Of a stretch of DNA of 64,000 nucleotides, positions 1 to 64,000 are shown in pieces. Position numbers and translations under genes: made by a program. Source of the stretch: an uncultured Alphaproteobacteria bacterium (lineage in GTDB: Bacteria > Pseudomonadota > Alphaproteobacteria > Rs-D84); the NCBI GenBank assembly GCA_905233975.1, contig CAJOGD010000004.1, forward strand, positions 124,001 to 188,000, written 5' to 3'. How positions within the stretch are numbered: position 1 is the stretch's first letter; every line of letters starts with the position of its first letter. The notes under the pieces are model-generated. The model was given only the letters and a program-made list of their open reading frames with translations. It was not told where the DNA came from and did not search any database.

Positions 1-1056
1 ACTTTCGTAATCGAATGCCGCCTGGGACCCAAGGTGCACAATATAGTAATCGCCGATTAAATCCATCAATTTATATGTGCCGCGTTGTGATAGGCGTATT
101 TCATGCTTTTCGCGCCGGGTATCCCGGCGATTTTTGCGGCGCCATTTGGTGGCCATGTCCAAAACGTTTTGAAAATCATTGTATTTGCCGGCCGCGGCCA
201 GGTAATCAAAATAAATTGTTTGTTTTTGATGTTTTTTATCCCGTAATTTTTCATCGACATATTTTTCCGCAACCGAATATAAAAAATCACGAACAAGATT
301 TATGTTTTTGTCTGTTTTATTGTTGATATATTTTTCTGCAACCGAATATAAGAAAGCGCGACCGGGATTGGTGGATTTTTTCTTGTTCAACCCATCCACT
401 TTGGATTGTTGCGCCACCAAAAAGGCGCGAAGATTTTTGTTAAAATATCGATACAAAATTTCGCGAATAATTGCGTCTTGGTTTTCTTTGATTGTGTCAA
501 TTTCGAATGTGTGTTTGCGTGATTTGTGATATGCGGTGTCTTCGATTGCATCACTAAATAAAAGTTTGCGGGGATATTTATCCGCCGCGGGCCTGGATCC
601 CTGTTCAAATTCCGTAAATGCGTCTTTTATGTTTTGAATGTTTGTATTGCGCTGGGAATATGGAATACATTTTATAATTAACTGGGTATTGTTCGGTGCC
701 AAAAATATATTGTACCCAATTGTGGTCTTGTATTTGTATGACATTAATAATTTATAGAATTTGTGTGCGGCGTCTTCGTCGTCAAATGTAAGAAGATATT
801 GAGTGAATTTCTGGCCCCGATCCCAGCAACAGTCAGTGCCGATTTTGCCTATGGTTTGTTCATCGACGTCGGTTAATGGGACAACGTAATGGTCATCATT
901 ACAATCAATATCCCGGATAAAAGGAACACCAAGTTTGTTTAATTTGGTTTCTATATATTCCGCCTCTCTATTGTTGTTGCCGAACAGCATAAACCCGGTT
1001 TTTTCTGTCGCGGTTATGCTCTGGATATATGGAAAAAAATCAATAATTTTGCTCAT
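1..1056 (-). CDS. Hypothetical protein, partial (C-terminus beyond left edge)
   Basis: Open minus frame from ATG at 1056 (MSKIIDFFPYIQSITATEKTGFMLFGNNNREAEYIETK...) with no stop to position 1; missing from the ORF track because it runs off the edge. Contains a 23-codon near-duplicate segment (FLYSVAEKY). Confidence 0.75.
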   Translation of the reverse strand, partial: MSKIIDFFPYIQSITATEKTGFMLFGNNNREAEYIETKLNKLGVPFIRDIDCNDDHYVVPLTDVDEQTIGKIGTDCCWDRGQKFTQYLLTFDDEDAAHKFYKLLMSYKYKTTIGYNIFLAPNNTQLIIKCIPYSQRNTNIQNIKDAFTEFEQGSRPAADKYPRKLLFSDAIEDTAYHKSRKHTFEIDTIKENQDAIIREILYRYFNKNLRAFLVAQQSKVDGLNKKKSTNPGRAFLYSVAEKYINNKTDKNINLVRDFLYSVAEKYVDEKLRDKKHQKQTIYFDYLAAAGKYNDFQNVLDMATKWRRKNRRDTRREKHEIRLSQRGTYKLMDLIGDYYIVHLGSQAAFDYES

Positions 1057-1222
1057 TGTGTCCTATGTATAACACGAACGCAGTGTTTTGTCAATAATGG
1101 CGTTGGTTTTTGCAAGATTATTTGTAAACCGGGGGATGCGTTTTGACAAATCAAAATAAGTGTTGCTTGTTTGACGAATATTGTTTAGTATAAGTGTATG
1201 TTAGACAAAAAGGAATTAAGTC

Positions 1223-4219
1223 ATGTCGAGAAAGGTTGCTAGTGTTTTGATGGGTGTTTCTTTGATGCAGGCCTTGGCGGTGGCGCCGTCGGTTGCAGAT
1301 ACGATAACCAGTGTTCAGGTTGTTCACGAAGGTCAAATGTTAAGTTTGTCGGACTTGGTTGCAAATTCATTTAATACCGATGCACCAAATGGTGGTGTTA
1401 TCTATAATGCGGGAACGGTGGTTATAAATGGAACATCACAGTTCAATAATAATACTGGGTCGGTGTTTGGTGGCGTTATTGCGAATGAAGAAACGGGAAC
1501 CCTTACCATAAGTAATGTTGGTTTCGGCGGTAACACCGGATCTGTGGGTGCCGCGTTGTATAATTTGGGTGATGCGAATTTCACAGGTGCCGCACTGTTT
1601 GGCAGTAATGTTGCAGAACAATCCGGTGGCGCAATATCAAACGCGGGCGATTTGGTGTTTGGTGGTAATGCGATATTTTCTTCGAACAGTGTGACGAACG
1701 GTGCCGGTGGTGCGATCGCCAATGATGTTGGTGGAACAATTACATTTATGGGGAACGCTGAATTCAGCGGAAACAGCGCAAGTGCCACAGATGTCACAGA
1801 TGGAATTGGTGGTGCGGTGCTGAATAACGGTGTGATAAAGTTTAATGGAAAAACGACCTTTGCCATGAATAAATCACAAAACAACGGAACCGCAATTCAT
1901 AATGGCGCAACAGGTGTGATGAATTTTAATGGTGGGTTAACTTTGTCTAACAATAATATTATTTCTGCGACCGGTGTTGCAACATCAACTGTTGATAACC
2001 AAGGAATAATCAGTGTTATTGGTGGCGATGTCATCGTTAATGGTAATACATCACACGTTGGCGGTGGCATAAACAGTTCTGCGTCGGATGCAAAATTATT
2101 GTTGGGTGCGTACTATGATGACGATGACAATGTTGTGGTATCCAAGATAAATAATATTATCTTTCAAAATAATACGGCACTGGACGGAACGGCGGGCGCT
2201 TTGTATGCCGGCGACGATACGGAATTATATGCGAAAAATATTTTGTTCAATAATAACGACAGCAATCTTGGTGGTCGTGGCGGCGCGATTGCATTACATG
2301 GTGGAACGCTAAAGATTATTGGCGACAGTAATACGTTTACCAATAATGATGCCAATGGCACGACGGACGTTGTTGAAAATCAATTCGAATTTGGTGGCGG
2401 CGCAATTCAGAATATGGGTAATGTCACGATTGGTGGCGTAAATAGTGTTAATAATTTTACTTCGAATACATCGGCGGGTTATGGTGGCGCAATACATGTT
2501 CGTGCGTCGGATGCGTCTGATATAGTGTCAACCATTTTGAATGGTGCGACGTCGTTCGCGTATAATCATGCGGCCCTGCATGGTGGCGCGATTAGTAATT
2601 ATGTCGATGCGGGCCAATCGACATTGACCTTTCATGGCGATACAGTTTTTACAAACAATACCAGTGATGGTTTGGGCGGCGCGATTTATAATACCGGTAC
2701 GTCGAATGGCGTTATTACGTTTGATGGTAATGCGACGTTTTCTGGAAATTCAGACGGCACCGGCGCCAATGATATTTACAATGATGGCACGATAAACTTT
2801 AATGGTAATGTCACGTTGGACGGTGGCATAACAGGTTCGGGAACGCTTGCCCTGGGGAATGGGAAAAGTTTGAACATTGGTAATGCAAGTCTTACGCAAA
2901 GTGTGGTTACAATGAACGGTGGGCGAATTGTTGCGCGACTTGGGAATGTGGCCGATGACTATCGTATCAATGTCGGTATGTTTAATGGCGACGGAATAAT
3001 TGCATTGACGTTGGCGGACGAAGGAACGTACCGGGTGTTTGGTAATTCTGTGTTCGGCGATACTGTGTTCGAAGGCGAAATAACTTTTGATAGTCCGCTT
3101 TATAATCTTATGTGGACGGACGAATTAAAATCTGTGACCGCGTCGCGCAAAACGCCGGATCAGATTGCGGCGAATAATGGCATATCAAATTTGGCGGCCG
3201 GCACAGTTTTGAATCTTATGAATTCTTCATCTGATGTTTTAAATGGTTTGGGTATGGCGGCCCAAGAACGGTTGGCGTTGGGTGATAAATTGTCTGTGGA
3301 AAATGCGGCGCGCGCAATATATCCGGAATTGGACCCTGTGATTCAATCGGTTAGTACGTCGGTGCAAACATCAATTGCGAATTTGGCGGCGGGGCGTATG
3401 GCTTTGTTGCAATCGTCCCTTGGGCGTAGTGGTGGCGACGCGGCCGCGCACAGTGGCGTTTGGGCCGAAGGTATGTATAACAAATCAAAACAAAATGACA
3501 TGTTTAACGGTTATACACGTGGCCTTGTGGCCGGTATGGATACACGTATTGCGCGCGGATTTATGCTGGGCGTGGGATATTCGTATTCGCATTCTGATGT
3601 GGCATCGATTGCGCGTGATATTGAAATCGACAGTAATACGATTTTTGTGTACGGACAATACAAGCCGGCCGCATGGTACGTGAATGCGATGGCGAATTAC
3701 ACTATGTCTGATTACGTGGAAAAATCTGATGCGCTGGGCATTGATGTCCGGTCGGATTTTGATGTCGATGCGATTGGTGCGGTGGTCACGACGGGATACG
3801 ATTTCGCCGCCGGCATTACTCCAGAGTTCGGGTTGCGCTATATGCATATCGGTGCGGAAGAATATAAAAATTCATTGGGTATAAAAAATAAATTGAAAGA
3901 TTCCGATTATCTGACCGCGATGGCGGGCGTCAAATACGCGTTTGATTTTCGCGTGTCGCGCGCGCTGACGTTGCGTCCAGAATTACGGTATGACGTAAAA
4001 TACGATATGTTGTCGGAAAAACATGCCGCGTCTGTTGTGATGCCCGGTGTGCCATCGTATGTGATGGTGGGTGATCGTTTGGCGCCATTCTCGATGGATT
4101 TTGGTGGTGGACTGGTTATGCGGTACCAAGATTTTAGTTTCGCATTTAACTATGATATCGAAGTTCGCGAAGATTATACATCACAAACTGGGCGTGTCCG
4201 CGCAAGAATGGTGTTTTAA
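1223..4219 (+). CDS. Autotransporter / polymorphic outer membrane protein-like adhesin with C-terminal beta-barrel
   Basis: Signal peptide MSRKVASVLMGVSLMQALAVAPSVA; many GGAI and FxxN-type passenger repeats (GGAIYNTG, FSGNS, FTNNT); C-terminal autotransporter barrel (VWAEGMYNKSKQ... GYSYSHSD...) ending in F. Confidence 0.9.
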   Translation: MSRKVASVLMGVSLMQALAVAPSVADTITSVQVVHEGQMLSLSDLVANSFNTDAPNGGVIYNAGTVVINGTSQFNNNTGSVFGGVIANEETGTLTISNVGFGGNTGSVGAALYNLGDANFTGAALFGSNVAEQSGGAISNAGDLVFGGNAIFSSNSVTNGAGGAIANDVGGTITFMGNAEFSGNSASATDVTDGIGGAVLNNGVIKFNGKTTFAMNKSQNNGTAIHNGATGVMNFNGGLTLSNNNIISATGVATSTVDNQGIISVIGGDVIVNGNTSHVGGGINSSASDAKLLLGAYYDDDDNVVVSKINNIIFQNNTALDGTAGALYAGDDTELYAKNILFNNNDSNLGGRGGAIALHGGTLKIIGDSNTFTNNDANGTTDVVENQFEFGGGAIQNMGNVTIGGVNSVNNFTSNTSAGYGGAIHVRASDASDIVSTILNGATSFAYNHAALHGGAISNYVDAGQSTLTFHGDTVFTNNTSDGLGGAIYNTGTSNGVITFDGNATFSGNSDGTGANDIYNDGTINFNGNVTLDGGITGSGTLALGNGKSLNIGNASLTQSVVTMNGGRIVARLGNVADDYRINVGMFNGDGIIALTLADEGTYRVFGNSVFGDTVFEGEITFDSPLYNLMWTDELKSVTASRKTPDQIAANNGISNLAAGTVLNLMNSSSDVLNGLGMAAQERLALGDKLSVENAARAIYPELDPVIQSVSTSVQTSIANLAAGRMALLQSSLGRSGGDAAAHSGVWAEGMYNKSKQNDMFNGYTRGLVAGMDTRIARGFMLGVGYSYSHSDVASIARDIEIDSNTIFVYGQYKPAAWYVNAMANYTMSDYVEKSDALGIDVRSDFDVDAIGAVVTTGYDFAAGITPEFGLRYMHIGAEEYKNSLGIKNKLKDSDYLTAMAGVKYAFDFRVSRALTLRPELRYDVKYDMLSEKHAASVVMPGVPSYVMVGDRLAPFSMDFGGGLVMRYQDFSFAFNYDIEVREDYTSQTGRVRARMVF

Positions 4220-4238
4220 TACTAGCCACTTTTTGTTC

Positions 4239-4268
4239 TTGACCCGATTTTATAAAATGTGATACCAT
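4239..4268 (+). promoter_or_regulatory. Sigma70-type promoter, TTGACC-N18-TACCAT
   Basis: -35 at 4239-4244, 18-nt spacer, -10 at 4263-4268; same architecture upstream of three paralogues. Confidence 0.6.
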
Positions 4269-4465
4269 AAAACCGAATCAGAAGGGATTCTGAGTTCCGG
4301 GCTGTCGTAAGCCCGCCGGCAATCGGCACATTATGTCGTAATCCACAAAATTTCCGATATTTTGTGCCGTTATTTTGGCATACCCCAATTGTCGGGGTGC
4401 CTATGGAGTATATTTGAAGTCCATGGGAATCATGATTGCTGGTGGTTTACGAACACCCCGACCGT
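4269..4465 (+). ncRNA. Candidate structured 5' leader RNA of the mosaic exported protein gene at 4525
   Basis: Multiple stem-loops; 4324-4373 is identical to the reverse complement of 16240-16289; hairpin arms differ between copies while pairing is largely kept. Confidence 0.6.
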
Positions 4466-4524
4466 CTCTGTCTGATGACGGCGTTCGTTTTTATGGCCTA
4501 TGAAAGAAAAGAAAGGGGAGAAAT

Positions 4525-6030
4525 ATGACTTTGAAAAAGTTTTTGTTGTTCGGATTGTTGGTGGCGGTGTTGCCGGCGGTGGCAGAGGAAGCGGCGGACC
4601 GGAAAACCGCAACATCATTGAAATATGTCGAACATGAACTTGATACGCGTCAAAACAAATTTACCGCGGAACAAAACAAAGCCATGGAATATACCGATTC
4701 GGCCGGAACGGTGCAAAAACGTGCCGTTACATCGAATCTGGGCACCAGTACGACAGATACGTCATTACCCATGGTCGGCGGCGTGAATACTAAACTGGCC
4801 ACGAAACAGGACGACATTGCACCAATCAATGACCACACCGCGGTCACATATACCGGTCAAAGCGGTTCAATCGGTGCTAAGGGTATTTATCAGGACACCG
4901 GCACATACGCCGACCAATCCGACAACCTGATTGATGCAAAAACATTCAACGCGGCATTAAAGAAAGGACTTGATAGCGAATTTCTTTGTTCGGAATACAA
5001 ACCCGGTACAGACCTTTGTTGGGTCTGGTCGATACATAATAACGGCGATAACAATTTGTTCACCACATCTGGTGCAACATTGCATTATTACTATAATGAA
5101 TCTGGTGAGGAAAGACCTAGTGCCGATTTAGCACATACGGATTATATAGCAATTCAACCGACCACAACATATACATATTCTGTCACATGTGTTAGGACAC
5201 TACAAACAAACCACAGGGTTATTGCATGGGACGAAAATAAAAACTTTATAAGCCAAATCGGAAATATCTATTGCGATACGGGTGATGTGGGTCAAAGGCT
5301 TCATAGCACTTTCACAACTACGGCGGCAACAAAGTATATAACGCTGGGTTACGTTTACAATCCCGCGGGTGAAAACCCGAGGTTGGAATTGGGTTCGTTC
5401 GCAACGGAAAGGTCATATACAACCCTTGTGCCGGACGGTTATACTCCATTGGAATATATAATTTCCGATGGCACGCAATACATTAATACGGGAATTGCAC
5501 CAAGCAATACGACGTCGGTTAGTGCCAAGGCGGCGTTATTGAATCTTGCAACGGGACCATCGTTTTTCGGTTCTTTGGCGGGTGGTGCAAATCTATTGGT
5601 TGGAACAAATTCGATGGGTGACGGTAAGATTTACGTAAATGATACAGGAAATGCCACAAGTATTAGAATTACCGCAAATACGGTATATGAAGTTAGTGTC
5701 GCGGGAACAACATTTTCGATAAAGGCGTCCGGCGGTCAAACACAAACGTTAACTGCGCCCGCGGTTACCGGTGGTTCTGGGAACATATATATGATTGGTC
5801 GAAATTATAATGGGTCGGTGCAAAGGCTTGGATCGTTTAATTATTACTATATGAAGATATACAATGACGGTGCGTTGGTCCGCAATTTTATCCCGGCCCA
5901 AGACGCTTCGGGTGTTGTCGGAATGTATGATACGGTCGAAGGGCGGTTCTTTCCAAGTGCGGCGTCCAATACGAACTTTGCCCCGGGACCAGAAATTTCG
6001 AACATTGTCTATGTGCCACAGAATCAATAG
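4525..6030 (+). CDS. Exported mosaic protein, paralogue A (conserved N-module plus LamG/phage-tail-like C-terminus)
   Basis: Signal peptide MTLKKFLLFGLLVAVLPAVA; N-module EEAADRKTATSLKYVEHELDTRQNKF... shared with 14792-15913 and 48993-50162; C-terminal YTPLEYIISDGTQYINTGI...GMYDTVEGRFFPSA...VYVPQNQ. Confidence 0.85.
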   Translation: MTLKKFLLFGLLVAVLPAVAEEAADRKTATSLKYVEHELDTRQNKFTAEQNKAMEYTDSAGTVQKRAVTSNLGTSTTDTSLPMVGGVNTKLATKQDDIAPINDHTAVTYTGQSGSIGAKGIYQDTGTYADQSDNLIDAKTFNAALKKGLDSEFLCSEYKPGTDLCWVWSIHNNGDNNLFTTSGATLHYYYNESGEERPSADLAHTDYIAIQPTTTYTYSVTCVRTLQTNHRVIAWDENKNFISQIGNIYCDTGDVGQRLHSTFTTTAATKYITLGYVYNPAGENPRLELGSFATERSYTTLVPDGYTPLEYIISDGTQYINTGIAPSNTTSVSAKAALLNLATGPSFFGSLAGGANLLVGTNSMGDGKIYVNDTGNATSIRITANTVYEVSVAGTTFSIKASGGQTQTLTAPAVTGGSGNIYMIGRNYNGSVQRLGSFNYYYMKIYNDGALVRNFIPAQDASGVVGMYDTVEGRFFPSAASNTNFAPGPEISNIVYVPQNQ

Positions 6031-6366
6031 TGAGTGTTAGTGTAAGTGGTTAGTGTTAGTGCGGGCGCGTTTGCGCCCGTTTCTACTCTCGTCACCCCGG
6101 CAAAAGCCGGGGTCTTGTCGTTACCGTCGCGGACTAAAACTCCCCTTTCCTTGGGAGAGGGGAGGTTGCTCTCGGTATGCCTGAGGAGATACCGCTTTGC
6201 AGCGGTATGACGGCACTAACACCAAGCCGGGGCAAAGCCCCGGCGCAGTCGCGCCGTAGCGTTTATCACACGAAGTTTTAACGAAGTGTGATAGCAAAGG
6301 CAGATAACCCTTGTCCACCGAAGCCCGCAGGGCGAAGGCGGAACTGACTACTTACACTAACACTAT
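6031..6366. repeat. Composite intergenic repeat region (TTAGTG-type short repeats flanking GC-rich palindromes)
   Basis: gtgttagtgtaagtggttagtgttagtg at the left end, inverted cttacactaacac at the right; inner palindromes ccccggcaaaagccgggg and gccggggcaaagccccggc. Confidence 0.6.
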
Positions 6367-7466
6367 TATGCGGCTTTTTTGATTCCAGATTTTATGTTGC
6401 GGACGTATTTGCGTAATTCGTCGATTGATACATGTGTCCCGTCGCGCTTTTCCGCAGACCAGTAATCCCAACCGTTGAAACTTTGGCAATGTTGAATGCG
6501 CGCCGCCATGACGTGAATGGACGCCTTGCCATATAAACTGTGCACCAGGTTCCCGTCGTTCGCAATCATGACGCGTTCGCCGCGCGGGCTGACCAATGTT
6601 TGGCCGACATAAAGCAATCCGCCGTCGATAAGTTCGCGGAATGCAACGCGGATTTCGTCGCGTTTGGGTTTCGAAACTTCGATATCCGAAAGGTCAATTG
6701 GTGTTGTGTTTGCAACGCGTTCGCGCGCCGCCATGACGTATGATTCTTCGCGTTCTATGCCGATGAATTTCCGCCCCAATTCGCGCGCGGCGGCGGCGGT
6801 TGTGCCCGAACCCATAAATGGGTCCAATATTACGTCGCCTTGTTTGGTCGATGCCAATATTACGCGACGCAGTAAATCCATTGGTTTTTGCGTGTTGTGC
6901 AAACTTTTGCCGGTTTCGTCTTTTAATCTTTCTTCGCCAAGGCAAATGTTCATGTCCCAATCGGAACGCATTTGTTTGCCACCGTTTAATTTCTTCATCG
7001 TTTCATAGTTGAATGTATATTTGCCCGTTTTCGTCGGCGTTGCCCAAATCAATGTTTCATGCGCGTTTGTGAACCGCGTGCCACGAAAGTTCGGCATAGG
7101 ATTCGTTTTGACCCACACGACATCATTTAAAATCCAAAAGCCCAGTTCTTGCATAATTGCGCCGACCTGGAAAATATTATGATACGAACCGATTGTCCAC
7201 ATCGCGCCGTCGGGACGTAGAACGCGACGACATTCGGACATCCATGCGCGCGTGAATTTATTATATTCTTCGGGCGATTCAAACGCGTCCCACGTGTCGC
7301 GTACCGCACGCGCGGCCGTTTGATCTTCGGGCCGATAAAGCGTTTTTTGCCCAAGTTGTAAATTATATGGTGGATCCGCAAATACCGCATCAATCGAACC
7401 ATCGGGAATTCCGCGCATCAGTTCTATGCAATCGCCGATTAAGATTTGGTTCAGGTATTTGTCCAT
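6366..7466 (-). CDS. ccrM: Adenine-specific DNA methyltransferase, CcrM-type (GANTC)
   Basis: DPPYNLQLGQ motif, FxGxG-type motif DPFMGSGTTAAAA, and CcrM-like C-terminal extension (LYGKASIHVMAARIQHCQSFNGWDYW). Confidence 0.9.
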   Translation of the reverse strand: MDKYLNQILIGDCIELMRGIPDGSIDAVFADPPYNLQLGQKTLYRPEDQTAARAVRDTWDAFESPEEYNKFTRAWMSECRRVLRPDGAMWTIGSYHNIFQVGAIMQELGFWILNDVVWVKTNPMPNFRGTRFTNAHETLIWATPTKTGKYTFNYETMKKLNGGKQMRSDWDMNICLGEERLKDETGKSLHNTQKPMDLLRRVILASTKQGDVILDPFMGSGTTAAAARELGRKFIGIEREESYVMAARERVANTTPIDLSDIEVSKPKRDEIRVAFRELIDGGLLYVGQTLVSPRGERVMIANDGNLVHSLYGKASIHVMAARIQHCQSFNGWDYWSAEKRDGTHVSIDELRKYVRNIKSGIKKAA

Positions 7467-7627
7467 CGAATTCTCTCGTCCGCGACTAATTATATCACAT
7501 TTTGGCGATAAAAAATTTTGCCCGATTCGGTGTTTTGCAAAAAAAGGTCTTGATTTTTATAAAAAATGCATTTTTTTAGAAATAAATTCACTTTACACAA
7601 TCGCAATAGATTGCTACATTATGCCGT

Positions 7628-8128
7628 ATGAGATGCCCATATTGTAATTATTCGGATAGTCGTGTGGCCGATTCAAGGCCTGATATGGAAAGCGGGACAA
7701 TTCGTCGCCGTCGTGTGTGCAATCAATGTGGTGCGAAATTTTCAACCGTTGAACGCGTGCAGATGCGTGATTTGGTCGTGCGGAAAAATAGCGGTAAAAC
7801 CGAACCTTTTGATCGGGATAAATTGCGGCGCAGTATAAAGTTGGCCTGTCATAATCGCGATGTCGGTGATGAACAGATTGAACGTGTGGTTGCGTCGATT
7901 CAACGGCGTTTGGAGACGGATAACATTGATGATGTCGTGACGAGTAGCCAGGTTGGCGAAATGGTTTCTGATTCTTTGCTGAATTTGGATCCGATTGCGT
8001 TTATTCGCTTTGTTTCCGTTTATCGTAAGTTCTCAAAAATATCGGACTTTAAGAAAATTATTGATACTATACCAGAGGTGACCGACGAAACAATCGTATG
8101 CAAATTGCCAAAGACAACGTTGTTTTGA
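7628..8128 (+). CDS. nrdR: Transcriptional repressor NrdR
   Basis: MRCPYCNYSDSRVADSR...RRRVCNQCGAKFSTVERVQ zinc ribbon plus ATP-cone. Confidence 0.95.
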   Translation: MRCPYCNYSDSRVADSRPDMESGTIRRRRVCNQCGAKFSTVERVQMRDLVVRKNSGKTEPFDRDKLRRSIKLACHNRDVGDEQIERVVASIQRRLETDNIDDVVTSSQVGEMVSDSLLNLDPIAFIRFVSVYRKFSKISDFKKIIDTIPEVTDETIVCKLPKTTLF

Positions 8129-8147
8129 TGGGCGTGGGGGGAATTTC

Positions 8148-9875
8148 ATGAAAAAAATTTTTGTATTCATCTTTTCGGTGCTGTGCGCGGTGGGTGCGGG
8201 CGCAAAGACAGAAATTGATGTTTTGTCGGATTCTGATGCAAGTTTATATTCGCAAATTTTCACATTGCAAGATTCCGAAAAATTTTCCGCCGCGGAAAAA
8301 TTGCAACGGCAATTGTCTGACCCGATTTTGATGGGCGAAGTTTTATATCAAAAATATTTTTCCAAAACATATACGACCAAAGGTGCCGAAGCGAAATCTT
8401 GGTTGGACAAATATTTCGATATGCCGGGCGCGGCGCGTATGGAAAAATTGGCGGCCCGTAAAAAGGCGCGCGCGAAAAAGGCCGTCGTGCCGGCGATGCT
8501 GTCGGGCGGGCTTTCCATTGAAAATGCGCAATCTGAAACGTGGACCGAAAAACAATATTCGGGTGCGATTGATAAAAAAATTACAAAATTCAAAAAGGCA
8601 ATTCGCAGTGGGTCAACAAAAACCGCGCGGAATATTTTGGAAGATAAAACGTTTCGCAAAAAATTGATGGAATCTGATTATGGGCGGCTTGCGGGGCGGC
8701 TTTCGTATGTGTATTACACGAACGGCGAATTCGAACTTGCGAAAAAATGGGGATTTGTTGCGGCCGATGCGGATTCTGAATATGGGCTTTGGACGATGGG
8801 TTTGCTTTATTTCAAAGAACAAAAGTTCAAAGAAAGTGAAAAATATTTCGGTCGGATTTTGGATTTGCCCCAGATAAATAATGCAAGAAAGACCGAGGCC
8901 GCTTTTTGGGCCGGGCGCGCCGCCGATTTTAATGATGACACGTCGGCCGCACGAAAATATTGGAAGATTGCCGCCGCGCATCCGATGGCGTTCTATGGGG
9001 CGCTCGCCGCGACGATGATGGGTGATGTGCCGGAATACGAATTCTTTGAACAAGAATTTACCGATGATGATGTCGAAGAATTGCGTCGTGATAAATACGG
9101 GAAAATTGCGTTGGCGTTATTACAGGTTAATCGCAAGGATAGGGCAGAGGAGTATTTGAAATACATGATGTCGCCAAAGGTTTCTGACCGCAGTTTGCAT
9201 GCGATAAATTCCGTCGCGACGGCGTATGTTTTGCCGCGCGTTTCCATTGTGGTTTCGGGTATTATTCGCGACCGCGGTATATTGGAAATTGATGAAGATG
9301 TTATTTACACCGCACAATATCCGTTGCCGGATTGGGAACCGATGGGCGGGTGGTCGATTGATAGGGCGCTGTTGCTTGCGGTCACGAAACAGGAAAGCGG
9401 TTTCCGGCGGGGCGTTAAATCGGGTGCGGGCGCCAAGGGGGTCATGCAACTGATGCCCGGGACCGCAAAGCGTATCGCACGCGCGAACAAGGTAAAGATG
9501 TCTGATATTGATATGTCGAATCCCGAACACAATATGTTCCTTGGGCAACAGCATATTGTCGATTTGCTGATGCACCCGAATGTGAACAACAATATTATCA
9601 AGATGCTTGCGGCGTATAACGCGGGCATGGGGTCGGTGGTGAAATTTGAAAAGTCTTTTTCGACCGATGACCCGTTGCTTTATATCGAAAGTTTTCCGGC
9701 GTATGAAACGCGCGGCTATATTAAACGCGTGATGGCGAATTTGTGGCTTTATCGTGCGCGCCTGAATCAGCCGCTTACGACATTAAAGGCCTTGGCGGAT
9801 TCCGAATGGCCATTGTACAGCAGTGAAGACGAATATGTTCGCAGTGACATTGATGATATTCCGTATTCAATATAG
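8148..9875 (+). CDS. Soluble lytic murein transglycosylase
   Basis: Signal peptide, helical repeats, C-terminal SLT domain AVTKQESGFRRGVKSGAGAKGVMQLMPGTAKRIA...AAYNAGMGSV. Confidence 0.9.
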   Translation: MKKIFVFIFSVLCAVGAGAKTEIDVLSDSDASLYSQIFTLQDSEKFSAAEKLQRQLSDPILMGEVLYQKYFSKTYTTKGAEAKSWLDKYFDMPGAARMEKLAARKKARAKKAVVPAMLSGGLSIENAQSETWTEKQYSGAIDKKITKFKKAIRSGSTKTARNILEDKTFRKKLMESDYGRLAGRLSYVYYTNGEFELAKKWGFVAADADSEYGLWTMGLLYFKEQKFKESEKYFGRILDLPQINNARKTEAAFWAGRAADFNDDTSAARKYWKIAAAHPMAFYGALAATMMGDVPEYEFFEQEFTDDDVEELRRDKYGKIALALLQVNRKDRAEEYLKYMMSPKVSDRSLHAINSVATAYVLPRVSIVVSGIIRDRGILEIDEDVIYTAQYPLPDWEPMGGWSIDRALLLAVTKQESGFRRGVKSGAGAKGVMQLMPGTAKRIARANKVKMSDIDMSNPEHNMFLGQQHIVDLLMHPNVNNNIIKMLAAYNAGMGSVVKFEKSFSTDDPLLYIESFPAYETRGYIKRVMANLWLYRARLNQPLTTLKALADSEWPLYSSEDEYVRSDIDDIPYSI

Positions 9876-9884
9876 TGGTGTGAT

Positions 9885-10508
9885 ATGGTTGCGGTTGCCG
9901 ATTTTTCCATTGAAAATGAAATAGGTGCAAACTTTATTGCCGGATGTGACGAGGCCGGACGCGGTCCACTTTGTGGTCCGGTTGTTGCGGCGGCGGTGAT
10001 ATTTCCATCGCGTGATATTGAAATTCCGATCGTAATTAGGGATTCAAAAAAAATGTCCGCGGCCCAGCGTGCGGTCGCGTACGATTGGATTACGAAAAAT
10101 ACAATCTGGGCAACCGGCGAATGCAGCCCCACCGAAATCGACGAACTAAATATTTTATGGGCGTCGATGCGTGCGATGGAAAGGGCGGTGGCCGGCCTTT
10201 CGCGCGTGCCCGATATTTGTTTGATTGACGGAAATCGTGTGCCGAAAAATTTGCAGGGCAGGGCGATTGTAAAAGGTGATGCAAAATCGCTTTCCATTGC
10301 GGCGGCGTCAATAGTGGCCAAGGAAACGCGTGATAAAATTATGCATGAATTGGCAACGGAATTCCCAATGTATGGTTGGGAAAGAAACGCCGGATACCCG
10401 ACAACGGAACATTTGACGGCGATTGAAAAATATGGTATAACGGTGCACCATAGAAAAACATTTGGACCAATAAAGGAAAGGATAAAAAATGAAACTTCGG
10501 ACGATTGA
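9885..10508 (+). CDS. rnhB: Ribonuclease HII
   Basis: AGCDEAGRGPLCGPVVAAAVI and LIDGNRVP motifs; 3' end overlaps pgk by 20 nt. Confidence 0.95.
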   Translation: MVAVADFSIENEIGANFIAGCDEAGRGPLCGPVVAAAVIFPSRDIEIPIVIRDSKKMSAAQRAVAYDWITKNTIWATGECSPTEIDELNILWASMRAMERAVAGLSRVPDICLIDGNRVPKNLQGRAIVKGDAKSLSIAAASIVAKETRDKIMHELATEFPMYGWERNAGYPTTEHLTAIEKYGITVHHRKTFGPIKERIKNETSDD

Positions 10509-11655
10509 TGGGGTGGATTTGCGCGGGAAATATGTGTTGCTGCGCGATGATTTTAATGTGCAAATTGTTGATGGAAAAATTACCGAGGGGTTTCGTATAG
10601 AACGCAGCCAGGCCACAATCGAATTCTTGCGCAATGCGCGCGCGCGCGTGGCGATTGTGTCGCACCTTGGGCGACCAAAGGGAACGCGCGACATGAAATA
10701 TTCGCTGCGTGGGGTTGCGGAATATATGCATTTGCCGTTTGCCCCCGATTGCCTGAATCGCGATTTTATGGCGGAAATGCATGACGGCGATGTGGTACTG
10801 ATGGAAAACGTGCGGTTCTATGCAGGCGAAGAAGAAAACGATGCGGCGTTCGCCGAAAAATTGGCGGCGGGATTTGATATTTTTGTGAATGACGCGTTCG
10901 CGGTTTCGCATCGCGCGCATGCAAGTACCGTTGGCGTGACGAAATTTTTGCCGTCTTATGCGGGGTTGTTATTAACCAGTGAGATAGATAATTTAACACG
11001 TGTGATGGAAAATCCGAAGCACCCTGTGCTTTCAATCGTTGCGGGGTCCAAGGTTTCAACGAAAATCGGCGTGCTGCGCGCACTGGCGAAATTGTCGGAT
11101 ACGATTATTGTTGGTGGGGCACTTGGGACGACGTTTAATTATGCGCTTGGCGCGGCGGTTGGAAATTCGCTGTATGAACCGGACCAGAAAGAAAACGCGC
11201 TTGCGATTATGGAATATGCGCGGGAAAATAATTGTCGGTTTTTATTGCCGTTGGACAAGGGCGTTGGGCCGGTCTTTGAACCGAACGCGCCGCGTACAAA
11301 TAAAGATGTTGATGATATTGCGCCGGACGATGTGATTATTGACGGTGGTCCGAAAACCGCGGCGCGCGACGCAACGGAAATAGGGCGCGCGGCAACGGTG
11401 ATTTGGAACGGAACGGTTGGCATGGCGGAGTGGCAACCGACGTGGTCGCTTGGGTCGTTTGCGATTGCGCGCGCGATTGCCGATAATACGCGCAGTGGTA
11501 AACTTGAAAGTGTTGTCGGTGGCGGCGATACGGTTGCGGCCCTGGACGCGTGCGGCGTGATGGGCGACATAACGTATGTTTCGACCGGCGGTGGTGCATT
11601 TTTGGAATTTATCGAAGGCCGCGAATTACCCGGAATAGAAGTGTTGAAGCGTTAG
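10489..11655 (+). CDS. pgk: Phosphoglycerate kinase
   Basis: LRDDFNVQIVDGKI, SHLGRPKG, NGTVGMAE, GGGDTVAAL motifs. Confidence 0.95.
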   Translation: MKLRTIDGVDLRGKYVLLRDDFNVQIVDGKITEGFRIERSQATIEFLRNARARVAIVSHLGRPKGTRDMKYSLRGVAEYMHLPFAPDCLNRDFMAEMHDGDVVLMENVRFYAGEEENDAAFAEKLAAGFDIFVNDAFAVSHRAHASTVGVTKFLPSYAGLLLTSEIDNLTRVMENPKHPVLSIVAGSKVSTKIGVLRALAKLSDTIIVGGALGTTFNYALGAAVGNSLYEPDQKENALAIMEYARENNCRFLLPLDKGVGPVFEPNAPRTNKDVDDIAPDDVIIDGGPKTAARDATEIGRAATVIWNGTVGMAEWQPTWSLGSFAIARAIADNTRSGKLESVVGGGDTVAALDACGVMGDITYVSTGGGAFLEFIEGRELPGIEVLKR

Positions 11656-11657
11656 TG

Positions 11658-11690
11658 AAAAACGGTTGCGAATGCAACCGTTTTTTGTCG
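11658..11690 (+). terminator. Rho-independent terminator after pgk
   Basis: aaaaacggttgcgaatgcaaccgttttttg. Confidence 0.8.
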
Positions 11691-11692
11691 TC

Positions 11693-11815
11693 ATACCGGC
11701 GAAAGCCGGTATCTCCGCGGGGTTGCAGAGTGCAAAGTCCCCTTCGCTGGCGAAGGGGACTTTTAGTCCACGACGGTAACGACAAGACCCCGCTTTTCAG
11801 CGGGGTGACGGTTAT
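11693..11815. repeat. Dispersed intergenic palindromic repeat cluster
   Basis: cgtcataccggcgaaagccggtatctc ... gacaagaccccgcttttcagcggggtgacgg, the same style as 14588-14775, 15941-16070, 16430-16550, 48824-48972 and 50188-50282. Confidence 0.65.
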
Positions 11816-11840
11816 CTGGAACTTTTCGGAAATTGTGGGG

Positions 11841-12584
11841 TTAATAATTCCACCCGCCCATGCGGTTATTGTTTTGATTGCGTTGTGAACTTTTGAACAC
11901 ATTAACCTGTTGATATAAATATGTTGCGCAACTTGTTAAATCTGTTTTGCTTTGTAAAGTGCGGTTCATGTTAGACAATAATACTCTATTATTGTTGCAT
12001 TTACAGTCATCTTGTTGTTTGTTATTTCCGGTGCCGGTTGTGCACATTTGGTAATTATTTATAATCGTCCAATCTTTTTCCAATTGTTTGCGGGCGTTGC
12101 TAAGGTCGGTATCTGCGGCCGTTTGAATCTTTTGTAAATTGCCCATTAGACAATCAAAGACCTTGTCATATTCAACAAAAGAACAATCATTTGCATTGGC
12201 CAGGCCGTTACTATTCGAACTTGATCCACCCGATGATGATCCGGACGATGAAGATGTGTTGCCGGTAAGGACTTCGATTTTACTGGTCAATACGGCCTTT
12301 TCAAGTTGTGTTTTAAAACGTTTGATAACCGCATTCAGGTCGTCGTATTGCTGTTTCAACTGTTGCACCATGACCGTCGTTTTAAGTGCGATAATGTCGT
12401 TCATTTCCGTTGCGCGTCCAACGTCGGTCGGGTTTGTTGCATCACCGATATTGTATGAATGCACACTGCACAGTGCAATCGCAGGCGAGAAATATGGGCA
12501 ATCTTCGGTTGCATGCGTTGCGACCGGCAACGCGCAAAGAATTGCACCAACAACAATATTAAAGATTTTCATTTTCGTTTTCAT
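11841..12584 (-). CDS. Exported protein of unknown function
   Basis: Signal peptide MKTKMKIFNIVVGAILCALPVATHA; long helical middle, Ser-rich linker, Cys pairs. Confidence 0.7.
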   Translation of the reverse strand: MKTKMKIFNIVVGAILCALPVATHATEDCPYFSPAIALCSVHSYNIGDATNPTDVGRATEMNDIIALKTTVMVQQLKQQYDDLNAVIKRFKTQLEKAVLTSKIEVLTGNTSSSSGSSSGGSSSNSNGLANANDCSFVEYDKVFDCLMGNLQKIQTAADTDLSNARKQLEKDWTIINNYQMCTTGTGNNKQQDDCKCNNNRVLLSNMNRTLQSKTDLTSCATYLYQQVNVFKSSQRNQNNNRMGGWNY

Positions 12585-12590
12585 TTGTCT

Positions 12591-14495
12591 TTACTTACTC
12601 ACACAAGTTCCCTTTGCTGTAGGATCTGTTGCGAACTGCCATCTACATTTATTATCAGATTCCGCAGTACACGAAAACATACTATCATAAGAAGCACAAG
12701 GTTTGGGCGATGAAGTCGTGGGATTTGATAATGTTATACTTGATGTCTTGATAGGTGTAATACTTATGGGCATCATGTTGCTTGGTATGCACCGGGTGCC
12801 GTTCCAATCACAATCATAGGATGCATTTTTGCAATCGTTTTTATTAGTATAATCACTACAGAATAACCGTTTAGCATTCTGACGTAAACTTTCCGTATCA
12901 CTATTCGATGAACCGCCGCCGTCAAGTCTTGAAAAATCTTTGTCATCGTCAAAACACAATCTGTTTGCCGCGGAACCACTGGTGGTGATTGATGGCAATT
13001 TTTTTGTTTTGGACGCATTTAGTAATTGTTTATAACGATTCGGGTCGTCCTTGGTCACGTTACAGAATTTTGCACCACAATCTTCCAATACATTAAAGTC
13101 TTGACCGGTTGGTGTGCGGCATGCATTGTATGAATCTTGGGAAATAAGGTCGTGCAAAGTGTCTATATCGACCGATGTTTTTTTACGACGCCCGCGGAAT
13201 ATCGAAACGTTATCAATCGCATCCGATGCACATGCAACCTGGGTCGTGCCGGTTATGCCAGAATTCGCGTCAATCCATTCGTGCCAAACATCTTCTTTGT
13301 TGCCGACGGTTCCAACAAGGCGACAATGCGGTTGATCTTTTGCAACCTTGCCATTTTCTGTCCGAACATGCCAATAGCAATTTGTTCCTTTGTTGTTGTT
13401 ATCTGTGGTATTACATGCACAAATACCTTCGCCTCTATCGGTGTTGTTTTGTTGCCCAGATGAACATGTGTCGCACAAATATTTCCCCCATATGTTGCAT
13501 GAATCACTTAACAGCATAATCGTATCGCTGACGTCAATCCCCAATGTCATGGCCAAAACCAACGCGTCATACATGTTGTCCAAAACTTCTTCGTACGGGT
13601 CAAAGAATTCGTTTGCCATGTCTTTAAATTTTTTCACGCGCTTTGGGCCGGTGCATTGTGATACAGACGGGTCGCAACCCGCGTATTCGATAATCGCGTC
13701 CAAAGTTTGTTTTAATTCTTTCATTTTAAGTGTCGCGTCTTCGATTGCGGTTTCGATTTGCCCGCCCATCTGTTCGCGAACAAGTATATCCGCACTGATG
13801 CCATTTTTCGCGGCCAGTTGTTCCGCAACACCAAGCCCCTCCAGGCCCGCAATCACCGCGCCGGTTTCGCCGGTTGATGTTTGCGAATAATTGTTTGTGG
13901 CGGATTGTGCCTCCAGCGCGCTTTGAATCTGGGCGTTTTGCGATTCCGCGGCGGCGGCCATTTGCTCTTGCATTGCGTTCATGGATTCCGCCATTTGTTG
14001 TTGCATTTGCGCCATCTGCATTTGCATTTGTTGCATTTGTGCGCTGCTTTGTTCGGCGGCGGCCGCGCTGGCCTCTGCCTGGGCACGTGCGATTTCAACG
14101 GCGTTTTGTTGCTGTTGCACTTTGGCGGTCGATTGCGCCACAACCTGGGCCGTTATGTATTGAATAAGGTCGTTGCCGTATTGCTTGCAATTTTGATTCG
14201 AATTGACACAGCCCGCAACAATGCCACTTGCCACGCCCGCATCAACGCATCCACCCGACGCGCATTTCGGCGATGCGCACCGCAACACGACCGCGTTACA
14301 GTTTCCAAAATTCGCCTCTGGCGCAGACATGCCGGCGCGTGCGTTCATCAAACTGTTCCACTGGTTATTGTTCGTGGCGCCGGTGCCGTTGTAAGCGGTC
14401 AGGTTAGACCCCGCCGTCGTCGCGACATTCGCCACCGCCGGCGAAACAATCGCCGCAAAAAACGCCCCGAATAAAAGGTTTGAATAGAACTTCAT
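12591..14495 (-). CDS. Large exported Cys-rich protein with Met/Gln-rich coiled coil
   Basis: Signal peptide MKFYSNLLFGAFFAAIVSPAVA; QMQQMQMQMAQMQQQMAESMNAMQEQM; many Cys; 6 nt upstream of the exported protein at 11841. Confidence 0.75.
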   Translation of the reverse strand: MKFYSNLLFGAFFAAIVSPAVANVATTAGSNLTAYNGTGATNNNQWNSLMNARAGMSAPEANFGNCNAVVLRCASPKCASGGCVDAGVASGIVAGCVNSNQNCKQYGNDLIQYITAQVVAQSTAKVQQQQNAVEIARAQAEASAAAAEQSSAQMQQMQMQMAQMQQQMAESMNAMQEQMAAAAESQNAQIQSALEAQSATNNYSQTSTGETGAVIAGLEGLGVAEQLAAKNGISADILVREQMGGQIETAIEDATLKMKELKQTLDAIIEYAGCDPSVSQCTGPKRVKKFKDMANEFFDPYEEVLDNMYDALVLAMTLGIDVSDTIMLLSDSCNIWGKYLCDTCSSGQQNNTDRGEGICACNTTDNNNKGTNCYWHVRTENGKVAKDQPHCRLVGTVGNKEDVWHEWIDANSGITGTTQVACASDAIDNVSIFRGRRKKTSVDIDTLHDLISQDSYNACRTPTGQDFNVLEDCGAKFCNVTKDDPNRYKQLLNASKTKKLPSITTSGSAANRLCFDDDKDFSRLDGGGSSNSDTESLRQNAKRLFCSDYTNKNDCKNASYDCDWNGTRCIPSNMMPISITPIKTSSITLSNPTTSSPKPCASYDSMFSCTAESDNKCRWQFATDPTAKGTCVSK

Positions 14496-14587
14496 CTCTC
14501 TCTGCGATAGTGTATTGTATCATATTTTTGCACAAAGGGAAAGGGAAAAAGTGATCCGTCCCGTCATCGCGTTGCGCCCGTTTTTTG

Positions 14588-14775
14588 TCGTCATACCGCC
14601 GAAAATTTGTATGTGAGAACAAGCGTAAGCGAAGTTCAAACAACTACAAATTTGCGCGCAGGCTGCAAGCCGAGCGAAACCGGTATCTCGTCAGGTATGC
14701 AGAGAGCAAAGTTCTCCTCCTGTGGAGGAGTACGGCGTGGAACGCCGGGCCCGATACCGCGGGGTGACGAGAGTA
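14588..14775. repeat. Dispersed palindromic repeat interrupted by a 79-nt insert
   Basis: cgtcataccgccgaaa, then 79-nt insert (14602-14680), then cggtatctcg; insert has 9-bp inverted repeat AAATTTGTA/TACAAATTT and 3 differences from 48838-48916. Confidence 0.7.
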
Positions 14776-14791
14776 AAAATGCGGTATGACG

Positions 14792-15913
14792 TTATTGATT
14801 CTGGGGGATATAGACGTTTTCGTTATATGTTGTTTCGGTCCAATCTTCTTCCGCCGGTGTGGCAAGCGGATACCAAACCGTAACAGGTGTCCCGTTTGCA
14901 TATTGGTCAGCAAGCCATTGTTTCCATTCGGCAACAGTTTTTTCCCCTTCTATACGCATCCATAAAGTATGAGCAGTGTGTGCAGTTGAACCAATAGAAA
15001 AACTGTTAGCTATTTTAGGAGTCGCGATTGCTGAGGACCTAGGCGCCTTAATCAAATAGTTACTTATTCCAATAGCTGGCCCTTCCGACCCCACCGACAA
15101 GTTGTCCTGTATTGCACCGACATTCCAAAAAGTTGTGGCGCCATCCATTACATAGGTAGGGTTTGTTTGTAGGGTCCAACTTTCCGTTCCGTTCAAAACC
15201 TTTACCCCAACGCGTCTTGTTATTTTATGTGTTGTTGCGTCGAATGAATCGGCATAGTCACCGACTTTGCGTAATACCATATCACCCTGGCGATAGAAAA
15301 CGGGATAAATCGGATTCGTTGGTGTTGGTGTGCCGTCTTGGGTGGCGGTACCAGTTGCCGAAATGTAAGGCTGCGCGGATTCTTCGTAAGTATTATGTAT
15401 CGTATAAAGCCAACAAAGATTGGACACCGGATCGCGGTTATCTTCCCTACATACGAATTCGCTATCAAGACCATTCTTTAATGCCGCGTTAAAGGTTTTT
15501 GCATCGATAAGGTTGTCGCTTTGGTCGGTGTATGTGCCGGTTGTTTGATAAATTCCCTTTCGGCCGATACCGCCCGGTTGGCCCGTATATGTGACCGCGG
15601 TGTGGTCGTTAAACGGGTCTATGTCGTCCTGTTTCTGATTTAATTTTGTATTAACACCCCCAACCATGGGCAGTGATGTGTCGGACGTGCTGGACCCCAA
15701 ATCAGATTTGACCGCGCGTTTTTGCACCGTTCCGGCCGAATCGGTGTATTCCATGGCCTTGTTAGTGTCCGCGCCGAATTTGTTTTGACGCGTGTCCAAT
15801 TCGTGCGTCACGTATTTCAACGACGTTGCGGTTTTGCGGTCCGCCGCTTCTTCCGCCACCGCCGGCACCACCGCCACCAACAACCCGAACAACAAAAACT
15901 TTTTCAATTGCAT
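14792..15913 (-). CDS. Exported mosaic protein, paralogue B (conserved N-module plus phage-tail-like middle)
   Basis: MQLKKFLLFGLLVAVVPAVAEEAADRKTATSLKYVTHELDTRQNKF...; middle SAQPYISATGTATQDGTPTPTNPIYPVF; C-terminal NVYIPQNQ. Confidence 0.85.
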   Translation of the reverse strand: MQLKKFLLFGLLVAVVPAVAEEAADRKTATSLKYVTHELDTRQNKFGADTNKAMEYTDSAGTVQKRAVKSDLGSSTSDTSLPMVGGVNTKLNQKQDDIDPFNDHTAVTYTGQPGGIGRKGIYQTTGTYTDQSDNLIDAKTFNAALKNGLDSEFVCREDNRDPVSNLCWLYTIHNTYEESAQPYISATGTATQDGTPTPTNPIYPVFYRQGDMVLRKVGDYADSFDATTHKITRRVGVKVLNGTESWTLQTNPTYVMDGATTFWNVGAIQDNLSVGSEGPAIGISNYLIKAPRSSAIATPKIANSFSIGSTAHTAHTLWMRIEGEKTVAEWKQWLADQYANGTPVTVWYPLATPAEEDWTETTYNENVYIPQNQ

Positions 15914-15940
15914 ATCGCTCTCCTTTTCTTTTTTTCCACG

Positions 15941-16070
15941 TCATACCGCCGAAAGGCGGTATCTCCTCAGGCTTTCCTGAGAATTAACTCTCTGCCGGTC
16001 CGACGGGATTCCGGTTCCTGTCTCGCCGTAGCCTTGGCGTAGGCGGATTCGCCGGAATGACGGCTTTCTA
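15941..16070. repeat. Dispersed palindromic repeat cluster (uninterrupted site)
   Basis: cgtcataccgccgaaaggcggtatctcctcaggctttcctgagaatta... closely matches 50188-50282. Confidence 0.7.
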
Positions 16071-16149
16071 TCCGTCTTCGCTATTGCTCCGTCGCGGTTC
16101 GTTTATTTGCGCACAAATAAACGAAAAACACCGCATGCGAATTTACGGT

Positions 16150-16344
16150 ATCGGGGTGTTAGAACATCATACAAAGTAATGATCCCCATGGACTTCCTAT
16201 ATACTCCATAGGCACCCCGAAGAAACGGGGTATGTCAGGATAACGGCACAAAATATCGGAAATTTTGTGGATTACGACATAATGTGCCGACTTTGTACAA
16301 GGCGTTCTACTGCCCCGAACCAGATTCCCATCTGATTCGGTTTT
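16150..16344 (-). ncRNA. Candidate structured 5' leader RNA, second copy (upstream of paralogue B)
   Basis: Reverse complement contains the 50-nt block identical to 4324-4373 (16240-16289) and near-identical flanks (gtgcctatggagtatat..gaagtccatggg). Confidence 0.6.
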
Positions 16345-16374
16345 ATTCTATCAAAATTTGATGATTTCGGTCAA
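16345..16374 (-). promoter_or_regulatory. Promoter TTGACC-N18-TAGAAT
   Basis: -35 complement of 16369-16374, -10 complement of 16345-16350, 18-nt spacer. Confidence 0.6.
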
Positions 16375-16429
16375 GGAGATATTTGAGTAATAGTGGTTAG
16401 TGTAAGTGGTTAGTGAGGGGCGCGAACAA

Positions 16430-16550
16430 AGACGTCATGCCGCCGCAAGGCGGTATCTAGTGGTTTCAACTGTGACGACGAGACCCCGCGTGAAATCACC
16501 CAACGCTATGCGTTTTTTGTGGGACCCGATACCGCGGGGTGACGTCACTG
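16430..16550. repeat. Dispersed palindromic repeat cluster
   Basis: cgtcatgccgccgcaaggcggtatctagtggtttcaactgtgacgacgagaccccgc...ataccgcggggtgacgtc; half shared with 48916-48972. Confidence 0.6.
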
Positions 16551-16555
16551 TCCAC

Positions 16556-17764
16556 TTATTTATTTGTGAGTTTTAATTCAATGCGGCGGTTTTGTTGCAT
16601 GTTCGCCTTGGTCGTGTTCGGCGCGAACGGATACATGTCGCCAAAGCCCGTCGGGACCAGGCGTTTACGTTCCACGCCGTCCCGCACCAGTTCGTTCACC
16701 ACCGCCGTCGCGCGAAGTAATGACAATTCCATATTGTTCGAATACGCGCGGTTGCCGGGGACGACGGGCTTGTTGTCCGTATGGCCGTCAACGCGAATTA
16801 TCCAGTCTATATTTCCCGGGATTTTTTCTTGCATTTCTTTGATTGCGTGCGACACCAGGCGCAGTTGCTTTTTGCCTTCGGCCGACAGTTTATACGAACC
16901 GGTCGGGAATAAAATATCGCTTTGCACGATAAAGCGGTCGCCGTCGGCCAAAATGGATTGCGTGTCGCCAAGCGCGATTTTAACCGCGCGATAAAATTCG
17001 GATTGATATTCGCGCATGTCTTGCAGTTCCGCAACCTTGTCCGCAAGGGCCTTGTTCAAATTGTTCGACATTTCGATATATTTAACCTGTTGCGATAACA
17101 GTTCCCGGTCCGCCGCGCCCAGTGCCGCGTTCAACCGTTCCAGTTCCGCCGTATATTCCGCCATTTTTACTTCTTGGGTTTTCATTTTTTCCGCCTGGGC
17201 ATTCAGGGATTCCGTCATTTGCACGCGCATTTGAACCATTTGTTCTTCTTGGGCGTCTAATTTGTCGCGCTGGGCCGCCATTTGCGCCTGCATCTGTTCC
17301 TGGATCACGCGGCGTTCCTGTTCAATTTCGGCCATTTTCTCCTTTGCCGCGATTGCCGCGTTTAATTGTGCGCGCAAAGATTCAACCTCTCGCTGGGCCG
17401 CTTTGTCGCTTGCCTTGACCTTGGACACTTCGTTTTCGTATGCGGTGATTAAATCGATAATAGAAAGTTCTTTGTTATCAAGGTCGTTTTGAAACGATTC
17501 CAAACTGGCGCGGGCCTGGACCAGCAGGCGCATTGCCTCTTCGTCATCAGCGCGCATTTGGCGAATTTGCTCGCTCTGTGCGGCGTTTATTTGTTTCAGG
17601 TCCGCGATGGTTTGCACGCCGGCCTTTTTGTTAAAGACACTTGTCGTGGTCCACAAAAACACGAACACGATCAGCAAAAATATCAATATGATGACCAGAT
17701 TTGAAAACAAATCTACAAATGCCGGCCATGTGTTCGTTTTATCGCGAAAATTTAGTCTGAACAT
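16556..17764 (-). CDS. MotB/OmpA-like peptidoglycan-binding membrane protein with coiled coil
   Basis: Start taken at MFRLNFRDKTNTWPAFVDLFSNLVIILIFLLIVFVFLW; single TM; coiled coil; C-terminal OmpA-type domain (IRVDGHTDNKPV...NRRIELKL). Confidence 0.85.
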   Translation of the reverse strand: MFRLNFRDKTNTWPAFVDLFSNLVIILIFLLIVFVFLWTTTSVFNKKAGVQTIADLKQINAAQSEQIRQMRADDEEAMRLLVQARASLESFQNDLDNKELSIIDLITAYENEVSKVKASDKAAQREVESLRAQLNAAIAAKEKMAEIEQERRVIQEQMQAQMAAQRDKLDAQEEQMVQMRVQMTESLNAQAEKMKTQEVKMAEYTAELERLNAALGAADRELLSQQVKYIEMSNNLNKALADKVAELQDMREYQSEFYRAVKIALGDTQSILADGDRFIVQSDILFPTGSYKLSAEGKKQLRLVSHAIKEMQEKIPGNIDWIIRVDGHTDNKPVVPGNRAYSNNMELSLLRATAVVNELVRDGVERKRLVPTGFGDMYPFAPNTTKANMQQNRRIELKLTNK

Positions 17765-17790
17765 TGTTGGTTTCTCCCTCGCTTTAACTA

Positions 17791-18561
17791 TTATTTCTTG
17801 GTTGGTTCGGTTTTTCCGCTTGTGACCGCGTTGCAAATTCGGTCAAGTGCCGATTCGATTTGGGGCAGGGCGGATTCCAACGCATTTGTGTTAAATACAT
17901 TGGTGCGTGCCGACAAGAATTCTTCAAGTTTATGGAACATCGCATTTTGGGCAAGTTGTAATTGCAGTCCCAAGAATCCGACAATCAAACTGCCCCCCAG
18001 GCCCAAAAGTGAACTTGTAAATGCGGTTGCCATGCCGCCCAGTGGACGCGAAAGACCGGCCTGCATCGTCTCTAAAACCGTTTCGTCGTTGAAATTCAGG
18101 TTGCCAATCAATTCGGCAAAACCGCCAATCGTGAGTATCAGTCCCCAAAATGTGCCAAGCAGTCCCAAGAAAACCAAGGTGTTGACGGTATAGCGTATTG
18201 ATTCGCGGTCGTCTTCCATCCGAATCATGGCGATGTCCATAACGCCACGCAGGCCGTTCGCGGTCATTTTATTCCGGCGGAATTGCAACATTAACGCGAC
18301 GGAATGCAACAGGCGCGGCGGCACCTTTAATCTTTTTACGCCGGACGTGTACGCGTTCAGCCACCTGTATTCCGGCAGCAGGGCAAAAATCTTGATAAAA
18401 CAGACGATTATGCCGAACAGCGTTGTGCCGATAATTATGCCATTCAGGTATATGTTCGCAATCGCAATAGTGAAGAACAGCCGATAAAAAATGATGCCCA
18501 GGCATAGGATAAACGCCGTAAAAATCGCCATTCTGTTAAGATTTTTGTGAAAACTGTCCAT
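17791..18561 (-). CDS. MotA/TolQ/ExbB-family proton channel protein
   Basis: TVNTLVFLGLLGTFWGLILTIGGFAELIG...PLGGMATAFTSSLLGLGGSL. Confidence 0.85.
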   Translation of the reverse strand: MDSFHKNLNRMAIFTAFILCLGIIFYRLFFTIAIANIYLNGIIIGTTLFGIIVCFIKIFALLPEYRWLNAYTSGVKRLKVPPRLLHSVALMLQFRRNKMTANGLRGVMDIAMIRMEDDRESIRYTVNTLVFLGLLGTFWGLILTIGGFAELIGNLNFNDETVLETMQAGLSRPLGGMATAFTSSLLGLGGSLIVGFLGLQLQLAQNAMFHKLEEFLSARTNVFNTNALESALPQIESALDRICNAVTSGKTEPTKK

Positions 18562-18742
18562 ACTTTTCCCCCATTACAGATCCATGTTAGAAAATTTTCT
18601 AATGTCATGTCAATAGGGTTTATTCTTAATATTATCGTTTTTCATATTTCCGCTTGCTTTTTCTAAAAAAATTGTAATAATTGGGCTTGTTCCTGCTGTT
18701 GCCAATGGGGGTGACGGCTGATCATAAACCAAAGGAAATAAA

Positions 18743-19081
18743 ATGGCTTACTATGAAAGTGTTCTGGTTTTCCGCCAGGATCTGACCGAACCGCAGGTCA
18801 AAGAAAAAGCGGATAAATTTGCGGAAATTATCAAAGAACTGGGTGGCGAAGTGAAATCCACAGAATTCTGGGGATTGCGGAATTTGGCCTATGTTATTCG
18901 CAAAAATCGCAAGGCGCACTATGTTATGATGAACGTCGAAATGCCTGGCAAATCGATTGCCGAACTTGAACGGCGCAGTCGTATCGACGAAGATGTTATT
19001 CGTTTCCTGAACGTGCGTGTTGAAAAATTGGCGGACGCACCGTCCATAATGATGAAAAAGAATACCGAGGAGGCAGAATAA
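18743..19081 (+). CDS. rpsF: 30S ribosomal protein S6
   Basis: [26 protein letters not shown]...[26 protein letters not shown]. Confidence 0.95.
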
Positions 19082-19308
19082 TGGCAGTTCGTGCAGCGAT
19101 TTATCGTAAAAAATCTAACCCACTAAAGGGCAAGGTTATTGACTATAAAGATGTTAAAACATTGGGACACTATATTACCGAACGTGGTAAAATCGTGCCA
19201 AGTCGTATCAGTGGCGTTTCCCAGAAAGATCAACGTTTGTTGGCACGTGCCATCAAGCGTGCGCGTCATTTGGGACTGTTGCCGTTTGTGCGCAATAACA
19301 TCGGGTAA
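19081..19308 (+). CDS. rpsR: 30S ribosomal protein S18
   Basis: [50 protein letters not shown]. Confidence 0.95.
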
Positions 19309-19354
19309 AAATATTTGGGTTTAACCCTAACTTTCAATAAAAAGGACAGATAAA

Positions 19355-19960
19355 ATGAAAATTATTTTAACAGAAAAAATCACAGGTCTTGGGACAATCG
19401 GCGACACCGTAGAGGTTAAAACTGGTTATGCGCGTAATTACCTTTTGCCGAATAACAAGGCATTGCGTTGGTCACGCGAAAATGTCGCGTTGTTCGAAGC
19501 GAAAAAGGCAGAGCTTCAGGCGCGTCATGAAAATGCACGTAAATCCGCGGAATCCAAGGTTGATGCGGTTAAAAATGCCAAAATGTATATGATACGTCAG
19601 GCGGGCGACACCGGTCAATTGTATGGTTCGGTATCAAGTCGCGACATCGCGCGGACACTGAAAGAAATTGCGAATGTTGAAATTTCTTCGGCCCAGGTTA
19701 TGTTGGGTTCGCCGATTAAATCGGTTGGCGCGTTTGATACGAAAATCGCGTTGCATCCGGATGTGATTGTGCCGATTAAGGTCTATGTCGCGCGTACAAA
19801 CGATGAAATCGAAGCGTTGGTTGCCGGTAAGGTTTTGACCTTTGGAACGAAAAAGGTTGAAGAAGCGGAAACCAAAGAAGAAGTCAAAGCCGAAGCAACA
19901 GAGGAAAAATCTGAAGCGGTTGCAGAATCCGAAAAAACGGAACCGGCTGAAGAAAAATAA
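19355..19960 (+). CDS. rplI: 50S ribosomal protein L9 with acidic C-terminal extension
   Basis: MKIILTEKITGLGTIGDTVEVKTGYARNYLLPNNKAL; Glu/Lys-rich tail. Confidence 0.95.
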   Translation: MKIILTEKITGLGTIGDTVEVKTGYARNYLLPNNKALRWSRENVALFEAKKAELQARHENARKSAESKVDAVKNAKMYMIRQAGDTGQLYGSVSSRDIARTLKEIANVEISSAQVMLGSPIKSVGAFDTKIALHPDVIVPIKVYVARTNDEIEALVAGKVLTFGTKKVEEAETKEEVKAEATEEKSEAVAESEKTEPAEEK

Positions 19961-19978
19961 TTCCGGTTTTGGTTATGT

Positions 19979-20012
19979 TTACGCCCCACCTTTTCGTGGG
20001 GCGTTTTTTTGT
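19979..20012 (+). terminator. Rho-independent terminator after rplI
   Basis: acgccccaccttttcgtggggcgttttttt. Confidence 0.85.
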
Positions 20013-20027
20013 CTTTTGGTAATTATT

Positions 20028-20608
20028 TTATTTTGAATTATGTTTGCAGATGATTTGTGCCAGACAGATGGTTGGTTTGGGTTGATATTTTGCAACCGTT
20101 TTTTTTGCATCCATTGGTATTCCGTTTTCGCGCCAATTATGAAAAACGGTCATAACCTTGGATTTTGTTATGTCCAGGATGTTTCCGTCTTTATCAATTG
20201 CACCGTTTTTTATGTCATTAACATATCCCCAAAATAATTCGGAAACAAGGTATGGGTTTACATCGCCAAAACTTAAATCGTACATATCGTGGGCTTCTTC
20301 GTATTTGTCTTTTGGGATGTTAGTAAGTTTTTTAAACGATATTGTTTTTATAAGATAAGCGGCAGCTAGACTTGATAAAATCAGTTCGGGCGAGTTCGCA
20401 AATTTTTTAGGATTTATTTCTTTAAGGGCTTCAATTCTGATTTTGAATATTTGTGGTAATTGTTGAATTTCTGTTTGATATTTGGATAATGAATCTCTTA
20501 ATTCTGTTTGACTTGTTCAAATTCGTCTGCTTGGCTTTTTGTTAGTTGAACGCCATTCAAGTAAATACTAGTTAATTCATCTGGTTTGTTTGTTTGTTCC
20601 GCGGTCAT
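20028..20608 (-). pseudogene. Frame-disrupted gene of unknown function
   Basis: ATG at 20608 opens MTAEQTNKPDELTSIYLNGVQLTKSQADEFEQVKQN* (stop 20498-20500); another frame continues without stop ...TELRDSLSKYQTEIQQLPQIFKIRIEALKEINPKKF...MYDLSFGDVNPYLVSELFWGYVNDI...KHNSK* to 20028. Confidence 0.65.
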
Positions 20609-20705
20609 TTTTTTACCTCTTTGTGTTGTTGATTTATTTACTTTGTAAGTATACTATAGTTAATTTTTGTCAAATGTCAAGAGTGTAGTTGTGTTTTTGT
20701 AAAAA

Positions 20706-20742
20706 GTAAAAAAATCCCTGCGAACCTGCAGGGATTTTTGTA
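20706..20742 (-). terminator. Terminator after the DsbA-like gene
   Basis: aaaaaaatccctgcgaacctgcagggattttt; A/T tracts on both sides. Confidence 0.7.
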
Positions 20743-20753
20743 TATCGGAATTA

Positions 20754-21578
20754 CTATTTGTTCAGTGCTTTGATAATCTGATCATACGGTATCGCGCCCG
20801 GGAAGGCTTCTTCGCCGATAACCAGGTACGGTGTCCCACTGATTTCGAAACGTTGTGCCAAATCACGAACGTTCTTCATTTCACGTGCGACGACTTCACC
20901 GTTCATATCTTTTTCCAACTGGGCGGTGTCAAGACCGGCTTCGTTTGCCAATTTCATGACATTCTTTTTAATTTTGTCGCCAAGTTTGGAACGATCTTTC
21001 AAATCATCTTGGGTATAGTATTCTTTTTCCATCAACTTTCTATCCAGCGCGGCGGCCTTGTCATTACCTTGCAATTTTGCCGCGATAACAGCCTTGGCCG
21101 GTGCATCGGACAATTCGCCATGGATAGAGAAGTTTTTCAAGACAACGCGAACATCATCGCGGTCCGCCATAACACGTGCCAATTCACTGTGGACACGACG
21201 GCAATATGGGCAAGAATAGTCAGACCACAAGAAGATAGTCTTTTTTGCGTCTTCTTTGCCCCAGATTGGTGCATCGCCAATCATGTCTTTCATGTTCGAA
21301 CGAACATATTTGCGAATCGCCTTGTTCTTTGCGGCGTTCTGTTGTTCCTGCATTGATGTGACCATTTCTTGCAAGATCATGGGGTTGGTATGTGTCAGAT
21401 ATATTGGTGTATATAAGCGGCACACACAGCCAGCGATCAAAAAGATAGCAACCAGTTTGATCGATTTTGTGATTATCATAGAGCCTGATTCAGATTTTTT
21501 GCCATCTTGTTTAACGAACGTGCCGCCAAACAAAAAGAGTGCAATTCCGATAACCAGAACGAGGATTGTCCAAAACAT
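20754..21578 (-). CDS. DsbA-family thiol:disulfide oxidoreductase, membrane-anchored
   Basis: TM segment; WSDYSCPYCRRVHSEL CxxC motif; ISGTPYLVIGEEAFPG. Confidence 0.85.
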   Translation of the reverse strand: MFWTILVLVIGIALFLFGGTFVKQDGKKSESGSMIITKSIKLVAIFLIAGCVCRLYTPIYLTHTNPMILQEMVTSMQEQQNAAKNKAIRKYVRSNMKDMIGDAPIWGKEDAKKTIFLWSDYSCPYCRRVHSELARVMADRDDVRVVLKNFSIHGELSDAPAKAVIAAKLQGNDKAAALDRKLMEKEYYTQDDLKDRSKLGDKIKKNVMKLANEAGLDTAQLEKDMNGEVVAREMKNVRDLAQRFEISGTPYLVIGEEAFPGAIPYDQIIKALNK

Positions 21579-21644
21579 GTTTTTCTCCTTTGCTTGTTGA
21601 ACGGTTGTATCTTAGAAATTTTTTCGGGGACATGCAACAAAAAA

Positions 21645-22310
21645 TTAAGAATTTTTTTCGTGGGTCAAAGTAATGCGCGCGTTTGGAATTTTTGCCCCCA
21701 ATTCAATACATATTTTTTCAAGAAATTTAAATGTTGTGTCGGTTGTTAATGGCAACTGATACAGGCGGCTTATATATGGTGCGGCGCATTCGGCGCACAC
21801 CGCGCGCCCGGTTTTTGGCGAAATGTGTGTCAGGTTTTCCGCGGCGCCACATCCCGAACATTTGGTCAAATCCAATGCAAATCCCATTTCGCGCAACAGT
21901 ATTGTTTCCCAATTTAAATATTCTTGGTGTGGTGTTGTTGCGTGTGGCAAATCTGTGATGAATTTTACCGTTGTGTCGTAAAGTGTCGGGTATGCTTCGC
22001 GTTCGGGCAGTAATGTTTTAATTAAATCAAAAACACAATTCACAAATTTTATACGTTCCAAATCTATCATAATCGGGGCAATCAGATTTTTTTCAGATTC
22101 CCAATGAAACACGCCCAGTGCGGAATCAAGTCGTGCGCCCCATGTTGCGTTTCCGACCTGGCCGGCAAGTGGTTTGTTGGTTTTTGTGACGACCGCACCA
22201 CGCAACATTCCGGCAACAACGCCATGTTCGCGTGTGAATATATGTGCAACCGCGTCGCGTTCGTTAAATGGGCGCAGTGAGATTAAAAGGCCAACTGATT
22301 CAAGTTTCAT
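21645..22310 (-). CDS. recO: DNA repair protein RecO
   Basis: VGLLISLRPFNERDAVAHIFTREHGVVAGMLRGA...; Cys cluster CSGCGA...CAECAAP. Confidence 0.85.
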   Translation of the reverse strand: MKLESVGLLISLRPFNERDAVAHIFTREHGVVAGMLRGAVVTKTNKPLAGQVGNATWGARLDSALGVFHWESEKNLIAPIMIDLERIKFVNCVFDLIKTLLPEREAYPTLYDTTVKFITDLPHATTPHQEYLNWETILLREMGFALDLTKCSGCGAAENLTHISPKTGRAVCAECAAPYISRLYQLPLTTDTTFKFLEKICIELGAKIPNARITLTHEKNS

Positions 22311-22315
22311 TTGTT

Positions 22316-22744
22316 TTATTTTAACTTTTCGGCGGCGCCGCGCGCAAGTTCGTCACAGCGTTCATTTAATTCTTCGCCGTTATGCCCGCGCACCCAAACC
22401 CAGTGAATTTTGACCGCGGATACCAATTCGTCCAATTGTTGCCACAGGTCTTGATTTTTTACGGGCTTTTTATCGGCGGTGCGCCAATTGTTTTTCTTCC
22501 AATTTTTAATCCAAACCATGGTGCCGTTTTTTACATATTGACTATCGGTATGGATTTCAATTTCACTGTGCCGGCGTGCGGCGGATATTGCGCGTATGAC
22601 CGCGGTCAGTTCCATGCGATTATTTGTTGTGTCGCGTTCGCCACCGCTGCGTTCGGCGCGGCTTTTACCGTCCGTCGCAACGAATGCCCAACCGCCGGGG
22701 CCGGGATTGCCAAGACAACTTCCGTCTGTCCAAATTTTTAACAT
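22316..22744 (-). CDS. rnhA: Ribonuclease HI
   Basis: IWTDGSCLGNPGPGGWAFV...NNRMELTAVIRAI...TDSQYVKNG...WVRGHNGEELNERCDELA. Confidence 0.95.
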   Translation of the reverse strand: MLKIWTDGSCLGNPGPGGWAFVATDGKSRAERSGGERDTTNNRMELTAVIRAISAARRHSEIEIHTDSQYVKNGTMVWIKNWKKNNWRTADKKPVKNQDLWQQLDELVSAVKIHWVWVRGHNGEELNERCDELARGAAEKLK

Positions 22745-22781
22745 TTTATTTCGTCCTTTGTTTATGATATAATATCATAAA

Positions 22782-24560
22782 ATGAAAATAGATTCCAAGA
22801 ATTTACATGAAATGTCAAATGCTCTGCGCGCGGACGCGTTGCGTGCAATCGCCGCGGCTAAAAGCGGGCATATTGGAATTGTTCTTGGCGCGGCTGACAT
22901 TATCACTATGATTTATGCGGTGTTTTTGAACCCGGCGCGCGATCGGTTCGTTTTGTCGGCGGGACATGGGTCGGCCATGTTATATGCGGCGCTGAAACTT
23001 TCGGGGTATAATATAGGTGATTTGAAATCTTTTCGGCAAATTGGTGGGTTGCCGGGGCACCCGGAATTTGGAATCGATGGTGTTGCTGCAACGACGGGGC
23101 CACTGGGCCAAGGTGTTGCGAATGCGGTCGGTATGGCGATTGCCGCAAAGCACAACAAAACCGGTGGACGCGTATATTGCCTTTGTTCCGATGGCGATTT
23201 GATGGAAGGCGTGGCGCAAGAGGCGATTGGTTTTGCCGGGCGATATAAACTCGATAACCTTGTGTTGCTTTGGGATAATAATGGATTAAGTATCGATGGC
23301 GCGGCGCAAACAGATAAAAATATTTCTATGCGTATGCGGGCGGCCGGATGGACAGTGCGCGCGGTGAACGGGACGAATATGGACGCCATTTATGACGCGG
23401 TATCCGGTAATGTCGATGGGCCGCTTTTTGTGCAATGTGATACAACGTTGGGGCAGGGCGCAAGTGTTTCGGGAACGCCGCGCGCGCATGGATTGGGAAT
23501 AAGTGCGACGGAAATCGAGAGTTTGGTAAAACGTTTGGATTCGGCGGTCGGACGCGCTTTATGGCGAATGTTGGCACGCGGACATAAAAAAACGGCAAAG
23601 ATAAAATATGCAAATGTGCCGAAAATATCTTTGCCACAAAAAATATCACCCATGTCAACGCGCGAAATGTCCGGCGAATATTTGGGTGCGGTTATGCGGA
23701 CGGGCGCAGACATTATTATCGGCAGTGCGGATTTGGGGCAAAGCACGAATGTGCGGATTTCGGGGGTGCGTGAAATTACCGCGGATAAATTTTCGGGTCG
23801 ATACATTAACTATGGCGTGCGTGAGCATGCGATGGCGGCGATTATGAATGGCATGGCGTATGCCGGTGTGCGTGCGGTGGGTTCCACGTTTTTGGTGTTC
23901 AGTGACTATATGCGTGGCGCGATGCGTATCGCGGCGCTTTCAGGTTTGCCGGTTATCTATGTTTTGACGCATGATAGTGTTGCGGTTGGCCAAGATGGGC
24001 CGACACATCAGCCGATTGAACAACTGGCGGGCCTGCGCCTGATTCCAAATATGAATGTGTTTCGGCCATGTAATATGGCAGAGGTCGCGTGGTCTTGGCA
24101 AACGGCGCTTGGTGAAACCAATCGACCGTCGTGTGTCATATTGTCGCGCCAGGCAATTGCACCGGTGGGTGCGCCGGTATTTGGTGAAATAAAGTGCGGC
24201 GGGGATATTGTCTATCAATCGTCTGCGGCGCGGGCAAAGATGACGATTATTGCAACGGGGGCCGAGGTTCCACTTGCAATTGACGTCGCGCGGATTTTGG
24301 GCGGTGCAATTCAGGTGGCAAGTATGCCATCGGTTGCGCATTTTCGTGCGATGGATAAAAAGTACAAAGATAAAATCTTGGCCGGCATCGTTGTGGCGAT
24401 AGAGGCGTCATCGACCGCGCCTTGGTTCGAATTTGCGGATATTGTTATTGGAATTGATGAATTTGGCTTGTCAGGGGCGTCCGACATGGTGTATCGTGCA
24501 TGTGGGTTTGATGCGGAAAAAATCGCAGATGCGATTCGCACAAAAATAAAACATGTCTGA
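22782..24560 (+). CDS. tkt: Transketolase
   Basis: AKSGHIGIVLGAADI, LSAGHGSAMLYAAL, GPLGQGVANAVGMAIA, CSDGDLMEGV, TTD-type THDSVAVGQDGPTHQPIEQLAGLR. Confidence 0.9.
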   Translation: MKIDSKNLHEMSNALRADALRAIAAAKSGHIGIVLGAADIITMIYAVFLNPARDRFVLSAGHGSAMLYAALKLSGYNIGDLKSFRQIGGLPGHPEFGIDGVAATTGPLGQGVANAVGMAIAAKHNKTGGRVYCLCSDGDLMEGVAQEAIGFAGRYKLDNLVLLWDNNGLSIDGAAQTDKNISMRMRAAGWTVRAVNGTNMDAIYDAVSGNVDGPLFVQCDTTLGQGASVSGTPRAHGLGISATEIESLVKRLDSAVGRALWRMLARGHKKTAKIKYANVPKISLPQKISPMSTREMSGEYLGAVMRTGADIIIGSADLGQSTNVRISGVREITADKFSGRYINYGVREHAMAAIMNGMAYAGVRAVGSTFLVFSDYMRGAMRIAALSGLPVIYVLTHDSVAVGQDGPTHQPIEQLAGLRLIPNMNVFRPCNMAEVAWSWQTALGETNRPSCVILSRQAIAPVGAPVFGEIKCGGDIVYQSSAARAKMTIIATGAEVPLAIDVARILGGAIQVASMPSVAHFRAMDKKYKDKILAGIVVAIEASSTAPWFEFADIVIGIDEFGLSGASDMVYRACGFDAEKIADAIRTKIKHV

Positions 24561-25260
24561 ATTTGAGTTTATAACTTCAACCGGGGAAAAGATACCGGTC
24601 ATCATAACTGTGCGTGCGGGTGCGCGGAATATAACGTTGCGGCCACGTGCGGGTGATGCGCGGCGGATTGATGCAACGCGGCCATTTCTTTCGGCGAATT
24701 CGACGGTGATGAAATTTATAGAGCAAAAGCGACGCTGGCTGGAGCGGTTCTTTGCAAATGCCCCGCGCAAGGAACATTTAAAGTCCGGCGATATGTTTGA
24801 CTTTTTGGATATGCGGGTGCGTGTTATTTATGATGCGGCGATGCGCGGAAATAAATTTGTTTTAAATGATGACGGAACGCGAACACTGTTTGTTGGGGGC
24901 GATGAGGGGTTGATAGAAAATCGGGTGCGCATGTTTATTAAATCGGAACTTTTGAAACAAATTAAAGAATTGATTCACCAAACGCCGCGTGAATTTTGGC
25001 CACGTAAAATTTGCCTGCGCGATACTTCGTCGCGGTGGGGGTCGCGGTCAACAACGGGAACAATTTCTTTTTCTTGGCGGTTGGCGTTCGCGCCGTTTGA
25101 TGTTATGCGCTATGTTGTGATGCATGAATTGGCGCACACAAAACATATGGATCATTCGGCGGCTTTCTGGGCAGAGGTTCGCGGTCTTTACGGTTTTGGC
25201 GTTGAACGTGCGCGGCGGTGGCTGAATGTGCATGGTGCCGATTTGCATAAATTCCTTTGA
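24553..25260 (+). CDS. YgjP-like (DUF45) metal-dependent hydrolase
   Basis: SSRWGSRSTTGTISFSWRLAFAPFDVMRYVVMHELAHTKHMDHSAAFWAEV. Confidence 0.85.
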   Translation: MSEFEFITSTGEKIPVIITVRAGARNITLRPRAGDARRIDATRPFLSANSTVMKFIEQKRRWLERFFANAPRKEHLKSGDMFDFLDMRVRVIYDAAMRGNKFVLNDDGTRTLFVGGDEGLIENRVRMFIKSELLKQIKELIHQTPREFWPRKICLRDTSSRWGSRSTTGTISFSWRLAFAPFDVMRYVVMHELAHTKHMDHSAAFWAEVRGLYGFGVERARRWLNVHGADLHKFL

Positions 25261-25349
25261 AACCATTCCTGAATATTTTTCGTTTCTTTTGCGGTATAAT
25301 TCCGATGTGTCAAAAGCACATAACAACAACTAAATAAAGGAAAGAAAAA

Positions 25350-25715
25350 ATGAAGAAAATATCAATTATGGCGGTGGTGGGTGTTGTCGCATCCACGTCC
25401 GCGTTCGCAGGTTCGGGGAATATGGCAAACAATAATACGAATAACGGGACGATGACCGAAGTTATGACAGTTGAACAGGTTCGCGGGCTTTCGGATAATT
25501 CGCCGGTTATTGTTCGCGGATATTTGCTGCGTCAAAATGGCGAAAATTCGTACGTGTTCCAAGATAACACCGGGTCAATCAATGTCGAAATAGATGCGGA
25601 AGATTGGGGCGGATTAAATGTTGCGCCGTCTGATTATGTCGAAATCTGGGGCGAAGTTGATAAAAACGGTGTGTCTATGATTGAAATCGATGTTTCAGCA
25701 ATGAAAAAGTTGTAA
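25350..25715 (+). CDS. YgiW/YdeI-type OB-fold exported protein
   Basis: Signal peptide; MTVEQVRGLSDNSPVIVRGYLLRQNGENSYVFQDNTGSINVEIDAEDWGG. Confidence 0.8.
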   Translation: MKKISIMAVVGVVASTSAFAGSGNMANNNTNNGTMTEVMTVEQVRGLSDNSPVIVRGYLLRQNGENSYVFQDNTGSINVEIDAEDWGGLNVAPSDYVEIWGEVDKNGVSMIEIDVSAMKKL

Positions 25716-25747
25716 GTTAGTGATGAGTATTAGTGGTTAGTGTAAGT

Positions 25748-25780
25748 GAAACCGGTTGCGTTCGCAACCGGTTTGAATTT
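25748..25780. terminator. Rho-independent terminator downstream of 25350-25715
   Basis: aaaccggttgcgttcgcaaccggtttgaattttt. Confidence 0.7.
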
Positions 25781-25781
25781 T

Positions 25782-25858
25782 TGGCGTGCCCAGCAGGACT
25801 CGAACCTGCAACCTATTGCTTAGAAGGCAATTGCTCTATCCAATTGAGCCATGGGCAC
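25782..25858 (-). tRNA. tRNA-Arg (TCT anticodon), CCA encoded
   Basis: Reverse complement GTGCCCATGGCTCAATTGGATAGAGCAATTGCCTTCTAAGCAATAGGTTGCAGGTTCGAGTCCTGCTGGGCACGCCA folds as a cloverleaf; anticodon loop CTTCTAA. Confidence 0.93.
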
Positions 25859-25915
25859 ATAACGTTGCCTATTATAACGTATTTTTTTCAAAAAACAAGG
25901 GCGCAGTGAACTTGC

Positions 25916-25992
25916 GCCCTACTAACCACTTACACCAAGCCAGGGCAAAGCCCTGGCGCAGTCTCGCCGTAGCCTCGGCGAAGGCGGATAGC
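25916..25992. repeat. Dispersed intergenic repeat (accacttacac plus gccagggcaaagccctggcgcagtctcgccgtagcc)
   Basis: Closely related to 6226-6262 and 16014-16050. Confidence 0.55.
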
Positions 25993-26001
25993 ACTTCCCA
26001 A

Positions 26002-26901
26002 CTACTTCTTCACATGTACGTCCATTTGTGGGAACGGGAAGTGGATTTTCTTTTTCGGTAATTTGTTATAGATTGCTTCCAACATGTCGCCGCGACTTGG
26101 AATCATATCTGCGGCGGGTGTCCAATAGCGAACGGTTAATATTACCGCGCTATCGCCCAAATCCGATACAAATACATTTGGTTCCGGATCCATCAGGACG
26201 CGTTTGTCCGCCCTAATTATCGCCAAAATTTCTTTGCGAGCCACGTCAACACTGTCGCCATATGAAATTGCAACATTCAATTCCGCGCGGCGTGTTTCGT
26301 TGCCGGAAAGGTTTGTAATCTGGCTGTTAGACAATGCGCCGTTCGGCAGTAATACAACCTGGTTATCAAAAGTATGGATTTCGGTTGTGAAAATCATAAT
26401 TTTTTTGACCGTTCCGGTTTTACCGTCGGACGTTGAAATAATATCGCCAACCTTGAACGGTTTAAGAAACATGATGATAATTCCGCCGGCAAAATTTTGC
26501 ATTGTTCCCGACAGCGCCATACCTATCGCCAACGATGCGGCACCAATAACCGCCACAATAGATGTCATTTGAACGCCGACCGTTGCAAGTGATATTATGA
26601 TTACGAATATCCGCAACAGAATATTCATAAAGGAACCCAAAAACGTGACAAGTGATGCGTCCGAACCGCGACGTTCTAACATCCGTTTGAACGACCGCGC
26701 AAGCCGCTTTGCAACCCACATGCCGCCCATCAAGACAACAAGTGCCGCAATAAATTTTAACCCGAAATCCACCGCCATACCGGTTAGCGAAGATACAAGT
26801 GTTTTTAATTCTGTGGCACTGGCCTGAATCTTTTCCGGAACGGCCTGTATTACATCAACTGCGTTTCCAACAACGCCATCTATGACTTCGACTTTTTCCA
26901 T
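26002..26901 (-). CDS. mscS: Small-conductance mechanosensitive channel (MscS family)
   Basis: AASLAIGMALSGTMQNFAGGIIIMFLKPFKVGDIIS...IFTTEIHTFDNQVVLLPNGALSNSQITNLS. Confidence 0.92.
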   Translation of the reverse strand: MEKVEVIDGVVGNAVDVIQAVPEKIQASATELKTLVSSLTGMAVDFGLKFIAALVVLMGGMWVAKRLARSFKRMLERRGSDASLVTFLGSFMNILLRIFVIIISLATVGVQMTSIVAVIGAASLAIGMALSGTMQNFAGGIIIMFLKPFKVGDIISTSDGKTGTVKKIMIFTTEIHTFDNQVVLLPNGALSNSQITNLSGNETRRAELNVAISYGDSVDVARKEILAIIRADKRVLMDPEPNVFVSDLGDSAVILTVRYWTPAADMIPSRGDMLEAIYNKLPKKKIHFPFPQMDVHVKK

Positions 26902-26914
26902 GATTTTTCCTTTT

Positions 26915-29491
26915 TTACATTTCTATATCGTCGCACTTTTCAACCGGTTCGGATTCGGTGCAATTAAATTCTGTGCTGCGCCCAATGCCAAGAAATCCGT
27001 TCTTGTATTTTGACGTGCAATCTTTTGTAACGGTTGATGTGCAAAGTCTGCAGATGCGCGTTTCGCGATTAAACGTTGACCACATATCACGTTTCCCGCC
27101 CGGAATATCATACGAAGGAATTCCGGTTTCGTTACCCGAACGGATACCTTCGGTTATGCCAAGTGATGCGACCGCGCCGATTGCACGACCAACCTTGCTA
27201 ATACCGTCTTCGGCCTTGGTTCCAGAACTAAGGTCAACATGTGCATTACCGGTCAATGTGTCGGTGCCACGACCGCCCTGGGCAAGTAATTTGTTGTCCA
27301 ATCCGGCGGCGACTTCATAACTTATGGCATATGGCGCGGCAAGGCCAACCTCTTGGTCTTTGATGGCGTCGCTGCCGACAGGGGCGCCACCCGTCACCGG
27401 CAACATTTGACACATATATTGCGCGTCATCTGTCGATGCATCTTTGGTTGCCTTGGTCAGGTATTCATTGTATTTCGTTTGGTAATTCGTTTGGGCTTGG
27501 CGCAACGCGGAAAGTGCAATCTGCATTTTTATTTGGTTTAGTAAATTTGGAAAACGTGGAGCGGTATTGCGTGCACTGTTCGGTCCCGTAATTTGGGTCA
27601 TGTCGCGTCCCGTTACACAATATTGAATTTTTGGATCAGACGCAATCATATCAATCACACGATTCACATTTTCAGAAATATCGGTCAATTCCATTTCTAT
27701 CGTTGTCAAAATTGCATCTCTATCTCTAATTTTTGCTGGGTTATTTTTTTCGCTTCTGGCATTTTTCATATAGTCAGTAACACCGATTTTCCCCCAATCA
27801 AGTTGTTTGCCACCGTCGGTTGTCGAACCGTTCCCGACCTTTATTGCGCCAAATGAAATCATACCCGTAATGCGATAAATATTTTTATCTTTTACACTGC
27901 GCAAAGATCCGGTGCCAATTGTTTCATCGGACGCGAAACGGTTGCAATCGGTTGTTGAACCGCAAACCTCCATCATTTTATCTTCGACCAGTTTCTGGCA
28001 GTTATCGAGTGCCTTGTTATCCATATTCAGGTAAAGTCCCATTATCATGGAATCGATATCTTCCATTTTAAAATCTTTGTTGTTCTTTTTGCATACAACA
28101 AGTTTATCCAGTGGACATAGACCATGAATAAATTCCCAATCCATACCGACACAATTCATAAAGTCCGGACCACATCTATCTTCGGCATAAATGCAATCTT
28201 TAACTTCCTGGGTGCATGCGTCAACGCGCATGGCCGCAAGTTTATCCACAACGTATCCCCAAATCAACGGTTCCATTCTTTCGCAAGGGTCAATTTGAAC
28301 CTTGCAGAATGATCGCGCCATATCCGGGCGTGACAAACAAGAATCCATTGTTGCGGTGCCTTTGCCGGCGATGTCATCACGACATGCGGTGTGAATACAG
28401 TTCGCGATATCCGTTAAACAAGATTGACGAACATTAGATTCCGCGCGCAATTCGGCCACTTTAAGGTTGGGGGCAACTTCGCGCAAAAACGCCGTCCAAA
28501 CATTGTCGCGCACCGCCATACATTGATCCAATACGCGTTCACAAATAGATCTTTTTGATTCAAGGCGTTCCAACACCGATGGCGTTATGTTGTATTTAAC
28601 CGTTGTCTTTACCTTGGTTCCGGCGGTGGTGGTTGCAGATTGGTTTTGCATGTTTTCGTTTGCAATAATCGATACGCAATTTACCCAATCATTACCGCAT
28701 GCGTCGGCACCCAACATGCAATTTTTAAGTTCGACCATGCATTCGCCCTGGTTAAATTTGTTGGCGGAATCGAAACTTTCTTTTAATGCGGTTCTGACAT
28801 CAGATTCGGCTGCGTTCATTGCCGTTTGTGCGGCCGCCCGTTGTGCGGCGATGCTGTTTGCAAAACCGCGACAATCTGATTCAATTTGCCGTTGATAAAT
28901 TTGTTTTAATAATTTTATGTCTTTATTGCATGACGAATTCAATTGCCCGCGACACGTTTCATCTGCGACATTAAATAACGCCGCGCCGGTTTTATGCATC
29001 ACATCGTCATCGTCCGTATCATCGTCTTCAACAAAATTCGTTTCAAAAAGTTTTAATAAATCTTCGCGGTTATTTTTTGCGCCTTTGGGTTTATTATTAT
29101 CAAGATTATATACAACATTACCTTTTTCATCATATGTCCGTTTGCCGGTAAAGGCAATATCGGCATTTGAACCAAGTTTTATTTTTTCAACTTCGACGGT
29201 TTTTATCCGATCGGCTTCGGCCAGCATTTCATTTATTTCTTCTAATTCGGCTTCGTATTTTTTGTTGTTATTACTGCAAAGGCAACTGCCGCCGTTTATG
29301 TTTTCGGACATACAGAATTGATCCATGCACCCGTAATATTCGTCATAGCATTTTTGTGAATACACACCCGTCGCCGAAACGCGTGCGCGTACATTTGTTC
29401 CATTTTGAATCGCCGATTGTTTTTTTGTTGCGGCAATTCCCCCAGCAATAGGAACAATCAGCAGCAATGATAAAATACCAAGTTTTTTCAT
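26915..29491 (-). CDS. Large exported Cys-rich protein, family member 1
   Basis: Signal peptide MKKLGILSLLLIVPIAGGIAA; CYDEYYGCMDQFCMSENINGGSCLCSNN; ICERVLDQCMAVRDNVW; homologous blocks in 29500-31656 and 46436-48712. Confidence 0.85.
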   Translation of the reverse strand: MKKLGILSLLLIVPIAGGIAATKKQSAIQNGTNVRARVSATGVYSQKCYDEYYGCMDQFCMSENINGGSCLCSNNNKKYEAELEEINEMLAEADRIKTVEVEKIKLGSNADIAFTGKRTYDEKGNVVYNLDNNKPKGAKNNREDLLKLFETNFVEDDDTDDDDVMHKTGAALFNVADETCRGQLNSSCNKDIKLLKQIYQRQIESDCRGFANSIAAQRAAAQTAMNAAESDVRTALKESFDSANKFNQGECMVELKNCMLGADACGNDWVNCVSIIANENMQNQSATTTAGTKVKTTVKYNITPSVLERLESKRSICERVLDQCMAVRDNVWTAFLREVAPNLKVAELRAESNVRQSCLTDIANCIHTACRDDIAGKGTATMDSCLSRPDMARSFCKVQIDPCERMEPLIWGYVVDKLAAMRVDACTQEVKDCIYAEDRCGPDFMNCVGMDWEFIHGLCPLDKLVVCKKNNKDFKMEDIDSMIMGLYLNMDNKALDNCQKLVEDKMMEVCGSTTDCNRFASDETIGTGSLRSVKDKNIYRITGMISFGAIKVGNGSTTDGGKQLDWGKIGVTDYMKNARSEKNNPAKIRDRDAILTTIEMELTDISENVNRVIDMIASDPKIQYCVTGRDMTQITGPNSARNTAPRFPNLLNQIKMQIALSALRQAQTNYQTKYNEYLTKATKDASTDDAQYMCQMLPVTGGAPVGSDAIKDQEVGLAAPYAISYEVAAGLDNKLLAQGGRGTDTLTGNAHVDLSSGTKAEDGISKVGRAIGAVASLGITEGIRSGNETGIPSYDIPGGKRDMWSTFNRETRICRLCTSTVTKDCTSKYKNGFLGIGRSTEFNCTESEPVEKCDDIEM

Positions 29492-29499
29492 GTTTATTC

Positions 29500-31656
29500 C
29501 TACATATTAATATCTTCACAAGATTCGATTTCTTGACAGAATGTTTCTTGGCCGCCGGATGCATAGCCCACTGCGCCCATACCAACCGCGCCAACCACCG
29601 CACCAATGGCGGTTCCCCAACCGGCATTAACCATGGTTCCCATAGATGCCCCCGAAGTTAATCCACCGGCGGCAGATTTTAAAGCGGATGTCCACTGCTT
29701 TTCGCCGCCAACTTCGCACACACGTTGCATGCGACACACATGACAATTACGCAGGGATGGTTCAAATGATACACTCTTGATGTATGAATAGGTCGAATTT
29801 TCATCTGTCGATTTTTTCTTTTCTACCTTGTATCGTGCATAACAATTTTCTTCTGCCTTGGTCACGTCTTCGGCGCGCGACAATTCATTAAGTTTTGAAT
29901 CCAAATCCGTCAAGTACCGGTTTTCTGCAGCAATTTCTGCCGCCTGTCTGGTAAATGTAAAGATAGAATCTTTCAAACTTTTTCGCCCGGCTGGCTGTTG
30001 TGCACTTTTACACGCACTAACTGTGGCCTCGGTTTCAAAGCGTTTAAAGAATTCGGCTACCGCGGTTTTGCTTTCGGCGATGACTTCGGATTGTTTTTCC
30101 GTTAAATCTTCAGGGGTTTTTGTAAGGGATGCAACCACCATACTATTTGGCAAACAATTCATATCTGTGCCACAAACTTTTCCAAGTGCATCTGCGTAAT
30201 AATTAATACAACCTTGAACCATTTGATAATTCATCTGCAATAATACAGAACTTACGATAATGTTGTACACATCGGATTTTTCGCCTTTGCACGATGTAAT
30301 CATTTTTTGGGGGCACAGGTTGGTAATTTCTGTTGAACTTTTTCCCACGCATTGTGGCCCTGTGAAATTTTCACCACATTTATTGCGCAGACATTTGTCA
30401 ACATCATTTTGACAGAAATCTGTGCGCAGTGACGCCAAAAGTTCGTTCACACTTGCCTTTATTCCCGGAATTTTTTGATTGCATTCGTCAATAATCGGAC
30501 ATACACCCGCCGCAATATTCACATTGTTCAAACAGCCCGAATTCGTTGCAAGTCCATCACTTTTGCCAAAGTCTATGGACACAGAACAGCCTTCTTCCAA
30601 ACATGCGCGAATTTTTGTGAAACAAGTTTGGCGCATGTTTTTATCCGCATCAATTGTTGCTTGCTTAAGAATTTCTTTTGATTCTTCGGCCCAATCTTCC
30701 AAAACATAGTTTCTGACCGCCATGCATTGATCCAAAACATTTTCACATGCGTTCGCGCGACGTTCAAGCAGTTTCGCATCCAAACAGTTTTCAAAATTTA
30801 CACCGCACCCGCCCTTGTCGGCCACGCATGCGCGTAACGCTTGCTTGCATTCGTCGCGATTATACTTGTTGGTTATCGGAATCATTTCGACCTGGGCCGC
30901 GCGAACCGCCGCATCGGCCGTCCGTTTATTTGATTCTGCGGCGCGTTTTTGTTCCGCCAAATACGTGTTAAAGTTTTTGCAATCTTTGACAACTTCGCGT
31001 TGATACAGTTTTTCTTCCATTTCCGCGCGCGGTTTGTCGCACGTTTGCAAAATGAAACCGCATGAATCCGCCGCCATGTCATAAAGGTTGTCGCCAATGT
31101 CGTCGTCCGCGTCCAAACTTTCCGCCGAAGATCCGCCGTTTATCCACGCAACCAAATCAATGCCGGTGCGACGGGAAGATTTTTTTGCCTGTTCGCTTTC
31201 GCCAAATTTTACAAATTTTGCTTTGGCACCCAATTTTTCGCGTTCAACACCTTCGGTAAATTGTTTTTCCGCGGCTATTTCAATTTCTTGAATTTCTTGG
31301 ATTAAACTTTTTGATTTTTTTATATTATCGGAACATGAACAACGGCCACCTTCGGATTCATCTAGCAGGCAAAAATCGTCCATGCATTCACGATACGCCG
31401 CGCGACATTCTTCGGGGCCAACGTTTGCAGAAATTATTATTTCGGCGGATTCAGAAATATCCGGTTCTTCTTCGGTTGTATCCGTTGTGATTTCTTCGGT
31501 CGTGGCCGCCCGCACAGTGTTTTTCGCCTTTGGCGTTGCGGGGCCAATCGAAAGTGATGGCGCGCGAATCCCGGCGCGATTTCCGCCGTCGCGTGTTGCG
31601 CCAAAAACAGAGCAGGGCAAAAGTGCCAAAATAACGGGTAGTATTTTGATAATCAT
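29500..31656 (-). CDS. Large exported Cys-rich protein, family member 2 (tandem with member 1)
   Basis: Signal peptide MIIKILPVILALLPCSVFGA; CRAAYRECMDDFCLLDESEGGRCSCSDN; ACENVLDQCMAVRNYVLEDW. Confidence 0.85.
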   Translation of the reverse strand: MIIKILPVILALLPCSVFGATRDGGNRAGIRAPSLSIGPATPKAKNTVRAATTEEITTDTTEEEPDISESAEIIISANVGPEECRAAYRECMDDFCLLDESEGGRCSCSDNIKKSKSLIQEIQEIEIAAEKQFTEGVEREKLGAKAKFVKFGESEQAKKSSRRTGIDLVAWINGGSSAESLDADDDIGDNLYDMAADSCGFILQTCDKPRAEMEEKLYQREVVKDCKNFNTYLAEQKRAAESNKRTADAAVRAAQVEMIPITNKYNRDECKQALRACVADKGGCGVNFENCLDAKLLERRANACENVLDQCMAVRNYVLEDWAEESKEILKQATIDADKNMRQTCFTKIRACLEEGCSVSIDFGKSDGLATNSGCLNNVNIAAGVCPIIDECNQKIPGIKASVNELLASLRTDFCQNDVDKCLRNKCGENFTGPQCVGKSSTEITNLCPQKMITSCKGEKSDVYNIIVSSVLLQMNYQMVQGCINYYADALGKVCGTDMNCLPNSMVVASLTKTPEDLTEKQSEVIAESKTAVAEFFKRFETEATVSACKSAQQPAGRKSLKDSIFTFTRQAAEIAAENRYLTDLDSKLNELSRAEDVTKAEENCYARYKVEKKKSTDENSTYSYIKSVSFEPSLRNCHVCRMQRVCEVGGEKQWTSALKSAAGGLTSGASMGTMVNAGWGTAIGAVVGAVGMGAVGYASGGQETFCQEIESCEDINM

Positions 31657-31743
31657 AATTTTCCTTCCTACAACTTTCTGTAATTTTATCAGAACATTGC
31701 CGGATTCGCAAATAAAAAATTATGTGATGAGTGCAATATACAA

Positions 31744-31778
31744 ACAAAAAATCCCCCACGTGGGGGATTGTTATTTTT
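31744..31778. terminator. Rho-independent terminator
   Basis: aaaaaatcccccacgtgggggattgttattttt, downstream of 31777-32268 (minus). Confidence 0.7.
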
Positions 31779-32268
31779 ACATTCCATGCGTTAACAAAAA
31801 TTGTTCTAGCGGTGCAAGGAAAAGGTTGTTAAATTCGCCCTTCATCATGTTCGCTGTTTCCAGTATATTGTATTGGCCCAAAAGTTTTATAATTATCCTC
31901 TTATCAAAATTGGGATATGGATATGAAGCAGGGAAGTAGTTGTCGATGGGTAATGACAACTTTTTTTCCAGTGTGCCCGGCGTGGCCAAGTTATACTTAC
32001 ATCTAATAACTTTTGCGTTTGGATTGTTCGGGGTTAGAGAATAAATTGTCGTTTGTGGTGTCGAAAAATGTGCGGCAAAACCTTTGTTATTAGTGTTTTT
32101 TGCCCCCTGAATTTCGTTGATTTGATCGTCATAATTGCCAAGCAGCCATAAAAAATGTTGCACTTCGGCGTCGGTCCATTTGCCCACAGGTTTGATTGTG
32201 TCTGCTGCTGCTTTCTGACTATCCGGTTTCGTAGGCCATAGGAAAAAAACTATAGATGCGTCATTCAT
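31777..32268 (-). CDS. Hypothetical protein
   Basis: 163 aa ORF MNDASIVFFLWPTKPDSQKAAADTIKPVGKWTDAEVQHFLWLLGNYDDQ... followed by a terminator; no family recognised. Confidence 0.6.
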   Translation of the reverse strand: MNDASIVFFLWPTKPDSQKAAADTIKPVGKWTDAEVQHFLWLLGNYDDQINEIQGAKNTNNKGFAAHFSTPQTTIYSLTPNNPNAKVIRCKYNLATPGTLEKKLSLPIDNYFPASYPYPNFDKRIIIKLLGQYNILETANMMKGEFNNLFLAPLEQFLLTHGM

Positions 32269-32416
32269 TGATTGTCCTCTTTGCTTATTGTGTTCCTTTG
32301 GATTACGTATGCACTATACGCCAAATGCGCACACTGTCAATGTTTTTCAAATAAAAATTCTTGATTTTTTCTAAATATCAGCATAAAATTGAAAGCGTTT
32401 TATCAAAGGGATAAGT

Positions 32417-32668
32417 ATGGCAAAAGATGATGTTGTCGTTTTTGAAGGCACAGTAATTGAAAAATTACCGAACACAATGTTTCGTGTGCGGCTTGAAAAC
32501 GATCATGAAATTTTGGCAACTGTATGCGGAAAAATGCGTAAGTTGCGCATTTGGGTCAATGTTGGCGAACGGGTTCGTGTTGAAATGACGCCGTATGATT
32601 TGGCCAAGGGGCGCATAACGTTCGTTGAACGCAAACGTGCCGGCGCGCCCGAACAACAAAATCAGTAA
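32417..32668 (+). CDS. infA: Translation initiation factor IF-1
   Basis: [69 protein letters not shown]. Confidence 0.95.
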
Positions 32669-32691
32669 TTGTCAATTTTTGATTTTTTCGA

Positions 32692-32722
32692 AAAGCCGCT
32701 GTTTTTATGCGGCTTTTTTGGC
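32692..32722. terminator. Terminator between infA and clpX (convergent)
   Basis: aaaagccgctgtttttatgcggcttttttg. Confidence 0.75.
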
Positions 32723-33973
32723 GTTTCGCATAATTTCGATTGGTGCCTTTTTGCCACCGACCACATCTTTGTCAATGACAATTTCCGCCAAATCTTTTTT
32801 ATCCGGCGCATAGAACATTGGTTCCAATAAAATCTTTTCCAAAATACTGCGCAATCCGCGCGCGCCCGTTTTCCGCGCCAATGCAAGTTTCGCAATTTCG
32901 CGCAGGCCATCTTCGGTTATCGTAAGTTTTACATTGTCCATGGCAAGCATCGCGGTGTATTGCTTTACGATTGCGTTCTTGGGTTCCGTCAAAATCTTAA
33001 CAAGTGCGTCTTCGTCCAATTCCGTAAGGCTGGATACAACCGGCAAACGACCGACCAATTCCGGAATAATTCCGAATTTTACCAAATCTTCGGGTTGCAC
33101 ATCATCAAGGTAATTTTTATCGTTTCGTTCTTTCTTGGACGACACATTGGCACCAAATCCGATTGCGCTGCGTTCGCATTTGCGATTTGCAATTACGCGG
33201 TTAAGGCCGTCAAATGCACCGCCACAAATGAATAAAATCTTGCTGGTATCCAAACGAACGGTTGCTTCGCCCGGATGTTTGCGGCCCGCGCCACCGGCGG
33301 AAACATTTGCGATTGTTCCTTCGACAAGTTTTAATAACGCCTGTTGCACGCCTTCGCCCGAAACATCACGCGTAAGGGACGGATTTTCGGATTTACGCGC
33401 AATTTTATCAATTTCATCGATATAGACAATTCCGCGTTGTGCCTTTTCGACATCAAAATTCGCATTGTGCAACAATTGGGTTAAAACGCTTTCCACGTCG
33501 TCGCCGACATAGCCGGCTTCGGTAAGTGTGGTTGCATCGGCAATCGCAAATGGCACATCCAGAATGCGTGCGAGTGTTTGCGCAAACAGCGTTTTTCCGG
33601 TTCCCGTTGGGCCAATCAGCAAAACATTGGATTTTTGTATTTCGACATTTGACGACAACGAAACGTTATGGCGTTTATAGTGGTTATATACCGCAACCGC
33701 CAGTGTTCGTTTTGCCGTATCTTGGCCGATAATATATTCGTTAAGGAAATCGTAAATCTGTGACGGCGTTGGCAATTTTGCGGCGTCTCTGGCCACCTCG
33801 GTCCGCATGTCGTCCGCCATAATATCGTTGCACAGGGCGATACATTCATCGCAAATGCAAACGTTGCGACCGCTGACCAATTTTTTTACTTCGTAAACCG
33901 CTTTGCCACAAAAACTGCAGAATTGCTGTTTCTTTTCTGTCGTTTTCTTTTCGTCCGTCATGTGAAAAACCAC
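32705..33973 (-). CDS. clpX: ATP-dependent Clp protease ATP-binding subunit ClpX
   Basis: [27 protein letters not shown] zinc domain; [35 protein letters not shown] start further inside (MTDEKK) is possible. Confidence 0.95.
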
Positions 33974-34558
33974 CTATTTTTTACGTGTTAGAACATTATC
34001 GATAAGTCCGAATTCTTTCGCCTGCGTCGGATCCATCCAGTTATTACGATCTATGGCGGCATTGATTTCTTTTTCTTTGCGACCGGTGAATTGCGCCATT
34101 TGTTGGATAACCGCTGATTTGATTTTCTGCATCTGTTTCACTTCGATTTCCACGTCTGTGGCCTGGCCTTGGACACCGCCAAGTGGTTGGTGAATCATGA
34201 TTTGTGTGTTCGGCAATGCAAAGCGTTTCCCTTTTTCGCCGGCGGCCAATAACATTGACGCCATCGAAGCGACCAACCCCATGCCGATTGTTGAAACCGG
34301 TGATTTTATATACTGCATTGTATCCATGATTGCCCAGCCCGCAGAAACATCACCGCCGGGACTATTGATATACAGTGAAATATCCGCATTTGGATTTTCT
34401 GATTCCAACAAAAGCAACTGGGCCACAATTGTGTTGGCCATATTGGTTTCAATATCACCAGTCACCATAATAATTCTATCCCGCAAAAGACGTGAGTAAA
34501 TGTCAAAAGACCGTTCGCCACGTGGGGACTCTTCTATTACAACAGGTATCAACGACAT
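33974..34558 (-). CDS. clpP: ATP-dependent Clp protease proteolytic subunit
   Basis: [66 protein letters not shown]. Confidence 0.96.
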
Positions 34559-34623
34559 AATATATCCTTTAATTGATTTGAATTATACCATACAAAACCG
34601 CCGTACGCAAACGCATGGGGCGA

Positions 34624-35124
34624 TTATTTTGCAACGACCACCATCGCGGTTCGTAAAACGGTATCGCCGAACATATATCCGGGCTGCATTTCTTCGACAA
34701 TTGTATTGGGGACTGCACCATTCGCCGATACAACCTGAATTGCATTGTGCAACGCGGGGTTTAATATTTTGCCCACCGATTCAATTTTCGAAATGCCAAT
34801 ATTATTGAATGCCGATTCCATCGCGCGTGCCATGGATTGAATGCCGGCGTCGTCCGGGGCGTGTTTTAGTGCCGCGTCAACCGCGTCCATAACCGGCAAA
34901 AACTGTTCCGCAACCGACATCGCGCGTGACCGGGCCCGCGATTCAGAATCAATCGCGGCGCGGCGACGGGTGTTTTCCAACTCCGCCGCCGTACGCAAGT
35001 ATTTATCGTTTAAATCGGCAATTTGCGCGGTCATTTCCGCGACCACATCGTTATTGCTTTCTGGTGTGTTTTCTTCTGTATCTTTTATTGATACGGTTTC
35101 AACTTTTACTTCTTTGTCTTCCAT
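34624..35124 (-). CDS. grpE: Nucleotide exchange factor GrpE
   Basis: YLRTAAELENTRRRAAID...VAEQFLPVMDAVDAALKH...NPALHNAIQVV. Confidence 0.93.
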   Translation of the reverse strand: MEDKEVKVETVSIKDTEENTPESNNDVVAEMTAQIADLNDKYLRTAAELENTRRRAAIDSESRARSRAMSVAEQFLPVMDAVDAALKHAPDDAGIQSMARAMESAFNNIGISKIESVGKILNPALHNAIQVVSANGAVPNTIVEEMQPGYMFGDTVLRTAMVVVAK

Positions 35125-35143
35125 AATATTTTCTCTAGTTTGG

Positions 35144-35848
35144 TTACTTTGCGTTTTCTATTATAGTGACAAATTCTTGCGGTTTCAAGGACGCACCACC
35201 AACAAGTACGCCATTAACGTTTTTAATCGCGGTAATATCGGCGACATTTCCACCATTTACACTTGCCCCATACAAAATCGGTGTTCCGCCAAGCCCCATA
35301 TAGGCCAGCGTATCAGCAATAACCTTGTGTGCGTCGGCGATTTCCTGGGCCGTTGGTGTTATTCCGGCACCGATGGCCCAGCGTGGTTCATAGGCGATAA
35401 TAATATCGTCATGCGCATCACTTGGCACAGATTCTTTCACGCCCGATTCTATGATATCAAATGTTTTACCGGCGCGTTTTTCTTCCATTGTTTCGCCGAC
35501 ACAGATAATCGGGCAAAGGCCGTTTTCCAACGCCATCTGCGCCTTTTGCCGGACAATATCGTTCGTTTCGTCATGATACATGCGGCGTTCGCTATGCCCG
35601 ACGATTACATATTTTGCGCCGGCCTCGGCCAACATAGCGCCCGAAACTTCACCGGTATATGCGCCTTTGGCGTGTGTGCTAATATCCTGGGCACCGATTG
35701 CGACGTTGTCTGTGCCATTACGTACCATGGTAAAAGGCACGCACAAAATTACCCGATTTTCGGTCTTTACCGGCGCAATTGCGTCCAACATTTCGTCCAA
35801 AGCCGCGCGCGACCCGTTCATTTTCCAGTTTCCTGCGATAATTTTCAT
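35144..35848 (-). CDS. tpiA: Triosephosphate isomerase
   Basis: IAGNWKMNGSRAALDEM; VGHSERRMYHDE; AYEPRWAIGAG; YGASVNGGNV. Confidence 0.95.
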   Translation of the reverse strand: MKIIAGNWKMNGSRAALDEMLDAIAPVKTENRVILCVPFTMVRNGTDNVAIGAQDISTHAKGAYTGEVSGAMLAEAGAKYVIVGHSERRMYHDETNDIVRQKAQMALENGLCPIICVGETMEEKRAGKTFDIIESGVKESVPSDAHDDIIIAYEPRWAIGAGITPTAQEIADAHKVIADTLAYMGLGGTPILYGASVNGGNVADITAIKNVNGVLVGGASLKPQEFVTIIENAK

Positions 35849-35914
35849 TTTTCTTCCTTTTTTCCGTTGATTTTTTTGGTTATGTTCTGCTATGTTATCG
35901 CAAAAGGTGAAAAA

Positions 35915-37324
35915 ATGCTAGAATATTTACGTAATGCGGCCGATAAACCTTTGGCCAAGGTTTTAATGGGAATTCTTATCTTTTCGTTCGTCGGATGGGG
36001 CGTTGCCGAATGGGTTTTTGGTCTTACGTCGTCGGACACAACACTTTTGCGCGTCGGCGGGGACAAGGTTTCTGTGCAACAGTATATGACCATGCGGTCG
36101 AATGAATTGTCGGCGATGCCGCGGGACGTTCAGCGCGAACTTTATGCCGATCCGATCAAAATGTCTGATTTCCAAAATGGCGTAATTGCGCATATGGCCG
36201 CCGCGCGCCGGGTGCAAAAGTATGCACGTGATTTGGGATATGTTGTGTCGGAACACCGAATCGCAAATGATATTCGTAATATCCCGCAATTCCAAGATAA
36301 CGGGAAATTTTCGACGGCCGCGTTTGATGTCGTATTACAAAATTCTGGCCTGACAGAGGCGGACATTGCAAACGACATGCGTGCCAAGGCGTTAAATGAA
36401 ATGGTTCGTGCGCCGGTTGCCACACAGATGGAAACACCGCGCTTTGCGATTGTGGCGGCGTATAATGCGCGAAATGTAAAGCGTGAAATTAATGTTGCAA
36501 CGGTGAATTTATCTTCGTTCAAGGTTGAAAAGCCGACCGATGAAAAGTTGCGCGATTTTTATGCGCAAAATCCGCATCGTGTGGCCGAGGCACGTGATAT
36601 TTCATATGTAATCGTGCCGGCGGCAATGGATAAGCCAGATGAATACGAAATCGGCCTTAAAAAGGCCCAGTCGATGGAAGATGATATAATCGGTGGTGAA
36701 TCTTTGGCGTCGGCGGCGAAAAAACATGGCGCAAAGTTTGTTCAACATAGTGGTGTTTCCGCCGGTAAATTGCCGGACGATAAAAACATAAACGAATCGA
36801 TGTTGGTGCGTATTTTTGATATGCCGGGGGCCACAGAAAGCGAACTTATTGAAACCAAAAACGGTTTTGTAATTATTCGTGTGGATAATATTATTCCGGA
36901 ACATGATGCGGATTTTGATTCGATTAAAAAGGAACTTGCCGCCGAATGGACGCGGGCCGAACAGGAAAAATTGGCCTATGTGCGTGCGAACGAATTGCTG
37001 GTCGATTTGAATAAGGACGGTAAATTGCAAGGTGCCAAAAAAATGACCGTATCACGTACGGACGGTGCGCCTATGCCGGTTTTGGTTGCTGCGTTTAAAA
37101 ATCCGATTGGCGACAATTCAATTGTGTCTGGGACCGATGCATTTTATGTTGTGAATGTTGCCGCGGAAAAATTACCGGCGGTCGATGACAAGAAAATAAA
37201 TGACATGAAATCTGAAATCGCGAATATCACAATGCGTGATATGGACGCGGATTATGGTTCTTATTTGGAACGGCGGTATCCGGCAAAGATAAATGACAAG
37301 ACGTATAATCGTTTCGTGAAATAA
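35915..37324 (+). CDS. PpiD/SurA-type periplasmic peptidyl-prolyl isomerase
   Basis: Start MLEYLRNAADKPLAKVLMGILIFSFVGWGVAEWVFG (N-terminal anchor); SurA_N-like region and degenerate parvulin region. Confidence 0.85.
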   Translation: MLEYLRNAADKPLAKVLMGILIFSFVGWGVAEWVFGLTSSDTTLLRVGGDKVSVQQYMTMRSNELSAMPRDVQRELYADPIKMSDFQNGVIAHMAAARRVQKYARDLGYVVSEHRIANDIRNIPQFQDNGKFSTAAFDVVLQNSGLTEADIANDMRAKALNEMVRAPVATQMETPRFAIVAAYNARNVKREINVATVNLSSFKVEKPTDEKLRDFYAQNPHRVAEARDISYVIVPAAMDKPDEYEIGLKKAQSMEDDIIGGESLASAAKKHGAKFVQHSGVSAGKLPDDKNINESMLVRIFDMPGATESELIETKNGFVIIRVDNIIPEHDADFDSIKKELAAEWTRAEQEKLAYVRANELLVDLNKDGKLQGAKKMTVSRTDGAPMPVLVAAFKNPIGDNSIVSGTDAFYVVNVAAEKLPAVDDKKINDMKSEIANITMRDMDADYGSYLERRYPAKINDKTYNRFVK

Positions 37325-37358
37325 AATTGCGGTGCCAAATGGCACCGCGTTTTTTATG
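37325..37358 (+). terminator. Rho-independent terminator
   Basis: aaattgcggtgccaaatggcaccgcgtttttta. Confidence 0.8.
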
Positions 37359-37367
37359 CGTTTAAAA

Positions 37368-37910
37368 TTATTTTTTTGTTGGCAAACATGCAACAACGAT
37401 ATTGAATATCGTATCAATTACAAAGAACAATGAATAAATCGCCATTCCCGAAGATACGTATCCAAACGCCATCATTGTGTGCCATGCAGAACCGCGAATA
37501 ATCGGTATCAAATATGCACATAACACCGGAATCAGGTACAACCACACCGAAATTCCCGCATCACGAAAGCGACGAATAGAAAGTGACATTACGGGAATGA
37601 ATAAAATCGCGCTAACGATTAACGATGTTGTTCCGCCGATGAATTTTGCAAAACAGAAATTCACGATAAATGCGAACAAAAACCCAAACCAAAATTCCGA
37701 CCTTGTGGAACGCCCGACAAAATCAAAATATTTGCGCCAAAAATTTACAAATGCGGTCATCGGTCCAACCATTGAACGTTTTTTCGGCGTTTGCACCGCA
37801 ACCGGTTTGCGGACCACGCGACGCGGCGTCGCGGTCTTTCTTGTCACCTTGGCGGGTGCTTTCTTTTTCACAGTACTTTTCGCACTGGCTTTTTTCTTTA
37901 CTGTTGGCAT
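37368..37910 (-). CDS. DUF805-family membrane protein with Lys/Ala-rich N-terminal tail
   Basis: KYFDFVGRSTRSEFWFGFLFAFIVNF...SLSIRRFRDAGISVWLYLIPV. Confidence 0.85.
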   Translation of the reverse strand: MPTVKKKASAKSTVKKKAPAKVTRKTATPRRVVRKPVAVQTPKKRSMVGPMTAFVNFWRKYFDFVGRSTRSEFWFGFLFAFIVNFCFAKFIGGTTSLIVSAILFIPVMSLSIRRFRDAGISVWLYLIPVLCAYLIPIIRGSAWHTMMAFGYVSSGMAIYSLFFVIDTIFNIVVACLPTKK

Positions 37911-37939
37911 ATTTTCTCCCTTTTGTTATACGGGGGACA

Positions 37940-38599
37940 TTATACATTATTTTTGAAACCAAGTCCAACGATAAACATTTCAACAGAATCCTTGCGCGAA
38001 GCCGCCGGCTTTACATGATGCACCGATTCGAATTTTTGTTTAATTTGTTGCAACAGTTCATTTGTTGTGCCACCGGTAAAAGATTTTGCAACAAATGTTC
38101 CGCCGGGTTTCAGGGCGCGACATGCGAAATCAAACGCATATTCCAACAATACCATTTGGCGCAAATGATCGGTCTTTTGATGTCCAACGGTATTTGGTGC
38201 CATGTCCGATACAACAACATCAACGACACCATGCGCGTTATCGGCCATTTGTAATTTTTCTTCCAACCATCTAAGTGCTTCGTCTTTTGTAAAATCGCCC
38301 TTGTAAAATTCGACATTATTTATCGGTGTGATGTCCAACAAATCCATCGCAAAGATTTTTGTCTTTGGAAAAGTTCGCGCAATAAATTGCGACCACGAAC
38401 CCGGCGCCGCACCCAAATCAACAACAGTTTGTCCGTTTTTCAAAAATTTATATTTTTCATTTATTTCAATCAGTTTATATGCCGCGCGTGCGCGGTATCC
38501 GTCGGCATGTGCACGCGCAACGTATGGATCAGACGCCTGGCGTGATAACCACGCCACCGAAGATTTATGCTTTGCAATTTTTTTGTTTTGTATTTTCAT
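37940..38599 (-). CDS. rlmE: 23S rRNA 2'-O-methyltransferase RlmE/FtsJ
   Basis: RARAAYKLIEINEKYKFLKNGQTVVDLGAAPGSWSQFIA...VVVSDMAPNTVGHQKTDH...KSFTGG. Confidence 0.93.
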   Translation of the reverse strand: MKIQNKKIAKHKSSVAWLSRQASDPYVARAHADGYRARAAYKLIEINEKYKFLKNGQTVVDLGAAPGSWSQFIARTFPKTKIFAMDLLDITPINNVEFYKGDFTKDEALRWLEEKLQMADNAHGVVDVVVSDMAPNTVGHQKTDHLRQMVLLEYAFDFACRALKPGGTFVAKSFTGGTTNELLQQIKQKFESVHHVKPAASRKDSVEMFIVGLGFKNNV

Positions 38600-38691
38600 T
38601 TTATTGTCATCCCGCAGAGCCCGCCTGCGCCGTTCGCCGCCGAACGGCAGTCATCAGGGCGAGTGCGGGATTTTTTATATTACGACTATTT

Positions 38692-39174
38692 TTACTTCGC
38701 GCCTGGTTCGCCGCCGCTTTGTTTCATGCGTTCCATAACGGCCTCCATGCCGCCCATGCGTTGAATCATTGTCATTTGTTGTTTCATCTTCATATATTGT
38801 TTAATGATATGTTCAACGTCACGCACCGTCACGCCCGCGGTTTCCGCAATGCGCGCCTTGGCATTTGCAAAGATTTTATCCGGTTCGGCACGTTCGGCGG
38901 CGGTCATTGCCTCAAGTATTTTGATTTGTGAATCAATGCTACCGTCTTTGATTTTGTCTTTAATCGCCGAAACCGCACCCGACATGCCCGGAACCATTTT
39001 AAGCAATCCACTAAAATTACTTACTTTTTTAATTTGTTTTAATTGCGCCAACATGTCGTTCATGTCGAACACACCGGCCATCATGCGTTCGGCGGTTTCC
39101 CGCATGCCCTTTGGCACGTGTGGTTCTTCGGGGGTTACGGTTTCCTGTTTTTTCTTTCTGCCAAATCCAAACAT
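38692..39174 (-). CDS. Stand-alone SRP54/Ffh M-domain-like protein (no NG GTPase domain)
   Basis: FDMNDMLAQLKQIKKVSNFSGLLKMVPGMSGAV...KILEAMTAAERAEPDKIFANAKARIAETAGVTVRDVEHIIKQYMKMKQQMTMIQRMGGME resembles only the Ffh M domain. Confidence 0.75.
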   Translation of the reverse strand: MFGFGRKKKQETVTPEEPHVPKGMRETAERMMAGVFDMNDMLAQLKQIKKVSNFSGLLKMVPGMSGAVSAIKDKIKDGSIDSQIKILEAMTAAERAEPDKIFANAKARIAETAGVTVRDVEHIIKQYMKMKQQMTMIQRMGGMEAVMERMKQSGGEPGAK

Positions 39175-39222
39175 TTTCGTTCTCCTTTTGTATGTCTTAA
39201 TCAGATTTTATTTTACAAAACC

Positions 39223-42066
39223 CTATTTGTCCAGATACTTATTTAGATATTTCCCAGTTAAAGATTTCGGATTTTTTGCAACATCTTCGGGCGTGCCGGT
39301 TGCGATAACGTGGCCGCCGCCCGCACCACCCGCGGGCCCAAGGTCAATAATCCAATCGGCCGTTTTTATTACTTCCAGATTATGTTCAATGACGATTACG
39401 GTGTTTCCTTGGTCCACAAATTCGTGCAGGACGGCAAGTAATTGTTTGATGTCTTCAAAGTGCAGCCCCGTTGTCGGTTCGTCCAAGATATAAAGTGTTT
39501 GCCCCGTTCCGCGTGCGGCCAATTCGCGCGACAATTTTATACGCTGCGCTTCGCCACCCGATAGGTCAAGTGAACTTTGTCCCAATTTTATATAGTCCAA
39601 ACCAACGCGTTTTAGTAATTCCAATTTGCGGCTAATTTGTGGGTGATTGATAAAGAAACGATACGCTTCGTCAACGGTCATATCCAAAACATCGGCAATG
39701 GATTTGCCCTTGTATTTAACCGCCAAAGTTTCTTCGTTATAACGCGTGCCATGGCATTTGTCGCATTCCACATAAACGTCGGCCAAGAAATTCATTTCAA
39801 TTTTTATTTGGCCGTCGCCCTGACATGCCTCGCACCGGCCACCTTTGACATTAAAGGAAAAGCGGCCCGGTCCGTATCCACGAGTCTTCGCCTCTGGCAA
39901 TTCGGCGAAAAAGTCGCGTATGTTGGAAAACACACCGGTGTATGTTGCGGGGTTGCTGCGCGGGCTGCGTCCGATGGGGGATTGGTCGATGTCGACAACC
40001 TTGTCTATATTTTCCATGCCACGAATAATATCGTGCGGGCCACATTCGATTTTCGAACCGTACAGTGCGCGCATTAACGCGGGATATAAAGTATTCAGTA
40101 ACAATGTTGATTTCCCCGAACCCGACACACCCGTCAGTGCAATAAATTTCCCAAGTGGAAATTCAACGTCTATGTTTTTAAGGTTGTTGCCGCGTGCGCC
40201 ACGTATCGTGATGGAATTCCCGTTGCCGGCGCGACGTTTTTTCGGCACCGGAATTTTTTTCGCGCCGGATAAATATTGACCCGTCAGGGAATTTTTATTT
40301 TTGATAACTTCGGCCGGTGTTCCGGCGGCAATAATGTTTCCGCCATTTACGCCCGCACCACGCCCAATATCAATAAGGTAATCCGCGGCACGCATTGCGT
40401 CTTCGTCATGTTCAACGACAATCACACTGTTATCTTTATCGCGCAACATTTTTAGTGTTTCAAGCAATTTATCATTGTCGCTTTGGTGCAGGCCAATCGA
40501 CGGTTCGTCCAACACATACAGAACGCCGGAAAGACCACTGCCAATCTGGGACGCAAGACGGATACGCTGTGCCTCGCCCCCGGAAAGTGTTCCCGACATG
40601 CGCGACATGGTTAAATACCCAAGCCCGACATTTTTAAGGAAGAATAGGCGACTTGTTATTTCACGCAGGACCATTTTCGCGATATCATTTTCTTTTTGTG
40701 TTAAATGATTCGGTAAATCAACGAACCATGCATAAGAATCATCAATCGGCATATCGCAAACATCGATAATATCCGCGCCATTTATCTTTATGCATAATGC
40801 CTGGACATTCAATCTTTTCCCATGACACACAGGGCAGGGCGTTTCAGATTGATATTTCGCCAATTCCGTCCGCATTGATTCAGATTCCGATTCGCGCCAA
40901 CGACGTTCGATGTTGGGGATAACGCCTTCGAACGGTTTTTCATAAACAAACCCGTTCCAGTTTATTTTTATCGGTGTGTCGCCCGTTCCATACAAAATAA
41001 TATTTTTATGTTCATCGCTAAGTGTATGCCATGGTTTGCCAAGTGGGATTTTATATTGTTTATGCAGTGCGGTGACCAAATGTTCGAATTGCGACAGCAT
41101 GCCACCACGCGACCAAGGTGCAATCGCACCGTCAAGAATAGATTTGGACGGGTCGGGAATGACCAAATCCGGCGACATGTTTAACTGGACCCCCAAACCA
41201 TCGCACGCACTGCACGCGCCAATTGGTGCGTTAAAAGAAAAAAGCCTTGGCTCTATCTTTGGGACGGCAAAGCCACTGACCGGACAGGCATAATTTTGCG
41301 AATAAAGAACGTCTTCATTCGTGTCGAGTCGGTGCAAAATCACCGCGCCCGGTACCAAACGTAGTGCGCCTTCGAAAGAAGAATAAATGCGCGAACGGAA
41401 TTCTTCCCTGTCTGCATCTGTTGCGTCCGCAGCCGGCATTTGAATCCGGTCGATGATGACAAAAATATCGTGCTTTTTGTTTTTATCCAATGCCGGCACC
41501 GCGGTCAAATCGTAAAGTTCGCCATCAATAATTACGCGCTGATAACCCTGTTTAACCAAAAACGCAATTTCTTTTTTATATTCGCCTTTGCGCGCACGAA
41601 CAAGTGGCGCCATGATAAAGGCGCGTGTCCCGGCCGGTATGTCCATGGTCATGTCAACCATTTCCGAAATAGTTTGTGATTTTATCGGTAATCCCGTCAC
41701 CGGGGAATACGGCACACCGATTCGCGCCCAAAGCAAACGCAAATAATCGTAGATTTCCGTCACCGTTCCAACGGTTGACCGCGGATTTTTTGATGTGGTT
41801 TTTTGTTCAATAGATATTGCGGGTGCCAAACCTTCGATTAAATCAACATCGGGCTTTTTTTGCATGTCCAAAAATTGGCGCGCATAACTGGACAATGATT
41901 CGACGTATCGCCGTTGACCTTCGGCATAAATCGTATTAAACGCAAGCGACGATTTGCCCGATCCGGATACACCGGTCACGACCACCAATTTGTTCTTTGG
42001 TATGTCAATGTCGATATTTTTAAGATTGTTTTCGCGTGCACCGCGAATCTTTATAACGCCGGTCAT
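39223..42066 (-). CDS. uvrA: Excinuclease ABC subunit A
   Basis: [92 protein letters not shown]. Confidence 0.97.
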
Positions 42067-42118
42067 AATGTGTTAAGTATAGAACTTTTTGATTCGTTTT
42101 CAATAATCAAATAAAGTT

Positions 42119-42994
42119 TTACTTTTCGGACTTTTTCTTGGCCAATTTGGTTGCGTCCAAGACAACGCCTGTTTTACGGGTATTATCATTGCCGATTTTG
42201 CCGACCAGTTCGTTTTTGACCCATAATTCAATTGCGCCGGCGTTGCCGAATGTGCCCTTGTGTTTATTGTCCGATGGGACGTAATATACGTCGCCCGGGA
42301 CCAAAACACGACTAAACACAGTTTTGCCGCGTCCGTCTTCAATCTTTACCCAAGATTCCTTGATGGCCTGGATAATTATTTCTGCCTTGGCGGCGTTTTC
42401 CGTTCCGAATTTTTCACGAACTTTTACGGTGTATGCCGGTTGGACGGGAATAACCTGTTGCGGTGCGGCGACTTGGATAACTTCGCGGGTTGACGGGTTA
42501 TCATTCGCCTCTGGCAAAATCACAACCAGTGTTGTCAAGATAGCAATCAGAACAACAATCCCGGCGGTCAGCCATATCCAATGTTTTTTTATCTGTGCGA
42601 CCAATTTTGATTTTTGAACGCCGATAACTTTTTTTTCGCCCCTCTCGGCCTTGTCCGAAGGTTGTGGTTTGGGGGTTTCTTGTTTTTCATGAACGACCAT
42701 TGCTTCGGCCAGTTTCATAATACCCAATTCGCTTTTGATTTTTGAAACGATTACATCGGGATCCAACCCCAGTTCCATTGCGTAATTTCTTGCAAAGCCT
42801 AAGATATATACGGTTTCGGGCAATACGGTATAGTCCCCGTCTTCCAATGCCTGTAAAAATTCTTCACGTATGCAAAGTTGTTTAGAAATCGTTTGAATTT
42901 CACGTTTGCGACGACCGGTTGTGCGTGCCACACGCAGCATTTCGCCCGCGGTCATTTCGGTATTCATTTCAAGTTCTTTAAATTCTTCTGACAT
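42119..42994 (-). CDS. RodZ-like HTH membrane protein (DUF4115-type C-terminus)
   Basis: GEMLRVARTTGRRKREIQTISKQLCIREEFLQALEDGDYTVLPETVYILGFARNYAMELGLD; TM; C-terminal beta domain. Confidence 0.85.
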   Translation of the reverse strand: MSEEFKELEMNTEMTAGEMLRVARTTGRRKREIQTISKQLCIREEFLQALEDGDYTVLPETVYILGFARNYAMELGLDPDVIVSKIKSELGIMKLAEAMVVHEKQETPKPQPSDKAERGEKKVIGVQKSKLVAQIKKHWIWLTAGIVVLIAILTTLVVILPEANDNPSTREVIQVAAPQQVIPVQPAYTVKVREKFGTENAAKAEIIIQAIKESWVKIEDGRGKTVFSRVLVPGDVYYVPSDNKHKGTFGNAGAIELWVKNELVGKIGNDNTRKTGVVLDATKLAKKKSEK

Positions 42995-43033
42995 TATGTG
43001 GCCTTTTGGTTTTTGTTTACGCCTATCATAGAC

Positions 43034-43957
43034 CTATCTTTCCGCAACGCAACCCCAAAATTGCAAAATTTCTTGTTTAAGTGCCGTTTCATCGGTTATT
43101 TGGTTGATTTTGACCCGAAAATCGCTTGATTTCGCCAGGCCCGCGGAATACCACGCAAGGTGTTTCCTAAACATCGGCACGCCCGCGTGCGCGCCATAGT
43201 ATTCAATAATCAGCCCAAGGTGTTTTAGTATGGTTTCGCAAATATTTTCCGGCTTTTTCGCGGTTCCCAAGATTTCGCCGAATATCCATGGCCGGCCCAT
43301 CATTGCGCGTCCAATCATTGCGCCCGCGTATCCGTTTGCTATTGCGGTTTGAACCCCGTTCGTGTCACAGATGTCGCCATTTGCGATAATCGGTATAGGC
43401 ATATTTTCAATTTTGGGAAGAACGGCCGGACCGGTATATCCCTGGGCGCGGGTACGGCCATGCAGTGTCACCATTTTTGCGCCATTGTCCGCGGCCACCC
43501 GAACCAAATCGGTCCAATCAATATGTTCCGCGTCCCACCCAAGCCTTGTTTTGACCGATACCGGAATTTTTACCGCCCGCGTGACGGCCGCGATAATTTG
43601 TCCGGCCAATTTGTGGTCGCGCATCAAAAAGGCCCCCGCATTCGCGCGTGTTGCAACCTTTGGTACCGGACAGCCCATGTTTATATCAATCCATGTTGCC
43701 CCCAAATCTTCAAGAATCATGGCGGCGTCGGCCATCAGGTTCGGTGCGGCACCAAAGATTTGTGCGCCGACATTACCTTCGTCCCCGTATTTGTCAAAGT
43801 TGCGCAGGCAATTTTTATGTTGTTCTACCAATGAATGACAAGAAATCATTTCCGTCACAACCGGCACATTCGGTGCAAATTCGCGAATGATTTGCCGAAA
43901 AGGCCGGTCAGTAATCCCCGCCATTGGTGCAGCAAAAATTTGATTATTGGTTATCAT
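43034..43957 (-). CDS. dus: tRNA-dihydrouridine synthase
   Basis: IFAAPMAGITDRPFRQIIREF; DINMGCPVPKVATRANAGAFLM; VTLHGRTRAQGYTGPA; IGRAMMGRPWIF. Confidence 0.93.
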   Translation of the reverse strand: MITNNQIFAAPMAGITDRPFRQIIREFAPNVPVVTEMISCHSLVEQHKNCLRNFDKYGDEGNVGAQIFGAAPNLMADAAMILEDLGATWIDINMGCPVPKVATRANAGAFLMRDHKLAGQIIAAVTRAVKIPVSVKTRLGWDAEHIDWTDLVRVAADNGAKMVTLHGRTRAQGYTGPAVLPKIENMPIPIIANGDICDTNGVQTAIANGYAGAMIGRAMMGRPWIFGEILGTAKKPENICETILKHLGLIIEYYGAHAGVPMFRKHLAWYSAGLAKSSDFRVKINQITDETALKQEILQFWGCVAER

Positions 43958-43976
43958 TTGTGATATAATGCCATGC

Positions 43977-44306
43977 ATGAAAGACAAAATCAAAAATTTA
44001 TTTAGTTTTATCGGGCGTGCATGGCGTGGCGGTGTGCGTGGCAAGTTTGGTGTGTTTTTGGCGCTTTTTGCGGTTTTGGCGTTTGTAAGGATTTTCTTTG
44101 GCGAAGTAAATGTTGGCCGTTTTGTTGCGAATATGTGGCATTTATCCGAAGAACGCGCCGAATTGGACATGGCCAAAAAGAAACTTGAAACGATTCGTCT
44201 TCATATTCGGTTGTTGGAAGAAGACAACAGCCCTGATTATGTTGAAGAATTGGTGCTTAAATACCTTAATGTTGGCGATCCAGAATTTAAAATCCTTAAG
44301 ATTTAG
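43977..44306 (+). CDS. FtsB/DivIC-like septum formation initiator
   Basis: Short protein with TM then coiled coil ELDMAKKKLETIRLHIRLLEEDNSPDYVEELVLKYLNVGDP. Confidence 0.75.
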   Translation: MKDKIKNLFSFIGRAWRGGVRGKFGVFLALFAVLAFVRIFFGEVNVGRFVANMWHLSEERAELDMAKKKLETIRLHIRLLEEDNSPDYVEELVLKYLNVGDPEFKILKI

Positions 44307-44779
44307 TTCATCAAAACGATATATGCATTTAGATAGAATGCGAAAATCATCCACAGCAAGTACGGTATAACCACCAATCCGGCACCATGGTCGATACGAT
44401 AGAAAACGCGCGACATACATGCCGAAACTATAAACAGCGCAAGTAATGTCACCAATGCAATCGCGGTCATGTGCAATCCAAAGAATATATATGACCAACC
44501 CGCATTTAGCAATAATTGGACGCCGAATAATGCATAGGCGCGAATTTTTTCTGATGCTTTTGCGCGGACATTTTTAATTACCAAATATAACGCGACGCCC
44601 AACATGATATATAAAATTGTCCATGCGATACCGAATACGATTCCCGCCGGTGTTAAATCAGATTTTACCAATGCGTTATACCATAAATTCGAATCGCCAT
44701 GCGGTGTAAAAAACACACCAAATATTCCCGGCAAAAAAGAAATTATCATTGCAGTGCAAAATTGAATTAAACGTTTCAT
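44303..44779 (-). CDS. tspO: TspO/MBR-family protein
   Basis: WYNALVKSDLTPAGIVFGIAWTILYIMLGVALYLV...LFGVQLLLNAGWSYIFFGLH. Confidence 0.88.
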   Translation of the reverse strand: MKRLIQFCTAMIISFLPGIFGVFFTPHGDSNLWYNALVKSDLTPAGIVFGIAWTILYIMLGVALYLVIKNVRAKASEKIRAYALFGVQLLLNAGWSYIFFGLHMTAIALVTLLALFIVSACMSRVFYRIDHGAGLVVIPYLLWMIFAFYLNAYIVLMN

Positions 44780-44871
44780 GTCTTTTTCCTTTGTTTTGGT
44801 TGATTTGATTCTATCATACGCCGCCAATTCCAAGAACAGGAATCAATGCATATTTGGAATAAAAAAAGGTC

Positions 44872-44901
44872 TTGACCCAGTTATGTGATTTTTGATATTA
44901 T
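44872..44901 (+). promoter_or_regulatory. Promoter TTGACC-N18-TATTAT upstream of paralogue D
   Basis: -35 44872-44877, -10 44896-44901; downstream hairpin ccgcagcccatgcgg. Confidence 0.65.
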
Positions 44902-44967
44902 GTAACCAGAAAATTATGGTGGCCGCAGCCCATGCGGTAGAGGAAAATAAAAAAGGGAGGAAAAAAT

Positions 44968-45591
44968 ATGCGCTTTGGAAAATTAATTATGTTGGGTTTA
45001 AGTTTGGTTGTCGTTGGAACGGCATTCGCAGAAGGTGAGGCGCCGACCGATGCAGAAAGACGAAAAACCGTTACATCAAAGTGGTATGTTGATCAGAAAG
45101 TTGGTGAAAAGCAGGAAGCACTTAGCGGTACGGCCGGCAGTATCGCCGTTTATACCGGCACAGAGGGTTCTTTGACAGAAATAGCGGTATCTGGGCATAT
45201 CGTGGCAACGGGCAGCGAAGTTCAAGACACAATTGATGACTTTTTGCCAACGGTTGGTGCGGTGAATGCCGAATTGAATTTAAGACAAGATAAATTGGGC
45301 GCGGGCAAGACCGCGGGTTATGTTGCGACATATACGTCAACTGATGGTTCCTTGGATCAAAAGGCGGTGTATAATACCTCGAACGCATATGATAGTACGA
45401 ATCAGGCCGCACTGATAGAGGCCGCACATGCGAATTCCGCAATTCAAACAGGATTGGATCGGCATTTGACATGCGATGAGACCAACCAAGGGCCGGGTAA
45501 TACATGCTGGCTGTGGACGGTGAATGATCAGCAGACGACAGATATTTATACAGATTATGGCACCGCTGCTAATTCTAATACTACTAACTAA
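44968..45591 (+). CDS. Exported mosaic-family protein, minimal paralogue D (N-module only)
   Basis: Signal peptide MRFGKLIMLGLSLVVVGTAFA; RRKTVTSKWYVDQKV...FLPTVGAVNAELNLRQDKL...ALIEAAHANSAIQTGLDRHLTCDE...NTCWLWTVND parallels TATSLKYV...LPMVGGVNTKLNTKQDDI...FNAALKTGLDNEFRCAE...DICWVYSIHN. Confidence 0.75.
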   Translation: MRFGKLIMLGLSLVVVGTAFAEGEAPTDAERRKTVTSKWYVDQKVGEKQEALSGTAGSIAVYTGTEGSLTEIAVSGHIVATGSEVQDTIDDFLPTVGAVNAELNLRQDKLGAGKTAGYVATYTSTDGSLDQKAVYNTSNAYDSTNQAALIEAAHANSAIQTGLDRHLTCDETNQGPGNTCWLWTVNDQQTTDIYTDYGTAANSNTTN

Positions 45592-45604
45592 AGTTTCGCA
45601 TTGA

Positions 45605-45635
45605 CTCCTTACCGGCGCAAGCCGGTTTTTTTTGT
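45605..45635 (+). terminator. Short hairpin terminator
   Basis: taccggcgcaagccggttttttttg. Confidence 0.7.
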
Positions 45636-45657
45636 AATAAACATTTTTATATATTTA

Positions 45658-46377
45658 TTATTTCTGGAAATGGATTGTGCGTTGCGTTGTGGCCGATGCC
45701 TGCATCGCGGCGAATCGGGTGCCCGCCATCGCATGTGTCATGGCACCATGACCGGTTGGGTCATATTGGGCGCCGTTAAGGACGATTATTACCGGCGTGC
45801 CATTGTCGCAATCGATTGCGTACTTGTTCGGGTCATATTTTTTCCCATAACAATTACCATTTAGTGTCGCGACGTAATTCATTTCGGCCAAATCAGTGCA
45901 TGTCGGTGTGGCGGTTGTTGCGATTTCCCCATTCGCGACCGATTCGGTTTCGGTGTTGGTTGTTTCGCCCAAGACGCCACTGCACCAAACCGGCACATAT
46001 TCGCCGTCTATTAGCGCCATCGCACCATTTTGCCGCGTTTTGCGCGCGCCATAGCAATTTTCCGCGGATACATACACGCCCGTATCAAAATCAGAACTTA
46101 TCCCCACGTTGCGCAAAATATCGTTGCGTTCCATTGCAACGGCGTTTGCACCCGCGGGACTAAGTGCGGCGCCGCATATATATTTTTTGCCGCGGCAATT
46201 ACCGGAAATATCCCAACCGGTTTCCAAACTGAAATCTATGCCGGCCGTCGTACTTGCATAGCAACGCGAATCGTTGATTTGACATATTGTGTCGTGGTTC
46301 CACCAATCAAGCCCCGCGCAAAATGCGGTCCCGCATGTGGTACAGCCGAACACTAAAATTGCAAATTGTTTTTTCAT
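45658..46377 (-). CDS. Exported Cys-rich protein of unknown function
   Basis: Signal peptide; repeated NCRGKKYICGA / NCYGKKYDPNKYAIDC motifs. Confidence 0.75.
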   Translation of the reverse strand: MKKQFAILVFGCTTCGTAFCAGLDWWNHDTICQINDSRCYASTTAGIDFSLETGWDISGNCRGKKYICGAALSPAGANAVAMERNDILRNVGISSDFDTGVYVSAENCYGARKTRQNGAMALIDGEYVPVWCSGVLGETTNTETESVANGEIATTATPTCTDLAEMNYVATLNGNCYGKKYDPNKYAIDCDNGTPVIIVLNGAQYDPTGHGAMTHAMAGTRFAAMQASATTQRTIHFQK

Positions 46378-46435
46378 TTTTACCTTTCCATTATTATATC
46401 AGTTTTTTATCAAATGTGCAAATTGTTGGGTGGAC

Positions 46436-48712
46436 TTATGGTTCGCGACATAATCCCCATTGTTCGTTTGCATTTGTTTCGTTATAGAAATCTTGGAATT
46501 TGTTGGATGTATCATCGGTATTTGGTACCCATACGCCGCCCATGTCGGTACATTCGTTCGCCAATACCGTTGCCATGTCATAGCGCACAGAATCCATCAA
46601 TGTATTCACGTCCGCCAAGATATCGATTGGGATAGAATGTTGGCTGTCCGATTCCGACGGGCGGACACAGTATTGCATCGCGTATATAACCATTTTCTGA
46701 TACAAACTGCCCACATAGTCGGGACCACAATTTGCATCGTCCTTGTACGGTTGATGTTGGCCGTCACATATCCAACCGCCGGTGGTTGGGCAACTTAAAC
46801 ACTTTGTTTTACCGTTGATTGACCAAGGATAGAAGTTCACCTTGCACGTTTGATAATTACGGTTTTCCCAACACATATAGCCATTTAACTCGTCCTGGGT
46901 TAATTGTTGGCCGTTGACGATATTTATCAAAGTATCTATGGGGCGTATTTGTTCGCCATCATACGTGACCAAATTGATGTATGTGCAATTCGGATTGTCC
47001 GCGTAAATTACGTCGCCCGGGGCATAGACGCGGCACCCATACGGATAGTCATGTGTCGTATCGTTGTTTGGAACGCGGCAAAGTTTTTTCGCATAGTCGC
47101 GCAATGTATTCAGGCAGTTTTGTCCGATTTTCTGACTAACAATCTTGTGCATTTCGGTCACCAACAGTTGCAACCCCGTTGGGCCGCCGCCGTAAAGATT
47201 GCTGCACGTTGTTAATTTTTCAGAACACAATTCTTCGGATAATTCAAGTCGATTGCCAAGCAACATTTGTTCTTCGATATTACTATAGTCGCGCAGTTGC
47301 GATGCCTGGGTGTCATAGCATTGATTTACGACGTCCATGCATTCGTTTTTAACCTGTTGAATTCTTGATTGTTGGCCTTGGTATATTTCGGTGATTGCCT
47401 GGCGCAGGTATTCGTCCCACACCGTATCCGCAATATCGCGACATGTTTCAAGTGATTTTTTCGCAAATTCTTTTTTTGCATTCAATTCGCGAACTAGCTT
47501 CGCATTGGTTTGATTTGTTAAAATGTCATCGGCAAGTGAAATTTCGTCATTTAGTTTATAAAAGTTTTCGGAATATATCGGTTCGCCGGTTGCGCGGTCC
47601 AAATAAAGTCCCGTTATATCCAAACAGTGAACATAGTTCTTGCCGCATGCGGTATCGGCGGTCAGCGCGGTGCGCACGTTCGCGATACATTCATTTATTG
47701 CGGTCGAATTATGCGAATTATAATTTTCAAGTCGCGCCGCCGTCATTTCGCGATTCGTTTCACGCACCGCGGAATTTGCGTTTGTCGCCTGTTTATCCAG
47801 GTTCGCCAACACCGCCGCGCAATCGTTTTCGATATACATGCCATACGCCGATACAACCATGTTAAGTGCCGATGTGGACGGACATACCGCCGACACAATG
47901 TCGGCGCATTGGGCGTGCACCGCATTATATAACGATTCGCCCGTCAGGTTTGCAATATCCGCGCCCGACACAAGTTCCGTTGTGGACCATGCCTGGGTTA
48001 TATCGCCGGCGATGTCCAATGTGCCGGCCGTCGATAGCGAATTTGATTTTGCATTCTTTAGGACGTCGCCAATGGCGGTTAATTTTTTCATGGACGATGA
48101 ATTATCCTTGGTCCCCGCAAGTTTGGTTTCGCCGTCACTGGCACTCAACATTGCCTTGACCTCTGACGGGGTTTGCAGAATCGCATTGATGTTCAGGTTC
48201 TTAAAATCCTGTAATTGATTTGACGCCTGGGTCAATGCGTTTTCGCGGGCCAGCACAGAATTTATCTTGGCCGAACATATGCATCGGCGGTGGCTTTCAT
48301 CCGCCATCGCACAGAATTGATCCATGCATGAAAAATACGCCGAATAACAATTATGATATTTTTCATCAAATGTTGTTGTTGGAACCGTCGCGGTTGTTGT
48401 CGCGCGTGCCGTTGTCGCACGATTTGTCGCGGTGCGTGTTGGGCGCGAAGATGCCGCCGCCGCGGTTATTGCGCCGCGCGCGATGCTCGCAACGCGTCCG
48501 GCGCGCGCGACGCGGGTTGCACCAATGCGGGCATTCGTTCCACGATTGGTGGGTGTGCGTGTATTTGTTGCGGTGCGCGTGATAACATTTTGATTTGTGC
48601 GAATATTCGATGAACTGGTGACACGTGCCGGTGAATTTTGGGTGCGAACGGCGGCCAACGCCGAAAAGGCGCAAAACGCGCACGCGATAAAAGAAATTAT
48701 TTTCCCTTTCAT
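46436..48712 (-). CDS. Large exported Cys-rich protein, family member 3
   Basis: Signal peptide MKGKIISFIACAFCAFSALAAV; Thr/Arg/Ala-rich linker; NCYSAYFSCMDQFCAMADESHRRCICSAKI as in 26915 and 29500 genes. Confidence 0.85.
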   Translation of the reverse strand: MKGKIISFIACAFCAFSALAAVRTQNSPARVTSSSNIRTNQNVITRTATNTRTPTNRGTNARIGATRVARAGRVASIARGAITAAAASSRPTRTATNRATTARATTTATVPTTTFDEKYHNCYSAYFSCMDQFCAMADESHRRCICSAKINSVLARENALTQASNQLQDFKNLNINAILQTPSEVKAMLSASDGETKLAGTKDNSSSMKKLTAIGDVLKNAKSNSLSTAGTLDIAGDITQAWSTTELVSGADIANLTGESLYNAVHAQCADIVSAVCPSTSALNMVVSAYGMYIENDCAAVLANLDKQATNANSAVRETNREMTAARLENYNSHNSTAINECIANVRTALTADTACGKNYVHCLDITGLYLDRATGEPIYSENFYKLNDEISLADDILTNQTNAKLVRELNAKKEFAKKSLETCRDIADTVWDEYLRQAITEIYQGQQSRIQQVKNECMDVVNQCYDTQASQLRDYSNIEEQMLLGNRLELSEELCSEKLTTCSNLYGGGPTGLQLLVTEMHKIVSQKIGQNCLNTLRDYAKKLCRVPNNDTTHDYPYGCRVYAPGDVIYADNPNCTYINLVTYDGEQIRPIDTLINIVNGQQLTQDELNGYMCWENRNYQTCKVNFYPWSINGKTKCLSCPTTGGWICDGQHQPYKDDANCGPDYVGSLYQKMVIYAMQYCVRPSESDSQHSIPIDILADVNTLMDSVRYDMATVLANECTDMGGVWVPNTDDTSNKFQDFYNETNANEQWGLCREP

Positions 48713-48823
48713 TCCTGTTCAAATAATGCTAGCAAAAAAACAAAAAATACCGCAAGTGGTTTTTGGTGAGAGTGGGGAGTTGTTAATGGTTAGTGTGTGC
48801 GCGCGTTCGCACGCATTTTCCCA

Positions 48824-48975
48824 TCGTCATACCGCCGAAAATTTGTATGTGAGAACGAGCGTAAGCGAAGTTCAAACAACTACAAATTTGCACGCAGGCT
48901 GTAAGCCGAGCGAAACGCGGTATCTAGTGGTTTCAACTGTGACGACAAGATCCCGCTTTTCAGCGGGATGACGTC
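48824..48975. repeat. Dispersed palindromic repeat with 79-nt insert (second copy)
   Basis: cgtcataccgccgaaa plus insert 48838-48916 then gcggtatctagtggtttcaactgtgacgacaagatcccgcttttcagcgggatgacg. Confidence 0.7.
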
Positions 48976-48992
48976 AGTTGTGCAGTATGACG

Positions 48993-50162
48993 TTATTGCC
49001 CCTGGGGAATATAGACATTCAATTCCGGGCCGGCGATAAAGTTTGTACCACTTACCGCGCTTGGGAAGAATCTTTGTCTGACAGTGTCGTACATGCCAAC
49101 AGTTGTGCCATGTTGCGCGGGTATAAGTTTGGCCTCAAGCGTTCCGTTTGTGCGTATTTCTACACCGTAACACCGACCTTGGAATTGCGCTGTGCTTGTG
49201 ACACCACCTGTTTTTGCATAATTTGTAAATAATAGTAGACTTCTATCCGATTGAAACGGTGTCCATAAGGACCTGTCTAGTGTGAATATTTGTTGATTGT
49301 CTATAAATACATCCCCAGATATATATCTTACTGTGTGTCGGGTTAGGTATTGTGCTTGGGTAAGTGATGTAAGTGCGCCGTATTCTAGTTCGTTTGTATC
49401 GTCAAACTGTAGCCATATTTTGTTTGAGCTTGATGATATAAATTGCAGAGAGTATTTGTGATATGGGGTGCCTGATGAATTGTAGTCGCGTGACCCAAAC
49501 AGCCATTTAAGACCAGATATATTAGATTGAAAATCTATAACAGTGTCAGTTAAGTTGGAAACTTTTATTCCCGTATCAATATACTGTGTCCCGTCGGATT
49601 CAATCCACTCTAATGCCGTATATTCGGCCGGGGAAACATTACCGACGTTATTATGTATCGAATAGACCCAACAAATGTCGGTTCCGGGTTTAGTTTCCGC
49701 ACATCTGAATTCATTATCAAGTCCGGTTTTAAGTGCGGCGTTAAAAGTTTTTGCATCGATTAAATTATCCGATTGTTCCGCGAACGATTCGGTTGCCTGA
49801 TAAATTCCTTTTTGCCCGATTTCGCCCGATTCCCCGGTATATGTGACCGCGGTATGGTCGTTAACCGGGCCGATGTCGTCCTGTTTTGTATTAAGTTTCG
49901 TATTCACGCCGCCAACCATGGGCAACGAATCGGTCCCACCGTTATCCAGGTCCGATGTGACGGCACGTTTTTCCACCACGCCGGCCGAATTGGTGTATTC
50001 CATGGCTTTGTTTGCTTCGGCACCAAACTTATCCTGACGCGTATCAAGTTCGTGTGTGACATACTTTAACGATGTCGCAGTTTTGCGGTCCGCGGCTTCT
50101 TCGGCCACCGCCGGCAACACCGCCGCAATCAGTCCAAACAACAAAAACTTTTTCAAAAACAT
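48993..50162 (-). CDS. Exported mosaic protein, paralogue C (LamG/phage-like C-terminus)
   Basis: MFLKKFLLFGLIAAVLPAVAEEAADRKTATSLKYVTHELDTRQDKF...; YTALEWIESDGTQYIDTGI...GMYDTVRQRFFPSAVSGTNFIAGPELNVYIPQGQ. Confidence 0.85.
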   Translation of the reverse strand: MFLKKFLLFGLIAAVLPAVAEEAADRKTATSLKYVTHELDTRQDKFGAEANKAMEYTNSAGVVEKRAVTSDLDNGGTDSLPMVGGVNTKLNTKQDDIGPVNDHTAVTYTGESGEIGQKGIYQATESFAEQSDNLIDAKTFNAALKTGLDNEFRCAETKPGTDICWVYSIHNNVGNVSPAEYTALEWIESDGTQYIDTGIKVSNLTDTVIDFQSNISGLKWLFGSRDYNSSGTPYHKYSLQFISSSSNKIWLQFDDTNELEYGALTSLTQAQYLTRHTVRYISGDVFIDNQQIFTLDRSLWTPFQSDRSLLLFTNYAKTGGVTSTAQFQGRCYGVEIRTNGTLEAKLIPAQHGTTVGMYDTVRQRFFPSAVSGTNFIAGPELNVYIPQGQ

Positions 50163-50187
50163 CTGACTCTCCTTTCTCTTTTTTCTT

Positions 50188-50282
50188 CGTCATACCGCCG
50201 AAAGGCGGTATCTCCTCAGGCTTTCCTGAGAATTAGTCCGCGACGGTTCCGACGGGATTCCGGCTTTCGCCGGAATGACGGT
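50188..50282. repeat. Dispersed palindromic repeat (uninterrupted site)
   Basis: cgtcataccgccgaaaggcggtatctcctcaggctttcctgagaatta...gacgggattccggctttcgccggaatgacgg, close match to 15949-16070. Confidence 0.7.
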
Positions 50283-50339
50283 CTTTGGTGTGTTCTTTTA
50301 TCTGCATACAAATAAATGAACCACCGAAACGCTTCTAGT

Positions 50340-50513
50340 GGTTGGAGGTTAGATACAATTTGACGAAATTGTGTGCTTATTTTGATGGGCCCGGGGGCCT
50401 TACATTATTCACATCCCTCCAACCTATTTGGTTGGAGTTTTCGCCGAATACATAATTCGACATCGTCAAACGGGTATCTACACCCCATCGATGGAACACC
50501 CATCGACACGAAT
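50340..50513 (-). ncRNA. Candidate structured 5' leader of paralogue C, with alternative pairing
   Basis: In RNA sense: CTCCAACC-aaata-GGTTGGAG (50430-50437/50417-50424) and a second CTCCAACC (50340-50347); further hairpins CGATGG/CCATCG (50489-50505) and ACAATTT/AAATTGT (50355-50372). Confidence 0.5.
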
Positions 50514-50543
50514 ATTCTAACAGAAACCGTCAAATTTAGTCAA
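50514..50543 (-). promoter_or_regulatory. Promoter TTGACT-N18-TAGAAT
   Basis: -35 complement of 50538-50543, -10 complement of 50514-50519, 18-nt spacer. Confidence 0.6.
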
Positions 50544-50616
50544 GGGTGTTTTTTAATTGCGGAATTAATTGCGTGTGTGATAAAATCCATGCGCCGTATA
50601 ACAAAGGGGTTTTGAA

Positions 50617-51003
50617 ATGTATGATTCTAATAATGTTTTTGCAAAAATTATTCGTGGGGAAATTCCGTCCAAAAAAGTCGTTGAAAACGAATACGCGGTA
50701 TCTTTTTACGACGTGAACCCGATGTGTGAAAAGCATGTGTTGGTTATACCAAAGGGCGAATATGAAAATATTCTTGATTTCGCGCGCCGCGCGTCGGCGG
50801 CGGAGCAGGCGGGTTTCTGGGATTGCTTTGTTAAAACCGCGGACGCAATCGGCGTTAGCGGTGAATTTAATGTGTTCGCAAATGCGGGACTGTCCGCACC
50901 GTTGTTTAATCAAAGCGTGTTTCATTTTCATTTGCACTTGCTTGCCGGGGAAAAGACGGATGCGTGTTTGGAAATTATGAAAGATATGCTATGCCAAAAG
51001 TAA
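50617..51003 (+). CDS. HIT-family nucleotide hydrolase
   Basis: NVFAKIIRGEIPSKKVVENEYAVSFYDVNPMCEKHVLVIPK...HFHLHLLAG. Confidence 0.93.
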   Translation: MYDSNNVFAKIIRGEIPSKKVVENEYAVSFYDVNPMCEKHVLVIPKGEYENILDFARRASAAEQAGFWDCFVKTADAIGVSGEFNVFANAGLSAPLFNQSVFHFHLHLLAGEKTDACLEIMKDMLCQK

Positions 51004-51212
51004 ACCTGCGTGTCATTCCGCGCGCGCGACAGAATAAAATTACCACCGATGCAGATGGGACGATTCGTGTGCATATAACCGCCGCGCCGGTTGACGGTGC
51101 GGCGAATGACGCGGTTATTCGCGCACTGGCCGAACACTTTCATGTGCCGAAATCACAGATTAAAATTATTCGTGGTGAAACATCGCGCAACAAGGTTGTT
51201 GAATTGCCTTAA
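50991..51212 (+). CDS. DUF167/YggU-family protein
   Basis: MPKVNLRVIPRARQNKI...VHITAAPVDGAANDAVIRALAEHFHVPKSQIKIIRGETSRNKVVEL; overlaps the HIT gene end by 13 nt. Confidence 0.88.
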   Translation: MPKVNLRVIPRARQNKITTDADGTIRVHITAAPVDGAANDAVIRALAEHFHVPKSQIKIIRGETSRNKVVELP

Positions 51213-51766
51213 GGGCGATATTTCAAAACCGCGTCCATAAGTTCGTTTGGTGTGCCACAGATATTGACCTTGTAATCGTCCAGTGTTTCAATAAATTTAT
51301 TGTTTAACATATCGACAATCAAATTATGGAACGATGCCCAAAATCGGCAAGTATTCAAAAAGAATATCGGTTTGGATGTTTCGCCAATTTGCTGCATGGT
51401 TAAAATATCCGTCACCTCGTTCAGCGTCCCAATGCCACCGGGCAGTATGATAAAGGCGTCGGACAGTTCGAACATCTTTTGTTTTCTTTCGTTCACGCCC
51501 TCTACAATTTCAACGTTTATTTTTTTATGGACGGGTTCTTGGAGTGCGATAACATGCTCGGTTGAAATGCCGGTCACGTGCGCGCCGTTTTTAAGTGCGG
51601 CACTGGCCACCGTACCCATCAGCCCGACATTTCCGCCACCAAACACCATGTTAAGGCCATTTTTGGCGATAAGTTCGCCCATCAAATCTGCATCGTGCAT
51701 AAATTCAGGATATAATCCAAATGTATGACTGCAATAAACCGCAACAGTTTTTATTTTGTTCTTCAT
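51209..51766 (-). CDS. LOG-family (TIGR00730) protein
   Basis: VFGGGNVGLMGTVASAAL and LPGGIGTLNEVTDILTMQQIG motifs. Confidence 0.92.
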   Translation of the reverse strand: MKNKIKTVAVYCSHTFGLYPEFMHDADLMGELIAKNGLNMVFGGGNVGLMGTVASAALKNGAHVTGISTEHVIALQEPVHKKINVEIVEGVNERKQKMFELSDAFIILPGGIGTLNEVTDILTMQQIGETSKPIFFLNTCRFWASFHNLIVDMLNNKFIETLDDYKVNICGTPNELMDAVLKYRP

Positions 51767-51805
51767 GTCTTTTTCCCTTTATTTTTCGGAATTATAGCAT
51801 AGAAT

Positions 51806-52801
51806 ATGGCGGTTATGAATAAAAATTTTGTCGATTTTATGGGAAAATATGCGGGGCGAAAAATCGCCGTCGGCGTCAGTGGTGGGGTTGATTCGGTCGC
51901 GCTGCTGCATTGGTTGTCGGAAATTGCGCCGGGCGATATTGTGTGCCTGCATGTGAATCATGGACTGCGCGCCGCCGCGGAAATCGAAACGCAATATGTT
52001 CGGGATTTATGCAAAAAATTGAATGTTCCATGTCATGTTTTCTATTGGAACGGGGAAAAGCCGGAAACCGGTGTCGAAGATGCGGCGCGTCTTGCGCGGT
52101 ACAAAATGATGACGGATTTTTGTCATGAAAATGGAATTGAATATATCGCCACCGCGCACCAGGCGGACGATCAAATCGAAACTTTTTTGATGAACCTTGG
52201 GCGGGGCAGTGGGGTTTATGGCCTGGCCGCGATGCGGGGTGAAGGTTTGATGAATGGGATAAAAATTATTCGGCCGTTGCTTGGCGTGTTTCGGCGGGAA
52301 CTGCGTGAGTATTGCGATTCGCGCGGCATTAAATATTTTTCCGATGAAATGAATGATGACCCGCACTATACGCGTGTTCGCATTCGGCAAAATCGACATT
52401 TGTTATCCGAAAAACTTGGGATTCCCGATGAACGCATTTTGACCGCGATTCAGAACCTTGGGCGCGTGCGCGGCGAACGGGAATTAAACCTGGGTGCGTT
52501 GGTGCGGCGTGTGGTGCGCGGAAACCGGGCGGTGTTTGATGAAACTTTTCTGTTTGACCTGGGCGATGATATTAGGCTAAAGTTTATCGGGACGATTATT
52601 CGTCGAATTGGGGGGGACAGGTATTTGCCACGATTAAACTCGCTGATTCAGGCAGAATCGATGTTGCGTGCGGATTGCAAGTTCACACTGGGACATTGTA
52701 CTGTGCGGCGTTTCAATGGGGCGATTATGATTGTTCCCGAAGGTGAAAAAACAAGTTTTAGGAAAAAACATGGAAAAAAATATATTCAAAAATTCAAGTA
52801 A
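51806..52801 (+). CDS. tilS: tRNA(Ile)-lysidine synthase
   Basis: IAVGVSGGVDSVALLHWL; HVNHGLRAAAEIE; TAHQADDQIETFLMNLGRGSG. Confidence 0.93.
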   Translation: MAVMNKNFVDFMGKYAGRKIAVGVSGGVDSVALLHWLSEIAPGDIVCLHVNHGLRAAAEIETQYVRDLCKKLNVPCHVFYWNGEKPETGVEDAARLARYKMMTDFCHENGIEYIATAHQADDQIETFLMNLGRGSGVYGLAAMRGEGLMNGIKIIRPLLGVFRRELREYCDSRGIKYFSDEMNDDPHYTRVRIRQNRHLLSEKLGIPDERILTAIQNLGRVRGERELNLGALVRRVVRGNRAVFDETFLFDLGDDIRLKFIGTIIRRIGGDRYLPRLNSLIQAESMLRADCKFTLGHCTVRRFNGAIMIVPEGEKTSFRKKHGKKYIQKFK

Positions 52802-54653
52802 ATCTCGCTTTGGCGCCTCTACGATTTTCTTTGGGGTTTTTATCGCGCTGTTTTTGGCGGTGGTTGTGAATTCGTTTGTATCCGAAAGGGGAACGGGAAC
52901 GGTCGTGCGGGCCGAACCGGTGGAACTGTCTTTTTCTGATGTGTTGCGGCGCGCGGACGAAATTCAAACTATGCGGGTGCGTGGCGATACGGCGACGGGG
53001 AAACTTTCCGACGGCACAGAATATCGCGCGACGGTTGCGTATAGCCCCGAAATGCTTGAAAAATTTGCCGACCGCGGGACGGCGGTTTCGATTGACACGT
53101 CCAAGGGTTGGGTTGACTACCTTGGGGTATGGGTGCCGATTATTATGGGCGTTTTGTTTATATGGTGGCTGTTCCGCGGAATGCGTAGTGGCGGTGGATT
53201 GGGACGGGCCCTGGTTGGGCAAAATCCGACCAAGGTCATAACCGGAAAGCCAAAGACCACGTTCAAAGATGTCGCCGGAATCGATTCGGAAAAACAGGAA
53301 TTGGCCGAAGTTGTAGATTTCCTGCGCGATAAATCGAAATTTGCGGCTGTTGGTGCGCGTGTGCCGCGTGGCGTGTTGCTTTCGGGCGAACCGGGGACGG
53401 GGAAAACGTTGCTTGCGCGGGCGATTGCGGGCGAAGCGAACGTTCCGTTCTTTGCCGCATCGGGCAGTGATTTTTCCGGTATTATCGTCGGCCTTGGGGT
53501 GGCGAAAATCAAAGATATTTTTGAAATGGCAAAGCGAAATGCGCCATGTTTGCTGTTTATCGATGAAATCGATGCGATTGGTCAACGGCGCAGTCAGAAT
53601 TCGTTTAATGACCAAGATCGCGAACAGACGTTGAATCAGTTGCTGATTGAAATGGACGGGTTTTCTAATGAAACCGGAATTATTGTTATCGGTGCAACGA
53701 ATCGGCCTGATATGTTGGACCCCGCGTTGTTGCGTCCGGGTCGTTTTGATCGCCAGGTTCATATTGACTTGCCGGATATGGCGGGCCGCGAAGAAATTTT
53801 GAAATTGCATGCGAAAAAAATCAAAATGCACGAAGATGTTGACCTTGGGAAACTTGCGCGCGGAACGACGGGACTTTCGGGCGCGGATCTTGAAAATTTA
53901 TTGAACGAGGCCGCATTGCATGCCGTTCGTTCGGGACGTAAATTGGTTGCGGGCGAAGATATAGAAGAGGCACGCGATAAATCGCTGATGGGTCCGCGCA
54001 AGGTTCGTAAAATGCGCCCCGAAGATATTAAAATGACCGCCTATCACGAGGCCGGACATGCGTTCGCCAGTACCGCGTTCGCCGGGCTTGCCGACCCGAT
54101 ACACAAGGCGACGATTGTCCCACGCGGTCGGGCATTGGGCATGGTGCAACATTTGCCGATTGATGACAAGGTTTCAATGAGTTTGGCCGAAATAAAGGCG
54201 GACTTGGTAATTGACCTTGCGGGGCGTGCGTCCGAAGAGGTTTTCTTTGGCGCGGATAAAATCACAACCGGGGCCGAGGCGGATATTGCGGTTGCAACGC
54301 AGTTGGCGCGCCGTTCGATAACGACGGCCGGAATGTCGAATAAGATTGGCATGGTTGCGATTAACCAGGTTCAAACCTTTGGTTCGCGTGTGCCACTCGA
54401 GGCCGCGTCTGAAAAGACCGCGGAATTGGTTGATGCGGAAATAAAATCTTGGATTGATGCGGCGCATGCCGATGCGGTTAAAATCATTACCCGAAACAAG
54501 GCGACCGTTGAAAAGTTGGCGAATGAATTACTGCGTCGCGAAACATTGACCGGTGATGAAATTATGGAAATTGTTTCCGGCAAGAAAACCGCAAAGAAAG
54601 TTGCGGCGAAAAAGATCGCAAAACCCAAAAAGGCGCGTGTTGCAAAAAAATAA
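52770..54653 (+). CDS. ftsH: ATP-dependent zinc metalloprotease FtsH
   Basis: GVLLSGEPGTGKTLLARAIAGEANVPFF; LLFIDEIDAIGQRR; TAYHEAGHAFAS; start MEKNIFKN overlaps tilS by 32 nt. Confidence 0.96.
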   Translation: MEKNIFKNSSKSRFGASTIFFGVFIALFLAVVVNSFVSERGTGTVVRAEPVELSFSDVLRRADEIQTMRVRGDTATGKLSDGTEYRATVAYSPEMLEKFADRGTAVSIDTSKGWVDYLGVWVPIIMGVLFIWWLFRGMRSGGGLGRALVGQNPTKVITGKPKTTFKDVAGIDSEKQELAEVVDFLRDKSKFAAVGARVPRGVLLSGEPGTGKTLLARAIAGEANVPFFAASGSDFSGIIVGLGVAKIKDIFEMAKRNAPCLLFIDEIDAIGQRRSQNSFNDQDREQTLNQLLIEMDGFSNETGIIVIGATNRPDMLDPALLRPGRFDRQVHIDLPDMAGREEILKLHAKKIKMHEDVDLGKLARGTTGLSGADLENLLNEAALHAVRSGRKLVAGEDIEEARDKSLMGPRKVRKMRPEDIKMTAYHEAGHAFASTAFAGLADPIHKATIVPRGRALGMVQHLPIDDKVSMSLAEIKADLVIDLAGRASEEVFFGADKITTGAEADIAVATQLARRSITTAGMSNKIGMVAINQVQTFGSRVPLEAASEKTAELVDAEIKSWIDAAHADAVKIITRNKATVEKLANELLRRETLTGDEIMEIVSGKKTAKKVAAKKIAKPKKARVAKK

Positions 54654-54669
54654 ATTTGAAATTTTGCAG

Positions 54670-55266
54670 ATGCCGCCGGTGAACACAAATTCTGTGTTGG
54701 TGACGTCGGGTGCGGACGCGGTGATTTTTGATGCGTGGGGGCGCGCGGACGATTGGCAAAAATTATTGGATTCGCGGAAATTGAAATTGCGGGCGATTTA
54801 TGCGACACATGGACACAGTGACCATATTTCTGCGGCCCCTGAACTTGCACAACGGTATAATGTTCCATGGTATATGAATTTGCGGGATTTACCATTGGTC
54901 CCGTTGGGTAATCAGATTTTGGATTTTTGGGAATTGCCGCGGATTGCCGATGATTTTGTGCGGCCGACCGATTTGCGCGCGGGGCGGGTAAAGATTTTGG
55001 ACAATATAGACATGGAAATTATCGCGGCGCCGGGGCATTCGGCGGGTGGCGTTATGTTTTACTTTCCGGAATATAAAATTCTGCTCAGTGGCGATACAAT
55101 CTTTCATGACGGGGTTGGACGAACCGATTTGCCGGGCGGCAACGCCGATGATTTACAGAAAACGATTTCCGAATTGGTTGCGCGAAATTTGCCCGACGAT
55201 ACATACGTTGTCCATGGCCATGGCACCGATTCCATTATGCGCGATGTAGAGGCTAAATTTTATTAG
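54670..55266 (+). CDS. Metallo-beta-lactamase-fold hydrolase (glyoxalase II-like)
   Basis: ATHGHSDHISAAPEL; PGHSAGGVMFYF; LLSGDTIFHDGVGRTDLPGG; VVHGHG. True start may be upstream at a GTG/TTG near 54637-54640. Confidence 0.88.
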   Translation: MPPVNTNSVLVTSGADAVIFDAWGRADDWQKLLDSRKLKLRAIYATHGHSDHISAAPELAQRYNVPWYMNLRDLPLVPLGNQILDFWELPRIADDFVRPTDLRAGRVKILDNIDMEIIAAPGHSAGGVMFYFPEYKILLSGDTIFHDGVGRTDLPGGNADDLQKTISELVARNLPDDTYVVHGHGTDSIMRDVEAKFY

Positions 55267-55326
55267 TTGTTGACACGACAATAATTTGTGTTATTCTTCC
55301 CGGTTGTAACAAAAAAGGAATAAAAA

Positions 55327-55989
55327 ATGACACCCAAAATAACACCCCAAGCCGAAGTTGATAAGGTTAAACGTTCTGTTGACGTATATAATGCAATTAG
55401 ACAGTATTTTGTGGAAGAATGGGGGGCAAAGCTCGAAGATATAACATTAGAGACCCCTTTGATCAATATTGTGGGCAAAGCCTCGGAAGATAAACTCTAT
55501 TTCGAGTCGGTTATTCAGCAAGAGTTTGGAATTAATATTGCGGATAAGGCCAAAATTTGCACAGTTGGTAATTTGATAGATTTTATAGTGAATGAGACGA
55601 ACAAATTAACGTATTACTTAGTCGCCAAAAGTGTTGTTGCAGGTCAGGGACCGAAATACGAGGGGCCCGCAACGCAGGTGACTTTGGGGTCCTTGTCCGG
55701 TTCTGAAATACAAGGGTTATTACGCTTACTCCTGCCGTTAATAAATGGTCAGCATGATTGTAAATTTACGCTGAAGTGTGGCAATAAAACGATTTTGCCC
55801 CAAGATCCGAATGGGAAAGCGGCCCATGATTCGGTGCCACATGATGTAATTCGAATTGGTGTTCGGCGCGGAAACAATGGTGCATGTGGCGTAACAAGTT
55901 CACAGTCCTGTCCGGCTTATATGGCAGCTGGGCTTTGTCCACTATTTAAGAATGTGATAAATGATAAGTTGCTTGGAATGAACAAATAA
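55327..55989 (+). CDS. Hypothetical protein with acyl-carrier-protein-like N-terminus lacking the usual DSL serine
   Basis: VYNAIRQYFVEEWGAKLEDITLETPLINIVGKASEDKLYFESVIQQEFGINIADKAKICTVGNLIDFIVNE resembles the ACP fold; C-terminal Cys-containing region of unknown type. Confidence 0.55.
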   Translation: MTPKITPQAEVDKVKRSVDVYNAIRQYFVEEWGAKLEDITLETPLINIVGKASEDKLYFESVIQQEFGINIADKAKICTVGNLIDFIVNETNKLTYYLVAKSVVAGQGPKYEGPATQVTLGSLSGSEIQGLLRLLLPLINGQHDCKFTLKCGNKTILPQDPNGKAAHDSVPHDVIRIGVRRGNNGACGVTSSQSCPAYMAAGLCPLFKNVINDKLLGMNK

Positions 55990-56024
55990 CCCCAAACCCC
56001 GAAATTGTTTCGGGGTTTTAAATT
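55988..56024. terminator. Terminator
   Basis: ccccaaaccccgaaattgtttcggggttttaaa. Confidence 0.75.
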
Positions 56025-56782
56025 GTGAAAACCAGCACGCGCACGATGCCGGAAAGGTCTTTATTGGCGCGGACGAATTTCCAACCGGCGGATTCAAAAA
56101 TTTTTCGCACCGATACTTCGCCGCCGGCGCCGATTTCGACATAAAGTCGTCCGCCGTCCGCAATCCAATTCTTGGCATTTGTTGCGATTTGTTCGTATGC
56201 CGCCATGCCGCGGTTTTTTGCATAAAGGGCTATTTGAGGGTCGTGTTTGGCGGCCGCATCCACGCGCGGGTCACCAATTGCGATATACGGTGGATTCGAT
56301 ACGATAATATCAAATTTTTGTCGTGTGAGTCGCGGGTTCGCAAATGAACCATGTTTAATTCTTATCCGGTCGCGCAGATTCAGACTTTTTATATTTCGGC
56401 GTGCAACGCGCAATGCGCCACGTGATACATCGATCGCCACGCCGGTTGCCGAATCGATATTTTTTGCGATGGTCGCAATTATGCACCCGGTTCCCGTTCC
56501 CAAATCCAAAATCTTTGGCGCGGTAAATTTGTCCGACAAAACGGATTCAACCAATGTTTCGGTATCGGGGCGCGGATCCAATGTTTTGCGGTTCGTATAG
56601 AATTCCAAACCATAAAACCATTTTTTGTGAATTATCTTTGCGACGGGCACGCCGCGGCGCAACCGACGCGCGATTATGTGTGCGCGAAACCACGAAATCT
56701 TTGGCAAATTGTCCGTAATAATCCGCGCCGCACGAATTCCGCCGGCGTCTTTCAAAAGTTCAAAGGCTTGATTTATTGTCAT
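56018..56782 (-). CDS. prmC: Release factor glutamine methyltransferase
   Basis: KILDLGTGTGCIIATIAK; FDIIVSNPPYIA; DPQIALY. Confidence 0.93.
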   Translation of the reverse strand: MTINQAFELLKDAGGIRAARIITDNLPKISWFRAHIIARRLRRGVPVAKIIHKKWFYGLEFYTNRKTLDPRPDTETLVESVLSDKFTAPKILDLGTGTGCIIATIAKNIDSATGVAIDVSRGALRVARRNIKSLNLRDRIRIKHGSFANPRLTRQKFDIIVSNPPYIAIGDPRVDAAAKHDPQIALYAKNRGMAAYEQIATNAKNWIADGGRLYVEIGAGGEVSVRKIFESAGWKFVRANKDLSGIVRVLVFTI

Positions 56783-56794
56783 AAAACTATTATA

Positions 56795-58105
56795 ATGGAC
56801 GCCATGGAAAAAGCAAAAAATATTATAACTTCTGGGAAGTTTGTCCGCGCGGTTTTATGGATTGCGGGGATTTTTGCCGCGATTGCGATTGCGGTTGTTT
56901 TATGGTCGGTTTTACGTGGGCGGGCGCCAAATGGCACACCGGTAACGGCGGATTTTGTGACGGAATCTGTGGCGCCGGCGGATAACAAGACGACGATTAT
57001 AAATGTGGCGGCCGGCGATACGCTTTCGAAGATTTTATCGGCCAATGGTGTCGGTGGCAAAGATATAAATTCTATTGCTGGCGTTTTAAAGGCCAAGGCG
57101 GGTATAACGGGCCTGCGCGCGGACAAGGATAAAATTGAAATCGTGCGCGATGGTGGGCCTGATACACCAATAACAAAAATTGTCGTGCTGCCGGGGCCAT
57201 GGCGGCGGGTGGAATTGACCTGTGACGATGCGGGTGTGTGGAATTGCAACGCGGTCGATATTGAACGCGACACGCGCCTGGTCTATCGCCAAGGGGAAAT
57301 TTTGGACGGCGATAGTTTTTACCTGGCCGGAATGCGGGCGAATATTCCGGCGGGGATTTTGGCGGACGTCTATGATTTGTTGGCATTTGAAATGGACTTT
57401 GAACGCGATGTGCGCGCGGGACAAAAATTTTCAGTGCTGTATGAAGAAAATTATCATGACAATGTGAAAATTGATAATGGCGCGGTGTCGGTTGTTTCTT
57501 TTGATGCGTTGCGCGGAAATGTAAAAATGTACCGGTTTAAAAAGTCCGATAAAACGGTTGGATACTATGACCCGAACGGGAATGGCGCGATTAAATCACT
57601 GAAGCGCACGCCGATTAATAATGCGAAAGTGACAAGTAGTTTTTCAACGCGGCGCAAGCACCCCGTTTTGGGCTTTACGCGGGCGCACAAAGGGGTTGAT
57701 TTCCGCGCACCAACCGGAACGCCGATTCCGTCCGCCGGGGCGGGGCGCGTTGTCGCACGTGGATATAATCGCGGGCATGGGAATTTTGTGCGGATTCGCC
57801 ATAATGGTTCGTTTGAAACCCTGTATGCGCATATGTCAAAGTTTGCGAAAAATGTAAAGGTTGGCACAACGGTAAAGCAGGGCCAGATTATCGGCTATTC
57901 CGGATCAACGGGACTTTCAACCGGGCCGCATTTGCACTATGAAATTATCAAGGACGGCAAGCATGTGAATCCGATGACCGTTAAATTGCCGGCGATAAAT
58001 AACCTGGACGCGGAAAATAAAAAGAAATTTTTGGAATATCGTGCAATCTTGGACAAGGCGATAGAAGGTTTGGAAAATAATCCGGCCGGGTTTATTCAAA
58101 TGTGA
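56795..58105 (+). CDS. M23-family metallopeptidase
   Basis: N-terminal TM; FSTRRKHPVLGFTRAHKGVDFRAPTGTPIPSAGAGRVVARGYNRGHGNFVRIRHNGSFETLYAHMSKF...GLSTGPHLHYEI. Confidence 0.93.
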   Translation: MDAMEKAKNIITSGKFVRAVLWIAGIFAAIAIAVVLWSVLRGRAPNGTPVTADFVTESVAPADNKTTIINVAAGDTLSKILSANGVGGKDINSIAGVLKAKAGITGLRADKDKIEIVRDGGPDTPITKIVVLPGPWRRVELTCDDAGVWNCNAVDIERDTRLVYRQGEILDGDSFYLAGMRANIPAGILADVYDLLAFEMDFERDVRAGQKFSVLYEENYHDNVKIDNGAVSVVSFDALRGNVKMYRFKKSDKTVGYYDPNGNGAIKSLKRTPINNAKVTSSFSTRRKHPVLGFTRAHKGVDFRAPTGTPIPSAGAGRVVARGYNRGHGNFVRIRHNGSFETLYAHMSKFAKNVKVGTTVKQGQIIGYSGSTGLSTGPHLHYEIIKDGKHVNPMTVKLPAINNLDAENKKKFLEYRAILDKAIEGLENNPAGFIQM

Positions 58106-58121
58106 TTTTATGGGGACAATT

Positions 58122-58439
58122 ATGGATAAATACTTGTTAATTCAAACCACCACAGCTAATGATGAATGGTCGACGAAGCTGATAAATGTGCTGTTGGAAA
58201 ATAGATTGTCGGCGGATGTTCAGGTGTCGTCAATTGATTCGCATTATTGGTGGAAAGGCAAGGTTAATAATAAAACCGAAAGTTTATTGAGTATAAAAAC
58301 GCGGGCGGATTTGTTTGACAAGGTGATGGCGGCAATCAAAGAATGTTCTGAATATGAAGTGCCGCAAATAATCGCAACGCCGATTATCGCGGGCAGTTCG
58401 GATTATTTGGATTGGATAAAAGAAAATACGGTATGTTGA
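58122..58439 (+). CDS. cutA: CutA1 divalent-ion tolerance-like protein
   Basis: VLLENRLSADVQVSSIDSHYWWKGKVNNKTESLLSIKTRADLFDKVMAAIKECSEYEVPQIIATPI. Confidence 0.85.
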   Translation: MDKYLLIQTTTANDEWSTKLINVLLENRLSADVQVSSIDSHYWWKGKVNNKTESLLSIKTRADLFDKVMAAIKECSEYEVPQIIATPIIAGSSDYLDWIKENTVC

Positions 58440-61208
58440 TTACTTTCCCCAAAATGGTGCGATAACATAGTCGGCACGCAACGGAACGGATATTTTCGTC
58501 ACGTTTTCCATGATTCCCTTGATTTTTTCGGCGAAATTTTCGGCAAGGTTTTCATCGCATTCGAAAACCATTTCGTCGTGAACCTGCATGATAAGTTTTA
58601 TTTTGTCGGCGTTTGGAACAACGATTTCATTATAAACATTTATCATCGCGCGGCGCATCAAATCGGCCTCAAAACCCTGAATCGGGGCGTTAATCGCGGC
58701 ACGCATGGCGTATGCACGCAGACGGGGATTTTTCACCTCTGGCAATTCGATGCGACGACCCCATGGCGTATAGACGCACGCGTTTTCACGCGCAAATTCC
58801 TTGGTGTCGTCGATGTATTTCTTTATTTCCGGCAATCCCGCCATATAGGAATTTATTATGTCCGATGCGCGCGCCCGCGAAACATTTAACTGGGCCGCAA
58901 GGCCGATAGATGAAATTCCGTATATGATTGAAAAGTTCACCGTTTTTGCGGCGCGGCGCAGATCTTTTGGTACAATCGTCGTTTGCGGAATGTTAAAGAT
59001 TTTTCGTGCGGTTTGTTCGTGAATGTCCGCGCCGGCGATAAATGTATCCTTGAATGTTTTAATGTCCGCAACGTCCGCAAGCAGGCGCAGTTGAATCTGT
59101 GAATAATCGACCGCGATAAGTTTTTTGTTTGGACCCGCGACAAAGCATTTCCGGATTTCTTCGCCAAGTTCGGTTTTGACCGGAATGTTTTGCAGGTTCG
59201 GATCGCGACTTGACAGGCGGCCGGTATTCGTACTTGTTTGCAAATACGTTGTGTGAATGCGGCCGTCATCACCGATTTGCCGGGGCAGGGCGTCCGCATA
59301 AGTCCCCGCAAGTTTCGCAATTGAACGCCAGTTCAAAATCTTTTCTATGATTTCGTGGTGTTCGATTAAATCGTTTAGTGAATCTGCATCGGTGGAACGT
59401 TTTTTGTTTTCCGGCAAATGCAATTCGTCGAACAGGACGGTCGCAAGTTGTTTCGGACTTGCGATATTAAACTCATGTCCCGCAAGGTCAAAGATTTCAC
59501 CACTAATTTTTGTAAGTTGTTCGTGGAACACGCCGGACAGTTGCAATAATTTTGTTTTGTTCACCAACACGCCCCACCGTTCCATCATGGTCAGCACAAT
59601 CAACAATGGTCGGTCGCACATTTCATAAAGTTCGCAAAGTTTTTCGTTCGAATCGATTTGTGGACGCATAAGTTTGTATAGTGCCATTGTAACGGCGGCA
59701 TCTTCGGCGGCGTATGGATACGCGGTGTCGATTGGCAGTTCGTCAAAGTGCATATCCGCATCGCGTGTCTTTGGCGGGAACAGCGACGCGAAAGTTATGT
59801 CTTGGTGATTCAGATATTTCAGTGCCAATTCGTCCATGCCATGCGAATGCGTTGTGCCATGCAGTGCGTACGATAGCAACATTGTGTCGTCGATGGGGGT
59901 AATCTTTTCGATATCCCATCCTTCGTTCGCCATGATGTGCAGGTCGAATTTTATGTTATGTCCAACCTTGGTAATTTTTTTGTTTGTTAAAATCGGCCAT
60001 ATTGCCCCATATAAATCATCAATAGAAATTTGTCCCGGCGCGATTGTACCGCCGCCGAATAGGTCGCCCGCCGCCGCGCGATGACGCAATGGGATATAAA
60101 CGCCATGCGCCCCATCAATGGACAGCGACATGCCGACCATTTTTGCGCTCATTTGATCCAGGCCCGTTGTTTCGGTATCAAGTGCGATTACATCACTGAT
60201 ACCCGATAAAAATTTTTTCAATTCAGCCACATTAGTTATTTTCGCAAAGGTCATTTCTGATTCTGCTGGTGTCGGCGTTGGTGCGACGTGCGCGGGCGTA
60301 TCGACGGGGCATGCAGAATTTGGAAATTCAAATTTGGTTGGGGCGGTCGTGGTTTCTGTGAATAATTTTGAAATTTTTTCATAAAGCGAATTGCTTTCGA
60401 TTTCCCGTTTTGCGAATTCCAACGCCGCTGCGCGATTAAAATGCAGTGGCCCAAGTTTTAATCCAGACAAATCCACATCGCGTTTTAATGTGACAAGTTC
60501 CCGCGATATATACGCCGCGTCGTGCGATTCGGACAGCAGTTTTCGTGTGCGTTCATTTTTGATTTTATCAATGTTTGCGTAAAGTTCGTCAAGTGAACCG
60601 AATTCATTGATTAATTCGGCGGCCTTTTTTGGGCCGATACCATGCACCCCTGGGACATTGTCAGACGAATCGCCCATCAATGATTGCACATCGATAACGC
60701 GTTCGGGCGGAACACCGAATTTTTCAATAACCTCGGCCCGTTCGATGCGTTTTTGCTTCATGCCGTCATACAAGAAAATACAATCGGACACCAGTTGCAT
60801 TAAATCTTTATCGCCGGTCATAATGCGTGTTTTATCCGCAATTTGACAGTTTTGTGTTGCGATTGTGGCAATTACATCGTCGGCCTCTACATCCGGGACG
60901 CACAGGACGGGAACGCCCATTTCGCCAAGCCCGCGGCGAATCAATACGCCTTGGGAAATTAAATCGGCCGGTGTTTCAATGCGGTTTGCCTTGTATTCTG
61001 GATATATTTTTTGGCGGAAAGTTTGTCGTGATGCATCAAACACGCATACAAAAATGTCATCAGGCCGGGCGGCGGCGAACACCGGCAACATCATATTGAA
61101 AAAAGCGAATGCCGCGCCGGTTGGCGTGCCATCTGCGCGCGTAAGGCGGCTATGCACACCATAGTATGCGCGAAATAAAATCGAATTCCCGTCAATCAGT
61201 GTCAGCAT
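58440..61208 (-). CDS. polA: DNA polymerase I (5'-3' exo, 3'-5' exo and polymerase domains)
   Basis: LTLIDGNSILFRAYYG; VIALDTETTGLD; AVDYSQIQLRLLADV; TVNFSIIYGISSIGLA; QVHDEMVFE. Confidence 0.96.
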   Translation of the reverse strand: MLTLIDGNSILFRAYYGVHSRLTRADGTPTGAAFAFFNMMLPVFAAARPDDIFVCVFDASRQTFRQKIYPEYKANRIETPADLISQGVLIRRGLGEMGVPVLCVPDVEADDVIATIATQNCQIADKTRIMTGDKDLMQLVSDCIFLYDGMKQKRIERAEVIEKFGVPPERVIDVQSLMGDSSDNVPGVHGIGPKKAAELINEFGSLDELYANIDKIKNERTRKLLSESHDAAYISRELVTLKRDVDLSGLKLGPLHFNRAAALEFAKREIESNSLYEKISKLFTETTTAPTKFEFPNSACPVDTPAHVAPTPTPAESEMTFAKITNVAELKKFLSGISDVIALDTETTGLDQMSAKMVGMSLSIDGAHGVYIPLRHRAAAGDLFGGGTIAPGQISIDDLYGAIWPILTNKKITKVGHNIKFDLHIMANEGWDIEKITPIDDTMLLSYALHGTTHSHGMDELALKYLNHQDITFASLFPPKTRDADMHFDELPIDTAYPYAAEDAAVTMALYKLMRPQIDSNEKLCELYEMCDRPLLIVLTMMERWGVLVNKTKLLQLSGVFHEQLTKISGEIFDLAGHEFNIASPKQLATVLFDELHLPENKKRSTDADSLNDLIEHHEIIEKILNWRSIAKLAGTYADALPRQIGDDGRIHTTYLQTSTNTGRLSSRDPNLQNIPVKTELGEEIRKCFVAGPNKKLIAVDYSQIQLRLLADVADIKTFKDTFIAGADIHEQTARKIFNIPQTTIVPKDLRRAAKTVNFSIIYGISSIGLAAQLNVSRARASDIINSYMAGLPEIKKYIDDTKEFARENACVYTPWGRRIELPEVKNPRLRAYAMRAAINAPIQGFEADLMRRAMINVYNEIVVPNADKIKLIMQVHDEMVFECDENLAENFAEKIKGIMENVTKISVPLRADYVIAPFWGK

Positions 61209-61227
61209 GTTTATTCCCATTATTTTA

Positions 61228-61257
61228 AATTCGGGGCGCGCAGCCCCGTTTTGATTC
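61228..61257 (-). terminator. Possible terminator after the outer membrane protein gene
   Basis: ggggcgcgcagcccc hairpin with weak T/A tract. Confidence 0.4.
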
Positions 61258-61259
61258 CT

Positions 61260-61802
61260 TTAGAACAAATAGCGAAGTTTAAGCTTTGCCTCGTAATGTA
61301 AAATGTCCGGACGTTCGGAACCGAAGCGCAGGACGTCTGGGATATAAATGGCATGGCCTTCGATATCAAATTTGAAAGGCAATTTTGGGACGTCAATTGT
61401 CACACCCAACATTCCCTGATACGCCGGTTTTGTGTCAAATTCTTGGTTGTACCGGACGTCTTCTTTGCCATCAAACATGATACCAAACCCAAGTCCGAAA
61501 TACGGACGAATCGCGGTGGACGGCATTTTAAAATACGCGTTCACAAACCCAAGGTTCGCATGCGAATTCGATTCGCCAAGGTATGTGTATTCTAATTCGG
61601 CGCGGAACAGTGGAATATCAAGGCCAAACATCGCACCAAAAGACTGTGACGTGTTCGTTTCGTTGCGCCCATCGCCAAATAATGTTTGGGCGCCAACGCC
61701 GACCGAAACCCCGGCATAAAGATCAAAGGCAGAACTGGCAATCGCAGGCGTGGTTGCGATGGCCGTCAAAGAACATAAAATAACTGATGTTTTTAACTTC
61801 AT
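61260..61802 (-). CDS. Small outer-membrane beta-barrel protein
   Basis: Signal peptide MKLKTSVILCSLTAIATTPAIA; alternating strands (FDLYAGVSVGVGAQTLFGD...RAELEYTYLG...) ending YEAKLKLRYLF. Confidence 0.85.
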   Translation of the reverse strand: MKLKTSVILCSLTAIATTPAIASSAFDLYAGVSVGVGAQTLFGDGRNETNTSQSFGAMFGLDIPLFRAELEYTYLGESNSHANLGFVNAYFKMPSTAIRPYFGLGFGIMFDGKEDVRYNQEFDTKPAYQGMLGVTIDVPKLPFKFDIEGHAIYIPDVLRFGSERPDILHYEAKLKLRYLF

Positions 61803-61851
61803 CTTTCACTCCTTTTTATGATAATATAATAATAGAAAAAGAGTTTTTTTT

Positions 61852-62373
61852 ATGCAAGGAAATAAACCTGTTTTTTTGGTCGTTGGTTTGGGAAACCCGG
61901 GGCCCGAATATGTCGGGACACGTCATAATGTTGGGTTTATGGCTGTCCAGGATTTGGCGGGTCCGGATGCGACGTGGAAAAATGAACTGTTTGCCAAGAC
62001 ATGTAAATTCGATATCGACGGTGTGCGTGTGATTTTCGCAATGCCGCAAACATTTATGAATGCCAGTGGTCGCGCGGTGCGGGCGATAGTTGATTACTAT
62101 AAAATTCCAATCGAAAATGTGACGGTGATACATGACGATATGGATTTGAAACTTGGCGACATGCGCACAAAAATCGGTGGGTCCAGTGCGGGTCATAATG
62201 GAATAAAGTCAATCGATTCGGCAATTGGGCGTGAATATAGACGCATAAGGATTGGAATTGATCACCCGCGGGATTTGGGTTTGCCAATTGATGCGGCGGA
62301 TTGGGTCTTGGGTCGCTTTACACGTGCGCAAATGAATGAGATTTATAAAGTAATTGAACAGATAAATTTATAA
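61852..62373 (+). CDS. pth: Peptidyl-tRNA hydrolase
   Basis: LVVGLGNPGPEYVGTRHNVGFMAV; PQTFMNASGRAV; HDDMDLKLGDMRTKIGGSSAGHNGIKSI. Confidence 0.95.
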   Translation: MQGNKPVFLVVGLGNPGPEYVGTRHNVGFMAVQDLAGPDATWKNELFAKTCKFDIDGVRVIFAMPQTFMNASGRAVRAIVDYYKIPIENVTVIHDDMDLKLGDMRTKIGGSSAGHNGIKSIDSAIGREYRRIRIGIDHPRDLGLPIDAADWVLGRFTRAQMNEIYKVIEQINL

Positions 62374-62392
62374 TTTAAACCACGTGGTAATT

Positions 62393-63700
62393 TTAAAATT
62401 CCCAGTTATTAAAGTCCGCCTGGTTGATTTGGAAACAACCCTTGGCATCACAGAATTTTGTTTGGTGTGAATAGTGGCAAGAGTCTGAACCAATCGGGCC
62501 AAGAACATTAGTGGTTTTGCCGGCAGAACAATTTCGTAATTTACATGGGTTGCCGTTCAAAGGATATGTCCATGTTGCACCATTATTACTTTCATCGTTG
62601 CAATAACCGGTATTCTTTGGTTCGCGCCAGGCCCCATAACCTGTGACCGGTTCGCAACCTGTAACGATTACTACATTATCATTGCCAGGGACATAGTATG
62701 CACCTTCTTGACATTTGGTGCAGACAAAGTCGGAAGAATGTTCTGTATCAAAAATAATATGTTCGCCAACTGTATGAACAGTGTTTACATTTTCTGTAGA
62801 TGTATTGTTGAATATGGCGTTGTATGTCCCATTGCCATAACAATGTGCATCTTGATTGAGTAGATTACCATTATATTGACATTGACAGCCTGATACGTCC
62901 CAATGATCATAGCCAAGATTGTTTTCTGGATTGTCTTTTGAAAGCCAGTATGCGTTTCCCGTAACGATGCCATTTTCACAAGTTTGTATGTTGCTATTTG
63001 CTGCTATATCGTCATTTATGTTATTGACCAAGAAACTGCACTCTACGGTGTTTGGAAAACATTTTAGTTCAAAAGAATGGTTTAACCATGCGGGTTGTTC
63101 ATAACGTGGACAGTCGTTATAAAGTGGAACTGCCTCTAAATGGTTGGAAGCGTGATTGTCAATATCAATTATATTAACAAAAGCAAAAGGATCGGCGGGG
63201 GTCAGTGAGCTGATTGGTGCAAGTCCAAGGTATATGTCATGCCAATAATAAGCTTTCTTCGCATAGCTACAGTTATGGTCATTATTCAAGCTCTGTTGAA
63301 CTTCGTAAGTTTCAGCGGGTTCTATACATCTTGGGGATTCTGTATTGGTATGTTCCCACTGTTCGTTTTTGCAGGTTATGTATAACGGGGTGTCCAGTGT
63401 TGTTGTGCCACATTTTGATATTTTTATAAAACAACTTTTGGCTGATTTTGCACCTGTGTTATCAATTATGTTGCCGACATTATCAAAAATCAAAGTTTCC
63501 GTAAATGGTTCGGGACAGCAATATGCCATGCCGTTACCGGTGCAATAACGGCCAGATGGACATGTGTCGCATGCTGTACCGGTCCAATATGTGCCCTCTG
63601 CGCATTGATGGTTTGACCCCAGGTTTGTACAATCACAAAAGGCCGCAGTGCAGAAAATGCAGCACGATATTATGTTCAATAATGAAAATTTGTATAACAT
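62393..63700 (-). CDS. Exported Cys-rich protein (N-terminal EGF/GCC2-like Cys pattern)
   Basis: Signal peptide MLYKFSLLNIISCCIFCTAAFC; CAEGTYWTGTACDTCPSGRYCTGNGMAYCCPEP. Confidence 0.75.
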   Translation of the reverse strand: MLYKFSLLNIISCCIFCTAAFCDCTNLGSNHQCAEGTYWTGTACDTCPSGRYCTGNGMAYCCPEPFTETLIFDNVGNIIDNTGAKSAKSCFIKISKCGTTTLDTPLYITCKNEQWEHTNTESPRCIEPAETYEVQQSLNNDHNCSYAKKAYYWHDIYLGLAPISSLTPADPFAFVNIIDIDNHASNHLEAVPLYNDCPRYEQPAWLNHSFELKCFPNTVECSFLVNNINDDIAANSNIQTCENGIVTGNAYWLSKDNPENNLGYDHWDVSGCQCQYNGNLLNQDAHCYGNGTYNAIFNNTSTENVNTVHTVGEHIIFDTEHSSDFVCTKCQEGAYYVPGNDNVVIVTGCEPVTGYGAWREPKNTGYCNDESNNGATWTYPLNGNPCKLRNCSAGKTTNVLGPIGSDSCHYSHQTKFCDAKGCFQINQADFNNWEF

Positions 63701-63757
63701 TCTCACGCCTATGAACCTACTAAAATAAACCGATGTATGCAAGCAAAAATAAACGGT

Positions 63758-64000
63758 TTACTGGGTTTCGTATCTGATGAACCAATTGCCCGGGTTGCCG
63801 GTTTCAATGAAGGTGTCATGCCCTGTATTATAATATCCCATTTTGGGTGCGTATTTCGTGCCGGTGCCGGGCGTTCCCGACGTGTTATATTCTTGGCTAT
63901 ACATATTATCCGATGTGACGCGTATAAATGTCCCGTTGCAAAGGATAGTGTTGCCGTTTGGAAAACCGTTGGTTGCCGATGTTGGGCTTGGCGCGCCGAT
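63758..64000 (-). CDS. Partial ORF, C-terminal 80 codons of an unknown protein (N-terminus beyond right edge)
   Basis: Open minus frame IGAPSPTSATNGFPNGNTILCNGTFIRVTSDNMYSQEYNTSGTPGTGTKYAPKMGYYNTGHDTFIETGNPGNWFIRYETQ*; not in the ORF track. Confidence 0.65.
   Translation of the reverse strand: MGAPSPTSATNGFPNGNTILCNGTFIRVTSDNMYSQEYNTSGTPGTGTKYAPKMGYYNTGHDTFIETGNPGNWFIRYETQ

Follow-up and report, generated by a model that had tools for sequence, protein, structure and literature searches.

Exchangeable heads on a constant export scaffold: a probable ligand-binding repertoire in an uncultured alphaproteobacterium

Three long proteins encoded in the 64,000-nucleotide stretch of DNA analysed here (the window), from an uncultured alphaproteobacterium, have a signal peptide and 171–174 aa in common (76–83% identity) and are divergent afterwards (Table 1). 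The question raised by this locus is why proteins that begin alike should differ so sharply in what follows, and what the differing parts do. The initial annotation, which had correctly recognized the common N-terminal module (N-module) and the sharp divergence after it, proposed a fixed export module with an exchangeable domain and a common tail, in a family of four. The first mosaic copy starts at position 4525, with 4239–4524 being intergenic. Just upstream, at 1223–4219 of the window, a 998-aa protein is encoded that has a signal-peptide-like start, Gly/Asn-rich repeats and, as judged by eye, an autotransporter-like C-terminal region.

Table 1. Mosaic genes and their parts in the window, with retroelement loci and head slots elsewhere
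Feature	Location	Strand	Remarks
Mosaic copy 1	4525..6030	+	501 aa; signal peptide + N-module, heads C + A, tail
Copy 1 signal peptide + N-module	4525-5040	+	
Copy 1 class C head	about 5041-5421	+	
Copy 1 class A head	about 5422-6006	+	
Copy 1 tail	6007-6027	+	VYVPQNQ
Mosaic copy 2	14792..15913	-	373 aa
Copy 2 signal peptide + N-module	15392-15913	-	
Copy 2 class B head	14816-15391	-	
Copy 2 tail	14795-14815	-	VYIPQNQ
Mosaic copy 3	48993..50162	-	389 aa
Copy 3 signal peptide + N-module	49650-50162	-	
Copy 3 class A head	49017-49649	-	LamG/pentraxin/CBM40-like predicted fold
Copy 3 tail	48996-49016	-	VYIPQGQ
Headless short relative	44968..45591	+	207 aa; signal peptide + N-module-like region, degenerate tail
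Complete DGR cassette (target, TR, accessory ORF, RT)	L109:7748-10631 (G097)		Slot of mosaic copy C1:19819 here
Own-genome DGR: template repeat, accessory ORF, RT	G000:C4:1-2020		Outside window; RT C4:980-2020, template C4:239-370
Own-genome variable repeat in LONG paralogue	C8:52853-52984		Outside window
Slots with different contents in relatives	C4:259250 (G125, G168), C6:79467 (G095), C4:248997 (G131), C6:71959 (G133)		
Further slots with different contents	C7:65212, C3:16144 and C1:19819		C1:19819: short + long pair instead

Architecture of the mosaic family

A search of the whole assembly (1,038,472 bases in 11 contigs; a draft of 94.8% completeness) gave 72 matches to the N-module, and the open reading frames extracted from those places comprise 48 complete mosaic genes, 3 frameshifted copies and about 10 pieces at contig ends. 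The similarity is beyond chance (N-module E-values to 1e-114), as the proposal of a family implied, but four members is an undercount, because most copies lie outside the window. The complete genes total 56.7 kb, or 5.5% of the assembly. About half of the 22 contig ends, as counted from match coordinates, fall inside a family copy; since draft assemblies break at family genes, the repertoires of the clade are underestimated.

A signal peptide, an N-module of ~172 aa and a tail are present in all 48 complete copies, each of which is an intact ORF with a start codon and a purine-rich stretch upstream of the start. The N-module contains two homologous repeats of ~50 residues (hhalign, 97.3%) and ends in a Cys-containing stretch, C...CW.Y.IHN. 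Among the complete copies it is 71–94% identical at the protein level, while its DNA identity has a median of 79% (62% at four-fold sites), so the copies are not fresh duplicates. The tail has the form [VIL]Y[VI][PL]Q[NGDE]Q in 48 of 48, and because its synonymous codons vary and its residues are constant, selection on it acts on the protein.

From the end of the N-module to the end of the protein, tail counted in, there are 139–400 residues. When assigned to head classes by motif and length, the 48 copies comprise 20 with class A, 12 with class B and 7 with class C heads, together with 9 long forms (about 320–400 residues), which are mostly a C-like joined to an A head; one of these, C5_7064, has two A heads. 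Head matches among copies have a median identity of 33%, and class B heads show a conserved frame around a central stretch that is variable in both sequence and length.

The fourth protein of the window is about 33–35% identical to the mosaic N-modules, in keeping with its description as a minimal relative. The common tail noted initially is present in the three long proteins; the short protein ends in IYTDYGTAANSNTTN, a degenerate version in which the exact tag is not kept. Related species encode short proteins in which the N-module is directly joined to the tail, with no head, and which end in ...CLLWNVNTLSGTYMPQNQ, ...GTYVPQNQ or ...GTIYTPHNN. Judged from the sequences, a mosaic protein looks like a short one into which a domain has been inserted ahead of the tail, and such an insertion would account for a tail that is constant although the variable part precedes it. 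Being conserved at the protein level and present in the headless short relatives, the tail belongs with the scaffold, where it may act in sorting or assembly, as suggested initially, in anchoring, or in completing a fold, perhaps as the last strand of the N-module.

The full proteins did not match one known family from end to end, which would have spoken against the modular reading: searches of Pfam, NCBIfam, PADLOC and PDB sequences gave no significant match, whether with the window proteins or with the scaffold. A PHROGs search gave sub-threshold hits only, Pfam at E<=1 returned nothing for the four window proteins but two chance hits of P0003, and a search of the open-access literature found no description of the family. 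The mosaic proteins may reside in the periplasm or be secreted; as the structure prediction of the N-module has pLDDT <50 for residues 1–137, no membrane anchor or oligomer could be recognized. For a pilus-like system, one of the functions suggested initially, no evidence was found.

Recombination within the genome and head exchange between species

Codons 1–90 of the N-module carry almost no information on head class, and the association rises toward the junction. A Mantel test finds no correlation between head similarity and N-module similarity; the exception is class B, close to the junction (rho 0.51, p 0.003). Gene conversion among the paralogues is indicated by 21 in-register identity tracts above a global 5% permutation threshold, in a test that can be inflated by site-rate variation; most of these tracts join copies of different head classes. 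Misassembly is an unlikely source of the mosaics: no exact stretch common to two complete copies exceeds 100 bp, the longest being 94 bp, and this speaks against chimeric assembly.

Short palindromic intergenic repeats (GATACCGC...GCGGTATGACG) and repeats of the GTTAGTGTAAGTG type are frequent beside family copies (in the window at 15939-16528, 50188-50219, 6188-6204 and other places). Considered as a possible dispersal device, they are enriched there relative to random window segments, a difference to which intergenic bias may contribute.

The consensus N-module matched at E<=1e-5 in 17 of 156 congeners (own genome counted), mostly members of the genome's own subclade by the identity of one flanking gene (about 60–84%). 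In a profile search, about 20 species within the genus gave a multi-copy signal, and other genera of the order gave single or double weak matches only. A patchy distribution was ruled out, as strong multi-copy matches are almost all in the own subclade; the exception, G094, was not placed by the marker. As one genome per species was compared, these data follow heads between species, and switching within a species would go unseen.

Family copies in the relatives adjoin the same genes as here and thus occupy conserved slots. Slots were identified from neighbouring genes in the stretches retrieved, and several relatives are cut by contig ends, so the number of slots is a lower bound; among 13 compared, a clearly matching head is kept in 1. 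Comparison of the loci across related genomes therefore bears out the proposed fixed export module with an exchangeable domain: heads are swapped, and an orthologous slot usually holds a different one. At C1:32604, where this genome has a B head, G095, G125 and G105 each have a different C head, G133 has an A head and G116 has a fragment; the slot is empty in G103, G073, G097, G077, G118, G141 and the outgroups. At C4:204773, this genome and G105 have different A heads; that of G105 is 71% identical to C3:59222 of this genome, and the slot of C3:59222 contains a C+A protein in G105. The head at C5:36792 is kept in G105 (58%) but not in G114, and at C4:41644 a B head is present in each of the two species (about 47% identity).

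Heads that are 62–71% identical occur between species whose N-modules are only 30–58% identical. In the module tree, whose bootstrap values are unsettled, the 48 copies of this genome group as a single clade (100/100); the seven G095 copies likewise group together, and so do six G105 mosaics, whereas the copies of G114 and G125 intermix. N-modules group largely by species, and head lineages cross species. Conserved slots and species-wise scaffolds together indicate concerted evolution, although repeated independent insertion at the same slots may have produced them instead. A TrbI/VirB10-like type IV secretion gene lies near a family slot in G133 (L112:83-2548), and its orthologue in the window genome is at L050:4105-5487.

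Phage-contig relatives of the heads and a retroelement on a long paralogue

The heads are homologous to phage-contig proteins, as phage adhesion modules should be. Alignments of the class A and class B heads matched 27 and 15 IMG/VR contigs, respectively, and the N-module search of IMG/VR found no contig. At E<=1e-6, viral-collection contigs match 44 of the 48 heads, and some of these contigs have phage hallmark genes: terminase, portal and head-morphogenesis genes on L139, and major head, major tail and tape-measure genes on L151. The head of C1_182694 is 51% identical over 185 aa to an L139 protein adjoining the portal gene. On L151 the head-bearing protein directly follows the tape-measure gene and is Dit-like by eye; it matched no PHROG or Pfam family. 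Two head-bearing viral-contig proteins have an S74 chaperone domain, as in tail fibres; a Laminin_G_3 match was found in one viral-contig protein. A tblastn search against GenBank phages gave one 39-aa match for P0002 and none for P0001. An L139 protein (L139:4693-6576) has both A and B heads and is encoded between the portal and head-morphogenesis genes, not among tail genes.

The model of the class A head, which is confident in parts, is a beta-sandwich like those of LamG, pentraxin and CBM40 (TMt to about 0.6), and reaches a TMt of up to 0.72 against viral protein structures. The heads appear to be lectin-type modules such as phage proteins carry, and are presumably glycan-binding. In siphophages, 'evolved Dit' and other tail proteins have carbohydrate-binding modules inserted in loops (PMC7291167). 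Heads A, B and C resemble these in being homologous to phage-contig modules and inserted into a carrier, but the mosaic carrier is a bacterial Sec-exported scaffold whose N-module matched no viral contig directly. The sole, weak viral-collection match to the N-module is on L170 (IMGVR_UViG_2802429671_000001), a 13-kb contig, possibly bacterial or prophage, that encodes a 319-aa protein with a signal peptide, a module-like start and a class A head.

A second source of variation is a diversity-generating retroelement (DGR). The relative G097 has a short and a long gene followed by a 132-nt template repeat (TR), a 110-aa ORF and a reverse transcriptase (RT; PF00078, 2e-11), and the 3' end of the long gene differs from the template at 15 positions, all of them template adenines (15/15). 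In the own genome, the 132-nt variable repeat (VR) of the LONG paralogue, which contains the N-module according to a profile search, has 13 of 13 mismatches at template adenines. Here and in G097, the LONG paralogue is thus accompanied by the RT, TR and VR of a DGR, with mismatches at TR adenines. In the own genome, the C8 LONG gene is the only match of the TR apart from the TR itself, and the mosaic copies lack a VR. Mosaic heads were ruled out as DGR targets, given the lack of any other TR match in the genome and their differing lengths.

Of 156 congeners, 42 have RTs of the same kind, and many of these lack the mosaic family. Exported proteins encoded close to the RT in G168 and G122 are without the N-module, that of G168 having a repeat-like variable stretch at its end. 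The joining of the scaffold to a DGR target thus appears to have taken place in the own subclade. Cellular DGR targets mostly have a signal peptide or TM segment together with binding domains (PMC8144416). The LONG paralogue is like the DGR variable proteins of Bordetella phage (Mtd), Treponema and Legionella (PMC8144416) in its adenine-only TR/VR substitutions, RT and accessory ORF, whereas the ~50 mosaic copies, not being DGR targets, are unlike them.

Proposed function and alternative readings

We consider it reasonably likely that the mosaic proteins are a Sec-exported, probably surface-located ligand-binding (adhesin-type) repertoire diversified by recombination. A constant scaffold (signal peptide, two ~50-residue repeats, Cys-containing end and Y[VI]PQNQ tag) would hold a head inserted before the tag. 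Homologous recombination between dispersed full-length copies would homogenize the scaffolds and re-assort the heads, which would also be exchanged with related species and probably with phages; on one paralogue the same scaffold would carry a variable domain rewritten by the DGR (mutagenic retrohoming). We infer surface display, glycan binding, adhesion and the identity of the partner, the adhesion from the fold, the homology to phage proteins and the usual role of DGR targets. More tentatively, the family may be an undescribed class of bacterial display system in which heads from the phage adhesion-module pool are repeatedly placed on one exported scaffold in conserved chromosomal slots and swapped within and between species, with a DGR hypermutating another head on that scaffold, making two diversity engines of one surface-recognition organ.

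Polymorphic toxins and CDI-type proteins have a constant trafficking N-terminal part and an exchangeable C-terminal module. The mosaic family shares this plan, but its heads are predicted to be lectin-type, a constant tail follows the head, and there is no recurrent neighbour gene. Another parallel is an antigenic-variation family like Anaplasma p44/msp2, which would serve evasion of host immunity or predator recognition, with ligand binding secondary. The Msp2/P44 proteins of Anaplasma phagocytophilum (PF01617) likewise come from an alphaproteobacterium with a small genome and many dispersed paralogues that have conserved ends and a variable middle and undergo gene conversion. We nevertheless think such a role unlikely here, since the mosaic family is not homologous to PF01617 by Pfam scan, all its complete copies are intact, with their own start codon, signal peptide and purine-rich upstream stretch, and do not look like silent donors, and no single expression site was seen in the sequence. 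Moreover, its variable part appears to consist of exchangeable whole lectin-type domains of three kinds, with phage-contig relatives and orthologous slots across species, not of drifting loops.

Homology to phage-contig proteins and strong diversification would also suit anti-phage decoys or receptor masks, in which exported phage-like heads would cover the surface glycans of the producing cell or serve as bait for phages. This is improbable given that no PADLOC model match was found, that several head-bearing phage proteins (Dit-like, S74-chaperone) are on contigs resembling phages of other hosts, and that a DGR target, typically a binding protein, is carried on the scaffold too. It is just as doubtful that the proteins bind polysaccharides for nutrient capture (plant fibre or mucin) and not for cell attachment: enzymes or transporters were not seen as recurrent neighbours of the copies, and the exchange of heads across species, like diversification by a DGR, points to variable ligands, even if the LamG/CBM40-like fold of the class A head and the origin of the nearest named relative, an alphaproteobacterial MAG from buffalo rumen, are consistent with such a function.

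If the family is a ligand-binding repertoire, as we favour, a ~1 Mb genome would spend at least 5.5% on one recognition family, and its lifestyle would be directly testable via head binding; candidates are attachment to other microbes, protists, host or fibre. The family would be a natural case of adhesion modules common to phage proteins and bacterial surface-type proteins, on an export scaffold that doubles as carrier of a DGR variable protein, and its orthologous slots allow head swapping to be followed across species. As a lead only, ciliate-associated rumen fractions are enriched in undefined alphaproteobacteria (PMC6217230).
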